DNA of 64,000 nt from Patiria pectinifera (lineage: Eukaryota; Echinodermata; Asteroidea; Valvatida; Asterinidae), in assembly GCA_029964075.1 (NCBI GenBank), contig CM057147.1:25937513-26001512 (forward strand), read 5' to 3'. The notes beneath the pieces are model-generated. The model was given only the letters and a program-made list of their open reading frames with translations, made no database searches and was not told the origin of the DNA. Shown here one piece after another: positions 1-64,000 of this stretch. A program made the translations under genes and the position numbers. Position 1 is the first letter of the stretch; each line of letters opens with the position of its first letter.

Positions 1-350
1 GGACTGTTTGGTTAACTTCTTGGATGTTTGCTTTGCTCCTCTGTCTCTGCCCTCTACTTGATAGCCTTTTTTTCACAAATGCAAGTTTGGGCCCATGTTC
101 TTATTGCGGCAGTCACCATATCAGTCGCCGTGGACAAAATGAAAAAGCGGTATTTGTTTTTAAGTTTTCAATTGGCCATAACTCAATCAATATTTCCCCC
201 ATTGGAAATCTTTTTCCGGCATTGTTGAAAAGCTAATGGACAATATTCTCTAAATATGTATAGATATTTGCAATGTATTTTTTTTCAAACTGTGAAGAAG
301 AGGGCGCTTTGAGGATTTGGTTTCTTTTTAGATACCCTTTAGTGTCACTT
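1..350. other. Intergenic, no gene seen
   Basis: AT-rich sequence without a convincing coding region. Short open frames overlap on both strands and have no splice context or recognisable domain. Confidence 0.5.
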
Positions 351-719
351 AGGCCAAAAAAAAACAAGTCTCCGGTTTCTGGTATGCGCGCGCGTCGCCG
401 TAGCCATGCTAGTCGGCAAAATGAAAAAGTTTTTTTTTCAATGAAAGATGATGTCTCAAAACCGCCAAACTCACTGGTTTGACTGGAATCCTGCTGCTGC
501 ACAATTTTAACGTGTTTTTAGATTGGGTTATGGTCGAGAATAAGCTTTATGTGGCCTCTCTGGACTCCCATATATTTGCACTAAGTTTAGTCGGGCACCA
601 TTTGCAGTCATCAGCCGACATTTGAAGCAAAAAAATCAGGTAAAAAAAAAAAAAAGCCGCGTCGCCGCACCACTTTTTGGGCAAGCTCCACACCAGAAAC
701 CGGAGACTTTTTTTTTGGC
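351..719. mobile_element. MITE family A, copy 1
   Basis: A 369-bp non-coding element bounded by inverted repeats. The left end reads AGGCCAAAAA and continues to GTCTCCGGTTTCTGG; the right end carries CCAGAAACCGGAGAC followed by a T-run and GGCT. Related copies with the same ends are at 25900-26281 and 57600-57965. No open frame of substance is inside. This fits a non-autonomous DNA transposon; the superfamily is not determined because no clear target duplication is visible. Confidence 0.75.
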
Positions 720-2423
720 TTTATGGTGCTTTATGGTCAAATAGATCCAGCATAGTCCAAATCGAGTTTATATTTTACAAATACCATCACCTGCAGGATA
801 AATTAATCCGTCGACCATAATTTGAAAGGGCCCATGACATGAATTGTACTTGGGAACATATTTTGTGCAACTTTCTACTCCACTTAAATGTGTGAAAACT
901 ATTTGACATCCCTTTTTGGTTAAATTTATTGAAAAGTACACTTATTTAAACATTGAAAAATGTCCATTTCTTTTCCTGACAACCGAGGGTGTTGTTGCTG
1001 TGATGTCATTTCAGGAAGACTCTGTTTAGTTTCGGGTTTTTCTGTTCAAATTGTGAACCCAAAATGTGCTCATTGAAAACATTTGTGAGAAAACTTTGGT
1101 CATTGGCCTACTGTCATGCACTGAAACAACAACAAATCACTAAATAACAGAAAGTTTACAACAGCCAAATATCCAAAATTCTGGCAAGTTTTTAACATTA
1201 TTAAAGGTTTCTGCTTTAAATGACATCCCACTTTTGATCATGAATATGCACATTTGCATTAGTGTAAATACCAAAAAGGCACCAAAATGCCCTAAAAAAT
1301 GGCAAAATGAACTTTGAAAATAAGGTTAAATGGGACACAAATGTGCAGTTACAAGGACTGCTTAAAAAAATGACATTACAATACATCACTGTGCTCGCAT
1401 TCTTGTATCTCAAAATTGACGTGTGTGCCCATTTTGTTCTTCTCGGCCTAACCCTTTAAACCTGCGGAGCATGTGATCTGAGGATAATTGTTGCTTTGGG
1501 GGGGGGGGGGTTACAGTTTTTGATTTATTATGGCCTACACTGTAGGCTTGCTACAGCTTCGTGTCTTTAATGACTTATCTCGTACGAGTATGCATTTTTT
1601 TTGTAGTCATCTGTGCAAAGTTAAATGTGACAAGACCGCCACATACTGATCTATAAATATCATATTTGCACATTTTATGGTGCAATTTAAATTGCATAGT
1701 TGATGAATTTTACAGCTGGGCCTCAATAATGAGAGGGAAAGAGTGGGCGGGTGGCACCATGTTGAGACCCGATCGAGTTTCTCCAAACAATTTGTCAACT
1801 TGATTTTCTTTCTTTCCCATGTTCTTCCTCAATAAAGAAAAGACCCGTTGACGTGTTTTTAAACATGAAACACAGGCTACACAAGTTACTCTATTAATGT
1901 AATCAAATAAAACAAATTCGTATTTTTTGTACATTTTGTGTGCTGCTGGCTTTAAACGCAGTAAGGCAAAACATTTCATTGTGGGATTTGGTCTGTCGCA
2001 CTAGCTAGTATGACAGACCAAAGAGTACGACAGATCATATCCCAAATTCGAAAAAAGGAGCTCCAGCACCCCAGTATGTGGGTCTAGCCCTTTCAGTCAA
2101 CCGTACAGTCACAAATATTCAAGGTGCACTTTTAAAATGAAAATTGCAGCCTTAAAATACCTCCTAAATAACCTCAATCCCAACTGTACACTCACCAGTC
2201 GATGTAGCACAACTTTCCTTGACTCGGGCATTATTCCCTCTTCTCTGAAGCGCATTCTTTTTCTCCGGGTATCCAAAGGAATCCAAAATGAGTGTTCACC
2301 GGGCAAAACTTTGAAGAGAGAAGGGACTTTCTCGCCGGCCTGTAGCTTACAGCTACCGCGCGTACAACCTGTTGATATCTCTACGCACCACTTTGCTACC
2401 CCCTGAATAACATGCGGTTGTCC
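720..2423. other. Intergenic with a dispersed repeat block (about 1060-1440)
   Basis: No gene recognised. The stretch about 1060-1440 is similar to 25300-25640 (for example the shared string AACAACAAATCACTAAA), so it is part of an unclassified dispersed repeat. A run of G at about 1499-1510 and short inverted words near 1985-2035 are the only other notable items. Confidence 0.5.
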
Positions 2424-2645
2424 AATCTGAGGGATTTCAGTGTGTGATATTTCCTAGGTTTGCATTTAGCATTGCTCATGTTGCTAGCACGTGACTTTGG
2501 GCGTGTTCCCTTGCTACGTGCGTAGTATATAATGGAGTCCCCTATATAACGTGACGCAATCTGAGGGATTTCCGTGCGTGATATTTGCTAGCTCGTGACT
2601 TTGGGCGTGTTCCCTTGCTACGTGCGTGGTATATAATGGAATGTT
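2424..2645. repeat. Imperfect direct duplication
   Basis: The block starting AATCTGAGGGATTTC at about 2426 occurs again at about 2553. Both copies run through CGTGACTTTGGGCGTGTTCC and end with TATATAATGGA. The first copy has about 30 extra bases. It is a local tandem duplication; the shared TATATAA word could be promoter-like, but no coding region follows. Confidence 0.7.
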
Positions 2646-3109
2646 AAGAGCTTAAAGAAATTTACTTGCTGTGAAATTTGAGGTACTCCAACAAATCCGA
2701 AAGTCTCAGGTCCCCCCCCCCCGCCTGTTCAACTTTAATGTTAATTATATTCCAAGATATAATGTATACATTTCTCACGAGTCCTATAAATTTGAAAGAA
2801 AAAACTTTTAAGGAAAAAAAAATGAAATATTATAATTATTTGACTGTCTTTTCAACATCCAAGGACTACTTTATGAGCCATACAGTAGAGTTCAATTAAT
2901 ACTTACAGTAACTCGATGCTTTTTAACTGAATAATTTTCATGGCGACTAGCTGACGACGGGTCATTAATGGCAACATGCACAGCGCCCCCATCTGGCCAT
3001 GTTGATTTGACTCTACAAAGTACAGTTTGTCACACAGTTGTGAGCATTTCAGTGCTTTTCAGTTTGCACATACCTCAGTTCGTTTGAAATTTTTTAGTTT
3101 GTAAATAAG
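2646..3109. other. Intergenic, no gene seen
   Basis: AT-rich spacer with a C-run at about 2712. No domain or splice-supported frame is visible. Confidence 0.4.
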
Positions 3110-3420
3110 ATTTTTTTCAAGGTGGTAGCTGAGGACCTCGGGTATAGGAGACCCATCAGTCTGGAGGAGTGGGAGCCAGATGTCGTTGAGGTGAAACCCG
3201 ATGTCTTGCGGAACTGTGTTGTGCTTGCATAGTAGCTGGGCACAAAGCTTGCTCTAGGCTCCCAGCTACTTGGCATCCACACAGGATGCAACTTCACACT
3301 TCATCGATTTCGCTTTTGCTACTTAAGTATTTACTTTCTTAGAGTTTAGGCACTCTCCTGAAGACGGTCAGAGTATACTGACCGGAACGTCGAGTTTATA
3401 CCTCTGGGTTTTTTTCAGTT
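3110..3420. mobile_element. Possible retroelement 3' tail
   Basis: The segment ends with a compound palindromic word (GTCAGAGTATACTGACC, about 3367-3383) followed by GGAACGTCGAG. A similar word on the opposite strand occurs at about 63830-63855 at the right edge of the window. Two dispersed copies of such a tail suggest a retroelement 3' end, possibly Penelope-like, but no reverse transcriptase is preserved here. The class assignment is inference. Confidence 0.35.
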
Positions 3421-3951
3421 CTCTTAGTTGAGAAATTATTCGCACATGGTGTTTCCGCAAACCTTTCATCATTTAGTATCTCCACCACGCAAAGCCTCAA
3501 ATCTGACAATGACCCATTTACCTTTTGTTCTCTCATAGTGTCTTTGTGGCAGGTGACTGGCTACTGTAATGATATCAAACGTATAGAAATCAAAATTGTA
3601 ATGATTTAATAGACCAAAAAAAAAACCCAGGGAACTTCGAACATTTTTGAATTGTCGAACATTCGTATAGCTATAATTATAAGGACACAAGTGGTGCAAT
3701 TGTGACAGTGTTGTCAGGCTATCAACAACACAAACGCAGGGTTTCCTGCAGTCGTGGACAAAAAAATCCAGCATGGAATTTTGTAATTTGTATAAGCTTG
3801 TAAGCAAAGGTGATATTAGTCGTGGAAAAGTCATGGAATCCTGCACAACCCGTGATGATAATAATTGGACATTAAATCTTCCATGCAGTCAGTTTTCATT
3901 CAAGTTGACTCTACCAAGACGTGTATCTTCTTCTTCTTCATTCATTCATTT
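3421..3951. other. Intergenic, no gene seen
   Basis: No recognisable coding domain. It contains a short TTC/ATTC-rich tract at about 3930-3950 abutting the LINE fragment that follows. Confidence 0.4.
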
Positions 3952-4541
3952 TCATGATGACTTGATGAGTTGGGCCCAACTGTCCCTGTCGAGCATAGTG
4001 TTGGAAAGAGATGGACCACTCAGACCAGTTTCTAGCTCGATGGATGTTTTCAGGGTCATGTTGGGACGACCTTTTCGTCGAGGGGCTTCAGGATTCCAGA
4101 GGAGAACTTGACTAGCTGGCTCTTTATGTCGATAAACGTGACCGGCTAGCCGAAGGCGACGCTGTCTGATGGTGGTGGAGATAGGGGGAAGGGCACCATA
4201 CAGAACAGAGTTAGGGAGATGTTGTTGCCAAGAAACGTTCTGAACAGCCCGCAACATCCGTGTATAGGTGCCATCAATGGACGCAGAGATCTGTTTGGTC
4301 AGGGTCCAGGACTCGCAACCGTAGAGGAGGATGGATTCTACTGAGGTCTTGAAGATCTTAAGTTTGGTGGTCTTGGAGATCGAGGATCTCCATACTTTGG
4401 TCAGTGAGAACAGAGCAGACCAAGCTTGAGCTTTTCTACACTCGATGTCATGAGCTGTGGTGGTGTAGGAGCCCAGATACTTGAAGTCATCAACTTTATT
4501 GAGCTTACTGCCATCTAGTGCAGTGACGTCATCAGAGGTAG
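3952..4541 (-). mobile_element. Non-LTR retrotransposon ORF2 C-terminal fragment
   Basis: Reading leftward from about 4541 an uninterrupted frame of about 196 codons ends at a TGA at 3952-3954. It contains the hallmarks of the post-reverse-transcriptase region of RTE/Jockey-like LINE proteins: DDFKYLGS, then SILLYGCESWTLT, then RLRLAGHVYRHKEPAS, then RRKGRPN and a final DRDSWAQL. The upstream catalytic reverse transcriptase (YADD) and the endonuclease are absent, so this is a 5'-truncated, dead copy, as is typical of LINE insertions. It has no relation to the SDR genes. Confidence 0.85.
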
Positions 4542-5959
4542 ATCAGACATGTATACTCATTATGAATGTATTGTACTAGTCGCATGCTCAGTGCACCATT
4601 AATTGTTATGCTTTTGTGGTGGTCTTGCCTTAGTGTGATGATTGGCCAATGTATTGTATAGGCTCCTAAGATGGAAACCCCAATTTTGTACTGGAAAAAG
4701 TCATGGAATTTCATTTAAAGATTTTTGTGGGAAACCTGCAAATGGTATATACAGTGCTTCATGGTCATCAACAGTAATGCCACATAAATGCAATTTTTTG
4801 ACTGACAGTTTTCATACAGTGCCGCGTAGAAGAAAAGTTTGCTGCATTACAATTTCAGGTTCAACGAACTCTGAGAATCCATAAACGTGAACATGGACTT
4901 TGGACACTTAACATCATTAGATTGTGTGTCAAATTTTGAGTGTTATTGCCTTCGGGAAAAACAACCCGATGTGTAAACGGTCCTGTTTTAGCTCGAAGTT
5001 CAATTAGAGTAATATTACCAAAATGGCAATTTAGGGAGACACTGTCTAGTAAATTATTTACAGAAGGGAGACCGTTGGTCATTAAGGGGGACGTTATATT
5101 GTCTCTCTAAAAAGGGTACCATTTTTGATTTTCTGAATACATGAGGACATTTTGAAGGTTATCTGATCGTGTAATAATGCATCCGTTTATGTTGTGGCCC
5201 ACATCTTTTAACACAATCTATCGATGCTGAATCTTTTGACAGCTCCACGTATTGTGCTATCTGCGCGTAGAGATTATGAGCTATATTTGGCCAACAAGCG
5301 GCCAAACTTTGCGAACTTTCTAACCCCTGATGTGCGCTTTTCTATAGTGTCCTATTGTTTGTGTTCCCGTGGACTCCGATGTGTTTAGATTTCATATCAG
5401 TGGTCGATATTTATAGAACGCTTTTTATCTTGAAGTGCAAACCCGTAGAACGACGGCCAAGTTCGTCATAAAATACTGAAGAAAGTCATGTGCAGTAGGT
5501 ATGTATGGGCGAAGAAACTTTTGGGGAAATTTGCGCTGACGAAAGAGATTAGGTCCACGAACTTTTCTCGGGCTGTGCATGCAGGTGCACCAAAGCGGCG
5601 GTCAGCGCGGGTCAAGTTCAAGAAACTTTTTGCCATTCTGTTTCATCAGCTGACGTTGTCACCAGAAGCACTTGATTAATTCTGCTTTAAAGGCACAGTA
5701 CGGCTAGGGGAAGACTGCTAAATAACCGTGTCATAATTTGCTTGTGTTTTGCAATTTCTATTGCTCTTGGAATGTCGTTCCAAAAGTAGTTCTACCTCAC
5801 TTTTGATTTTCTGCCATGCCACTGACCTTTTGCATGGCAGTCATCTTTGGGGCACAGTGCTTTTGGTTCACACTGGGATTCACATAAACATCAGACCCCT
5901 TTTGCGTTCATCTTTGCTCCATTAAAGTAACTTCACACGCCTCAAAGAAAGCTTATACG
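4542..5959. other. Intergenic, no gene seen
   Basis: About 1.4 kb without recognisable coding domains, tRNA-like structure or long repeats. Small open frames at 4642-4884 and 5488-5679 show no family features. Confidence 0.45.
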
Positions 5960-6205
5960 TCAACACTCTCAAAAGTCCCGGATCAGACTGGAACCAGAAT
6001 CCGGTTCCGATTTGATCTGATACTCGTCCGGGTCAAAATGACACTTTTTCCGGGTCAACATTTTCTGGTCATTTTGACACGCCAAACCTTGGCAAAATGT
6101 GTCATATTTGACCCAGAATAGTGTCCATTTGACCCTAAAAAGTATCAGGTCAAATATGACGGGATATGATTCCGTGTCAAAACTGACCCGGACTTTTCAG
6201 TGTAA
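5960..6205. mobile_element. Short MITE built on TTTGACCC/GGGTCAAA words
   Basis: The ends form an inverted pair: ACACTCTCAAAAGTCC on the left and, on the right, GGACTTTTCAGTGT. Inside are several alternating copies of GGGTCAAAATGACAC and its complement, so the whole 245 bp can fold back. No coding capacity. It fits a MITE; superfamily unknown. Confidence 0.65.
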
Positions 6206-6732
6206 CACGGTACAAAAAATTCACGTCCTCCCGCGGGCCTCATTTAAAATACTTCTGTTCGTGCACTTTTGAAAAATTGGGTTTTTTTAGGGCGTTCTCA
6301 ACTTTACCTCTAAGGTTGATTCAACCCGCTAGCCACGACATAGCGCACTTAAAATAGCACGGTATGTTTGCTCAGTGCTGTTGGTAACGATAAGACAGAT
6401 AGACGCTTATTTTTAGGCCTGAAAAACACGGAAAAAAGATTGGTAAAATGCACTCTGACAGAACGAAAGCATCATTGTGTTAAAAACCTCAGGTGCATAT
6501 TGGAGTCTGAACCCGATAGCGTCGATTGCAGTGTGGTACTCAATTAAATTCGGAGAACAACAAAAATCTGAGCAACTAAAACGGTATCTTGAGAACAAAG
6601 AGCCAAAAACTCTCAAGAATATTTCAAGAGGAGTTCAAGGAGATTCGAGCTAGAAGAAAATCACATGAGCAGTACATTACTACTTGCGGCGTATCCTGAC
6701 AGCATCACCGAGTGTCTTGAGATCGTGTTGAG
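6206..6732. other. 5' flank of RDH-1
   Basis: No gene is seen. The last 120 bases before the RDH-1 start contain no TATA box that I can defend. The flank shares no obvious block with the upstream regions of RDH-3 to RDH-6, in keeping with RDH-1 being the most divergent member. Confidence 0.4.
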
Positions 6733-8976
6733 ATGGCTCTTTACTGGCAGCTGTACGAGGATGTCACTTGGAAGGTTTACGTGGGACTCGTGGCGGTCGT
6801 CTGTCTGGCTGTCTACTCGTTCAGGCGGTGGAACACGCCTGCGTTCTACCGGGGCACAGCGACACTGAACGGGAAAACCGTCATCGTAACAGGTAAGGGG
6901 AAACATGTCCACTCTTTTAATGATCGTGAGCTTGTCATGGAATCTCGGGGATTGTGGTCAAAAGGTACCACAATGAGTTTCTCTTTTCTCATTAACGAAA
7001 TACATAGACACGATCATGTAAGCCTAATGAGTTTTTTTACCAGTAAAAGGGTGAATGGTGTCTCTAGTTGATATAGGCAAATGTTCTATAAAAACTTGAA
7101 TTCAGCAGATCTGGAAACCACAATGTTACCTTCTTTTTGAAAGAACAAGGGCCTCAAAATAACGTCATGCTCCTAGAGGCTTTTCAAATGAACGTGATGT
7201 AAGTTCGTATTTGTTGAAATAATGTAGGTTAAAAGGCGACCCAATCCCGGACATTTTTTGTTGGACGTTGAATTTCACTTAATGCAAAAAGGGCCCAATT
7301 TCTGAACATTTTTTTGCTCGGTGTCATAGGTTCCAACACGGGCATCGGCTTCGAGTCGGCGCTCAACTTCGCCCGTCGCGGCGCCCGGGTCATCCTGGCC
7401 TGCCGCAACCCGTCCAAGGGGGAGGAAGCGGCCGCCAAGATCAGAGAGCTGACGGGGAACGATCAGGTGGTCTTCCGTCTGCTCGACAACGCCAAGCAGG
7501 AGTCCGTGAGGCAGTTCGCTGAGGTGATACTCCGGGAGGAATCGCGGCTGGATATCCTCGTCCACAACGCCGGTGAGTGAAGCAGCGTAACTCTGGGTGT
7601 ATGTAAGCGGGAAGTTAGTTTGAATTCATTCGCCTCTTTAAGGCGTTTTTACAAGAGCTTTTTATCTGTAGTAGGCCTATTCAGCGATGAAAGTATCGAT
7701 GATGAGGTTTTCGAATTTCGTCTGTTTATCCTAGGCGTTTCCCGTTGCCATGGCGAAGAGAAGACAGAGTCCGGTTACGACCTCCAGTTCGGCATCAACC
7801 ACCTCAGCCCCTTCCTCCTGACCCACCTGCTGCTACCCCTGCTGGAGAAGAGCGCCCCCAGCCGGGTCCTGGTCGTCTCCTCCATCGCCCACAAGATGGT
7901 CAACACTCTCTGCTACCTGCAGTCTAAGCAGGCGTGGGAGGAGACCGTGGCCTACGCCACCTGCAAGTTGTCCAACATCCTCTTCGCTGCTGAGCTGGCC
8001 CGCCGGGTGGAGGGCCGGGGCGTGACGGCGTACTCGCTGCACCCGGGCATGGTCGACACCAGTATCTTGCATCCGCGCTCCAGCAGGCTGCACGGGGAGT
8101 TGCTGCTATTCTTCTCTCGAAACATTCTGAGGTAAGGTTTGTTTGTGGGTTTTTTTGGCGTTTTCTTTTACAAGAGTCAGTCTCTTAGCAGTGCTTGGCG
8201 CATCATCAGACATGTGAATTTGTTTTTGGTTTATTTTGCAAACAAAATGTAGCTTATAATGAGGTGCATCGTCACCTTTTGTTTTTAATGAATCTTATTG
8301 TGTTTTGAGCTACGTATTTGTTTATTTGGATGTCTTGATTACCAACTGATCATTTTACGGTGAGTGGAGGCGAAGGTTCAAACAATATGTCAGTGTTTAT
8401 GGTGTAAATCGAGGAAACACACGTGCAACATCAACGATGAAGTGAGGACAGAAACCAAATCGAGGACGACTTCGATTAGAAAACGTGTACAAAAACAATG
8501 AGAGCTGTTGCGAAAAAGTTAGTTGGCGATCGTGTACAAAAAGTATGGGAGGTCTTCCTAAAAAGTGAAGTACAAAGAACAAAGAGGGACAATAGGGAGT
8601 CCCCGATTGCCGCAAATACACTCTTGCGTGTGTTTGTTTCCGCAATGATTAGAATCACAGTCAGTTCTCAAGAACTATAGAAACCAGTCAATATTTTGAG
8701 TTTACTGATGATTTTTTTTTTAAGTTGTTTTTAGAAGTTTATTTTCTTCTTTCTAACTTTATATTTGATCTACTTTCCAGACCTTTCTGCATCTCCCTAG
8801 AAGCCGGTGCCCAGACGACTCTTTACTGCGCGCTGGAGGAGTCTATCACATCCTACTCGGGCCGTTACTTCGCCGACTGCAAGCTGGCCAAGCCGAGCAA
8901 GCTGGCCCAGGACGAGAAGGTCGCCTCACAGCTCTGGGATCTCAGCTGTAAAGCCACTGGCATCGAGAATTACTGA
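6733..8976 (+). CDS. RDH-1: retinol dehydrogenase-like SDR, divergent member
   Basis: Exons 6733-6892, 7330-7572, 7735-8131 and 8781-8976 join into 332 codons (331 residues) with GT..AG introns of phases 1, 1 and 2. The family performs NADP(H)-dependent interconversion of retinol/retinal and other lipid aldehydes at ER or mitochondrial membranes. Residues about 15-35 form a hydrophobic signal-anchor. The cofactor motif TGSNTGIG is at 53-60, the NADP-favouring ACRN follows beta-2, and the catalytic set is N156, S184, Y208 and K212 (YATCK). The usual NNAG is HNAG (132-135), an unusual change. The C-terminal GAQTTLYCALE and LWDLSCKATG match RDH11/12. It lacks the CTSTN tail and the TREDP segment of RDH-3 to RDH-6. 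Its intron 2 (162 bp) is the shortest of any intact gene here. The start is chosen because it precedes the anchor. The RDH11/12-like assignment is firm; the substrate is unknown. Confidence 0.9.
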
Positions 8977-9397
8977 GAATTCACGTTATTAGTACTGAAA
9001 ACAAAAACCAGCAGTGGCCTTAATAGGTCTAGGACCTCTGATGGGAGCTTCCTGTATAATGTGATGCACATTGTGTTCAGTGGCCTGTCCAGGTTTTTGG
9101 GGTGTAACAGGAACAATAATTTTGATAGACCGGAAGGTCAGCATGTGCCTCCTGACTAACCCTGAGTCATTGACTGACTGAGTCTCTGATTTAACATACT
9201 AAATCAAGACTTTTAAGGGTCCATTCGATATTTTCGTCCGTAAAAATGTTGTTTAAAGCGGGACGAGGGTGTTTGACTGCGCTTTCTGTTCCTGGATACG
9301 TCACTGATTATGTTTAATGAAATAACGGACAATTACACATATTTTTTTTTCCAGTTAAAACAATCTTACTGTATATGTTGTGATGGCCCTCTTTATA
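8977..9397. other. 3' flank of RDH-1
   Basis: No gene. No AATAAA is found close behind the stop codon; the 3' UTR cannot be delimited from the sequence. Confidence 0.4.
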
Positions 9398-10047
9398 AAC
9401 AGCGCGTCTCAAAATACTCGCAATTTTTTTTGCGAGGCGCTAGTGTCGGCGCGGAAACACGTACCGCCATTATTTTTATATCATTTTAAAGCTTGGAATT
9501 TGAACTTTATCCCTGGGAAGTATTGGTTTTAAAAGAGGTTTAAAATTGTTCGTGTTCAAATAAAGGCATGTCGAAAACAAACTTTTCAAGGAAAATCGAT
9601 GATGCGATGCAAACTCGAGCGCGTTTTTTGAATAGATACATACAATATGTATATACTTGCACGTGAATTTCAAAATTTAACTTGAAACGGAGAACATTAT
9701 TGTGAATTCATTTGAGGTGTAGTCCGTGTGGAACGAAAAGAATAGAAAACACAGAAAGTAAAAGGTAACGAGATCGTCACATCATGAGCATGATGAAGCA
9801 TTTCCACGTTAGAAAAAATGTGCATGATTGATTTTCCTTGAATTCGGTTGAGTTTGTTTTTGACATGCCTTTGTTAGAACACGAATCATTTCAAAACCCT
9901 TTGAAAATCCAACCAATAATTACCAGGGATAAAGTTAAGATACCAAGCTTTAAAATGAAGTAAAAATAATGGCGTATACGTGTTTCTGCGGCGGCGCTAA
10001 CTCGATCCTCGCAACTGAAAATGTTGCAGGTATTTCGGGACGCCCTG
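9398..10047. mobile_element. Foldback DNA transposon, mariner-like ends
   Basis: The left arm (about 9400-9610) and right arm (about 9830-10047) are inverted copies: AGCGCGTCTCAAAATACT against AGTATTTTGAGACGCGCT-like sequence that reads CGGGACGCCCTG at the right end. Each arm carries the word GGCATGTC and a degenerate AATAATGGCG/CGCCATTATT pair. Flanking TA dinucleotides suggest a 2-bp TA target, as for Tc1/mariner elements. No transposase frame is present, so it is non-autonomous. Confidence 0.65.
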
Positions 10048-10918
10048 TACAAAATAATGGCGACTTTCGTGTTTATAATAAGTTCTTATTTTGTACACCT
10101 GTATAACAAAACATCTTCTTTCATTCCTTAAAGCCACATCTGTTTTTAATCTGATTGTATGCTAATCAGTCATAGAAAATGTACTGCTTCCGTTTGAAAA
10201 TTGAAAAGAACCCAAATTAGAAACATTTCTTGGCAATTGTTTTTGCAAATGGAAGTGCCTTGTCTGCCTTATTCTTTAAAAAAAAACCATGAGGTTTATG
10301 CAATTATTGAGAAACGTAAGTTCCTAAAACAAACAGATCAGAAATTACACCAGTTGCTGAACATTCATCTATCATTTGTTTTGTCAAACGGTGGCACTAT
10401 AGAATGATAGGCACATTGTAAAAAGGCATGTTTCACATAATATTTAGAGATTGTTTGAAGGATTTTATATATATTTTGACCTTCGACCTTTCGGATATGG
10501 ACTTGCACTACTATCAACCTGACACGAACTTATTAAAAAGTTTGTGTAAATCACACATCATTCCAAAGTCGACAGTCACTCTATATACAACCTATCAAGG
10601 GAGATGTGTTAATAATTGCCTATGAAAGTTCAAAGAAGCGCATGGCGGAGATACTGTGCAATTTCTGTCACGCAGATGTACTTGAACACGAGTTGCAGAC
10701 AGTGGTCTTTCAACAAGGCCACCTTGACTTTGAAGTTTAACATTAATTTGATTTGAACCGTGCAAGGCAAATTAAGAGGAGACTACACTATGTAGTCTTG
10801 GCCCAAAATGGCTGCTATGATAGTAAGTCGAATGCGGGACAAAGTCACAATGTTCAAAGGCAGTGAGTTTTAAGAGTGTAACGTGGACCAGTGTAGCCAT
10901 CCACGAAGATACAGCATC
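10048..10918. other. Intergenic, no gene seen
   Basis: Small open frames at 10201-10407 and 10428-10625 have no recognisable features. The DNA is AT-rich spacer. Confidence 0.4.
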
Positions 10919-11202
10919 TGTGTTGTCTGAGGTCTCAAGTTTGTCTCACGTTCGATTCTAAATGTTAGAGACCACTTGAGGAACTTGTGAAGACAATCAG
11001 TTCACTATCTGCTATCTATTGGACTGCGAGAGAAATCTCACTTTAATCAATACTCAATTTTCTTTGTTAACCGTCTGAGGTCTCAAGTTTGTCTCAAGCT
11101 CGATTCTAAATTTTTGAGATTGCTTGAGGAACTTGTGAAGACGGCCAGTTCAGTATCTGCTATCCATTGGACTGCGAGGGAAATCTCACTTTTATCAATA
11201 GT
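10919..11202. repeat. Tandem duplication of a ~150-bp unit
   Basis: Two head-to-tail copies beginning GTCTGAGGTCTCAAGTTTGT at about 10923 and 11075. Both run through GAACTTGTGAAGAC and ATTGGACTGCGAG to AAATCTCACTTT. Scattered substitutions show the duplication is not very recent. No function is apparent. Confidence 0.8.
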
Positions 11203-12526
11203 TATTGTGTATGTAAAAAGTGTAAATAACAAAATGGGTTTAGAAAGCCGAAGAGAACTGACGCAAATAAGTGTGTGTTGTATTCAAAGTTTAGATGCTT
11301 TGGACAAGTTCGCATACTCAATAACACTTGTTAAATAGGACGATTAAATCTTGATTGATGTTGTAAGAAATGCTATTTCACAGTTTTTGTATATACATAC
11401 ATTTCAAGTACAGGTGCAGGCACTTTTGTCGAAATATCTCATTAGAATTGTTTAATTAATGCTATTCCCTTCTTAATAAGACTGCAGAGTAGTTTTCCTG
11501 TTTTCACTTACGAAAAGAAATAAAAGCTGCCGTGAAGCGTTATTCATTAAACATAATGTGTCCATTTTTCAAAATTTGTTTTACACAATTACAAGCCCAC
11601 CAAAATGTCCTGCTGCATATCTGATCAAAACAAGTGTCTGTACTCAAACTGAAGCAAACAATCAATAAATAAAACAAACGTTACTCAAAAAAAATCATGT
11701 ACTAAAAAAGTTAATGTTACCAAAATATAATGCATTGTATACCGGTAGGAGGTCACGTGCAAATAAATGAACGTTAGTCTGAAGTGTGGTTATTTCCAAC
11801 GTGTAAAACGTGTTTCCACGTTCATTGTAATTATTACGTTCACACCTAAACATAATCCTTTCCTCTCCAATTTGCTCATATTAATATGAAATATGATACT
11901 GCACATTGGCTGGAGAAGATTGTAACATTTACACTTTGAAAGCATCGGTTTTCGTAACTCAAGCCGCGATGAAAAACTCTGTTTTTACCCCAGACAGCAC
12001 AAAAAAAAAACACACACAAAACCGCTGAAGTAAAGCACAGGACGGCACCAGACTATTCATAATTTGCACATACGTATCCAAAATGTTGGGTATGCAAATG
12101 ATCCTATACCAGGGTGAGAGAGCAGGTGGGAGCGTACTGCTCGACACCCTGGGAACGAGATAGGGTATAAACAGGGGTGTCAACAAGACGCCATGTTTTT
12201 AGATATCGTAGTCCCTCTCCGAATTTCGCAGGATACGTTCACTAGGCTACGTGGGACGACAACTCCAAAGGGCAAATCACTAACCTTTGACAGATTATGA
12301 AAAAATGGATATTTATTTATAGCCTAGTCTATGGGCACTGTAGTCTTTATCATGCAAAAATGTGAAGGCCTAGAAAAAAATCTTTTCTAAAAGGGTGTCG
12401 GTCCAGGTTCTGTTCTGACAGACATTACCTATGATACTGACCTCAAAATTACCGTGGAGGTTTCGTAGCTCTTGAATCAATACGTTGAAAGGAGTTGAAT
12501 AAATTGAGTCCAATAACGGTTCACGT
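11203..12526. other. Intergenic and 5' flank of RDH-2
   Basis: No coding domain seen. The bases around 12100-12180 look like a degraded repeat; nothing can be named with confidence. Confidence 0.4.
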
Positions 12527-15500
12527 ATGGGAAAGTTGAAATTGGTCGCAGCGGTCCTGGTGGCATTGTATGCGGTGTATTACTGGTCGTTCTTCCATAA
12601 GCAATGCGTGTACACTGGAGACGTGAAACTACACGGCAAGACCGCCATCATTACAGGTAAAAGCTTACACGTTTTGAATATTGAGACCTTACAAGTTTGA
12701 TTCTTCAAACTTGGGTCCAGAGAATTCACTTGCAACGCTGCCTATGTGCTTCAATAATAAGTGCACTACATTACTGGATGTGGGCGCATACGGGGAGCAT
12801 TCCACCCTTCCTTCAGATAGGGGCTATTGCCCCCGTGTGGCCCCGCTCAAAATTTGGTCCAAAACATTCGTCCCAGCCCAAGATCAACATCACAGCATTA
12901 GACCCCACATTAATAAAATAATTCTCAACTACCCCTCACACCCCCGTCCCAAAGGAAATAAAAAGGTATCAGGATACTGAACGTGATTGGACAATAAAAT
13001 GTCACGTGACTTAAGGCGCCATTTTGTGACTTATCGTAATGTTATAGACGGTAACTTTCTACAATGATCATCACAATAATTTTGGTCATTCTTAAATTGC
13101 TTATTTACAAGTTAATAATATTGTCTAATGATAAACAGGAGGAAACTCTGGCATCGGCAAAGTGACGGCCCTGGACTTTGCCCGGCGAGGTGCCCGAGTC
13201 ATCCTCGCCTGTCGCAATCTCCAGAAGGGTGAAGACGCCGCCAAGGAGATCAAGACGTGCACGGGCAACTCGGAGGTTGTGGCGCGTAAGCTGGAGTTAT
13301 CCAGCTTGCGTTCTGTCAGGGACTTCGCTCGACAGATCACCGAAGAAGAGAAAAGGCTAGACATTCTGGTTAACAATGCAGGTACAGAGAGCGTTTTAAC
13401 GTCTTCCAATTGTAACTAATAAGCCAAAAAAAGAAGACTTTTGCTGGTCCAACAGGGGCCGGCCTATAGTCCTGTAACTCGGGCGATTCACAATGCAGTG
13501 CGCCACCAAGAGTTTGCCATGGAGAGTCAACTTTTAAAGTTTACGGTCGACAAAATATGGCCCATTTGAATGAGTGTCAGTAGACACTTGAGCTAATTTG
13601 TTATAGACTGGGGCAGAGCGTTCTGCCGCCTTACCAAAAATCACCATATTTATATAAAGAAAAGGGCAAACATATACTCGAATCATACGCTTTCGAAACT
13701 ACTGACCGGAAAAACGAACAATTTCAAATGTCCCGCGCTGCAAATTTGTCGACCATCTCCCACAATGCACTTGGAAAAATGAACTCTCCGTGGCAAACTA
13801 TTGGTGGCGCTCTGCATTGTGAATCGCCCGAATTGACTGACTGACTCACCGACTCGCTCATTCACTGTCACTTGTGGGTTCATGTTGCTAGTCTCACCCT
13901 TGCCCTTAAGTTTGAAATATAGGATTAACCCCTACGTCATTGAATGTCTATACCACATGCATGAAAAATCTTCCAGTGAATGGCAAATTTTCTGAACCAA
14001 ATGAATAGTCCTTTGAGCTCCCTGAGCTGGAACAGCATTAGCCTGGTATGGCGGGACTGTCGCATGACCAGCCAAAGACGTACAGAGGGCGTGCACATGT
14101 ACTCTTAAATCACTTCAAATACAAATTTGCAAAGCACTGGTTTCTGCATTACCGATCCATGAAGATGCCTGGCCCGGTACACTAGAACTGCTGTAGAACG
14201 GAGCTTGGCCTACTATTCCTTAGCAATGAAGTGCATAGCCAGCCAGAACCACAGTACTAGCACGCACTATTGTATACGTTACAGTGGCGGGGACAGTTTA
14301 TGTGTTTATATTTTAACAATTAAATTCCATCATTCAAATTCCTCGCAACAGGTATCGGGTTTGCAGTGCCCGGCTCGACCACCGAGGACAACTTCCATCC
14401 CGTCTTCGGCATCAACCACTTCGCCCACTTCCTGCTGACCAATCTCCTCCTGGACCTGCTGAAGAAGAGCGCCCCCAGCCGGGTGGTCACCGTCTCGTCC
14501 ATCGCGCACCACGTGACCAACGAGACGGAGATGGACATGACCCGGGTTGACCCCTCGGGAGCTTCCCCCGTCCTCTACCCGAGCCTCCAGGAGTACCACG
14601 CCAGCAAAGTAGCCAACATCCTCTTCGGGCGGGAGCTGGCCAGGCGAGCCGGGCCGGCGGGTGTCGTCTCGGTCTCCCTTCACCCTGGGTTCATCTACAC
14701 GCCGATATGGCATAAATCCATGACGCTCTCTCCAGTATGGGACAAGATTTACTACGTTTTGTCTCCCTTGTTGTGGTGAGTAATTTGTTGTCGATAATTA
14801 GCTTTCCCAAAATTGTAGGCAACGGAGGTGAACCGTGCACACCGGCACCTTTCCTTCATCACGACCACTGTGCATCACCACCTTCTTAACACCAGGCGCC
14901 ATGCGGTAAGTTACTGGGCCTTTCCTTTCTTGAGCCAGAATGCCCATTTTACTTTAGAGGCTTGTGAGCTTTTGCTGTTTGGTACGAACGGAGGATGCAC
15001 AACTAGAGGTAAAGGTTAAGGTCCCATAGCGATTACTGGCCGAAGGGGCAGTGGGATGTTAGAGGTCCACTGTGTCGGCATAATGAGTAGCGGTGCCCAG
15101 TCCTCTCCTCTCGCCGTCTTACCTTCCCTGAACGAATCAGATACCTTTTTACTGTTGGGTCGTCAGAGAGAGTTGTCCAGTTTTTGGTCCGAATGGAACC
15201 GCCAACCTTCCACTCCTTAGCTCCACGCTCTAACCGCTCGGCTACGAGGCCAGGCCCTCCTGGAGACAACTAGAGATGTGCAACAAAATGGACAACTCTA
15301 GTTGGACTCAAGTTGTGCCATCGCCTCGAGTCATGGTCATTTTACTGATTTGATTGTTTTTTAAATCAATTTTCAATATTCCTCAAGGTTGTTCCTTTTG
15401 GACGAAGAGGGTGGAGCTCAGACTACAATCCACTGCGCACTGGATGAGTCGGTCCAACAATTCTCAGGCGGTTATTTCGACAACTGTGCAGTGGCAGAAC

Positions 15501-15580
15501 CGGCAGCGCTGGCTCAGGACGACCATCTGGCCAAACAACTGTGGGAAGTCAGTTGCCAGGCCACGGGATTGAAATGTTGA
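12527..15580 (+). CDS. RDH-2: retinol dehydrogenase-like SDR
   Basis: Exons 12527-12656, 13139-13381, 14352-14775 and 15388-15580 join into 330 codons (329 residues), intron phases 1, 1 and 2. The N-terminal anchor is short (about residues 6-22). The cofactor motif is TGGNSGIG (43-50), followed by GKVTALDF, and NADP specificity is indicated by ACRN. NNAG is at 122-125; the catalytic residues are N146, S174, Y206 and K210 (YHASK). The C-terminus has GAQTTIHCALDES and LWEVSCQATG and ends in LKC. Within the array exon 3 looks closest to RDH-7/8 (shared GIGFA and DPSG..PVLYP), suggesting they stem from the same branch. A foldback element sits in intron 2 and a tRNA-type SINE in intron 3. Membrane-bound NADP(H) retinoid/lipid oxidoreductase by family; substrate unknown. 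Confidence 0.9.
13479..13831. mobile_element. Foldback MITE in RDH-2 intron 2
   Basis: Ends are inverted copies starting TCGGGCGATTCACAATGCAG; the pairing continues inward through GCGCCACCAA and GAGTTTGCCA for about 55 bp. It is 353 bp long and non-coding, and wholly intronic between the exon 2 donor and the exon 3 acceptor. No clear target duplication. Confidence 0.75.
15050..15262 (-). mobile_element. tRNA-derived SINE in RDH-2 intron 3
   Basis: On the minus strand the head reads like a tRNA gene: a box-A-like TAGCCGAGCGGTTAGAG (complement of about 15228-15245) and, about 35 bases on, a box-B-like GGCGGTTCCATTCGG (complement of about 15188-15203). The anticodon region does not fold into a clean functional tRNA and the transcript continues into unrelated sequence, which is the structure of a tRNA-derived SINE. 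It lies antisense in intron 3 of RDH-2. Family unknown. Confidence 0.6.
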
Positions 15581-18279
15581 AAAGGGGGCAAACCGGTTTA
15601 AAGTGATCATCTACCAAACATTAATTCTGGTCATGTGACGATGATGATAACTTGTGTTAATCTCATGTTTCCCAAGCTATTATGTGAATGCAATTGCGAC
15701 CAATATTACTGTGTACGTCTTTTCATGAAAATTACCACTGGCGTTCCAAACTTGGGTAGAAATGTATCCCATGGGGTGCGCAGCGTGCAGCGGTGGAACA
15801 TTTCTGCAGTTTAGAGAGCTGGCCAGACAAGTCAAATAACTCAACGGGATTTTTAAACTAAAATGCAGCAAGTAAGTCTTTTTGTAAATTGTATAATTAT
15901 TTTGAACAGAATGCTGGAAGTCCTGTGGCCCAAACAGGGTTGCGCAACCGCTGGCAAGGGATGGTTTGGAGAGGGTCGAAAGACAAATTTCGTTATAATT
16001 AAGTCCGTTTTAAGCTTTCCATTTCTATCTGAAATTTCGTAAAAATAAAAAAAATATGTAAATTTGCTTTGTGTTCCATGACGTACCTTTTAAGTTAATT
16101 GTGAAAGTGAAATTTGACAATTAAAACTTCAAGACTTTCGTTGTAAATGTGTGAATAAATAATAACAACCAACCCCCCTGCTACACCCCGGCAACAGATA
16201 TGTAACAGATATGTCCTCCCCCCCCCCCCGAAAAAAAAGATTGGGAAGGGCTATTTAATAAACCAAGATATTAACTGGGGAATCTGACGACACTCCCAAA
16301 AGATGTGCACTCGTCAAGCAAGCAAAAATCGGGATAAAAGTATCGCAGAACCCGAAGAGCCATTAAGGCTCCAATGAAAGTGTAGAAAAGCTTGCTAAGA
16401 ATTGGAAAGAGCTTGACCATGCACTGGCGATGTTGCAATAGCAAAAGGCAGAAAAACAACTGACCATGGATGTTGTGGTTGTTGGTGTGATCAATGGCAC
16501 ATTCGGCAACCTGGTGCCCTTTGTGCCATAAGCTATACTGCTGTGGACCATGGTAGATGGGATCCAATAGATCTAGGATCCTACAAACAAGGCTAAACAA
16601 ATGTTCTGAGCTCCAGTATGAAATGCATTGAGCGGACTTGCCTTAATTGGTTAGACGCGTGATAACGGGCATTAATACCGTTGGCTTGCAATCGCGAATT
16701 TTCCAGGTGTGCCATTTTGTCGGTTTTTTTTGCATGACATCTAAAACGGAAATATTCATAAAACTGTATGCAAAACTACTCCTTATGTAAGATACAATTG
16801 TTCCAAAATTGTTGAAAAATAACTGCTTCAGGATATATCAGATGGTATTGTGCAGTTTGTGTCGCCATAGATTAAGTATTTACCCCAGAAATAAACGTCA
16901 AATTTCGAAAAGCACACCGTTTACCCAAATTTCGTTTTTAATGAGGCTTTCATTAAAGAGTTTTAGAGGGATGTCATCCCGAACCGATGAAACAAAAGCA
17001 ACATTTCATTGTTCATTTTAAAGCTAAAAATATAGTGCTCGGCATTAACATCGTCATTAATGACGTCACACTTTGTTTACGTGCGTGTTTTCCGTGGACC
17101 CCCACTGGCTCCATAGGAAAATGCACATGTAAACAAAGTGTGACGTCATTAGTACAGAGACTTATTCAATAATAAACCAAAAGCGTAGACTCATGAATAT
17201 TCAAAAACATAATTAGCTGGTTTGACTTGACCTGCAAATCTGAAACCACCGCGCGCAGGGCTTTGTTGACAAAATATTCGTGGTATTTGCCACCTGTACG
17301 GGCCGTTATCACGCGTCTGGAAGTTTGGCCGAATCGTTAATCCTTGTGTGTAGGATCCGTGGTTAGATGTGGAAAGCACACTTACATACACTCACACATG
17401 TTTACGTTACATACCTAGTGTGGACATTCCATTGCTTTGTGTAGTTAAGAAAAACCAGTGAAAAAAAATCAATTTTCTCATACTGTGAAAACTCTTTCAA
17501 CCCATTTTTTTCTATGATTCCCTTTAATGTTTCTCTTCACTCTGCCACAGATAAACCTAACCCAAAAATGGGGAAACACTGTGTGGACTTGCCCAAGTCC
17601 ACACAACGTCGCCTCTACCTGGTCTATGTGGACCTCTTTTGTTCGGAAGTCCACACAGTGAATGTAATGCCTACCCATATCTACACACGCCATTTCCTCA
17701 ATATCCAGTGCACATAACTAAAAGGCCCCAACCAATTGTTTAAATTCCAGTCTCATTACATGTGTACTTACCCTCTGGAGTGATCTGAGATGCATGGTCC
17801 AAATTCTAGAGCCCTACAGGTGTTACTTCAAATGCAAATCAATGACATCACAGCATAAAATGAATATTCAACACTTGCAAATCATGCAAAACAATCAAGT
17901 GCAACAAACTTTTGTGACAGCAAACAAAACTGGGGAGATAACTACACAATTTATTACAAATACAGTTTAAACTGCCTCAACTCTACCTATCGTTTAAGAG
18001 AAATTTCATGAAAAAAACTCCCTCCACCAATATAACGATCGGAATTTTTTACATAGTACGATCGGGACATGGGTTTTCTGGGAGTCGACATCAACCATCA
18101 GAAAATAAAGAACACTATAAACTTTATTCTCTAGCTTTTTATGATCACATATTATCAGAATTATGTTTATTAACATAAATCCACAAAAAATACATATTGT
18201 AAAATTACGCATTTTCCGTCTGATCGGCGTCAAAGATTCGGGACACGAAAGAAGACACTTAACGAAGAATGACCCTGAC
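15581..18279. other. Intergenic between RDH-2 and RDH-3
   Basis: About 2.7 kb without a recognisable gene. It holds AATAAA words near 16150 that could serve RDH-2, a C-run at about 16217-16228, a perfect 23-bp hairpin at 17058-17151 (listed separately), and a small palindrome (TGTGGACTTG/CAAGTCCACA) at about 17580-17601 with a further GTCCACACAGTG word at about 17650. Confidence 0.45.
17058..17151. repeat. Perfect 23-bp inverted repeat carrying CRE palindromes
   Basis: Arms 17058-17080 and 17129-17151 are exact reverse complements (outer part TAATGACGTCACACTTTG), separated by a 48-base loop. Each arm contains a full TGACGTCA, the consensus site of CREB/ATF bZIP factors. It may be a tiny foldback element or a paired binding site; no gene is adjacent. 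Confidence 0.75.
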
Positions 18280-19882
18280 TACGGTAGCCCTGGAACGACA
18301 TTTTAATATTGACCTTTTTAATATGAATCTTGTAACTTCTTAATATTGACGTTGTACCTTCGCAATATACACGTTGCACGTGGCTTAATATCGCATTTTG
18401 GAAGTTGTTCCTTCTTAATGTGAATGTTCCAACTTGTTAATATTCACGTTCGATCTTGTCAATGTACACCATTGATCATGCTTGATGTCAACGTTGCAGG
18501 AAGAAAGAAATCATTACATTCAGAAAGCAAACCGGTATAAATGTGTGTAGTAAACGGTTGAAATGATTAGATCGGGTTATTTGAAACAATGACAAATTTG
18601 CTTTAGGATGCATGTTTTTACATGTATGCCCAACCTTGGGTTATGGTTAGCATGAACATGAATTATAAAATATGAGTGAAATAAAGCAGAGAGCCTTGAG
18701 TCATGATAAAAATCACTACAAGGTAGACCCAGGTTAAGTGACATTAAACAGCCGTCAGATTGAAACTCCATCATAACTGGTTCTTCCGGTTACCCCCTAT
18801 TTTTTATTTCCGACCCTATTTTAAAATTTTTATCAAAAAAAAAAAAAAAAAAAAAAAAAAAATAAAAAAAAAAAAAAAAAATTTATATCTTGTCTGTCTT
18901 CACAAAAAACCTACAACTCAAAAACCCATCAAAAATGCTTGTATTTTTATTTCTTCTTACATTCATTTTTTATCAAAGAAAAAGAAACTATTTTTACAAA
19001 TTTCGCTGCGCGATTCGACTTTCAACTACTCTATCGTCTATGCGTACGTGCGTAATATGCTACGACGACGACTGGCCGCCGCCGCGCGCCGCGCAGTGGT
19101 TATGATGATGCGGTAGCACGGCTCTGTGCACGCACGCGCGATCGAGAGCGTAGCAGTGCATGGGGGCGCAGCAGGCGCGCAGGCACTCTGTCTGTCAACT
19201 GGTCGGATCAATCGTAAAAAAAAATGCTGAAAGACATCGTAAAAATGCAAAAAAAACACCGATGGAGAAAATTTTTTTTTGTTAAGTCAATTCACAGATT
19301 TGATCTAGCATGTCTGTGTGTTTATTTTTTTTTTTTCGAGAGTTCATTGAGATCGTACTACTTGTATTGGATACAATGCAGCGTGTTTGTGAAATTTTTT
19401 TTTTTCCGTTGGCCGCGGGCCGAGTACATACAGTGCGTCACACACTTCGGAGTTTCGGCCCAGCTCCATTCTTGACTAGCGTTGTGCCTATGGTGCGAAC
19501 GACCTGAATTTTTGTCTAACTATAGGGCTTGGCAAGGACTTCGTACTTTTTAGAATGCATGATTCACATTGCGAAGGAGGACGGTTCAACAATGATATTA
19601 ACAAGATGCAAGGTCAAACGTTCACAATGCGAAGGTACATGGTTCATATTGCGAAGAAGCAAGGTGCAACGTTGACATCAAGTATGATCAATGGTGTACA
19701 TTGACAAGATCGAACGTGAATATTAACAAGTTGGAACATTCACATTAAGAAGGAACAACTTCCAAAATGCGATATTAAGCCACGTGCAACGTGCATATTG
19801 CGAAGGTACAACGTCAATATTAAGAGGTTACAAGGTTCACATTAAAAAGGTCAGTATTAAAATGTCGTTCCAGGGCCACCGT
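18280..19882. mobile_element. 1.6-kb foldback transposon with 8-bp target duplication
   Basis: The flanks are an exact direct repeat ACCCTGAC (18272-18279 and 19883-19890). Inside, the ends are long inverted repeats of about 220 bp containing GCCCTGGAACGACATTTTAA and repeated AATATTGAC/AATGTGAA words. The roughly 1.15-kb centre holds an A-run at about 18835-18882 and a GC-rich part near 19040-19200, but no transposase. The 8-bp duplication fits hAT-like (or P-like) insertion; it is non-autonomous. Confidence 0.8.
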
Positions 19883-19925
19883 ACCCTGACACAACCACCA
19901 ACAGTACATCGTTTACTTTACCGAT

Positions 19926-20087
19926 ATCACTGTACAGTCCAGTAGATCGAGAACGATAATGATGTTATGCACAGTCCTCGTCACAGGATCAACGGGGTTT
20001 TTTCAGATCAGACTCAACAAACGGTTTGATTAGAAGTATTGAAAAGTCTTGATCATACTAGGGGGTGTTGCAATTTTGGCCCCCCAA
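19926..20087 (+). promoter_or_regulatory. 5' flank block of RDH-3 shared with RDH-4/5/6
   Basis: The upstream sequence contains TCACTGTACAGTCCAG, then AGAACGATAATGATG, then TGCACAGTC, in the same order and spacing as in front of RDH-4, RDH-5 and RDH-6. Conservation across paralogues whose introns have diverged suggests a promoter or 5' UTR element; this is inference. An in-frame ATG at 20049 lies inside this block and would add 13 residues to RDH-3. Confidence 0.5.
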
Positions 20088-23000
20088 ATGGCACTGCTTT
20101 CTAGACTGTTGAGGTGGCTGGTGCCGATCTTAGTGGTCCTGTATGCTGTATTTTACTGGCAGGTGATTACCAATCGGAAGTACTTCACCAACGACGTTAA
20201 GCTCAATGGAAAGACGACCATTGTAACCGGTAAGCAGAAACTGAAGTCCCTGTTAAACTTCAGCTTTTAAACCTCGTAGTATATTGATACTTTCGTAGTA
20301 GTTATACAGTTGGTCAGTCGGTCGGCTGGGATGGGCTGGGGCGGGCCCGGCCGGGCCGGGCGGGCCGGGGGCCGGGGGCTGGGCTGGGGAAACCTGAGTA
20401 TATTGATACTTCCGTAGTAGTTATACAGTTGGTCAGTCGGTCGGCTGGGCGGGCCGGGGGCCGGGGGCTGGGCTGGGGGCCGGGCCGGGCCGGGCCGGGC
20501 GGGCTGGGCTGGGGGGCTTGGCTGGGCTGGGCTGGGCTATTCCTACAGTTCCAGCAAAAATACATGCATTAACAGGGTCCCAATGGAAACAGTTTTAAAC
20601 TGAAGTTGATTTGGGTGTACCCTGGGTAAAGAAAATCAAGGGCGGATCCAGGGGGGGGGCAAAGGGGGCCATCCCCCCCCCCAAAACGAAACCAATTTTT
20701 ATTTTTTTATGTGACGTCGCAATAAAGGCAGGCAATGAGTACACCACCATCTTTTCCTCAAAAAAAACATTGGTAAAAGTGGTCAGAAATTGCCTCAGAT
20801 CGCACCACAGAGCATCTAGAATCAAAAAATTTTTCGGGGCCCTTAAGCGGGCCCCGAACCCCACGCCGTAATTTTTTGACCCACTTTTTTGGGGGACCAA
20901 AATTTTTTTTGGCCCCCCCAAAATTGTCTTCTGGATCCGCCCTTGAAGAAAATTAAATAAATAATGTTACTTAGATGAACCTTTAACGATACTTTCGGCT
21001 TGGTCCCAGTGGGGCAGCCTATATTGTCCTCTCTGTACATCTATCTCACTGACTAGAATGAGTGACTGACCGACTGACTGACTGATGGCATGACTTGTGC
21101 ATTACACCGGCTATTAGCTGATGATGAGAGCCGCAGGCAGCGCTAATGTGTAAACCCCATGCCTTAAATAGGCTAAAGCAGGCTGACTGAGTAAACCAGA
21201 TGCATGAAAAGACTTCCAATGCTCTGGAGTCAGATTGTAATTCTTAGCTTGCCTTTTCCTGTTGTTGAAAACAAGGAGGGAACTCTGGCATTGGCTGGTG
21301 GACAGCTCTCGACTTTGCCCAGCGAGGCGCCCGGGTCATCCTCGCCTGTCGCAATCTCCAGAAGGCCGAAGATGCTGCCAAAGAGATCAAGACGCGGACG
21401 GGCAACTCGGAGGTTGTGGTACGCCACCTGGATCTAGCCAGCCTGCAGTCTGTCAGGGAGTTTTCAAACAAGATCATAGAAAGCGAGGAGAGACTCGACA
21501 TACTGGTTAACAATGCAGGTATGGACTCTGTACACTGGTTCCCGTTCGATTTTGAGAATAAATAGAGGTAGAGAGACAGACAGTATCCATTTAGCCTCAC
21601 CCAGGCCAAGATCTTTCGACCAATCACAACTGTGAGGTTTTTTTGTCTTGATTTAGTCTTTATCATTCAAGCTTACTTGTTTGAATACATGTGTTGCTAA
21701 CAAAAGAGTTGCTCTATTATGTCGGAGCGTTATGTTTACGTTCACCTAATAGACCATTATCACGTTGCGGCCATCTTGATTTTTTCCCATTCAAATCAAC
21801 GTAAACAAAGCGAGGCTGGAAGGAAAAATAGTCTGGTTCCTTTGTAAACGAATTTTCTATAGGCCTTTCCTTTGTTTGTAAACATTGACCGGAAACCGAC
21901 GCATGCGCATTTGCTGGTTGGCAAACGTCTGCTTTTTTTAGCGCACTTTCTAAATAGTAAAATGGACTCGGACGAGCACTCATACGCAAGAAGACGGCCG
22001 ATACTATCCGTTATTAATCAAATATATGAAGAGCATTTGTATTTTCCGAAGGCAAGTCGTTCGGAGTGTACATCATCATATGTCAACCAACTTGATCAGT
22101 TATCGAGAGAAAGGTACAATGACAAATTAACAGTTCAATTTCCAAACGGAACTTTACAGATACCGGATCCGTTCGGTGGAGGATTGCAGTACAGTAACAA
22201 CCCAACCTTGTGGCCTGAAAGCTTCGAGTATGGCGACATGTATAATTATTTGATTAATTCACCTGGCCCATACACTAAAGACTCAATGAAATCATTCAAG
22301 TCATTGGACTCCTACAGCTACTTTGTGAATGGATTTGTCCAGGCCATACTGTATTCTTCAGTAAGTGCTGATAGCCCTGTGTGTGTACTTGAAGCAGGGT
22401 CACTCATTCACAGAGCTTGACCAAACCCCTGTGAGTACCTGGATAATGATCAACAAATCCACAGGATCAGTAGTTGCTGCTCACTGCATGTGCATGGCAG
22501 GGTAAGAGAAGAGCTTTACTTCAATTAGTTTTGTGACGAGGAAAAGTGTTGCAACCTGACGCCACTTCAGCGGTTGTGTACAAAGTCTATGGACAGTCGA
22601 GAGAACTTTTGAAGTATTTCCTAACAGTAACAAATTGGAAGTGTTTCTCAGTCCCAGAGTCATGTCCAACATGTCCAATCATCATTATGATGAGATGATA
22701 TAATTTTGAAGAAAAAAAGCAGCGTCAGGTTGCAACGTTCATTCCGAAAAGGACAACATGCTTTTCAGAAGCAGCATATAAAATATATTTTATGACTAGG
22801 GGCCTACTTTATGTTTTGTAAAAATTCATTCCAAGGTTTACTCTTTAAACTTTAGCCAAGTTGAAGGATTTTAAGTGCAAATATTTTTCAGGGTAAATGG
22901 TACTTAGTCACATGTACCTCCAAGTACCAACTTTACAATAGTAACAGTAGCCAACTACTGAATGCTAGTAGTAGTCGTTGGCACAGCAAAATAATTTATT

Positions 23001-26000
23001 CCTACATAGCTCATTACATCAGGAAAAAATCAATGCGCTTTACGAAATTAATCGCTTACGTCATTAGAAGTGCATCAAAATCACTTGGAATATTTATACT
23101 AAAATCTGACAAAAATATTATGTTTTAAGACCCGTGAACTTGGCTATGTTATTGATGCTAGCTTAACAGGTCTAGGTTTAGTGCCGACTCACAAGGTGAT
23201 TGTGTATCTACGGGCCTGGTTCCTATGAGGGAACAAAATCCACTTTTAATTATTTGACTAACCAATGAAACTAGTCGGCGACAGTAGGAACATTCATGTA
23301 TGGGGTGCTGATTTTTTAGGGTAATTTGGGGGTACTGTGAACACGTAAGGTGTGCTGAATCACATAGCACCAACCATAAACAGCATAAGAACATTTGAAT
23401 TTCTACCCCAAGGAACTTCAACAATTACAAAAGAAATGTGTCATCAGAAATCTGCTTCAAGTTAAAAAGGGCATATTTAAATAAGAAAACACCTTGACTG
23501 CAATTTGATCGAAACTAAACAGGGGCCCTACACATTTGTGTTCTTGGATTGGGGTGATAAGGAGATTGTCTTCCATTAACATGATTTTGTGTTACATATA
23601 TTTTATTTCCAGGCTTGGAGAGGCATGCAGCCATATTGCAGCAGTAATGTTCAAGTTGGAGGCAGCGAACCGCCTAGGTTACACTTCACAGGCATGCACT
23701 GAAAAGGCCTGTAGTTGGAACAAAGACTGCATGAATGGGAGGGACTTAGACCCATGTACCCTTAAAGATCTTAGCTTCACAAAGCCTAAACATCAGTCAA
23801 GTCAAGGCCGGCAAGAAAATAGGTCAGTACGCCCACTCAACCCTCCATCAACAGCCACTTTAGGAGATCTTGATTTAGATGCATTGGAGAGGGTAAGCCC
23901 AGAGGCATGCATTTTTTCACTCCTGCCTAAGCAAGATGAAGACACTGACACAGCATCAGAAAATGAAAATAATGTAAAACTAGAGTTGCAGACAGAACTA
24001 CCAACACCCTATTGTCACCTTAAAGCAACTGAAGTTCCGGACCGTCAGCAAATCTCTGAAGAGCAAGCAGAACTCATTGCATCAAGCACATCTGGACAGA
24101 GAAAATCAAACTTGTGGCACCTCTATCGTTATGGTAGAATTACTGCATCAGTACTGGGGTCTGTGGTCAAATTCATGAATGGATCGTCAAAGAGGGATGT
24201 CTCTTCACTCTGCTCCAAAATGCTTGGACTTAACTCGTTCTTTCCAACCAGGGCCATGAAATGGGGGATTGATCATGAGTCAGTGGCCTTGGCTTCTCTG
24301 AAACAGTGTTTAGAGTTAGAGGGCCATCAAAATGTTACACTGTGGAATGTTGGGCTCTACATAGACCCAGATTCACCATTTCTTGGAGCATCTCCTGATG
24401 CCATGGTCAGTTGCACATGTTGTGGGGTGCAGTGTGTGGAGGTCAAATGTCCACACAACAAAAAAAATGCACACAACCTAGATCCACAAAGTTTTGCTGG
24501 AGCCAAAGCCATTGACTGTTTGAATGTGACAGGACATGAACAAAATTGTACAATCTCTCTGAAGGAAAAACATGACTACTTTTACCAAGTGTTGTGTCAA
24601 ATTGGTGTTCTAAACAAATTGAAAAATGTATCATCTGGGTTGTTTGTTGTTTGGACATCCAAAGGAATGTTTGTGCAGAAGATTCATCATAATGCAGACC
24701 AGTGGAAAGCAATTAAGGAATACAGTGAATTGTTTTTTAAACAATATCTCCAGCCTTCAATTGTAAAGATTGCACAAAAGCCAGAGTTGTAGTTTTGGAT
24801 AGACTTGACTCAAGTCGGAATTGCACTAATTCGGTGTCTCAAATTACCAAACACACTTAGTTTACATCTTTCCAGAAGCATGACAAGTTACACTAAACGC
24901 CCGTTTCACTTAAGTACATGTATAACAATTAAAACAGTGCTTGCACATATTGTACGTCTACATGTGTGGATGTGCATGCATCAAGCACCATGTATGTGTA
25001 CATGTATATAATTTTTTTTTTTTTAAGTTAGCAATTCCGACTTGATCAACTGCTATCAGCACCCCCACCCTGGCGAAATGAAACAGAACTGAGCAAAAGT
25101 ACATTGAAGTAAAGGTGAAATGAGGCAAAAACAAAAGTTACAAACAATACAGAGTGGGGATTTGCTTCCTCCAATCTTCAGATTTATTTATGTATAATCT
25201 TTTATAAGTGCACTAGACATTTGTTAAATATACTGTATAAAATAAACTATGTAATTAAGATTTTTTTATGGAAAAACAATTGGCATCTTTCATTTTGACG
25301 TTTGTGAGGAAAGTTTGCTCATTGGCTGTCTGTCATGAACTGACACAACAACAAATCACTAAAAGGCAATTTTACTACATGTATGCACACTGTAATCTAA
25401 AATTCTGGCAACTGTTTGTTCACAAACCAATTTGGTTTTAAGTGTACATGTTTTAAACCAACCAATTACATATTTATTCCCATAGGCTAAAAAAAAATGT
25501 CATGTTAACGGTACCTGGAAATTTTGGGGCCAAATTGCCATCCTAAAACTGTTTGTCATTTTGCAAAAAAATACAGTACACATATATTGTTAATGAGTCT
25601 CAAACATTGCAAAAGAACATTCAAACTGGAATGAAAGAAAAAAAAAATCAGCATAAAATCATTTCCCTACCTATCTACCTGAATTTGTTTTCCCCCAGAC
25701 TGTTACCGTAAACACACAAATTATTTTGTTGGCCTAAATATTAATATATTGCAGAAGAATTAGAATATCACATATTTTATCATATACATGTATTTCAAAT
25801 TCAAATGTAATTTAAATAATATTTTTGTGAGTTGTATGGTCAGTTTGAAGGCAAAATATTTAAAAAACTATTGATGTATTTAAGTTATTTATTTGTGCTA
25901 GGCCAAAAAATGAAAGTCTCCGGTTTCTGGTATGCGCACGTCACCGTAGCCATGCAAACCAGCAAAATGAAAAAAAAACCTTTCAATGCAAGATATGATG

Positions 26001-29000
26001 TCTCAAAACTGCCACACTCACTGGTTTGATTGGAATCTGCTGCTGCACAATTTTAACGTGTTTTAAAACATGGGAGTTGTGATCAAGTATACAAGTAAGC
26101 TTTATGTGTCCTCTCTAGATTCCCATATATTTTGCACTAAATTTAGTCGGGCACCATTTGCAATCATCAGCCAACATTTGAAAAAAAGTAAAACAAAAAC
26201 AAAAACAAAAAACAAGCTGTGTTGCCGCACGACTTTTGGGACAAGCTCCACACCAGAAACCGGAGACTTTTTTTTTGCCTTTAGGTCATGTCAAACTATA
26301 GGCCTACCTATATACATTTATACTGTACATGTACTTCACCATATTTTAATTTGCACAAAAAGCAATGGAATAAAAAAGTTAAGTTGAAATTATTTATTCT
26401 TGTAAAATAAATGGATTTGGACATTGTATAGATTGTGTGACCTGTAAATTCCTCTCATGATAGTTTTTCACCTTCGTGAATGCAAGAATGGCAAGGGTTG
26501 ATCTCGCATTGAAAAGATTGAACCCCTATGCATGTTTTTGGAATAAAGATTGCCTATAAAATGAAGGGAATTTGACCGAAAACCACTCTAAAAACTACAG
26601 TATGACCATTTAACCCCACATCAACAGCCACTTGACTCGAGATCTAGATGTAGATGCATTTGAAACGGTGAACCCCAATGCATGCATTTTTTCACTCATC
26701 CCCAATCTAGATGAAAATACTATACTATAACCGGAATCAGGAAATGAAAATTAAAATAGAGCGGCAGATGAAACTACCAAAACCTTTCTTGTCACTTTAA
26801 TTTAGGAAACTTGGGATGTTTTGGTTGGGGTGCCCTTTGGCTATGCCACTTCATTGCTCTGCAGTCCACACACTGAAGAGCAAGACTTTTTTTTGGCCTT
26901 AATACCTTTTAATGGTCACATTACTGCATTATTGACATGGTAAAGATTGGTTCATCGTACTTATGTTCCCTTACGGGCTCCGTGCACAAATACTCCCAAC
27001 AGTCAGAGAAAGAGAGTTGGGGGAGACCTAGACTGGTTCCCAGTTCATCCACTGCATTTTTAGCATGATCAGAAGTCAGTGGGGTGCGGATTAGTCTGGC
27101 AGTGGCAGACCATTGTTAGAAACATGAACATATTTGCGCATCGACCACGCCTGACTGTCACATGAAGACACTGTGACTAAAAACTTTGGTACATTCAGGA
27201 ATTCATGCACATGGTTCTCAAAAGTGGTAGCAAAGAAGCCTCTCTTGTTTGCGCAAGGAGCCCGTTTAGGGTATAAAATGAGATGGACAGTAGTGTCCAC
27301 AGAACAAATTGGATGTTTAGTTCCTTTAATTGAGGTAGCCACACTACTTGACTAGAGCTGGAAGAAGATTGGTCAATGCAGCACACACTGCAATTATGTC
27401 ATCTATAGTTCTAACAAACGTTATGGGTACAACATGCTGCAAAATGTGAAATTCCTTAATACGCCCTATTGCCCTTTCTACATGGATGCGGACATTTGAT
27501 AGACTGCGTGAACCTGCAACTTCCTGTCCAGATAGTTGTTTCTTCCCTTTAGTGAATGCAGGAATGGCCAGAGTGGCACCATGTACAGCAAGTTCCTCAC
27601 CAATAGTGAACCCCCCTGTCAGCTAAGATGAGGTCACCAGGCAACAGTTTCTCATAAAGCCCACTCTTCTGGGTCAATGTTTTATCGGAAACTCTACCTC
27701 CAAAACATCTGGACAAAAACATAACTGCACCAGTAGGTGAAATGCCTATTAAAACTTTGATAGTATTGTGATGTTTGTAGTGACTATATGTGTGTGCTCT
27801 AAGTTTGAGATCTGAAGGACGTTGCATAAATATTTCAAAGCAGTCAATGATGACTGGTGTTTTGCGATACTTCTTTGACTTCTTAAAAGCTTTGGGAAGA
27901 GTGCGTCTAAGAGTGTTTCTATCTGGCCAATGTATCAATGGCTTCATCTTGCCAGCCATGTGCTTAATCCATAAATTAAATATCTTGGAAGCGCTGGATC
28001 GTGATATTTGAAAGCGGTCCGCTATGTCATCAAAAAGTAAATCCAGCCTAAGCTTCATAAGAACTAAAAATAACTGATCCTTTAAATTAAGACATCTGCA
28101 AAACGAAGAAGACACACCATGAACAAGCTGATGAAATAACCACAGAAAAACTAAATAAGAAGGAAGACCAGTATAGAATTTACATTTTTTGTCAGATTTA
28201 ATTCTATCATTGGACCACTTTAGTTTGTCCACTTTACTGTGTAGGGAGCGAATATCAGATTTTAGATTTGCTATTTCATCACGGTACATTTTGTGTGGGT
28301 CACATTCCTGGGGATCCATGGTCTGACTTGAAGCTTGTCGGGTAGTTGTTTCGTGCACACAATTTTCCTTCCTCCTCTTTGTGGATGGTGGCAGCAAAGG
28401 CGAGCTGCTGGAAAAAAAAATACAAAAACAAAAAGATTTTGGGAAAAGGCAATTAGCATTAGGCTTTGCATTAGGCCAAAGAAATGCTTCTGATTAATAC
28501 ATGGCATTTGAAAATTACATGAGTTAGGTAGGTATACATGTAGGGAAAGCCGTGATGTGCTGGTTTTTTTCCCCCCATTCAGGGTAGGTAGGGTAACCAG
28601 ATGCGGAACTATTATGTTTTGGCCTAAGTAGAGTAAACTTATTCACATTAAACAATGTTGTATGTATTTAATCAAAGTAACCAATTAATTTTTATTTTTA
28701 TGCATTATAAAAAAAAATTGAGGTTTATAAACAATTTAAATTAAAGGCGGTTGCTTCAAAAAGGCATGTGGGCAGGGATGATAACCTGGGGTTTTTTTTT
28801 ATTGGGCCTGAAGTTAAACAAAAATGAACTTACAAAAAGTTTAAAATTCAAAATATATTGGTCCTCAAAAAAATTCCATGACTATTAATTTACTGTTTAG
28901 GGCTGGAATTTGAGAAAAGAACTAGGTCAAATAATAAAAAAAAAACACGTTTAGCGTTCCCGCCCACTTGCTCTTTGGAGGCCGCCTCCTATTTCATTTT

Positions 29001-32000
29001 TTTTAGCAACCAAAAAATGATAAATTTTAAACAGACATCATTTTGGCCTAGCCCATAAAAAGCTGGTATGTCATTTACTGAGTCCAATGGCGGTAATAAA
29101 AAAACAAAAAACTGGCAGCCATTTTGCAACATAGCCTAGTCAGGTGGCCATTTTGGAGAATTAAATCAATCAAAGGGCCTCCCGCTTCCTTTTTTGCAAA
29201 AAGGCAAGCACTAAACATGTTTTTTTTTATTTGACCATATATAAGACTTCATTTCTTATCTTTTGTTTTCATGCCGCGAGAACCCTGATACTTCTCTCAC
29301 ATCTCATTAAGTGAAGTGATCTTTTCAAAAAGGAGACTGATAGTGTATGTAAATCAAATGTCATAAGAAAAATGCAAACGTACTTAGTCACTGGGTCTGG
29401 TTCCAGCTGTGGCATGGATGGTGAAGTGGTGGTTTGCTTCCTCTTTCGATCTGAGCGCTTCTGCCATTTCTCGTGACGTTTAAGTTGCTCCTGCCCTTTC
29501 CTGAGTTGGTCAGCTGTAGTTCCGCTAAATACAGTTGGAACGAAGTCCACATGATTGTCATCTCTGGAGTAATTTCCTGCAAAATCCCAAATCAGAAAAG
29601 ATAAAGAATAATTAAAATAAAATCAAGGTTATGATGAAATTGCAATATGAGTTCAGCTACATTTTTTCCCCTATGTCTTTGCATAATACTATCCATTTAT
29701 CAATAATAATAATAAATACCCAAAATATTTTATTGCATGCATGATGATGCAGAGTCCTGGAGTCTATCCTACTCCAGTGCGGAGTCTATCCTACTCCATG
29801 TCAAGGCTAGCACTTGACTTGTCATGCTGGTTAGCATGGTCATGATGGTTTGCCTCGCAATTGCCTAAGAATAGACCCTTTTTTATCATAGGCCTGGAGG
29901 CCTAGGCTAGGCCTAGGTCCCCTGGCCTAGGCCTAATCATTCATGATTCTTATGTTTTTAATTTATTCCTCCCATGGTTTGTTGAAATAAAAACACAAAT
30001 AATTTTAACCGGTTGAGGCTTTCATGATTTATAAAAACCTCAAACAATGCCCATAGATCATGTAGGCCTAGTGATAGACCTTTACCTGTTTACTGACCAG
30101 AAACAAAGTGTCGACTGCAGATCCTATCATGTAGTGATGGTTGCCACTGCTCATCAAAGACATCTGTCCAGTCGCTGTGTTGCCGTACGGCACAAATCCA
30201 AGCCTGCCGTTGCACTGGAAAGGCCTCAAAATCGGGAAAACGGAAACATTTTATTCCCGAGTCTTTCATGTGCCGCTTGTTGCAACAACAACAAGTAACA
30301 ACCATTGTGACGCCGCCGGCCGCTTTCACCTTTCGTATTTTCAAGAGACTTACGAACGTGACGTGACGTCAGCGGACTGTTCAGCTGCTGTGCATGTGAA
30401 ACTCGAATTGCGCGGGAAACGAGATTTGTCAACATCGGTAGTTTGCCAACCAAAATGGCGGGTTTGTTTTGTCACGTGATGCGTGACGTATCAAAAGAAA
30501 GGCTTATAAACACAGCCAATTACTTACGTAGTTTCGTTTACGTTTCGACTAGTTTCACTAGTCATCCTTTGAACGAAGCACCACCAGTCGGTTGGTGGCG
30601 CTGTTTCCTGTTGCGGCTACTAGATAGTGGTCTGGCCGCTTGTGTCATCCCCCGGGGTGGTACTTGGGGTATGAGGGGGTCCCATATCTGTCACACATAT
30701 GGGCCCCCCTCATACCCCAAGTGCCACCCCGGGGGAGGATACAAGCGGCCAGACCACCATCTAGTGGCCGCAACAGGAAACAGCGCCACCAACCGACTGG
30801 TGGTGCTTCGTTCAAAGGATGACTAGTGAAACTAGTCGAAACATAAACGAAACTACGTAAGTAATTGGCTGTGTTTATAGATAATTCATTAACAAAGTTG
30901 AAAATTCACCAGCCTGATGAACTTCTTTCATAATAGTCTGGTTCCTTTTTGCACAAAAACGTCATCATTCAGTACTGTTATTGGATACGGGGAACATGAT
31001 TGAAATGGTGGCAGCATAATAGGTCAAAATGCACCTGTTTGCAGGTCTTGGACGTTTGCAGCGTCGAGCCACGGCCACAGAGGACAACTTTGATCTTGTC
31101 TTCGGCGTCAACCACTTCGGCCACTTCCTGCTGACCAACCTCCTCCTGGACCTGCTGAAAAAGAGCTCCCCCAGCCGGGTAGTCACCGTCTCCTCCTCGG
31201 GCCATCGTTATGCCAAGGAGTCCATGAATCTGACTCGCGAGGATCCGGCCGTGGCCAGTTTGCTGTATCCACACTTGGAGGGCTACATCATCAGCAAGCT
31301 GGCCAACATTCAGTTTGGCCGGGAGCTGGCCAGGCGGGAAGCATCCAGCGGTGTAGTTTCTGTCTCCCTGCATCCAGGGACCATCTATACTCCAATATGG
31401 AAAAACGCCATAACCGATGACACCGTTTGGTGGAAAGTTCTTTACTACATACTCTCACCGTTAATGTGGTAGGTATAAACATTCATTAATAATTGTTACC
31501 ATCCAAATAATGCTTTCACTCTCCTCCTTATAGAAACTGCATGCGCCCAACTTATTTTTTTGAGCAATTCTGTTGTTTCAAATGAAAAAAATGCACAAAC
31601 AGCTAATGTTCCTAAACTGCATTCTGAAGTCAAATGTTTTGCAAGGAAACTTTTTATTCATTTTACTCAATTCAATTCAATGCAATTTCAATTCATAGAA
31701 AAATATTCCGGAATTTAAAGGTATCGTGGAAAGTCATTGAATTGTGTTATTTTACAATAAAAAAATGACATTCCAAGAACAAAATCGTAGAAAAATCATG
31801 GAATCTTGCACAACCCCTACGTGATGATGCGTAATGTGTGGCTAGGGCAGTCTTCCGCTGTACATTGACTATACTCTTTATGCATACATGTATATGCGCA
31901 ATACTTGTTGTTCCTTCAATGCACCATTGTGATGTTTCTATGGTGCGCAATTATGGTCTTATGTCAAACTTTAAGAATGAAAGGGAAAGGTGTCCCTTGC

Positions 32001-32339
32001 CTCCAGAGTCTAGTTACTGATTCCTAAAACAGCGGGTGAATTAGTCACGGAAACCCTTATTTTGCCCTTGAAAAACCATAGTATTTCATCACAAGATTCT
32101 ACGGGTTCCCTGATATGGTATTGTTTTTCACCAGGCTGTTTATGATAGACGAGGAAGCAGGCACCCAGACGACCCTTCACTGCGCCCTGGATGATTCGAT
32201 TCCTCAGCTCTCTGGCAGCTACTTTGACAACTGCCAGGTGATGGAGCCCTCAGCCCTGGCTGCGGATGACGAGCTGGCTCGGAGTTTGTGGCAAGTCAGC
32301 TGCGAAGCCACCGGCTTGAAATGCACCTCAACAAATTGA
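20088..32339 (+). CDS. RDH-3: retinol dehydrogenase-like SDR with a 9.5-kb transposon-filled intron
   Basis: Exons 20088-20229, 21276-21518, 31045-31468 and 32135-32339 join into 338 codons (337 residues), phases 1, 1 and 2. The start at 20088 is preferred to an in-frame ATG at 20049 because MALLSR is the start conserved in RDH-4/5/6. The signal-anchor is at about 10-28 (WLVPILVVLYAVFYW). Cofactor motif TGGNSGIG 47-54 is followed by WW where most relatives have a Lys. NNAG is at 126-129; catalytic N151, S179, Y209 and K213 (YIISK). The C-terminal GTQTTLHCALDDS and LWQVSCEATG end in CTSTN. Intron 2 is 9526 bp against 262-970 bp in intact paralogues because mobile elements landed there; all splice sites remain canonical. 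A polyadenylation signal lies 35 bases after the stop. NADP(H)-dependent retinoid or lipid carbonyl oxidoreductase by family. Confidence 0.85.
20300..20545. repeat. GC-rich minisatellite in RDH-3 intron 1
   Basis: Tandem variants of GGGCCGGGCC and GGGCTGGGCT fill about 20330-20390 and 20435-20540. The AT-rich unit containing GTAGTTATACAGTTGGTCAG appears twice (about 20297 and 20417) between the GC blocks, so the array grew by duplication of a composite unit of about 120 bp. The G-rich strand has many runs of G that could form quadruplexes. Confidence 0.8.
20639..20944. mobile_element. Short inverted-repeat element in RDH-3 intron 1
   Basis: Ends AAGGGCGGATCCAG and CTGGATCCGCCCTT are inverted copies, each followed inward by G/C homopolymers. 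It is 306 bp long. A truncated relative with GTGGATCCGGGGGGG and GACGTCGCAA words is at about 32665-32790. Non-coding MITE; superfamily undetermined. Confidence 0.7.
21962..24792 (+). pseudogene. Transposon-encoded SWIM/YqaJ-type nuclease protein (one frameshift)
   Basis: Segments 21962-22501 and 23613-24792 form a protein of about 570 residues, with a GT..AG intron that splits a SWIM zinc finger: CMCMAG on exon 1, GEACSHIAA on exon 2 (pattern CxC...CxH). The C-terminal 250 residues are a YqaJ/lambda-exonuclease-type fold: GRITAS, KWGIDHE, FLGASPDAM, EVKCPH and YFYQVLCQIG give the expected Glu, Asp and Glu-x-Lys active-site pattern. Reading frame shifts once, at about 22375-22395, next to a GTGTGTGTA run, so this copy is probably dead. 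Such a protein accompanies the transposase in ISL2EU-type (IS5/Harbinger-related) elements; the convergent THAP/DDE gene at 30305-27344 fits that pairing. It is intronic within RDH-3, same strand. Confidence 0.8.
24793..25899. other. Transposon interior or spacer, contains a dispersed repeat
   Basis: No gene. AATAAA at about 25239 could terminate the YqaJ-type transcript. The block 25300-25640 repeats the sequence seen at 1060-1440. Confidence 0.45.
25900..26281. mobile_element. MITE family A, copy 2
   Basis: Ends AGGCCAAAAAATG..GTCTCCGGTTTCTGG and CCAGAAACCGGAGAC..GCCT match copy 1 (351-719). The interior is also similar throughout, for example CTGCTGCACAATTTTAACGT and TTAGTCGGGCACCATTTGCA. 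It is 382 bp and non-coding. It lies between the YqaJ gene and the decayed copy that follows, within RDH-3 intron 2. Confidence 0.8.
26420..26815. pseudogene. Decayed fragments of a second copy of the same transposon
   Basis: About 26430-26500 resembles 27487-27570 (C-terminal part of the transposase, shared words such as GTGAATGCA.GAATGGC), and about 26510-26810 resembles 23700-24020 (the YqaJ protein linker, shared GCATGCATTTTTTCACTC and TCAACAGCCACTT). Stops and indels are frequent, so this is an older, chimeric remnant with the two coding pieces brought together by deletion. Confidence 0.65.
26816..27343. other. Spacer within the transposon, no gene seen
   Basis: Sequence downstream of the transposase stop. 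No recognised domain or structure. Confidence 0.35.
27344..30305 (-). pseudogene. THAP-DDE transposase, three exons, one frameshift
   Basis: Exons 30305-30098, 29576-29384 and 28407-27344 (minus strand) join with correct phases into about 487 codons if one base in a six-C run (27611-27616) is ignored. Exon 1 is a THAP zinc finger: the first cysteines (MVVTCCCC), KCFRFPD, the W of RQAWICA and CSRHF. Exon 2 completes THAP with DFVPTVF and adds a basic linker. Exon 3 has a coiled coil (about residues 175-205), a helix-turn-helix (ISRSSASKIF), then the DDE domain: D in IIDCFEIF (about 322), D in LADRG (about 397) and, after the frameshift, E in HVERAIGRIKEF. This is a transposase of the DDE_Tnp_4 (IS5/Harbinger-related) kind. 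The frameshift removes the catalytic Glu, so it should be inactive. It faces the YqaJ-type gene. Confidence 0.8.
30505..30880. mobile_element. Near-perfect ~375-bp palindrome (foldback MITE)
   Basis: Two arms of about 170 bp are inverted copies: from ATAAACACAGCCAATTACTT at the left to its complement ending at about 30880, meeting at a short centre near 30690-30700 that itself holds CATATG. Only a handful of mismatches separate the arms. It is non-coding and lies between the transposase 5' end and RDH-3 exon 3. Target duplication is not clear. Confidence 0.85.
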
Positions 32340-33599
32340 TGTAATTTCTGTCTTTTAGAAGACCCATTACAGAAATAAACATTCTACAGGACCAGGCAAT
32401 CAAAGAGTGCGCGCGCACTGACCAATAATGTCGCAACTTTTGTTCCGGGGGACCACCATATATACGTCGTTGCACACTCTCCGTCAAGTTTCACCGTATT
32501 TTTTCTTAAAATACCAATTACGTATTCACTTTAGAATTAGACATCGAGCAAAAATGTGCCCTTTTAATTACATTACAAATTGGTAATTATTTGCAGCCAT
32601 TATGTTCATGGAGGGTAGACTGGTTTCCAGCCTATCATTGGATTGTTTCGTAAAATACAACTCACTGTGGATCCGGGGGGGGGGGGCAAAAAAAAAGATA
32701 CACCAATTTTCGACGTCGCAAAAAAGGCAGCCACTGCGTACACCACCCAAAAAACTCAACAAAAGCAGTGCATTTGCTCCCCCCCCCCACCCTTTAATTG
32801 AAACCGACATTTAACCTAGTCTTGGCGAAGCCGGAGCCACAAGATCGATTTGCGGCATAACACGACGTCACATCTTTGGGGTCATCGCCTCTTTTACATT
32901 CAAAATGAGTGTCAGCCTGCCATCATCAGATGGACGGTTTACCTGACGTTCACCTGTGGTCTACAATATGTGTGTATGGTGTAATAGACCATAATGAATG
33001 CGGAAACTGCGGCCCAACCTGTTCAGTTGTAGCCTTATTATAAGTCATGTACATGATGTAAAAGTCTGATTTAATTACTGCAAAGTGAAATAAAGGATTC
33101 GTACTTTGTTGAATATCACTTGGTGCATGGAGCGTTTTATAGCTGTATTATTAATTATAGCAAATCTGTGTGCCAGTCCCATGCAGTGTTTTAGTATAAA
33201 CATTTGGTATGACTCCAGTGATCCATTTTCCATAACTGCAATAAATTAATAGCTGGTCAGTGGAGATTTGTCACAATATATGGTCATGAACCAGAGACAC
33301 GTATATTTTGTAAAGACTGTCCTTTTGCATTCAAATGCCCTTTTTCAACAGCGCTTACCCCCCCCCCAACAATTTGTGAAGTAGTGTTTTTTTTTAAGAA
33401 GTGCCCTCTTTCCTGAACAAGTGTCATTTTATAAAAAGAAGTGGTTCACTTTGTTTGTGCTATCGGACGTTGTCGGTGCTTTTTTTTTATTGCACGCATG
33501 TATCGCCCTGAAAAGCACCATTTATTGTTCGTCAGTGTGCATAATCGTCGGTTTTGAACAGCGCTCACATCGACAGTCATCGGCAAACCATGGGCAAAC
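32340..33599 (+). other. RDH-3 3' UTR and intergenic spacer
   Basis: AATAAA at 32374-32379 is a plausible polyadenylation signal for RDH-3. About 32665-32790 is a truncated relative of the 20639-20944 element (GTGGATCC, G-run, GACGTCGCAA). The rest shows no gene; C-run at about 33359-33367. Confidence 0.5.
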
Positions 33600-34110
33600 A
33601 TTCATGACGATGATAATGTACATGCCGCTAGACTTGTTACCCGTTCACCATCACGACGACACATAACCCCAATACTTCGAAATCTCCACTGGTTATCTGT
33701 CAGTATAAGCGCATCAGCTTCAAAACTCTACTCTTTACTTATAAGTGCATCGACGGTTCGTCACCATCATACATTCGTGACCTCATTGAACCCTATCAAC
33801 CACCGCGCACCCTGCGCTCTGGCTCAGCACTGTTGCTGAAGACTCCCGCCATTCACACCAAAACGTATGGACATCGGTCCTTCACACACTCATCCCCTAC
33901 TCTCTGGAACTCTCTCCCACAACACATCAAGACTGCAAGAACTGAAACTGAGTTCAAAATTGCACTTAAGACATACCTATTTAACATTTAATTATTTTGT
34001 GTTGTAAAGCGCAATGAGACATTGTATAATGCGCTATATAAGAACCGTTTTATTGTGTAATGCGCTATATAAGAACCGTTTTATTTTTATTATTATTATT
34101 ATTATGCATG
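33600..34110 (+). mobile_element. L2/CR1-like LINE 3' end
   Basis: The conceptual frame reads ARLVTRSPSRRHITPILRN, HWLSV, then after a one-base frameshift ISFKTLLFTYKCIDG, SPSYIRDLIEPYQPPRTLRS, and HRSFTHSSPTLWNSLPQHI with FKIALKTYLFN. These are the conserved closing motifs of L2/CR1-type reverse-transcriptase proteins. It is followed by the typical tail with two copies of TGCGCTATATAAGAACCG and a TTATTA microsatellite. 5'-truncated and inactive. Confidence 0.85.
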
Positions 34111-34128
34111 CATGCCCAATATTATTGT

Positions 34129-34293
34129 GACATTCCAGATCACTGTACAGTCCAGCAGATAACAATACGATAATGCACAGTCATCCTTGCAGTTAACGTA
34201 TAGTTGAGGGTGGCAACGCGGTTTTCAAATCACGTATACACAGACTGTAAGTGTTGAGCTCATAAATGTGCGCTGTGTGTTCTGCAAAAAGAG
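34129..34293 (+). promoter_or_regulatory. 5' flank block of RDH-4
   Basis: Contains CACTGTACAGTCCAGCAGAT, ACAATACGATAATGCACAGT and, just before the start codon, GTGTGTTCTGCAAAAAGAG. The same order of words precedes RDH-3, RDH-5 and RDH-6. Probable promoter/5' UTR; no experimental or motif-database support available here. Confidence 0.5.
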
Positions 34294-37200
34294 ATGGCAC
34301 TGCTGTCTAGAGTATGCAAGTGGCTGGTGCCGATCCTAGTGGTCCTGTATGCTGTATTTTACTGGCAGGTGATTGTCAATCGGAAGTACTTCACCAACGA
34401 CGTTAAGCTCAATGGAAAGACGACCATTGTAACAGGTGGGCAGAACGATAAAGTTTGGGCATCATTAATGTCAGTTTGCAGTGCCAAGAAGTCATGTACT
34501 CTTTCAGTTTACAATGTAATTGCTCCTGCAATGATGTTCTTGTGTCACTTTTAATCATGTTTAAGTGCCTTTCTGGTAATGTAATACATTTCCAAAGGAT
34601 CCTAAGAATAAGGCTTGCCGAGATTATACCTAGTAAATCAGTAAATTAGTCAGTCTGTCAGTGACTCGGCAATCAAGAGGCTATAGCCCACCAACCTTGC
34701 TGAACCGAACAGTGTGGAGCATGTGGGATTGAGCATGCAGTAAACCCCTTGTGAACATTCCTGATGCAAAATGTTGGATTCAGCAGGCAACTGCATGTTA
34801 TGCATAAACATGGACTATAGTCAGCTGACAACTGAAAATAATTGGACATTGGACTGAGCAGGAAACTCCGGTTGGACTCTGTTGGATCAAAGCAGGGTAG
34901 TCCTGAGGAACTACTAGGGGGTTAGGGTTAGATTCCGTTTTAGCTGATACCAGAGCCGTATATTAGAGAAGTTGCGACATGAGGGTCGCACTGTTTGGAA
35001 CCAAAATGGTGGATTATGCATTCAGTGCACATATAAAATGGTACACAATAGTCGCACACTGCACTTTATGTATACACAATAATGAACGACCATTTCAACA
35101 GTCTGAAGTTGTCGCAACTCTCTCTATACGGCTCGGGCTGGTACCAGCTGTAGGGTCAGCCTAGTGTCCTTGTGAATTAGACTGGTTGTTGGCTGATGAT
35201 GAGAGCCGGGCAGTGCTATTGTATATGATAACCCTGTAACCTCAGTAAACGGGCTCAATCCGGCTTACTAAGTAAACCAGATGCATGAACAAAATAACGT
35301 ATTAAGTTGGCTTGCCTTGTCCTGTTTTGTTTTAAAAAGGAGGAAACTCTGGCATTGGCTGGTGGACAGCTCTCGACTTTGCCCAGCGAGGCGCCCGAGT
35401 CATCCTCGCCTGTCGCAGTCTCCAGAAGGCCGAAGATGCTGCCAAGGAGATCAAGACGCGGACGGGCAACTCGGAGGTTGTGGTGCGCAAGCTGGAGCTA
35501 TCGAGCCTGAAGTCAGTCAGGGACTTTGCTCAACAAATTAATGAAGAAGAGAAAAGACTTGACATTCTAGTTAACAATGCAGGTATGAACTCCATACACA
35601 GGTTCCCCTCCAACTTCCACAAAATAGAGGTAGAGAGACAGATCATAGTACGATCCATTTCGTCACCGACACCACCAAGTAATACTCAATGTGTTAAACC
35701 ATATTTTCAGGTTTTTTTTACATTTTTAAACATTATTCTCCAAGGCCGACATTGCACAAATTTTCAAAGCTTCAAGAGCTTTACTTTAATAATAACGCTC
35801 ATTATCCATGACAACTTTTGCGCAAAAGTGACAATTATCGTTTTCACGAAGTACCACTCAAGTTCCATTTACCATTGTAATGCATGGGGCGCACTCTGCT
35901 CCAATGCGAACGTTTTCACGAAGTAACACTCTTCTTGTTTGAGCGAGCGCGCGCTGACCTGAAGTAACACTCACCTAGTGTTGTAATACATTGAAGCGAA
36001 CTACTTCGTGAAAACAAAAAATATAGTTTCGCAGCTTTTTCGGTTTCACGAACTAACACTCACCTTTTTTGTCTTATTTGTTGTTGATTTAATATACAAA
36101 CGGGTGAAAAACAGCAGATTAAATAAATTCAATACATCAAGTGTCCACAACAAGAAACCCAACTGAAAATACTCTGCAGTTTCGACTTAAAGTGATGCTT
36201 TAGAAAGGCGTTCAACTTTAGATGCCGTTTTCTCCGATTGCTAGTTTTACTGGTATGTACATGAGTGTAACTTGGTGGTGTCGCTGACGATTTATCCACA
36301 CCCCTTGACCAATCACAGCATTTGTTGTCTTTTTTGTCTTGATTTTGTCTTTATCATTCAGTCTAATACTTAATGTTGAAACAAGTAAAATCGTTTTGCT
36401 TCAAGAATTCTCCTTTCTATCAAAGCATTGTAATGGCATTTAGGTTTTAATTTAATGCAATATGCACCCGTTTGCAGGTCTTTCTCGTTTGAAGCAGCGA
36501 TCCTCGGCAACGGAGGACAACTTTGATCTGGTCTTCGGCGTCAACCACTTCGGCCACTTCCTGCTGACCAACCTCCTCCTGGACCTGCTGAAGAAAAGCG
36601 CCCCCAGCCGGGTAGTCACCGTCTCCTCCGCCGCCCATTATTTCGCCCCGGAGCCCATGAATCTGACTCGCGAGGACCCAGCCGTGGCTAGTTTGCTGTA
36701 TCCTCACTTGGAGGGCTACGACATCAGCAAGGTGGCCAACATTCAGTTTGGCCGGGAGCTGGCCAGGAGGGAAGCATCTAGCGGTGTAGTCTCCGTCTCC
36801 CTGCATCCAGGGACCATCTATACTCCAATATGGAAAAACCTCATGACCGCTGAAACAGACTCAGTATGGATGAAAACTCTTTACTACACACTGTCTCCGT
36901 TAATGTGGTAAGTTAAACATGCATGGTTGAGACATCATCCAAATATTAATTGCTTCCATTCTCCTCAGAAATGTTGAAACAGTTTTGGAATAATGTATAC
37001 AGCTTTTAAAGCCATGCAGTATCGTTTGAAATTCTCCGGGAAACCTACCTACACTGCAAAAACTGTAGTGTTAATTTAACACCATTCGGTATTTATACAG
37101 GACAACTTCAGTAAAATTTAACACCAGATGGTCCTATATAGATACCAATTGTGTAAATTTAACACCGCAGTTTATGCAGTGTAACAGGTATAGAAACCCT

Positions 37201-39112
37201 GCTCAAAGTGCATATACCTATCTTTGGTGCGTCCGCACCTGGAGTATGCTGTGACAGCGTGGGACCAACACATCGAGTGTAACGCCATAACACTGGACAG
37301 AGTCCAAAGACAGCTAGGCAGCAAGATTCTGCACAAAGAATTACAGTAGGGAAGAGGGAACAGTCACTGGAATCCTGGAGCACCTCAAGGGAGACCTGAA
37401 AGAGCGTAGGAAGATACAAAGACTATCAACGCTCTACAAAACCAAACACGAACTGGTTGCCATCTCACGAGCAGAGCACCTCACCTTAAACACAAGAAAT
37501 ACCAGGGGGCACCAACACAAAATCTACAAACGACATGCAACCAAGGAAGCCTACAAGAACTCTTTCTTCCCGAGAACCATTACATAATATGGAACAAGTT
37601 GCCAGCCAACGTCGTCAAATGTAACACACAATTGCATTCAAGGATAGTGCATCCAAGCACTTCGTGGACAACTAAGGCAATGTACTAAGTCATCTCCACA
37701 TCCACTCCATGCGAGTCATAAGGACAAAAGTTGGTGTGATAATCTTGAGAAAAAAAATCCAGTTTCGAGATCCAAAAATGTTGTGCATACATTTTCTATG
37801 TTTTCTTAAAATGTATTGTACCACTGGGCTGAAACTGCAACAGATAGTTATATGCACCATACTTCAGTTTTGTGACAAGTTTAATGTTTCAAATAAACAA
37901 CAAAATTGTACAGAAACCGCATGTTTTCCAAGAAAAGTGTGCATCCGTTTACTATTGTAGTGTAAACTTTAATGTTCTCCCACTGCAATCTTTTCCATGA
38001 TTATTCCAAACACAGTCTGCCTCTATCTCTCCCGGAGAATAGTTTTTTCCTTCTTTAAATTTTGATCAATATTAGATTTAATTTCATCTTACATTTCAAC
38101 GTTTTTTCAGTAATGCAGGGTTCCCTAAGTCAGAGACAAAATCATGGAATTTAAAGATATCATGGAAAATCATGGAATCTTGCACTACTCGTACGTAGTG
38201 TGGCTATGGCAGCCTTCCGGTTTGCATTCTGTTTACTACACTTCCTCTTTATGGTCTACATTTGTTGCTCCTTCAATGCACCATTGTGATGATTCTGTGG
38301 TGCGCAGTGGTCTTAATGTCAAACTTTAAGGCTGAAAGGGAGTGGTGTCCCTCGCCTTTAGAGCAACTGTCTCCCTGAAACAGCGGGGAGATTAGTTACG
38401 GAAACCCTTATTTTGTCCTTGAAAAGTCATGGTATTTCATCACAAGATTCCATGGGATCCCTGATCATTTGTCACCAATCACGTAAATACCAAGTATTAG
38501 ATACTAAGTCCGGTAAATCTGATTCCGAGACCCAAAGATTGTGACTTTCCCAATGAATCTCAGGCAAGATAGGTACCAGCTTCGAGTTACCGAAACTGGC
38601 AGTATTTCTATTGGTTCCAGAAATGTAAGCATTTTTTGGAACCTGCTGTCCTTGACTTTGATATGCTCGTGAAAGCTTTGATGTTAGGTGTAAAATGGTC
38701 TTACTAACAAAATGCTTGCCATGCTTGTTTTCAGTTCTGAAAATTCAGTTCTGAAATTTCAAACCCAGGAATCGTCAGAGAAGTTATGACCTTTAATTTA
38801 TATGATCGTCCGTCCAGTCAAGTTCTTAATGCCTTGTGTTGATACAAAGAGAATATACTCAGTTCCCCTATGTAATTTGTTTTATTTTTGTTGTACTTTC
38901 AAACCAGGCTGTTCTTCCTTGATGAGGAAGCAGGTACCCAGACGACCCTTCACTGTGCCCTGGATGGCTCGATACCTCAGCTCTCTGGCAGTTACTTTGA
39001 CAACAGCCAGGTGATGGCGCCCTCAGCGCTCGCTGATGATGACGAGCTGGCCCGGCGATTGTGGCAAGTCAGCTGTGAAGCCACCGGCTTGGATTGCACC
39101 TCAACAAATTGA
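34294..39112 (+). CDS. RDH-4: retinol dehydrogenase-like SDR
   Basis: Exons 34294-34435, 35340-35582, 36478-36907 and 38908-39112 join into 340 codons (339 residues), phases 1, 1 and 2. Anchor at about 10-28; TGGNSGIG 47-54 followed by WWTALDF; ACRSLQK after beta-2; NNAG 126-129; catalytic N151, S179, Y209 and K213 (YDISK). Exon 3 has two extra residues over RDH-3, in the TAETDS segment. The C-terminus carries LDEEAGTQTTLHCALDGS and ends CTSTN. Intron 2 contains an inverted-repeat element and intron 3 (2000 bp) a small MITE and a LINE fragment, both also present in RDH-5. From exon 3 onward the locus is almost the same as RDH-5. AATAAA lies at 39374-39379. NADP(H)-dependent, membrane-anchored retinoid or lipid oxidoreductase by family. 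Confidence 0.9.
35660..36290. mobile_element. Inverted-repeat element in RDH-4 intron 2
   Basis: Ends are inverted: CGTCACCGACACCACCAAGT on the left against ACTTGGTGGTGTCGCTGACG (with one interruption) on the right. The interior has repeated words ACGAAGTAACACTC and their complements. Both edges touch ATTT. It is absent from the same intron of RDH-5 (262 bp). Non-coding. Confidence 0.7.
37050..37670 (+). mobile_element. Small MITE (37050-37165) plus CR1-like LINE fragment (37190-37665) in RDH-4 intron 3
   Basis: The MITE has ends ACACTGCAAAAACTG and CAGTTTATGCAGTGT and repeated TTTAACACC words. The LINE piece reads SLVRPHLEYAVTAWDQHIE, TLDRVQRQLG and later FFPRTI, WNKLPANVV, which are the closing motifs of CR1/Jockey-type reverse-transcriptase proteins; stops and a frameshift interrupt it. 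A near-identical pair lies in RDH-5 intron 3 at about 41878-42495. Confidence 0.75.
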
Positions 39113-40240
39113 CGTCTTTTTCTGCCTCGTGGAAGACCCATTCCAGGAATATCTATCGGACCGGGCAATGAAGAGTGCGCGCGCACAGACCAATTATGTC
39201 GTAACTTTTGGTCGGGTGGTGATTGTGGAATATACTGATGGAAGTAATAATTCTTCATATTTGACATACGTGCGTATCTTAATTCACCAAACAAAAATCA
39301 ATTCACATTGATTTCATACAAATGTTTATTAGTCTAAAATTTGATATAAGTTACAAGAAGCTTGGCCGAAAATAATAAATAATACATTTGAAATTATTTT
39401 AATTCGACGACATATAGCCATTTGAATTCAACCATTGAGCACCATTGACTTTAGGATTGGTGCCATTAGCACAAATTTGTTTCAATATAACACCATACGA
39501 GCACCAATTGATATTGTTTCAACCATTAAGCATCATTGATTTTACCATTTAACATCAATAGTTTCCGTACAAAACCATACAAGTACTACTTAATATTGGG
39601 ATTTTTTTTACCATTGATCACCATTGTTTTTACCATTACTGTAATACCACTTAGCACCAATGGTTTCCACACAAAACCATACGAGTACCATTTGATATTG
39701 ATTTTAACCACGGAGCACCATTGATTTTTACCATTAGTACTACTTAGCACCATTGTTGCCATACACAAGCCATACGGGTACCATATCAATACTGATATTA
39801 ACCATTGAGCACCATTGATTCACCATTGGTATAATGGTTTCTATACAATACCATACGAGTACCATTTGATATTGTTTTAACCATTGAGCATCATGACTTT
39901 TACCATTGGTTACCAAACCTCACAAATATTAATAAGGTTCCTATCCATTATGGTATGCAGTAGAAATTTGCACTATTGCCTCCTTCACGAGTTATTAATT
40001 AATAAATATCACCCATAAATATCACCGCTCTGTTTTAGCGTCACTGTACGTAATCGGATTAAGTTTGCTTAACAACGCTAGACGCAGAGCCTTCGCAACC
40101 ACAAGGCTGAGTAGATTGGAAAACCACACGTGTGGCCGAACGTACAGCGCAGCACGTCCACACAAGTGGAGCTATGTTTAAACGTGATCATGATGATGAT
40201 GTACATGCCCAAATAGATAACATCATATTGTTGACTTTCC
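39113..40240. repeat. RDH-4 3' flank with CCATTGAGCACC repeat field
   Basis: AATAAA at 39374-39379 follows the RDH-4 stop. From about 39430 to 39920 a degenerate tandem repeat of roughly 70-90 bp recurs, built from ACCATTGAGCACCATTGA, TTTTACCATT and CCATACGAGTACCATTTGAT. About six units can be followed. It is non-coding; the same field follows RDH-5. Confidence 0.75.
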
Positions 40241-40398
40241 AGGCATCACTGTTTACAGTCCAAAAGAGAACAATGATAATGTGCACAGTCATGCATTTGC
40301 AGTTAATATAGTTTTAGGGTCAACGGTTTTCAAATCACACACACCACCCTGTACATACACTGCTAAGCGTTGATGTACGTTGTGTTCTGCAAAAAGAA
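40241..40398 (+). promoter_or_regulatory. 5' flank block of RDH-5
   Basis: Contains CATCACTGTTTACAGTCCAA, AGAACAATGATAATGTGCAC, TTGCAGTTAA, GGTTTTCAAATCACAC and GTTGTGTTCTGCAAAAAGAA immediately before the start codon, in the same order as RDH-3/4/6. Probable promoter/5' UTR (inference from paralogue conservation). Confidence 0.5.
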
Positions 40399-43300
40399 AT
40401 GGCACTGCTGTCTAGAGTAGCCAAGTGGCTGGTGCCGATCATAGTGGTACTGTATGCTGTGTTTTACTGGCATATGTTTGTCAATCGGAAGTACTTCACC
40501 GACGACGTTAAGCTCAATGGAAAGACGACCATTGTAACAGGTGGGCAGAACATACAGTTTGGGCTTAAAATCATTTGGCAGCATTAACTGCATTTGACCG
40601 TTAACGATTCTGTTTTAGCTGCTACTAAAGGACCAGCCTATGTAATTAGACTGGTTGTTGGCTGATGATGAGAGCCGGGCAGTGCTGTTGTATATGAATA
40701 CCCTGTAACCCAAGTAAACGGGCTAAATCCGGCTGACTAGACCAGTTGCATGGAAAGAACCAGATTAACTCGGTTTGCCTTGCCCTGTTTTGTTTTAAAT
40801 AGGAGCAAACTCCGGCATTGGCTGGTGGACAGCTCTCGACTTTGCCCAGCGAGGCGCCCGGGTCATCCTCGCCTGTCGCAATCTCGAGAAGGCTGAAGAC
40901 GCCGCCAAGGAGATAAAAATTCGTACGGGCAACTCGGAGGTTGTGGTGCGCAAGCTGGAGCTATCGAGCCTGAAGTCGGTCAGGGACTTTGCTCAACAAA
41001 TCAACGAAGAAGAGAAAAGACTTGACATTCTAGTTAACAATGCAGGTATGAACTCCATGCACAGTTTTTCCCTTCAACTTCGATCGAGGTAGAGTGATTG
41101 ATCGAATCCCCACCCTAAACTTAAGTCTTGGCATTCACAAAGTATGTTTGTTTAAAGTCTTTTTGTTTTGATTTGTCTTTAACAAGCGTACTTGTTGGAA
41201 TAACAAGTGAAACTGTGTTCCTTAAGCAAGGATTTCTCCTTTCTATCGAAGCATTATATTATTATAAGAAATTTATATTTTTCATTCACATATGCACCCG
41301 TTTGCAGGTCTTACCCGTTTGCAGCAGCGAGCCGCGGCGACGGAGGATAATTTCGATCTTGTCTTCGGTGTCAATCACTTCGGCCACTTCCTGCTGACCA
41401 ACCTCCTTCTGGACCTGCTGAAGAAGAGCTCCCCCAGCCGGGTGGTCACCGTTTCCTCTGCCGCCAATTATTTCGCCCCGGATTCCATGAATCTGACTCG
41501 CGAGGACCCAGCCGTGGCCAGTTTGCTGTATCCTCACTTGGAGGGCTACATCATCAGCAAGGTGGCCAACATTCTGTTCGGCCGGGAGCTTGCCAGGAGG
41601 GAAGCATCTAGTGGTTTAGTCTCCGTCTCCCTGCATCCAGGGACCATCTATACTCCAATAATGAAAAAAATCATGACCGCTGAAACAGACTCAGTGTGGA
41701 TGAAAACTCTTCACTACACACTGTCTCCGTTAATGTGGTAAGTATAACATGCATGGTTGAGACAATATCCAAATATTAATTGCTTCCATTCTCCTCAGAA
41801 ATGTTGAAACAGTTTTGGAATAATGTATACAGCTTTTAAAGCCATGTAGTATCGTTTGAAATTCTCCGGGAAACCTACCTACACTGCAAAAACTGTAGTG
41901 TTAATTTAACACCATTCGGTATTTATATAGGACAACATCAGTATAATTTAACACCAGATGGTCCTATATAGATACCAATTGTGTAAATTTAACACCGCAG
42001 TTTATGCAGTGTAACAGGTATAGAAACCCTGCTCAAAGTGCATATACCTATCTTTGGTGCGTCCGCACCTGGAGTATGCTGTGACAGCGTGGGACCAACA
42101 CATCGAGTGTAACGCCAAAACACTGGACAGAGTCCAAAGACAGCTAGGCTGCAAGATTCTGCACAAAGAATTACAGTAGGGAAGAGGGAACAGTCACTGG
42201 AATCCTGGAGCACCTCAAGGGAGACCTGAAAGAGCGTAGGAAGATACAAAGACTATCAATGCTCTACAAAACCAAACACGAACTGGTTGCCATCTCACGA
42301 GCAGAGCACCTCACCTTAAACACAAAAAAATACCAGGGGGCACCAACACAAAATCTACAAACGACATGCAACCAAGGAAGCCTACAATAACTCTTTTCTC
42401 CCGAGAACCATTACAGAATATGGAACAAGTTGCCAGCCAACGTCTTCAACTGTAAGACACTATTGCATTCAAGGATAGTGCATCCAAGCACTTCGTGGAC
42501 AACTAAGGCAATTTACTAAGTCATCTCCACATCCACTCCATGCGAGTCATAAGGACAAAAGTTGGTGTGATATTCTTGAGTGAATTTTATCGACTCAACA
42601 AGAACCAGAACCAGAGGTGAAGATAGGACTGGTACTAAATACCATGTGAAGTTATTCGGTCTGAAATGTTATCGTTTGTAAGAAAATTAACATTGAATTT
42701 AGGCAGTCACACTTTTTTTGAGTGCGTCGGCAACAAAATCCAGTTGCGAGATCCAAAAATGTTGTGCATACATTTTCTATGTTTTCATAAAATGTATTGT
42801 ATCGCTGAGCTTAAACTGCAGTATATAGTTATATGCACCCTACTTCAGTTATGGGACAAGTTTAATGTTTCAAATAAACAACAAAATTGTACAGAAACCT
42901 CATTGTAGAGTAACATGTTTTCCAAGAAAAGTGCGCATCCCGCCATTTACTACAGTAGTGTAAACCTCAATTTTCTCCCACTGCAATCTTTTTCATGATT
43001 ATTCCAAACACAGTCTGCCTCTATCTCTCCTGGATAATCGTTTTTCCTTCTTTAAATTTTGATCAATATTAGATTTAATTTCATCTTACATGTCAACGTT
43101 TTTCAGTAATTCAGGGTTCCCTAAGTCTTAGAAAAAAATCATGGAATTTAAAGATATCATGGGAAATCATGGAATCTTGCACTACCCGTACGTATTAATG
43201 ATGTATAATGTGGCTATGGCAGCCTTCCGGTTTGCATTCTGTTTTACTACACTTCCTCTTTATGGCCTACATTTGTTGCTCCTTCAATGCACCATTGTGA

Positions 43301-44123
43301 TGATTCTGTGGTGCGCAGTGGTCTTAATGTCAAACTTTAAGGCTGAAAGGGAGTGGTGTCCCTTGCCTTTAGAGCAACTGTCTCCCTGAAACAGCGGGGA
43401 GATTAGTTACGGAAACCCTTATTTTGTCCTTGAAAAGTTACGGTATTTCATCACAAGATTCCATGGGATCCCTGATCATTTGTCACCAATCACGTAAATA
43501 CCAAGTATTAGATACTAAGTCCGGTAAATCTGGTTCCGAGACCCAAAGATTCTGACTTTCCCAATGAATCTCAGGCCAGATAGGTACCAGCTTCGAGTTG
43601 CCGAAACTGGCAGTATTTCTATTGGTTCCAGAAATGTAAGCATTTTTTGGAATCTGCTGTCCTTGACTTTGATATGCTCGTGAAAGCTTTGATGTTAGGT
43701 GTAAAATGGTCTTACTAACAAAATGCTTGCCATGCTTGTTTTCAGTTCTGAAAATTCAGTTCTGAAATTTCAAACCCAGGAATCGTCAGAGAAGTTATGA
43801 CCTTTAATTTATATGATCGTCCGTCCAGTCAAGTTCTTAATGCCTTGTGTTGATACAAAGAGAATATAGTCAGTTCCCCTATGTAATTTGTGTTATTTTT
43901 GTTATACTTTTAAAACAGGCTGTTCTTCCTTGATGAGGAAGCAGGTACCCAGACGACCCTTCACTGTGCCCTGGATGGCTCGATACCTCAGCTCTCTGGC
44001 AGTTACTTTGACAACAGTCAGGTGATGGCGCCCTCAGCGCTCGCTGAGGATGACGAGCTGGCCCGGCGATTGTGGCAAGTCAGCTGCGAAGCCACTGGCT
44101 TGAAATGCACCTCAACAAATTGA
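40399..44123 (+). CDS. RDH-5: retinol dehydrogenase-like SDR
   Basis: Exons 40399-40540, 40803-41045, 41308-41737 and 43919-44123 join into 340 codons (339 residues), phases 1, 1 and 2. Anchor at about 10-28 (LVPIIVVLYAVFYW); cofactor motif TGANSGIG 47-54 followed by WWTALDF; ACRN; NNAG 126-129; catalytic N151, S179, Y209 and K213 (YIISK). C-terminal GTQTTLHCALDGS, LWQVSCEATG and CTSTN. Introns 1 and 2 are both 262 bp and free of insertions, so they serve as empty-site references for RDH-4 and RDH-6. Intron 3 (2181 bp) carries the same MITE and LINE fragment as RDH-4. AATAAA at 44385-44390. Membrane-anchored NADP(H) retinoid or lipid oxidoreductase by family; substrate unknown. Confidence 0.9.
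41878..42500 (+). mobile_element. Small MITE plus CR1-like LINE fragment in RDH-5 intron 3
   Basis: Duplicate of the pair in RDH-4 intron 3, carried along by the segmental duplication: MITE at about 41878-41995 and LINE closing motifs (RPHLEYAVTAWDQHIE, TLDRVQRQLG) at about 42005-42495. Independent small substitutions and indels separate the two copies. Confidence 0.75.
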
Positions 44124-45257
44124 TGTCTATTTCTGCCTCGTAGAAGACCCATTCCAGGAATATCTATCGGACCGGGCAATGAAGAGTGCGCGCGCACAGA
44201 CCAATTATGTCGTAACTTTTGGTCGGGTGGTGATTGTGGAATATACTGATGGAAGTAATAATTCTTCATATTTGACATACGTGCGTATCTTAATTCACCA
44301 AACAAAAATCAATTCACATTGATTTCATACAAATGTTAATTAGTCTAAAATTTGATATAAGTTACAAGAAGCTTGGCCGAAAATAATAAATAATGCATGC
44401 GAAATTATTTTAATTCGATGACATATAGCCATTTGAATTCAACCATTGAGCACCATTGACGTTAGGATTGGTGCCATTACCACAATTTGTTTAAAGCAAA
44501 ACCATACGAGTACCATTTGATGTTGTTTCAACCATTGAGCATCATTGATTTTACCATTTAACATCAATAGTTTCCGTACAAAACCATACAAGTACTACTT
44601 AATATTGTGGGTTTTTTTGACCATTGATCACCATTGTTTTTACCATTACTGTAATACCACTTAGCACCAATGGTTTCCACACAAAACCATACGAGTACCA
44701 TTTGATATTGATTTTAACCACGGAGCACCATTGATTTTTACCATTAGTACTACTTAGCACCATTGTTGCCATACACAAGCCATACGGGTACCATATCAAT
44801 ACTGATATTAACCATTGAGCACCATTGATTCACCATTGGTAAAATGGTTTCTATACAATACCATACGAGTACCATTTGATATTGTTTTAACCGTTGAGCA
44901 TCATGACTTTTACCATTGGTTACCAAGCCTCACAAATATTAATAAGGTTCCTATCCATTATGGTATGCAGTAGAAATTTGCACTATTGCCTCCTTCACGA
45001 GTTATTAATTAATAAATATCACCCATAAATATCACCGCTCTGTTTTAGCGTCACTGTACGTAATCGGATTAAGTTTGCTTAACAATGCTAGACGCAGAGC
45101 CTTCGCAACCACAAGGCTGAGTAGATTGGAAAACCACACGTGTGGCCGAACGTACAGCGCAGCACGTCCACACAAGTGGGGCTATGTTTAAACACGATCA
45201 TGATGATGATGATGATGTATATGCCCAAATAGATTACATCATATTGTTGACTTTCCA
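44124..45257. repeat. RDH-5 3' flank with CCATTGAGCACC repeat field
   Basis: AATAAA at 44385-44390. About 44440-44930 is the second copy of the degenerate ACCATTGAGCACCATTGA / CCATACGAGTACCATTTGAT field described behind RDH-4, nearly identical to it. At about 45195-45220 a GATGAT microsatellite is two or three units longer than in the sister copy. Confidence 0.75.
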
Positions 45258-45429
45258 GGTATCACTGTGTACAATCCAGAAGAGAACAATGATAACAATG
45301 TGCACAGTCATGCATCCTTGCAGTTAACGTTTATAATATAGTTTTAGGGTTTACGGTTTTCAAATCACACACCACCCTGTACATATACTGCTAATTAGTG
45401 TTGATGTACGTTGTGTTCTGCAAAAAGAA
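45258..45429 (+). promoter_or_regulatory. 5' flank block of RDH-6
   Basis: Same words as in front of RDH-5: TATCACTGTGTACAATCC, AGAACAATGATAACAATG, CTTGCAGTTAACG, GGTTTTCAAATCACAC and GTTGTGTTCTGCAAAAAGAA. Probable promoter/5' UTR. Confidence 0.5.
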
Positions 45430-48180
45430 ATGGCACTGCTGTCTAGAGTATTTAAGTGGCTGGTGCCGATCCTAGTGCTACTGTATGCTGTGTTTTACTG
45501 GCATATGTTTGTCAATCGGAAGTACTTCACCGACGACGTTAAGCTCAATGGAAAGACGGCCATTGTAACAGGTGGGCAGAACATACAGTTTGGGCTTGAA
45601 ATCATTTGGCAGCATTAACTGCATTTGACCGTTAACGATTCTGTTTTAGCTGCTACTAAAGGGCCAGCCTATGTAATTAGACTAGTTGTTGGCTGATGAT
45701 GAGAGCTGGGCAGTGCTATTGTATATGAATACCCTGTAACCCCAGTAAACGGGCTAAATCCGGCTGAGTAGACCAGTTGCATGAAAAGAACCAGATTAAC
45801 TCGGCTTGCCTTGCCCTGTTTTGTTTTAAATAGGAGCAAACTCCGGCATTGGCTGGTGGACAGCTCTCGACTTTGCCCAGCGAGGCGCCCGGGTCATCCT
45901 CGCCTGTCGCAATCTCCAGAAGGCTGAAGACGCCGCCAAGGAGATAAAAATGCGTACGGGCAACTCGGAGGTTGTGGTGCGCAAGCTGGAGCTATCGAGC
46001 CTGAAGTCGGTCAGGGACTTTGCTCAACAAATCAACGAAGAAGAGAAAAGGCTCGACATTCTAGTTAACAATGCAGGTATGAACTCCATGCACATGTTTT
46101 CCCTCCAACTTCGATCGAGGTAGAGAGATTGATCGATTCCCCACCCCAGACTTAAGTCTTGGCATTCACAAAGTATGTGACTTTGTTTTTTTGTTTTAAT
46201 TTGTCTTTAACAAGCGTACTTGTTGGAATAACAAGTGAAACTGTGTCGCTTAGAGGGAAAATTCAACTTTTGCAAACATCGAAGAATAAAACTACCAAGT
46301 TTTTACGAAATACCTTACTAGGATGTTGGTAAATGACAGTCTTAAGCATCCTGTAAAATTATGGCACCTGGTGTCAAGTCATTTTCAAGAAAATGGTATT
46401 TTTGTATACATTTCCAACGGTGGTCGGCCGACCACCGTTGGAAAACCTAACTATTTTTCAACTTCTGCTCCTATTTTACAATTTTTTTCAGTCCAAATGT
46501 TGTTTGCTATTGGTTACATGTTTATGAACGGGTGCAGGCAAGCTAGACTGGTTCCATTACCTTACAATTTTCCGACATCTATAAATTGATCCATTTTATC
46601 TTTAGTGGAGTCAGGGAACCAGACTACTTAAACATTTTTTTTTTATTATTTGTCCAGCATTTTCGAACACGAAACTTCAAACATGTCAGTTAAACAATAT
46701 TTGATATATTATAATAACCCCTCAAATAGTTCATTTCTGAAAATTACAGCAAAAGCCAATGATGTACATTCCCTTTAATTTCTCCTTTCTATCGCAGCAT
46801 TATAATATAAGAAATGTATGTTTTTAATTCACATAATATACACCCGTTTGCAGGTCTTACCCGTTTGCAGCAGCGAGCCGCGGTGACTGAGGATAATTTC
46901 GATCTGGTCTTCGGCGTCAACCACTTCGGCCACTTCCTTCTGACCAACCTGCTCCTGGACCTGCTGAAGAAGAGCGCCCCCAGCCGGGTGGTCACCGTCT
47001 CCTCCGCCGCCCATTATTTCGCCCCGGAGCCCATGAATCTGACCCGCGAGGACCCAGCCGTGGCCAGTTTGCTGTATCCTCACTTGGAGGGCTACCACAT
47101 CAGCAAGGTGGCCAACATTCAGTTTGGCCGGGAGCTGGCCAGGAGGGAAGCATCTAGCGGTGTAGTTTCTGTCTCTCTGCATCCCGGGACCATCTATACT
47201 CCGATATGGAAAAACTTCATGACTGTTGACAAAGACTCAGTGTGGATGAAAACTCTTTACTACACACTATCTCCTTTAATGTGGTAAGTTAAACATGCAT
47301 GGTTGAGACACCAACCAAATAGGCTTTCATTCTCAGCAAGTTGTAACAGTTTTGGAATATACATCTTTTAAAGCCATGTAGGATGGTTTGAAGTTATCCA
47401 GAAAAATACCTACCTATTCTAACAGATCTAGACCTTGGTCAACGGTGAAGATAGGACTGGTACCAAATACTCTGTAAAGCTCTTCGGTTTGAAATGGTAT
47501 CGTCCGGAAGAAAACTAACATTAAATGTGGGCATATGTTTTGAGTGCGTTAGGAACCAAATCCAGTTGTTAGGTCCAAAAATGTTGTGCATATACATTTT
47601 CTCTGCAGTTCATAAAAAGTTGATATTCCAAGAACAAAATCATGGAATCTTGCACAACCCATACGTAATGATGCAAAATACATGTATGAGGCTATGGCAG
47701 TCTTCCGGTTTGCATTCCATTTGCTGTACCGTTCCTCTTTATGGTCTACATTTGTTGCTCCTTCAATGCACCATTGCGATGCTTCTGTGGTGCGCAGTGG
47801 TATATGTCCGAACTTTAAGGCTAATAAGGAGTGGTGTCCCGTACCTCCAGGACAACTGTCTCCAAACAGCGGGGAAATAAGTCACGGAAAGCCCTTATTT
47901 TGTCCTAGGGAAAGTCATGGTATTTCATATCAAGATTTCTGTGGGAACCCTGATGATGTTATTGTTTGTCACTAGGCTCTTCATGATAGACGAGGAAGCA
48001 GGCACCCAGACGACCCTTCACTGTGCCCTGGATGACTCGATACGACAGCTCTCTGGCAGCTACTTTGACAACAGTCAGGTGATGGCGCCCTCAGCGCTCG
48101 CTGAGGATGACGAGCTGGCCCAGCGATTGTGGCAAGTCAGCTGTGAAGCCACCGGCTTGAAATGCACCTCAACAAATTGA
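45430..48180 (+). CDS. RDH-6: retinol dehydrogenase-like SDR
   Basis: Exons 45430-45571, 45834-46076, 46854-47283 and 47976-48180 join into 340 codons (339 residues), phases 1, 1 and 2. Anchor at about 10-28; TGANSGIG 47-54 then WWTALDF; ACRN; NNAG 126-129; catalytic N151, S179, Y209 and K213 (YHISK). C-terminal GTQTTLHCALDDS, LWQVSCEATG and CTSTN. Exons 1-2 resemble RDH-5, whereas intron 3 (692 bp) and exon 4 are more like RDH-3, with no LINE fragment; the gene is thus a junction product of the array's duplication. Intron 2 has a TTAA-target MITE. AATAAA at 48253-48258. Membrane-anchored NADP(H) retinoid or lipid oxidoreductase by family. Confidence 0.9.
46254..46774 (+). mobile_element. TTAA-target MITE, copy 1 (RDH-6 intron 2)
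   Basis: The 521-bp element begins AGGGAAAATTCAAC and ends TTGATGTACATTCCCT-like, flanked by TTAG (46250-46253) and TTAA (46775-46778). RDH-5 has an intact TTAA (CCTTAAGC, before GGATTTCTCC) at the corresponding place without the element. The centre contains a hairpin, CCAACGGTGGTCGG/CCGACCACCGTTGG. A TTAA target fits Kolobok or piggyBac-type insertion. Copies 2 and 3 are at 48918-49436 and about 51646-52169. Confidence 0.8.
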
Positions 48181-48913
48181 TGTCTATTTCTGCCATGTAC
48201 ACTGTAAAAAACCCATTCCAAGAATACCCGTTGAATAATAACCGGACCGGGCAATAAAAGGTTGCGCCCTGACCAATTTATACAAGTACCAAATTTGGTC
48301 AGGTGGCCACCATACCTCGTTAAAAGATGTACACTCTGTTAAGTTTTTCCTAAAAAAAAAATTATAGATTTTATTCTCGATTATTTTTTTCGGCAATACA
48401 AATGCATTCACTTTCGAATTGGATATAGAGCAAAAGTTGGCTGAATTCAAACTGACGTCATCAAAAATGGCCGCCATTTGTTATACAAACCCTCAAACGT
48501 TCCTTTTCCCATGCGGTTCCTTATCTTTGAAACAAACTCACATTCAACATTCACAATGTAATTATCAAAATTACACGAAATTCAAAGAAGAAGAAAAAGT
48601 GTTAAAGATTCTAGTCAATTTATTTATAATTTATAGTACACTTTATCAAATAAGATAATGAATTTTATAAAAATGTCGTTATTAAAAACGAGGATGTTAT
48701 AAAAGAAATTCTTGCACTGTGTCGAGGTAATTTTACGATATTTCTCAATGTTTAGGTCGGTTAATCGTGTGGTCATATGCAATAGGCTTTTTGTTAAAAA
48801 GTCAAATGACATCGACTGTGCACAATCGGGCAACACATAATTTAGTTGAACAGACTAACTGCTATGGTGTTGCTTAAGCTAGTCTAGGAAAATGCAACTT
48901 ACATGTGCCCCTG
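48181..48913. other. RDH-6 3' flank, no gene seen
   Basis: AATAAA at 48253-48258 follows the RDH-6 stop. The remaining AT-rich sequence has no recognisable coding feature. Confidence 0.45.
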
Positions 48914-48917
48914 TTAA

Positions 48918-49436
48918 AGAGAATGTACATCATTTGCTTTTGCTTCAATTTTCAGAAATATATGGATTTAGAGGATAAGTATGTTATAGAAAATATTGTT
49001 AAACTGAATTGTTTCACGTTTTGGGCTTGTAGATGCTGGAAAAAACAAGAAAACCTACCATGTTCTTGTAGTCTGGTTCCCTGACTCCACTTAAGATGAA
49101 ACTCGGAGCAATTAATACACTTTGGGGAATTGTAAGGTCAGAGAATCAGTCTAGCAGGCTTGTACCCCTTTACAGGTGTGTAATCAATTGCAAAGAATAG
49201 TCAGAATAACTAAATATGGACAATTAAGAACAGTTTTTGTAAAATAGCCAGTTTTCTCCAACGCTGGTCGGCCGACCAGTGTTGGAAAAATACAGTTTTT
49301 CTTGAAAATGTCAGCACACCAGGAGCCACGAGTTTAAGTGATGCTTTAGACTGTCAGTCCCTAACAATCCAGTGAGGTACTTCGTGATAATTTGATCGTT
49401 TTGTTTTTCGATGTTTGCAAATGTTGTATTTCCCCT
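48918..49436 (-). mobile_element. TTAA-target MITE, copy 2 (inverted)
   Basis: 519 bp flanked by TTAA on both sides (48914-48917 and 49437-49440). It carries, in the opposite orientation to copy 1, AGTCTGGTTCCCTGACTCCA and the central hairpin CCAACGCTGGTCGGCCGACC. Ends AGAGAATGTACATCATTTGC and GCAAATGTTGTATTTCCCCT. The conserved TTAA pair shows an intact insertion. Confidence 0.8.
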
Positions 49437-50312
49437 TTAATCAATCAACGACTAAAGTTGTTTTGCGGTAGCAGCGAGCACCATTGTTTTGGTTTTGAGA
49501 AGTAGGCCAACCGGTAAAATCGACGTTTCGTAGAGATACATCTTAAAGGTAAGTAGAATTGGTCCAAGACTGGACTTGTTGCTCCCGATTTCTTCGATAC
49601 TCACCTTAGGAAAAGCTGACAATCCGTATAGACGAACTCGTGCAACTGGTCCATGGCAGATTGTCTGAACAACAGCTGGAGCAACGCTTTCGCCATTGAA
49701 GGGAGTAGTGTCACAAAACCTCTGCCGTCTAACTCCGTCTTAACGCATAATGCGCCTATCAAATGTTTTTAATTATTTTTTAATTCTTTTAATCAGCTGC
49801 TACAATATCTTGTAAAAGTATTTTTTGAAACATTATCATGTAAAAAGTTGACAATTTAAACAAATGTGAGAATTGGTTGTTTTTTTATTAGTATCTAATA
49901 GTGACAATCATTCACTTTAGATATTAACATAGAGTTTACAATTTTAATGAAATACCTAAATAACATTGCATAAAAAGGTGCAAAATTAAGAAATACAATC
50001 TACTGGTAGATTGGTGTGTTAATATAGTATATTTTACATTTTAAATCGCCAAACATTCGATATGTAGGTATTGTCCCAATGGGAATTAAATTCTTCAATG
50101 CCCTTTTTAAAAGATGAATTTTATTTTGCATGGCTAGACGGTGGGTGACAGGTATAGGCTTCTCCTTCACGTGCAATGTTTTTATCTGGTATTTGTAAAT
50201 TTTAACTAATGTATTTTTTATTCAGTGTTCTTCCCTTTTTATGAGCTTTGCGAGCATTGTGATTTCTTCATTTGGAGATTAATACATTTTTCTTATGTCT
50301 TATGGCTTCATA
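49437..50312. other. Intergenic; weak exon candidate on the minus strand (49605-49696)
   Basis: On the minus strand an ATG at 49696 opens 30 codons (MAKALLQLLFRQSAM...) that run into a good donor, AG|GTGAGTAT, at 49605. No partner exon was found. The rest is AT-rich spacer without features. Confidence 0.3.
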
Positions 50313-50810
50313 CATGGTGAGTAAAAAAAACCTCCAAATGTCGGGACCATTTTTGTAGTGAAGTTCTGTACGTAGCACTTTAAAATCTAGGATATGAAAG
50401 CCCAACTCATAAGCTTTCGATTAGTACAAGAATCATTCAAATCACTTGTGTACTTTTCAAGTTACTGAGTTTTAAATTCAGCTGCCGTTTTAAGGTTCTG
50501 TCCACGGATCACAAAAAAAGTTCAGCGTTCTCTAAACAACACGAAAACAATCACATAAGGATGTGTGTGAATTGTTTTCGTTTTGCTGAAAGAACACACA
50601 CCTTTTGTGTGATCCGTGGACAGAACTTTAAAACGGTGGTTGCGTTTAAAACTCCGTAACTTGAAAAGTACATAAGTGATTTGAATGATTCCCGTACTAA
50701 AAGAAAACTTATGAATTGGGCTTTCATATCTTAGATTTGGAAAGCGCTACATGCAGAATTTCACTAAAATAATTGTCCCGACATTTGGGTTTCTTTTTTT
50801 ACTCACCCTG
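50313..50810. mobile_element. Foldback element with TA target
   Basis: Flanked by TA on both sides. Ends are CATGGTGAGTAAAAAAAACC and, at the right, TTTTTTTACTCACCCTG, and the arms pair inward over about 230 bp (shared GTCCACGGATCACA, AAGTAC, ATGAAAGCCCAA). It is 498 bp and non-coding. TA flanks and CAGGGTGAGT-type ends suggest a Tc1/mariner-type MITE. Confidence 0.75.
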
Positions 50811-50812
50811 TA

Positions 50813-51645
50813 TAGCAGCCAACATAGTGACAGGGAGGTGTGTGTTTTTATTTAACAGGGATAAACCTCTTGTGCATTTCATTGTTAATGAATTAACATA
50901 AACAAACACACGTCCAAGATGGCCGCTCAATGCAATCGATCTATACTGTACAGGGTATTTAGTAATAATGAAACCATGTCATATCCTGAAAGTGATATCA
51001 GAATAATCCCATAAGTGTCCGGGGTCGCCAAGCAGAAGGCAGGGCAAGACTATAAACTCTTGACATTGTAAAGCATGTTATTTTAACCTTGGAAGCAGCA
51101 GGCTTTCAAATAAATGCTATAAGTGCCAGATATCATGGTTAATATGAAAGTTTTCTAATATGTTTTTGGACATGTGAATAGTTTTTGTTTCGCTGAAATA
51201 TCACTTACCTTTATTGTGATCCGTGGACGAGGTTTAAAAAAAATGATGTTTTTGGAAAAGTACATGAGCAATTTGAATGATTCTTTCACTAAAAGAAACT
51301 TTATTAATTGGGCTTTCATATCCTATATATCTGGAAAGCGCTACATGCAGAACTTATCTAAAAAAAAAAAAATTGTTTACACACCCTGTATTGTCAAGTT
51401 ATTGATGTAATTACCAAATAAGGCAATTAGCCACGTAGTTAAATACACTGAACAGCATGAATATCAAGTTCCCTTACAAACGAAGCCTCTGACTTTTTTT
51501 AAATATGTTCATGATAATAATCTTAACATGAAATGCACATTTTATCCTCTTTAAATGTACACTTTACCACGTAGAAGATTGATGTCCTTTCAAAGGTGCA
51601 CTGAAAAGTATATCCTTTGTAACGTGTTTGAATACCAATTGCTTT
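50813..51645. other. Intergenic with a solo half of the foldback element
   Basis: About 51170-51390 repeats one arm of the 50313-50810 element (TTGTGATCCGTGGACG, TTGGGCTTTCATATC, GCGCTACATGCAGAA, ACACACCCTGTA). No gene is recognised. Confidence 0.55.
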
Positions 51646-52169
51646 TTCCTTCATAGATACAACATTTGCAAACATCAAAAAACGAAATAATCAAATTATC
51701 ACGAAATACCTGATGGACTGTTAGGGAATGATAGTCTAAAGCATCCTGTAAAATCCTGGCAACTGATGTGCTAACATTTTCAAGAAAACTTCTATTTTTC
51801 CAACGCTGGTCGGCCAACCAGTGTTGGAGAAAACTGGCTGTTTTCAAAAACTGCTTCTAAAATTTCATATTTAGTTATTTCTCATTTTCTTTGCAATTGA
51901 TTACACACCTGTAAAGGAGAACAAGCCTGCTACACCGATTCTCAGACCTTACATTTCCCCAAAGTCTAAAATTGCTCCGTTTCATCTAAAGTGGAGTCAG
52001 GGAACAAGACTACAAGAACATGATTGGTTTCCTTGGTTTTTCCAGCATCTTCAAGTCCAAAACGTGAAACAAGTCAGTTTAACAATATTTCCTATAACAT
52101 ACCTGTACTTATCCTTCAAATCCATTCATGTCGGAAAATTGTAGCAAAAGCAAATGTTGTACCTTCCCT
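51646..52169 (+). mobile_element. TTAA-target MITE, copy 3
   Basis: Same orientation as copy 1, with CAACATTTGCAAACATC near the left end, the hairpin TCCAACGCTGGTCGG, GTGGAGTCAGGGAACAAGAC, and the right end AAATGTTGTACCTTCCCT followed by TTAA (52170-52173). The left end is degraded, so its exact border is uncertain. Confidence 0.7.
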
Positions 52170-52173
52170 TTAA

Positions 52174-52803
52174 TCATATCATGTTTGTCAAAATCTTGGG
52201 AGAAAAGCGTTGTCAGTGGGGCACTAACTCCGAGAATCACTTCACCCTTTACAAAACAATACTGCTGAAAAGATGCAGCCGGAGATGAGTAATTGTTTCA
52301 TGGTGGCATGCTCAAAGACACCAGCCACCATTGCTTAAAGCCAGCCTATACACGGGCTCAGAAATCGTACCCAGAGATGATGAGATGATGAGAAGGCAGG
52401 ACATGAGTGAGCAGTTTGATGATGAGTAATTGTTGTCAAGTGGCTTGCTCGTTAGACGAGGCTCTGCCTGCTATCAGATGCCATTTGGTAGTATACACCT
52501 TGTGCATAGCCGCCATCTTGGAGAATGTTTTGGTCATTTTAATTCAGGAACAATGAATGCACCAAATGGCTACTTGTGCATGTATCCCAGTGAAACAAAG
52601 GACTTGTCCTCTAAGATGGCCGCTACGCAAGGTCTACAGACATGAATCCTAGGCTAGGATCCTAAGTTTGAAAATTACCTTTCTAACGTCATCTATTTTT
52701 TGGCGTTCTATACGTGCTGTTTGTGCGCAGAAATTGGTGCCATTTCGGCGCCCTCTTTCACACAAAAAAATCATGGCCTATTACAAAAATTGGAAGGATT
52801 GCT
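52174..52803. other. Intergenic, 3' side of RDH-7
   Basis: Between the tail-to-tail genes RDH-6 and RDH-7. No coding domain or named repeat is seen. Confidence 0.4.
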
Positions 52804-55800
52804 CTAACATTCCAAGCCAGTTGCTTCACAGCTGACTTCCCACAATCTCCTGGCTAGCTTGTCATCCTGAGCGACTGCTGACGGCAATGCTACCTGGCAG
52901 TTGTCAAAGTAGCTCCCGGAGAAGTTAGCGACCGAGTCGTCTAATGCACAGTAAAGGGTGGTCTGGGCACCCGCCTCCTCATCAATAAAGAACAGCCTGT
53001 GTTTTGAAATAATATAAAAATCAACAAATTACATAGGGGAACTGACTATATTTTCTTTTAATCAATACAAGGCATAAAGAACTGGACTGGACAGACGATA
53101 ATATGTAATCTAAGGTCATAACTTCTCTGATGATTTCTGAGTTTGAAATTCAACATTTTTAGTACTGAATTTTCAGAACTGAAAACAAGCATGGCAAGCA
53201 TTTTGTTAGTAATATCAAAGCTTTTGCGAGCATATCCGAGTCAAGGAAAACATGTTTAAAAAACCTCCTGTTCTGGAACCAAGAGAAATATTGCTCATTT
53301 TGATATAAACATGAAGCAGGCACCTATTTGACCTTAGATTCTTTGGCAAAGTCAGAATCTTTGGGTCTAGGAACCAGATTTACTGGACCTAGTATAATAC
53401 CTGGCACCTAGTACCTGGTATCTGGTACCCGGGACATAGTACCTAGTACCTGCTACCTTGCAGAGTGTGATGCCATGCACAGTTTTTTTCACAGGTCTAC
53501 ACTTACCAAAAGAATGGAAGACTAAAGAAGTGATAGACACTAGTGATCCAGTCCCTGGACATGTGACTCCAGATAGGGGTGTAAATCACGCCAGGGTGGA
53601 GCGACACAGAGGTGACATCGGTGGATTCCAGACGCCTGGCCAGCTCCCGGCTGAAGAGGACATTGGCAAGCTTGCTCTGAAAGTAATCCATCAGGTACGG
53701 GTACAGAACGGGACTCTGTCCACTGGGGTCCTGGCGGGTAAAGTCCAAGGGAACGGATGCCCATCTGTGCCCTATGGAGGAGACGGTGACCACCCGGCTG
53801 GGGGCGCTCTTCTTCAACAGGTCCAGGAGGAGATTGGTCAGCAGGAAGTGGGCGAAGTGGTTGGTGCCGAAGATGGCGTGGAAGTTGTCCTTGGTGACGT
53901 CACCCTCTTTGGCAAATCCAATACCTTGCAATTAAAGGGTGGGTTTTTGTAAATCAGACTGGACACAAAGAAGCTTAGAAATATATTAGGGGCAGTAGGC
54001 CCATGGTGTGGGCCTCTGCATGATGATGCCTAGCAGCGATGTCCAGTCAACTTTCCGAGAGAACTTTCTGAGATTCTGAGAAGGAAAGTGTGGACTGAAT
54101 GTCTGTGATCCCAAGTGCAGCCAAATATAAACAGGATCAGGTCATGAACTGTACTCGGACTTTGCCCAACAAAATTCTCCAACAGGCAAAAGGAATAATC
54201 CACAATATTTTGCTGCACAGAAATGAGAGCTCCAAATTATTGGATTACCATTTGTTCAGTAGCGGTACTAGACAAGGAAAGGTGGGGGGGGGGGGGGGCA
54301 AAGAAGGAATTTGACCCAGGATACCTTTATTTTAAACTTCTTTTGTTCATGACAAAATGGTCTTTATAATGTCATCAAGTTACGACTGTAGTTTAACACA
54401 GGTAACACTAGCCCAGGTTGGACAAAGTCTTCATTGCATTATGACTAACGTCCAGGACGAGAATTCTCTACATAAGACCACCCAAAATTTGGACCATTTT
54501 TTGGTTACGTTTTACCTCGTTACAGAAGCTTATTTCACGCCTACATTCTCTATGTGTCCTTACCTATTGGGCCGCTGGGTTCAGGAATTCCATATGTGAT
54601 GCTGACCGACATTAATCAGAAAAATAAACTCTAAAGCAACGTTAAACTTGTACGTGTTTGTAGTCTCTTTTCATCAGTTTATTCCCAGAGTCGTACGTCA
54701 TGTACAATGTACGTGCATACGAAAGCGCGCACGCACGCTAGCACCTTCATTTGTTTAGTTTTGGTTGGAACCGTGACGTCACTCCAGCCAACCGATGTCA
54801 CGAAAACGCTCAACCAATGACCAAAGCCGAAACGTGTTTCTGGTAACTGGCGCGAAAACACGCTCGGTCATTGGATTAGCGACCGCGCCTTCAAGTAAGT
54901 GCGCGTGCGTATGAGGGTGGTTACAAAGCAAATCGCGCGTGCGCACTGCATATTCATGCTGCATAGTCTGGCCCCCCGGACCAGATGTGATATGAGCGTC
55001 GAGAATAATTGTCCGGTCTAGGGAACCAGACCACACACTGCACAGACGTACATCATGGTACGACTAGAATAGACTCGGCGGTGAGAAACTGATGAAAAGA
55101 GTCTACAAACACGTACAAGTTTAACGTTGCTTTCGAGTTTATTTTCCAGATTAAGGTCGGTCAGCATCGCATATGGAATTTCTGAACCCAGCGGCCCAAT
55201 AGATAAGGCTACATAGAATACTACGACGTAAAAATTAGCTTCTCCAACAAGGTAAAAATATTGAAAATACTGGTCATAAATTTTTTCGCCCGGTTTTGAG
55301 CACTTTATACCCTGGACTCCCTCCGTTACGTAGGGAGGAAAGGGAGTCCACCTGGGCTAAGGTAACACCTGTGCTCAACGTTTGGAAACAAGACTTTCGA
55401 TTGCACCCCAATACCAATAGCCCCAATTATGTTTTGTAGAGTCTGATGCCACCACTACTTTACATGGTGCAACAAGGCTACACAGTCCACACAGAATCCA
55501 TAAAGTTTAGACTCACCGGCATTGTTGATCAGAATATCCAATCTGTCTTCACTTTCGACAATCTTGCTCGCAAACTCTTTGACGGAGTGCAGACTAGCTA
55601 GATCCAGGTGGCGCACCACCACCTCCGAGTTGCCCGTACGCGTCTTGATCTCCTTGGCAGCATCTTCAGCCTTCTGGAGATTGCGACAGGCGAGGATGAC
55701 CCGGGCGCCTCGCCCGGCCAAGTCCAGGGCCGTTACTTTGCCGATACCTGAATTGGCCCCTATATAGCCCCATAAATGTGGCCTATTTACTGGACTACCT

Positions 55801-56677
55801 CCGTAAACATAGGCCACAAATCCACATGTACAAAAACGTGTCGCACTTTGCCAAATTTTGATTTTCACATTTAGGCTTAGTTTGTGGGGTTTTTTTTATA
55901 GGATAATCAGAAAGTGCTGCCTTTTTCAGATGTCTATTTTTCGTGAAATTTCCAGATTCATTTGCACACGTTTGCGTATCAAAATTTCAACATGAAATTT
56001 CACGAAAATTAGACATCTGAAAAAGGCAGCACTTTCTGATTAGCCTATAAAGTATGCTTCTAAAGCTAAAAAACCCTACAAACTAAGCCTAAATGTGGAA
56101 ATCAAAATTTGGCAAAGTGCGACACCTTTTTGTACATGTGGATGTGTGGCCTATGTTTACGGAGGTAGTCCAGTAAATAGGCCACATTTATGGGGCTAGC
56201 CCCTATAATGTACAACAAAACTTTTGTTTATTTTTATTCCCAGTTTTGCACAACAGGAATAGTGTCTGCGCCTGAATTGCACCAAAAACAATATATACAC
56301 ATTAGTGCCTTCAGTTCCCCTCCCCTGGAAAATTGGTGCACCCTCAGGTAGGTACCAGGGTACCCCCCCCCCCAGAACTTAAGTTTTACCAGTCTGTGAT
56401 ATCCATACTAACAAAAGTATGTGCACAGGGCGTCAAGTGATATCCAGGTACGTACTGTTTATAATTGGAAATCTTACTTTCTTACTCTTAGTTAATTTGT
56501 CGTCTTCTAAAAGCGTCAAATTAATATCAACATACCTGTAATTATGACTGTCTTTCCTTTGAGCACAGCATCGCTACTGTAGTACTGTCGACTACTGATA
56601 AACTGCCAATAATACACACTGTAAAGTGCCACTAAAATAGGCAAAAACCACCTCAAAACTGTGGACAATCCTACCAT
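52804..56677 (-). CDS. RDH-7: retinol dehydrogenase-like SDR, minus strand
   Basis: Exons (minus strand) 56677-56536, 55759-55517, 53924-53507 and 52996-52804 join into 332 codons (331 residues), phases 1, 1 and 2. Anchor at about 9-27 (WFLPILVALYSVYYW); canonical TGANSGIG 47-54 with [21 protein letters not shown] 126-129; catalytic N150, S178, Y209 and K213 (YFQSK). The C-terminus has GAQTTLYCALDDS and LWEVSCEATG and ends LEC. The segment before the catalytic Asn is IFGTNH rather than FGINH or FGVNH. Exon 3 is nearest to RDH-8 and RDH-2. One transposon lies in intron 2, and a 434-bp MITE sits directly against the exon 2 acceptor; the acceptor used must be the copy in the target duplication. 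NADP(H) retinoid or lipid oxidoreductase by family. Confidence 0.85.
54409..55359. mobile_element. 951-bp foldback transposon in RDH-7 intron 2, 9-bp target duplication
   Basis: Flanked by the direct repeat AGGTAACAC (54400-54408 and 55360-55368). Ends TAGCCCAGGTTGGAC and GTCCACCTGGGCTA are inverted. Interior arms at about 54560-54710 and 55040-55215 pair over about 160 bp (shared GTGTTTGTAGTCTCTTTTCA region). RDH-8 intron 2 holds the empty site (AGGTAGCACCTATGCTC). No transposase. The 9-bp duplication points to a Mutator-like element. Confidence 0.85.
55765..56198. mobile_element. 434-bp palindromic MITE at the RDH-7 exon 2 splice acceptor, 9-bp target duplication
   Basis: Flanked by GCCCCTATA at 55756-55764 and 56199-56207. 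Ends TAGCCCCATAAATGTGGCC and GGCCACATTTATGGGGCTA are inverted and the arms pair over about 190 bp. RDH-8 has the uninterrupted site (GGCCCCTAATGTAC). The left target copy overlaps the first four bases of RDH-7 exon 2 plus its acceptor AG. It shares TAGCCC ends and 9-bp targets with the 54409-55359 element, so both may use the same Mutator-like machinery. Confidence 0.85.
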
Positions 56678-57599
56678 GGTCGTCAATAACAATATGTTGC
56701 AGCGAAACTCACGTGCACATTTTGGATTAAGTTTACAGCGCCCTCACGGGTACGAGTTTACGCCTTTTTTTGGCCGTTAATAGCTGGGTGCGTTCGAGTA
56801 GTTCACCTCGATCGATCGGGTAAAGCTGAAAGTCAGACTAAGCTAGCCACGATCGAATCGGGTAAAGCTGAAAGTCAGACTAGTTAGCCACGAACTTGCT
56901 TTGCCGGGCTGTAAATCGAACGCTCAACCGCGGGCCATTACGATCGTGAAGTGATATCCGTAGCCACTGCCGTAGCCACTGACAGAACGCCCGTTTCGTG
57001 CTGTGTCTTCGTAATAGGGCCAGGGGCACCGCACTAGCGCCTAGAACAACCGCGCCGATTTGTGGACGTGTTTTTTTTTCAGTGGCCTCCATAAAATCAA
57101 AAATCAAATAGGGGCCTTCTTAAAAACTGATCATTATTTTTAACGTATACTGGCTAATATGTCGATTTTCAAGGCGCATTGTCAAGGTTTTCTTTGGCTT
57201 TTTTTCCAAGTCAGAAGTTTATGACCATTTCTGGAAACTAGTTACTGAACAAAATCTTTCAACAAGGTGCCCCCGCCCCGGCCCCCTAAGGCATGATTTA
57301 CCGCCTTTCAGTTCAGTGCATAACTAAAAAAAAAAAGTTGGGCTGGAATGATGACCTAAAGTCGCAATGAACTCAATAATAATAATTACCTTTAATATTC
57401 AAAAACAGTTTTATTTTGATGTCCAATGAAATATTGACTCACTGGTATTGCGCACGCTTAAGACCAGCCAGCCGGTTGGTTGTGACAAGTTAAATGAAGC
57501 CGAGAAATCACTACGAGACCCAAAGTGTCTTCCATTCACAGAGCGTAGTAAATACTCATGTAGGGTGCGTGATGTGTGATTTGTTAAATTAATACGATA
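56678..57599. other. 5' flank of RDH-7 and spacer
   Basis: A short direct repeat, GGGTAAAGCTGAAAGTCAGA, occurs at about 56818 and 56860. No gene is recognised; the open frame at 56880-57107 on the minus strand shows no family features. Confidence 0.45.
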
Positions 57600-57965
57600 A
57601 GGCCAAAAAAAGAAGAAATAATCGGTCTCTGGTGGTCAGACCGAAGTTCTGGAATTGATGCGGCGACGCGGGTTTTTTTTTTTGGGGGGGGGTGTTTTTT
57701 TTTTCAAGCTTCAATTGTACAGACAAGGTGGGTACTATTTTGCTTTTTTGTGTCCTTATTAAAACATTGGTGTCCTCCATCATTTGCCTTGGTGCCCTTT
57801 ATCATTTGCCTTGGTGCAGTTTCCCATTCCTTGATGCTCCTTGGTAGGTGCGGCAATAGAGGGCGCTGTTGTAGCTTCCGTATTAATTTGAAGGAAAACA
57901 AAGGTTGACGCGCATGATTAAAATCGACGCGCGCTGACCAGAGACCGAGTTTTGTTTTTTTGGCC
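57600..57965. mobile_element. MITE family A, copy 3 (divergent)
   Basis: Ends AGGCCAAAAAAAG..CGGTCTCTGGT and ACCAGAGACCGAG..TTTTTTGGCCT are inverted. They resemble copies 1 and 2 in the outer part (AGGCCAAAAAAA) and in the CTGG core, but the interior differs, so it is a related subfamily. Confidence 0.65.
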
Positions 57966-58291
57966 TAATATGCTGCAGAAAAATCACACGCGAGCCGGAG
58001 TGTGCAGCAGGGTGTGCTGGCAGTACAAAGATATCAATAATGCATGACGAAATCATACAAGAGGCCGATGCCAGTTCTTTTCAGGGGTAGGCTGTAATAA
58101 AAACCGATGTTGCGTACTGAAAGTGTGCAATTGCCTATTTCATACTCGACGTTTAAAATAAACCACAAATTTGCAGAAATAATGGAGGCAACCACAGCAT
58201 TTATAATCATCGTAGCTACATTGGCTGTACTGTACTTTCGTCACTACAAGAACCACATTGCTTGTCGGCGGTACTGCAGGATTTTGTTTTG
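57966..58291 (+). other. Spacer with a hydrophobic open frame (58182-58292)
   Basis: An ATG at 58182 opens a short frame, MEATTAFIIIVATLAVLYF followed by RHYKN and a Cys/Arg-rich end, that resembles a signal-anchor exon such as RDH exon 1, but it stops at 58290-58292 with no GKT..TG motif and no clear donor. It lies exactly where the missing exon 4 of RDH-8 would be. Whether it is a remnant exon or chance is undecided. Confidence 0.3.
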
Positions 58292-60123
58292 AAATAATGA
58301 AAAAAAATCCAAACAAATTACATAGGGGAACTGAATATATTTTCTTTTAATCAATACAAGGCATAAAGAACTTGACTGGACTGATGATCATATGTAATCA
58401 AAGGTCATAACTTCTCTGATGATTTCTGAGTTTGAAATTCAACATTTTTAGTACTGAATTTTCAGAACTGGAAACGAGCATGGCAAGCATTTTGTTAGTA
58501 AACCATTTTACACCTACATGTAATATCAAAGCTTTTGCGAGCATATCCGAGTCAAGGAAAACATGGTAGCTGGTAGCTGGTACCCGGGACAAAGTACCTA
58601 GTACCTGGTACCTTGCATGAGTGTGATGAGTGTGATGCTATGCACAGTTTTTTCACAGGTCTACACTTACCAAAAGAATGGAAGACTAAAGAAGTGGTAG
58701 ACACTAGTGATCCAGTCCCTGGACATGTGACTCCAGATAGGGGTGTAAATCACGCCGGGGTGGAGCGACACAGAGGTGACATCGGTGGATTCCAGACGCC
58801 TGGCCAGCTGCCGGCTGAAGAGGACATTGGCAAGCTTGCTCTGAAAGTAATCCTTCAGGTACGGGTACAGAACGGGACTCTTTCCACTGGGGTCCTCATG
58901 TGTGAAGTCCAAGGGAACGGACGCCCATCTGTGCCCTATGGAGGAGACGGTGACCACCCGGCTGGGGGCGCTCTTCTTCAGCAGGTCCAGGAGGAGATTG
59001 GTCAGCAGGAAGTGGGCGAAGTGGTTGATGCCGAAGACGGGATGGAAGTTGTCCTTGGTGACGTCACCCTCTTTGGCAAATCCAATACCTTGCAATTAAA
59101 GGGTAGGTTTTTTGTAAATCAGACCGGACTCAAAAGAGCTTAGAAATCTATCAGGGGCAGTAGGCCCATGGTGTGAGCTTCTGGATGATGACGATGCCTA
59201 GCGACGATGTCCAGTCAAGTTTCTGAAATTCTGAGATTCTGGGAAGGAAAGTGCGGACTGAATCAGGCTATGAGCTGTACTCAGACTTTACCCAACAAAA
59301 TTCTCCAATTCCATCAGGCAAAAGGAATAATCCACAATATTTCGCTGCACAGAAATGAGAGCTCCAAATTATTGGATTACCATTTGTTCAGTAGCGGTAC
59401 TAGACAAGGAAAGGTGGGGGGGGGGGGAGCAAGGAAGGAATTTGACCCAGGATACCTTTATTTTAAACTTCTTTTGTTAATTACAAAATGGTCTTTATAA
59501 TGTCATCAAGTGACGACTGTAGTTTAACACAGGTAGCACCTATGCTCAACGCTTGGAAACAAGACTTTCGATTGCACCCCAATACCAATAGCCCGAATTT
59601 TGTAGAGTCTGATGCCACCACTACTTTACATGGTGCTACCACACAGAATCCATAAAGTTTAGACTCACCGGCATTGTTGATCAGAATATCCAATCTGTCT
59701 TCATTTTCAACGATCTTGCTCGCAAACTCTCTGACAGACTACAGGCTGGCTAGATCCAGGTGGCGCACCACGACCTCCGAGTTGCCCGTACGCGTCTTGA
59801 TCTCCTTGGCGGCGTCTTCGGCCTTCTGGAGATTGCGACAGGCGAGGATGACTCTAGCGCCTCGCCCGGCCAAGTCCAGGGCCGTTACTTTGCCGATACC
59901 TGAATTGGCCCCTAATGTACAAGAAAACTTGTACATTATTCCCAATTTTGCACAACAGGAATAGTATCTGCGCCTGAATTGCACCAAAAACAATATATAT
60001 AATGCCTTCAGTTCCCCTCCCCTGGAAAATTGGTGCACCCTCAGCTCAGGTGCCCCCCAGAACTTAAGTTTTACCAGTCTGATATCCATACTAACAAAAG
60101 TTAGGGTATGTGCACAGGGCGTC
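58285..60123 (-). repeat. Segmental duplicate of the RDH-7 locus
   Basis: This block matches about 53000-56440 (RDH-7 intron 3 to intron 1), less the two insertions in RDH-7. Shared intron landmarks include TACATAGGGGAACTGA and GGTGGGGGGG. The edges cut through the exon 4 acceptor on one side and intron 1 on the other, so only the middle of the gene was copied or retained. Confidence 0.8.
58671..59911 (-). pseudogene. RDH-8: broken duplicate of RDH-7 (exons 2 and 3 only)
   Basis: Exon 2 (59911-59669) and exon 3 (59088-58671) keep the exact lengths (243 and 418 nt), splice sites and most codons of RDH-7. Exon 2 has an in-frame TAG at 59739-59741 where RDH-3 reads CAG (LASLQSV), truncating the product before NNAG. 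Exon 1 is gone: homology to RDH-7 stops at about 60123, just before a transposon insertion. Exon 4 is gone: homology stops within the intron 3 acceptor at about 58285. Exon 3 otherwise retains N, S and YFQSK, so loss is recent. Intron 2 (580 bp) lacks the transposon found in RDH-7. It cannot encode a functional enzyme. Confidence 0.85.
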
Positions 60124-60135
60124 ATGCATCCTGAC

Positions 60136-61832
60136 TATGGCACGCCAAAGCGGAATTTATTCAACCCTGCACGGCAACTGCCAACATTATAAAATACATC
60201 ACAACTTTTTTGAAAAGTATGTCAACATTGTAAAATATATGTCAACATTTTAAAAAATATGTCAACATTGTAAACAATATGTTAACATTTCAAAAACGTA
60301 TGTCAACATTTTAAAAAATATATGTCAACATTTCACAAACGTATGTCAACTTTTCAAAAATATATGTCAACTTTTTAAAAAATACATGTCAACATTTCAA
60401 AAATATATGTCAACATGTTTAAAAAAAATATATGTCAACATTTTAAAAAAAATGTCAACATTAAAAAAAAAAATATTTGTTCTGATTAATTAACTAGAAA
60501 TTACATGTCAACATTGCCAAAACTACCTACCACTTGTTGACAAATATATGTGTCAACCCATCCTGATACAAAGTTCACCTAAAATACGTGTCAACATTTC
60601 GTCCAAAAATATGTGTCAACACAACCCGATGAAAAATATATGCCAACATTCACGTGACCGCCACGACATGCGCGAAGTATGCTGCGCTAGCACCCGGTGT
60701 CACGGTCTCACTTCTCCGGCGTGCTGGATTCTCCGGGTGAATGCGGCGGATAATTTAGCACGTTACAGTGCACGTTACATGAGCACGATACATGCTCATG
60801 TGTCCGCTGTGCTTACTTTTCTTCGGGCGGTGCTATAGAGTCTACCAAGTCCACCCAAGAGGGTGCAGTGAACTAATTCAAGTGAGAATTTCTACGCGAG
60901 CTGATTAGCATAAAAAAAGTGACCCCACAGTTTCTTTTGAAAACGGAGACAGTTTGGCTAAAAAAACCCGGTGGAATTGTGTAAATATAGCCAAGGATCA
61001 ACTGCCTGGTTTTTTGGCTTCCATCTGAGGGCAGGCTTGATAAAATTACGGTTGAAAAATGGGTCCTAAAAATGCCACTTGTAAAACGGCTACATGCAGG
61101 CTTGGGAACTATCACTTTTCGGGAGGTGATTTTGTTTTGGTGTGAATATTTAAAAATGTAATCGGCTAATCTACCCAAAATTGAAAAAGAAATGAAAAGA
61201 TGAAGTACCAGACAATAATTTAATTTTTGTTTGAGAAACCCCAGTGATGACGGCTTGCATGTTATTTGGCCCAGAACTTTGTTGATGTTACACTGTTTTC
61301 AATGGGGCTTGAATTGGTTCAGTGCACCCCTAAGGGAATTTTTGGAACCAGACTAAAGCTGCTGCAACCTCATTCCGCCGAGAGCTAGATATCCGCCGAG
61401 AGCCGAGAATCTTGATATAGCTTGTATTCATAGATTTTTAAAAATGTTGACATATTTTTTTTATAAAAGTTGACATATTTTTTTAAAATGTTGACATATA
61501 TTCTTTTAATGTTGACATAAGTTTTTGAAATGTTGACATATTGTTTACAATGTTGAAATATTTTGTTTTTAAAAGTTGACACATTTTTTTTTAAATGTTG
61601 AAATATATTTTTTAAATGTTGACATATTTTTTAAATGTTGACATATATTTTAAAAATGTTGACATAAGTTTTTGAAATGTTGACATATATTTTTTAAAAT
61701 GTTGACATACGTTTTTGAAATGCTGACATATATTTTACAATGTTGACATACTTTTCAAAAAAGTTGTGATGTATTTCATAATGTTGGCAGTTGCCGTGCA
61801 GGGTTGAATAAATTCCGCTTTGGCGTGCCATA
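60136..61832. mobile_element. 1.7-kb foldback transposon with 6-bp target duplication
   Basis: Flanked by CCTGAC at 60130-60135 and 61833-61838. Ends are inverted: TATGGCACGCCAAAGCGG outermost, and the identity continues for about 110 bp through CCCTGCACGGCAACTGCCAA. Inside each end is a field of about 20-bp units of the type ATATGTCAACATTTTAAAAA (about 60210-60660 left; inverted at about 61430-61750 right). The centre (about 60660-61380) is unique and non-coding. Superfamily is not assigned. Confidence 0.85.
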
Positions 61833-61839
61833 CCTGACC

Positions 61840-63587
61840 ATGGCGGACGAAGGACCTATCATCATGACGGACAAGGTAAGAACAAATGTTGGATCTTTGC
61901 CACAAGAACAAATGACAAAGCTACCGAGGACATGAGAAAGGAAGGAAGACGTGTGTGGTAGCATGGTGGTAGTATCAGCAAAATTGCACAGGCAGTCCTC
62001 ATCAATAGGGTCAAATATTCAGACACTGTAAAAATGTCCACTGCTTTCGAAATTTGAGTTTCGTTTCTCATATGCAGTACAGTCAAATTCAGGGTGACCG
62101 TAAGGTCAGAGCCAAATTCTGCTAAATGCACCTCGAAAATCTGCCAGATTTATCAAAAATCTGTCAGATTTATCAAAAATCTGCCAAATTCCCCCAAATT
62201 ACTCGAAATACACTTAAAATCACATGCAGATTGGTAGTATTGCCTTAATTAAGATTCAAATTACACAATAAACAATCTAGTCACATAAAGATGTTTTGGT
62301 AAATTTTGGGCAAAACGCGGATCCGGCCACGTGAAGACGAAGTCCGTTTCCCAGTGAACCTCGGCACCTAGACAAGCCAACCTGTCCCATTAAGCAAGGG
62401 TTTGTTTGAAATGATTGAGGCTTTTTTAAACAAATGTACACTTTTTTTGTTCAAATTTGCTGTTTTTCTGTCAAATAAACATTTTGCAGAATTCTGCTAG
62501 ATGATCTGCCAAAAAAATCCATTCTGTCAAATTTTCTGTCAAACTCGTTTTTTTAACAAAAATTCTGTCAAAGTTAGCCGAAAATCAGCTAAAACGGTCA
62601 CCCTGGTCACATTATGACATGACATAAATGGGCGGGTTGGTGGGACACTGCGTCCAGCAAGGTAAAAAAGGGGCGTTTGTGAAAATAATTGTATTTGTAT
62701 CAAATAATTAATATGCCTACATGCAGATGCAACATTGTACTAGTATTTAGACACCGACCACTTTGTCAGTTTGTGAATTTGTTGGAAAACCCCGGCCGCC
62801 CATTTTGTTGGATCTGGGAATTCCCGTTTTTGTTATCATGATTTGATTATTTATTTAGCCTATCTAAGTTGGGTTTTTACATGTTTGCTATTTAAGCTAT
62901 TTGTATTCAAAGTCTATGTGAGGCAAAAATATTTTAATAAACATCAGCCCTAAATTTAATATTTGTTTTGGGTCGTCTTATCAAATTTTGTGTAGTATCG
63001 GACACCTCTATTTTTTACTTGTCCTGTTCAAAAGCGAAGGAGTGTCAATTCCAAAATTACTTTTGCAGCCTCCAGCAGTCTTTGTTATTTAGATAATTAA
63101 ACTCTTTAAGGTTCTATAAATTTGATGAATACTTTGGATGAAAATGTGACTTTTTACCTGTTTTTTGCAGTAGTGACGTGCGAGTCACTGAAGTTCAGAG
63201 ACCATTTCCTGTCTATGGAAGTTTTACCCCCATAATTTCCCACATAAAACAGAACCCTGCATTCTTTCTACAAAATTAAGCCTGCTTATATTGAACATGG
63301 TATCTTAGCAAACTGTTCAGGTGAGTCCAAACAAATCAGCGACTTTTCATGCTTTTATCATCGCCAAAATATTAAGTGAAGTCCCGAAACACAGGACTGT
63401 CTTTTTGTTCTCTTATATGGAACAGGGTCCTAAACTGCATGATTACCCCAAATTTATAATTATTCTCCTAATTCCCCAATTTAATTTTGGGACTTCAAGT
63501 TCTTACAGACCCCTGGAGATGTGGATCCAGAACTTGGTCTTACAAATAGTGTACCTCCACCCCCAGCTTACGATGAAATTGCACAAG
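61840..63587 (+). CDS. 5' end of an unidentified gene with a PPxY-type motif (partial)
   Basis: Two exons are proposed: 61840-61875 (MADEGPIIMTDK, good Kozak context ACCATGG, donor AAG|GTAAGA) and 63509-63587 (TPGDVDPELGLTNSV, then PPPPAYDEIAQ, donor AAG|GTATGTG), joined in phase 0 and leaving in phase 1 beyond the window. The acidic, proline-rich start with PPAY is typical of cytosolic tails that bind WW domains of NEDD4-type ligases; that role is inference, and the protein family is not recognised. The intron contains a MITE (62090-62605). The ATG lies one base past the target duplication of the 60136-61832 transposon, so the promoter or 5' UTR has been displaced by 1.7 kb or is supplied by the element. 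It could alternatively be a chance ORF pair. Confidence 0.45.
62090..62605. mobile_element. MITE with CAGGGTGACCGT ends
   Basis: Ends CAGGGTGACCGT and ACGGTCACCCTG are perfect inverted repeats. Inside, ATCTGCCAGATTTATC-like words repeat at the left and CTGTCAAA-like words at the right. It is 516 bp and non-coding, with no clear target duplication. It sits in intron 1 of the proposed gene at 61840. Confidence 0.7.
62606..63508. other. Intronic or intergenic spacer, no feature seen
   Basis: AT-rich, no recognisable coding or repeat feature. Confidence 0.4.
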
Positions 63588-64000
63588 GTATGTGTGTTAA
63601 AAGTCATGTCTCATGTACTGTATTCCCATGTTTGAGCATAACTTTAAAGCTAGCTTAACCAAGAATAGAAGTGCTTGATTCTAGATTGACATGTCAGGGT
63701 TTCCTTTGGAGAGTATTATGAGTTCATTGCATCTAAATGTCAGAAAAAAGAGATCCGGGGAGGGGTAATATTTTTCATGTGAATTTGTAACTGAGATCAA
63801 ATTTAGTCATCTCGGTTTCAAAGGGAAACTCAACGTTGCGGACAGTATACTCTGCCCGTCGTAAGGGAAGAGGTTTCAACAGAGAAGGGGTGTTATGTAG
63901 TGTGACTAGAAGCAGTGAAGGGCGTGATGAAGGACCCAGTATCTCCTGCTCTGGTTCCAAAGTTGCATCATTCACACGCTTCACTGCTGGAATCCCTTCA
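63588..64000 (-). other. Right edge; possible retroelement tail on the minus strand
   Basis: The complement of about 63825-63870 reads CGGGCAGAGTATACTGTCC followed by GCAACGTTGAG, resembling the tail near 3360-3400. The open frame to its right (63984-63775) has no named domain. It may be the 3' part of a retroelement cut by the window edge. Confidence 0.35.

Follow-up and report, generated by a model that had tools for sequence, protein, structure and literature searches.

The window examined here, the whole stretch of 64,000 nucleotides taken from contig CM057147.1 of Patiria pectinifera, contains an array of eight dehydrogenase genes arranged in tandem. One of these genes, RDH-7, carries a fold-back element at the boundary between intron 1 and exon 2, flanked by two copies of a nine-base sequence (Table 1). 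Its four coding exons, whose borders were taken from the sequence and from likeness among the array genes, without transcripts, are all open and join to give a short-chain dehydrogenase of 331 aa. The product matches the Pfam family adh_short with an E value of 4.2e-34, and the joined reading contains TGxxxGIG, NNAG, and YxxxK, which are taken here to be the motifs of short-chain dehydrogenases (SDR). The TGANSGIG encoded across the exon 1-2 junction is presumably the cofactor-binding turn. The best NCBIfam match of the product is PRK06197 (oxidoreductase), which at 222.7 bits lies under the 268-bit cut-off, and the eight solved relatives found at E values up to 1e-20 are labelled as a mycobacterial protein and protochlorophyllide reductases. 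The name RDH comes from a first-pass annotation of this DNA, and retinol is a putative substrate.

Table 1. Features of RDH-7, of the inserted element, and of the corresponding RDH-8 exon, in window positions. A slash within a short minus-strand sequence marks the splice junction.
Feature	Position	Strand	Remark
RDH-7 exon 1, coding part, 142 nt	56536..56677	-	donor ACAG/GTATGT
RDH-7 exon 2, 243 nt, symmetrical phase	55517..55759	-	exon 1-2 junction encodes TGANSGIG
RDH-7 exon 3, 418 nt	53507..53924	-	joined reading
RDH-7 last coding exon with stop	52804..52996	-	joined reading
Fold-back (MITE-like) element, 434 bp	55765..56198	.	TIR TAGCCCC... and ...GGGGCTA; arms 131 + 58 nt, 97% paired
Proximal copy of 9-bp target duplication, GCCCCTATA	55756..55764	.	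minus strand TATAG/GGGC; adjoins remaining exon 2
Distal copy of 9-bp target duplication, GCCCCTATA	56199..56207	.	directly downstream of native intron 1 sequence
Proximal acceptor AG	55760..55761	-	first exon 2 base 55759; only scanned AG giving the normal 331-aa reading
Distal acceptor AG, native upstream context	56203..56204	-	first exon base 56202; +443 nt, stop at 80 aa
Cryptic acceptor in element, TGCTGCCTTTTTCAG/ATG	56017..56018	-	first exon base 56016; within inner arm
RDH-8 exon 2, near-empty site	59669..59911	-	in-frame TAG at 59739-59741

The element, its target duplication and the RDH-8 counterpart

The bulk of the 434-bp element is an inverted repeat. Its outer arms (55765-55895 and 56068-56198) are 131 nt long and 97% complementary, and its inner arms (55895-55952 and 55994-56051) are 58 nt long, also at 97%, and separated by 41 nt; one arm carries a 17-nt insert. 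No coding capacity was seen among stop-to-stop frames of at least 80 aa: the exon 2 frame is the sole one to extend into the element, apart from an opposite frame that covers the first 3 bases of the element. No match was obtained in Rfam at gathering scores for 52700-60500, nor for the exact 19-base TIR pattern in viral contigs, a collection unsuited to the question. Several features of a MITE are found, namely short length, terminal inverted repeats, lack of coding capacity, and a target-site duplication. Mutator-like elements (MULEs) combine long inverted repeats with duplications of 8-11 bp (PMC6446971), and the RDH-7 element resembles them in its 131 and 58 paired nt and its 9-bp duplication. 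It differs from them in carrying no transposase and in being the only copy in the 64-kb window (blastn). The same source describes the evidence for MULEs in chordates as limited and could not confirm what had earlier been reported from the Florida lancelet (PMC6446971). With its long inverted arms, the element is probably a non-autonomous DNA transposon similar in structure to a Mutator-type fold-back element.

Directly outside both element ends lies a perfect 9-bp direct repeat, GCCCCTATA. A search for direct repeats of up to 12 bp, in which each end could shift by up to 12 bp, gave nothing longer than this 9-mer, which stands at offset 0,0; by simple arithmetic, two fixed 9-bp stretches match perfectly with a chance of about 4^-9. 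On the minus strand, the repeat covers TATAG, which belongs to the intron and includes the acceptor AG, and GGGC, the first four bases of exon 2. The first-pass annotation had placed a MITE on the exon 2 acceptor of RDH-7, at 55756..56207, and had described a 9-bp target spanning the acceptor AG and the first four exon bases. Both statements proved correct, the coordinates exactly so, with exon 2 starting at 55759, and the duplication on which that claim depended is present without a mismatch. The target also resembles the element's own end, with 10 of 13 bases alike. However, 36 of the 127,974 window positions on both strands match that end as well or better (a count that includes both ends of the element as well as the insertion site itself). 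With a single copy in the window, a target preference is suggestive only.

Comparison with the neighbouring gene RDH-8 bears on the state of the site before insertion. Exon 2, exon 3, and their flanks are common to both genes. No match for RDH-7 exon 1 was found for RDH-8 up to the window end, beyond which its exon 1 could lie; the homology ends at the acceptor of the last exon, and no match for the RDH-7 last exon was found elsewhere in 57201-64000. Judged from its sequence, RDH-8 is a broken gene, that is, a pseudogene. At the insertion site it reads TAGGGGCC, compared with TATAGGGGCC expected in RDH-7 before the insertion, and is thus 2 bp shorter. Because both RDH-7 copies carry TATAG, this difference would most simply predate the insertion or have arisen in RDH-8. 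The neighbour had been said to keep the empty site. The flanks are indeed joined there without the element, which confirms the latter as an insertion, but the site is near-empty, not exactly empty, and belongs to a pseudogene.

The arms of the element differ at 6 of 189 sites (95% interval 1.2-6.8%), and the noncoding flanks of RDH-7 and RDH-8 at 51 of 1,036 (3.7-6.4%), with 20 indels. Provided that the two arms started out identical, the insertion may be at most about 0.64 of the age of the RDH-7/RDH-8 duplication, with wide limits; the value is an upper bound only, as the arms may have differed at birth. At the noncoding indel rate, an RDH-7 left unconstrained since that age would be expected to have gained about 6 coding indels, and no frameshift is seen. 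The intact frame therefore favours continued function and a better use of the proximal acceptor than supposed. Across the 661 nt of exons 2 and 3, no indel separates RDH-7 from RDH-8, where 12.8 would be expected at the noncoding rate; since the dead RDH-8 is equally free of indels, this absence mainly means that both genes were constrained for most of the time. To polarise the changes in the two exons, their codons were aligned with those of RDH-2 to RDH-6; this was possible for all but 12 of the 32 RDH-7/RDH-8 changes and does not split them into those before and after the insertion. On the RDH-7 branch since the RDH-8 split there are 7 replacement and 6 silent changes, and on the RDH-8 branch 3 replacement changes (one a stop) and 4 silent ones. 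Three of the RDH-7 replacements fall in one exon 3 stretch, DNFHAIFGTNH, and include V to I and I/V to T at positions where the five other genes compared keep V and I/V. With 7 of 13 polarised RDH-7 changes being replacements, the constraint on this gene appears not strong.

Strength and predicted folding of the acceptors

From the eight-gene array, 22 acceptors were collected (7 of exon 2, 8 of exon 3, and 7 of the last exon). Counts of acceptor scores use 20 natives, the 2 RDH-8 acceptors being excluded. One matrix was built from these 20 natives, with leave-one-out for the natives themselves, and the second was a generic human matrix; the former is small and the latter approximate. With the array matrix, the proximal acceptor scores 1.08, with 1 of the 20 natives lower, and the distal acceptor 4.04, against a native median of 4.37. 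Among the 7,029 AGs of the window, these scores stand at the 93rd and 98th percentiles. The generic human matrix gives -3.85 for the proximal site (2/20 natives lower; 70th percentile) and -0.35 for the distal one (native median 0.46; 89th percentile). The proximal acceptor is weak, yet it lies inside the native range of the array, and the distal copy is stronger. The cryptic acceptor within the element scores 4.48 with the generic human matrix versus -4.31 with the array's own.

Between -24 and -5, the pyrimidine fraction is 0.50 at the proximal site and 0.55 at the distal one; the 20 natives range from 0.45 to 0.75, two of them at 0.50 or below. Over the longer stretch from -40 to -5, the distal site is the poorer of the two (0.39 vs 0.44). 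These distal values indicate that the native acceptor of RDH-7 was never pyrimidine-rich. Therefore, the first-pass description of the MITE as purine-rich at this place offers no strong contrast and is not supported by the figures. A YTNAY branch-like motif (TTTAT) lies at -14 from the proximal site with no AG between, and another at -45 with four AGs between. No such motif was found in the stretch searched at the distal site, and because the same is true of 5 of the 20 natives, the motif test says little. The further assertion, that the MITE has to supply both the branch point and the pyrimidine tract, was too strict: this is one of several outcomes, and the untouched native sequence still serves the higher-scoring distal acceptor.

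The choice of acceptor determines the product. Use of the proximal site creates the junction ACAG/GGGCCAAT and leads to the normal 331-aa protein. Use of the distal site exonises the element, adds 443 nt, and ends in a stop after 80 aa. Skipping of exon 2 remains in frame, given its 243 nt and matching phases, and leaves 250 aa from which the cofactor-binding part is lost. A scan of AGs between 56525 and 55701 gave six that preserve the C-terminal frame (55798, 55789, 55759, 55747, 55735, and 55708), of which only 55759 retains TGANSGIG without insertion or loss. The frame had been said to survive through the proximal copy, which is right in the sense that the protein is unchanged only if that copy is used.

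Predicted RNA folding adds a further aspect. In the 883-nt fold, the arms of the element are predicted to close, placing the proximal AG at the foot of the hairpin with a predicted unpaired value of 0.85. The predicted value is 0.80-0.88 across the three growing prefixes that contain this AG, and only 1 of the 22 array acceptors is predicted to be more open in 883-nt folds. By contrast, the 20 nt preceding this AG are 0.06 unpaired (94% paired) in the full fold, compared with 0.20-0.72 for the 22 array acceptors, and are thus the least accessible at the same fold length. Without the other arm, in a 125-nt fold, this stretch is 0.33 unpaired, an ordinary value. The distal AG is 0.12 unpaired in the 883-nt fold, which is likewise ordinary, as 10 of the 22 array acceptors are lower. 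That the distal AG might be hidden by a near-palindrome, formed by the distal duplication and the element end, was considered and rejected: it is 0.44 unpaired in 125-nt folds, where the array spans 0.00-0.93, and ranges from 0.14 to 0.48 in the growing prefixes, in addition to its ordinary value in the 883-nt fold.

According to these models, either the hairpin would be open and the weak proximal context readable, or it would be closed and the proximal AG would be reached past the distal AG, in this case from the native branch region. It is conceivable, albeit quite improbable, that the element acts as a self-folding spacer, whose arms would close, bury the internal acceptors, and bring the native branch region beside the duplicated acceptor. 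If this were true, a transposon on a splice site would be tolerated thanks to its own hairpin. An open proximal AG (0.85) with its upstream 20 nt paired as at no other array acceptor fits such a spacer. The difficulty lies in the distal AG, which stands ahead of the hairpin and, at 0.12 unpaired, shows no sign of being shut off.

Proposed competition between the duplicated acceptors and its alternatives

The preferred reading, to which a rough probability of 0.55 is given on the basis of the sequence, is that the two acceptors compete and that the RDH-7 allele is hypomorphic (partial loss of function) and has undergone no clean repair. DNA transposons produce target duplications via staggered cutting and repair. 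In RDH-7, the insertion of a DNA transposon would have hit the 3' splice site at the end of intron 1, and staggered cutting followed by repair would have copied nine bases, leaving two identical acceptor cores, TATAG/GGGC, on the flanks of the element. The distal core has kept the native upstream sequence, and the proximal core, adjoining exon 2, alone gives the normal protein. Splicing to the distal site would turn the element into exon sequence and end translation at 80 aa; the remaining transcripts would come from the weak proximal site, perhaps together with in-frame skipping of exon 2. When AGs compete, the upstream one usually wins, and substantial distal use is consequently expected.

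Competition is favoured by the scores of the two sites, the proximal one being weak but within the native range and the distal one near the native median, as well as by the proximal upstream 20 nt, the least accessible in long folds even though the AG is open. The modest constraint on RDH-7, its four open coding exons, the 9-bp duplication, and 55759 as the sole AG for the unaltered junction are also in its favour. Against it count the intact RDH-7 frame despite about 6 expected coding indels and the 686-nt exon that the distal site would create, as an exon of this length might be disfavoured. The first-pass annotation had concluded that the target duplication rebuilt the acceptor. This is shown for the core alone, which is duplicated, and a working acceptor is no more than possible: the proximal site is near the bottom of the array scores, the hairpin is predicted to bury its upstream tract, and the stronger site is the distal one.

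Almost exclusive use of the proximal acceptor, with the branch point and pyrimidine tract taken from the element and a normal protein, is possible but doubtful. It would suit a proximal site inside the native range of the array acceptors and an RDH-7 free of disabling changes, and the branch-like TTTAT at -14, followed by no later AG, could serve it, in so far as a motif absent from 5 of 20 natives is informative. However, this sole AG-free motif is very near, the proximal score is weak, and the pyrimidine content is among the lowest (2/20 natives at or below 0.50). Moreover, pairing of the upstream 20 nt in the full fold exceeds that at all 22 array acceptors (0.33 unpaired in the 125-nt fold), and a stronger acceptor lies upstream.

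Full loss, meaning a null allele in which the insertion abolishes correct splicing and which is young and probably polymorphic, is unlikely. A distal acceptor in its native context with a score near the native median, a product of that acceptor stopping at 80 aa, and the 7 replacements among 13 polarised RDH-7 changes, three of them in DNFHAIFGTNH of exon 3, would all agree with it, but the reading frame of RDH-7 is intact and the proximal acceptor remains within the native range. That the 9-mers flanking the element represent chance or a piece of a nested repeat and no target duplication at all, an already disfavoured reading, is hardly credible: the likeness of the target to the element end in 10 of 13 bases (36/127,974 positions as good or better) would allow it, but the repeats end exactly where the inverted arms end, and RDH-8 has the flanks joined without the element.

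The duplication made by transposition has copied the core of a functional splice acceptor, so that two identical acceptors flank a hairpin in one pre-mRNA. If splicing is kept, a fold-back transposon can hit an essential junction and be tolerated. If it is lost, the insertion marks one stage in the breakdown of the tandem dehydrogenase array, where the adjacent RDH-8 no longer has an intact frame. In both cases, the presence of two identical acceptor cores in a single transcript offers a natural test of acceptor choice.

Relation to known insertions at splice sites

Events of this type are already known: in the canine merle SINE and in introners, target duplications supply or restore splice sites. 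RDH-7 is a further case. A literature search by titles and abstracts, which is no proof of absence, found no title on this locus. In canine merle, a SINE lies on the acceptor of PMEL17 exon 11, its 15-bp duplication is tied to the original acceptor, and the original and cryptic acceptors are described as alternatives (PMC7349775). The likeness lies in a mobile element at an intron-exon boundary, on the acceptor, with a target duplication there; in RDH-7, too, the acceptor is duplicated by the target duplication, as TATAG/GGGC stands on both sides of the element. However, the merle SINE has a poly(T) of variable length as pyrimidine tract, whereas the RDH-7 element, as fold-back DNA, has no such tract, and the natural competitor in RDH-7 is the distal acceptor copy.

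Some introner families bear the marks of DNA transposons (3-9 bp duplications and TIRs) and derive either or both of their splice sites from the target duplication (PMC9860276). The recruitment of splice sites from a target duplication is the point of likeness. Introners create new introns in many copies, whereas the RDH-7 element, with one copy in the window, lengthens an existing intron and sits at its end. Exon 1 donors and exon 2 acceptors occur at the same place in six other array genes; the intron therefore existed before, and the element is not of the introner type.

In yeast, stems between branch point and acceptor have been proposed to shorten the effective distance, and one such stem was found to occlude cryptic acceptors (PMC12350175). 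These yeast stems are short. In RDH-7, the stem is preceded by a complete competing acceptor. Finally, a MITE in a gained intron of PRHOXNB is mentioned in a paper on amphioxus opsins (PMC5802833).

Decay of RDH-8

Judged by its sequence, RDH-8 (58285-60124), the comparison gene next to RDH-7 in the dehydrogenase array, is a pseudogene. Its exon 2 carries an in-frame TAG (59739-59741), its last exon is absent, with the loss starting at the acceptor, and no exon 1 was found in a search extending to the window end (64000).

Fold-back elements and other inverted repeats

The homology between RDH-7 and RDH-8 ends (60124) at approximately the position of a fold-back element in RDH-8 intron 1, beyond which no homology to RDH-7 resumes. 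The interior of this element contains numerous repeats resembling TGTTGACATAT. A second long fold-back element has a flank closely resembling the first one's, and the two elements may be related and share a target preference for CCTGAC.

No clear flanking duplication was found around the near-perfect palindrome. The inverted repeat in RDH-7 intron 2 falls within a stretch of RDH-7 lacking an RDH-8 counterpart (54409-55359).

At the 434-bp element on the RDH-7 exon 2 acceptor, the target resembles the element's own end, and the distal junction (56184-56211) is consequently near-palindromic.

Transposon-type domains

The region containing the three domain matches (23509-30368) appears to be an ISL2EU-type transposon, or fragments of several.

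Repeats and transposon-type domains in the window
Feature	Position	Strand	Structure or basis	Ends	Flank
Fold-back element	18280-19883			TACGGTAGCCCTGGA / TCCAGGGCCACCGTA	CCCTGAC
YqaJ-type exonuclease	23509-24792	+	domain match		
DDE_Tnp_4 transposase	27597-28493	-	domain match		
THAP domain	30090-30368	-	domain match		
Near-perfect palindrome	30505-30879		187-nt arms, 96%, spacer 1 nt	TATAAACACAGCC	
Inverted repeat, RDH-7 intron 2	54549-55217		132-nt arms, 92%		
Fold-back element, RDH-8 intron 1	60136-61832		1,697 bp	TATGGCACGCCAAAG / CTTTGGCGTGCCATA	CCTGAC (6 bp)
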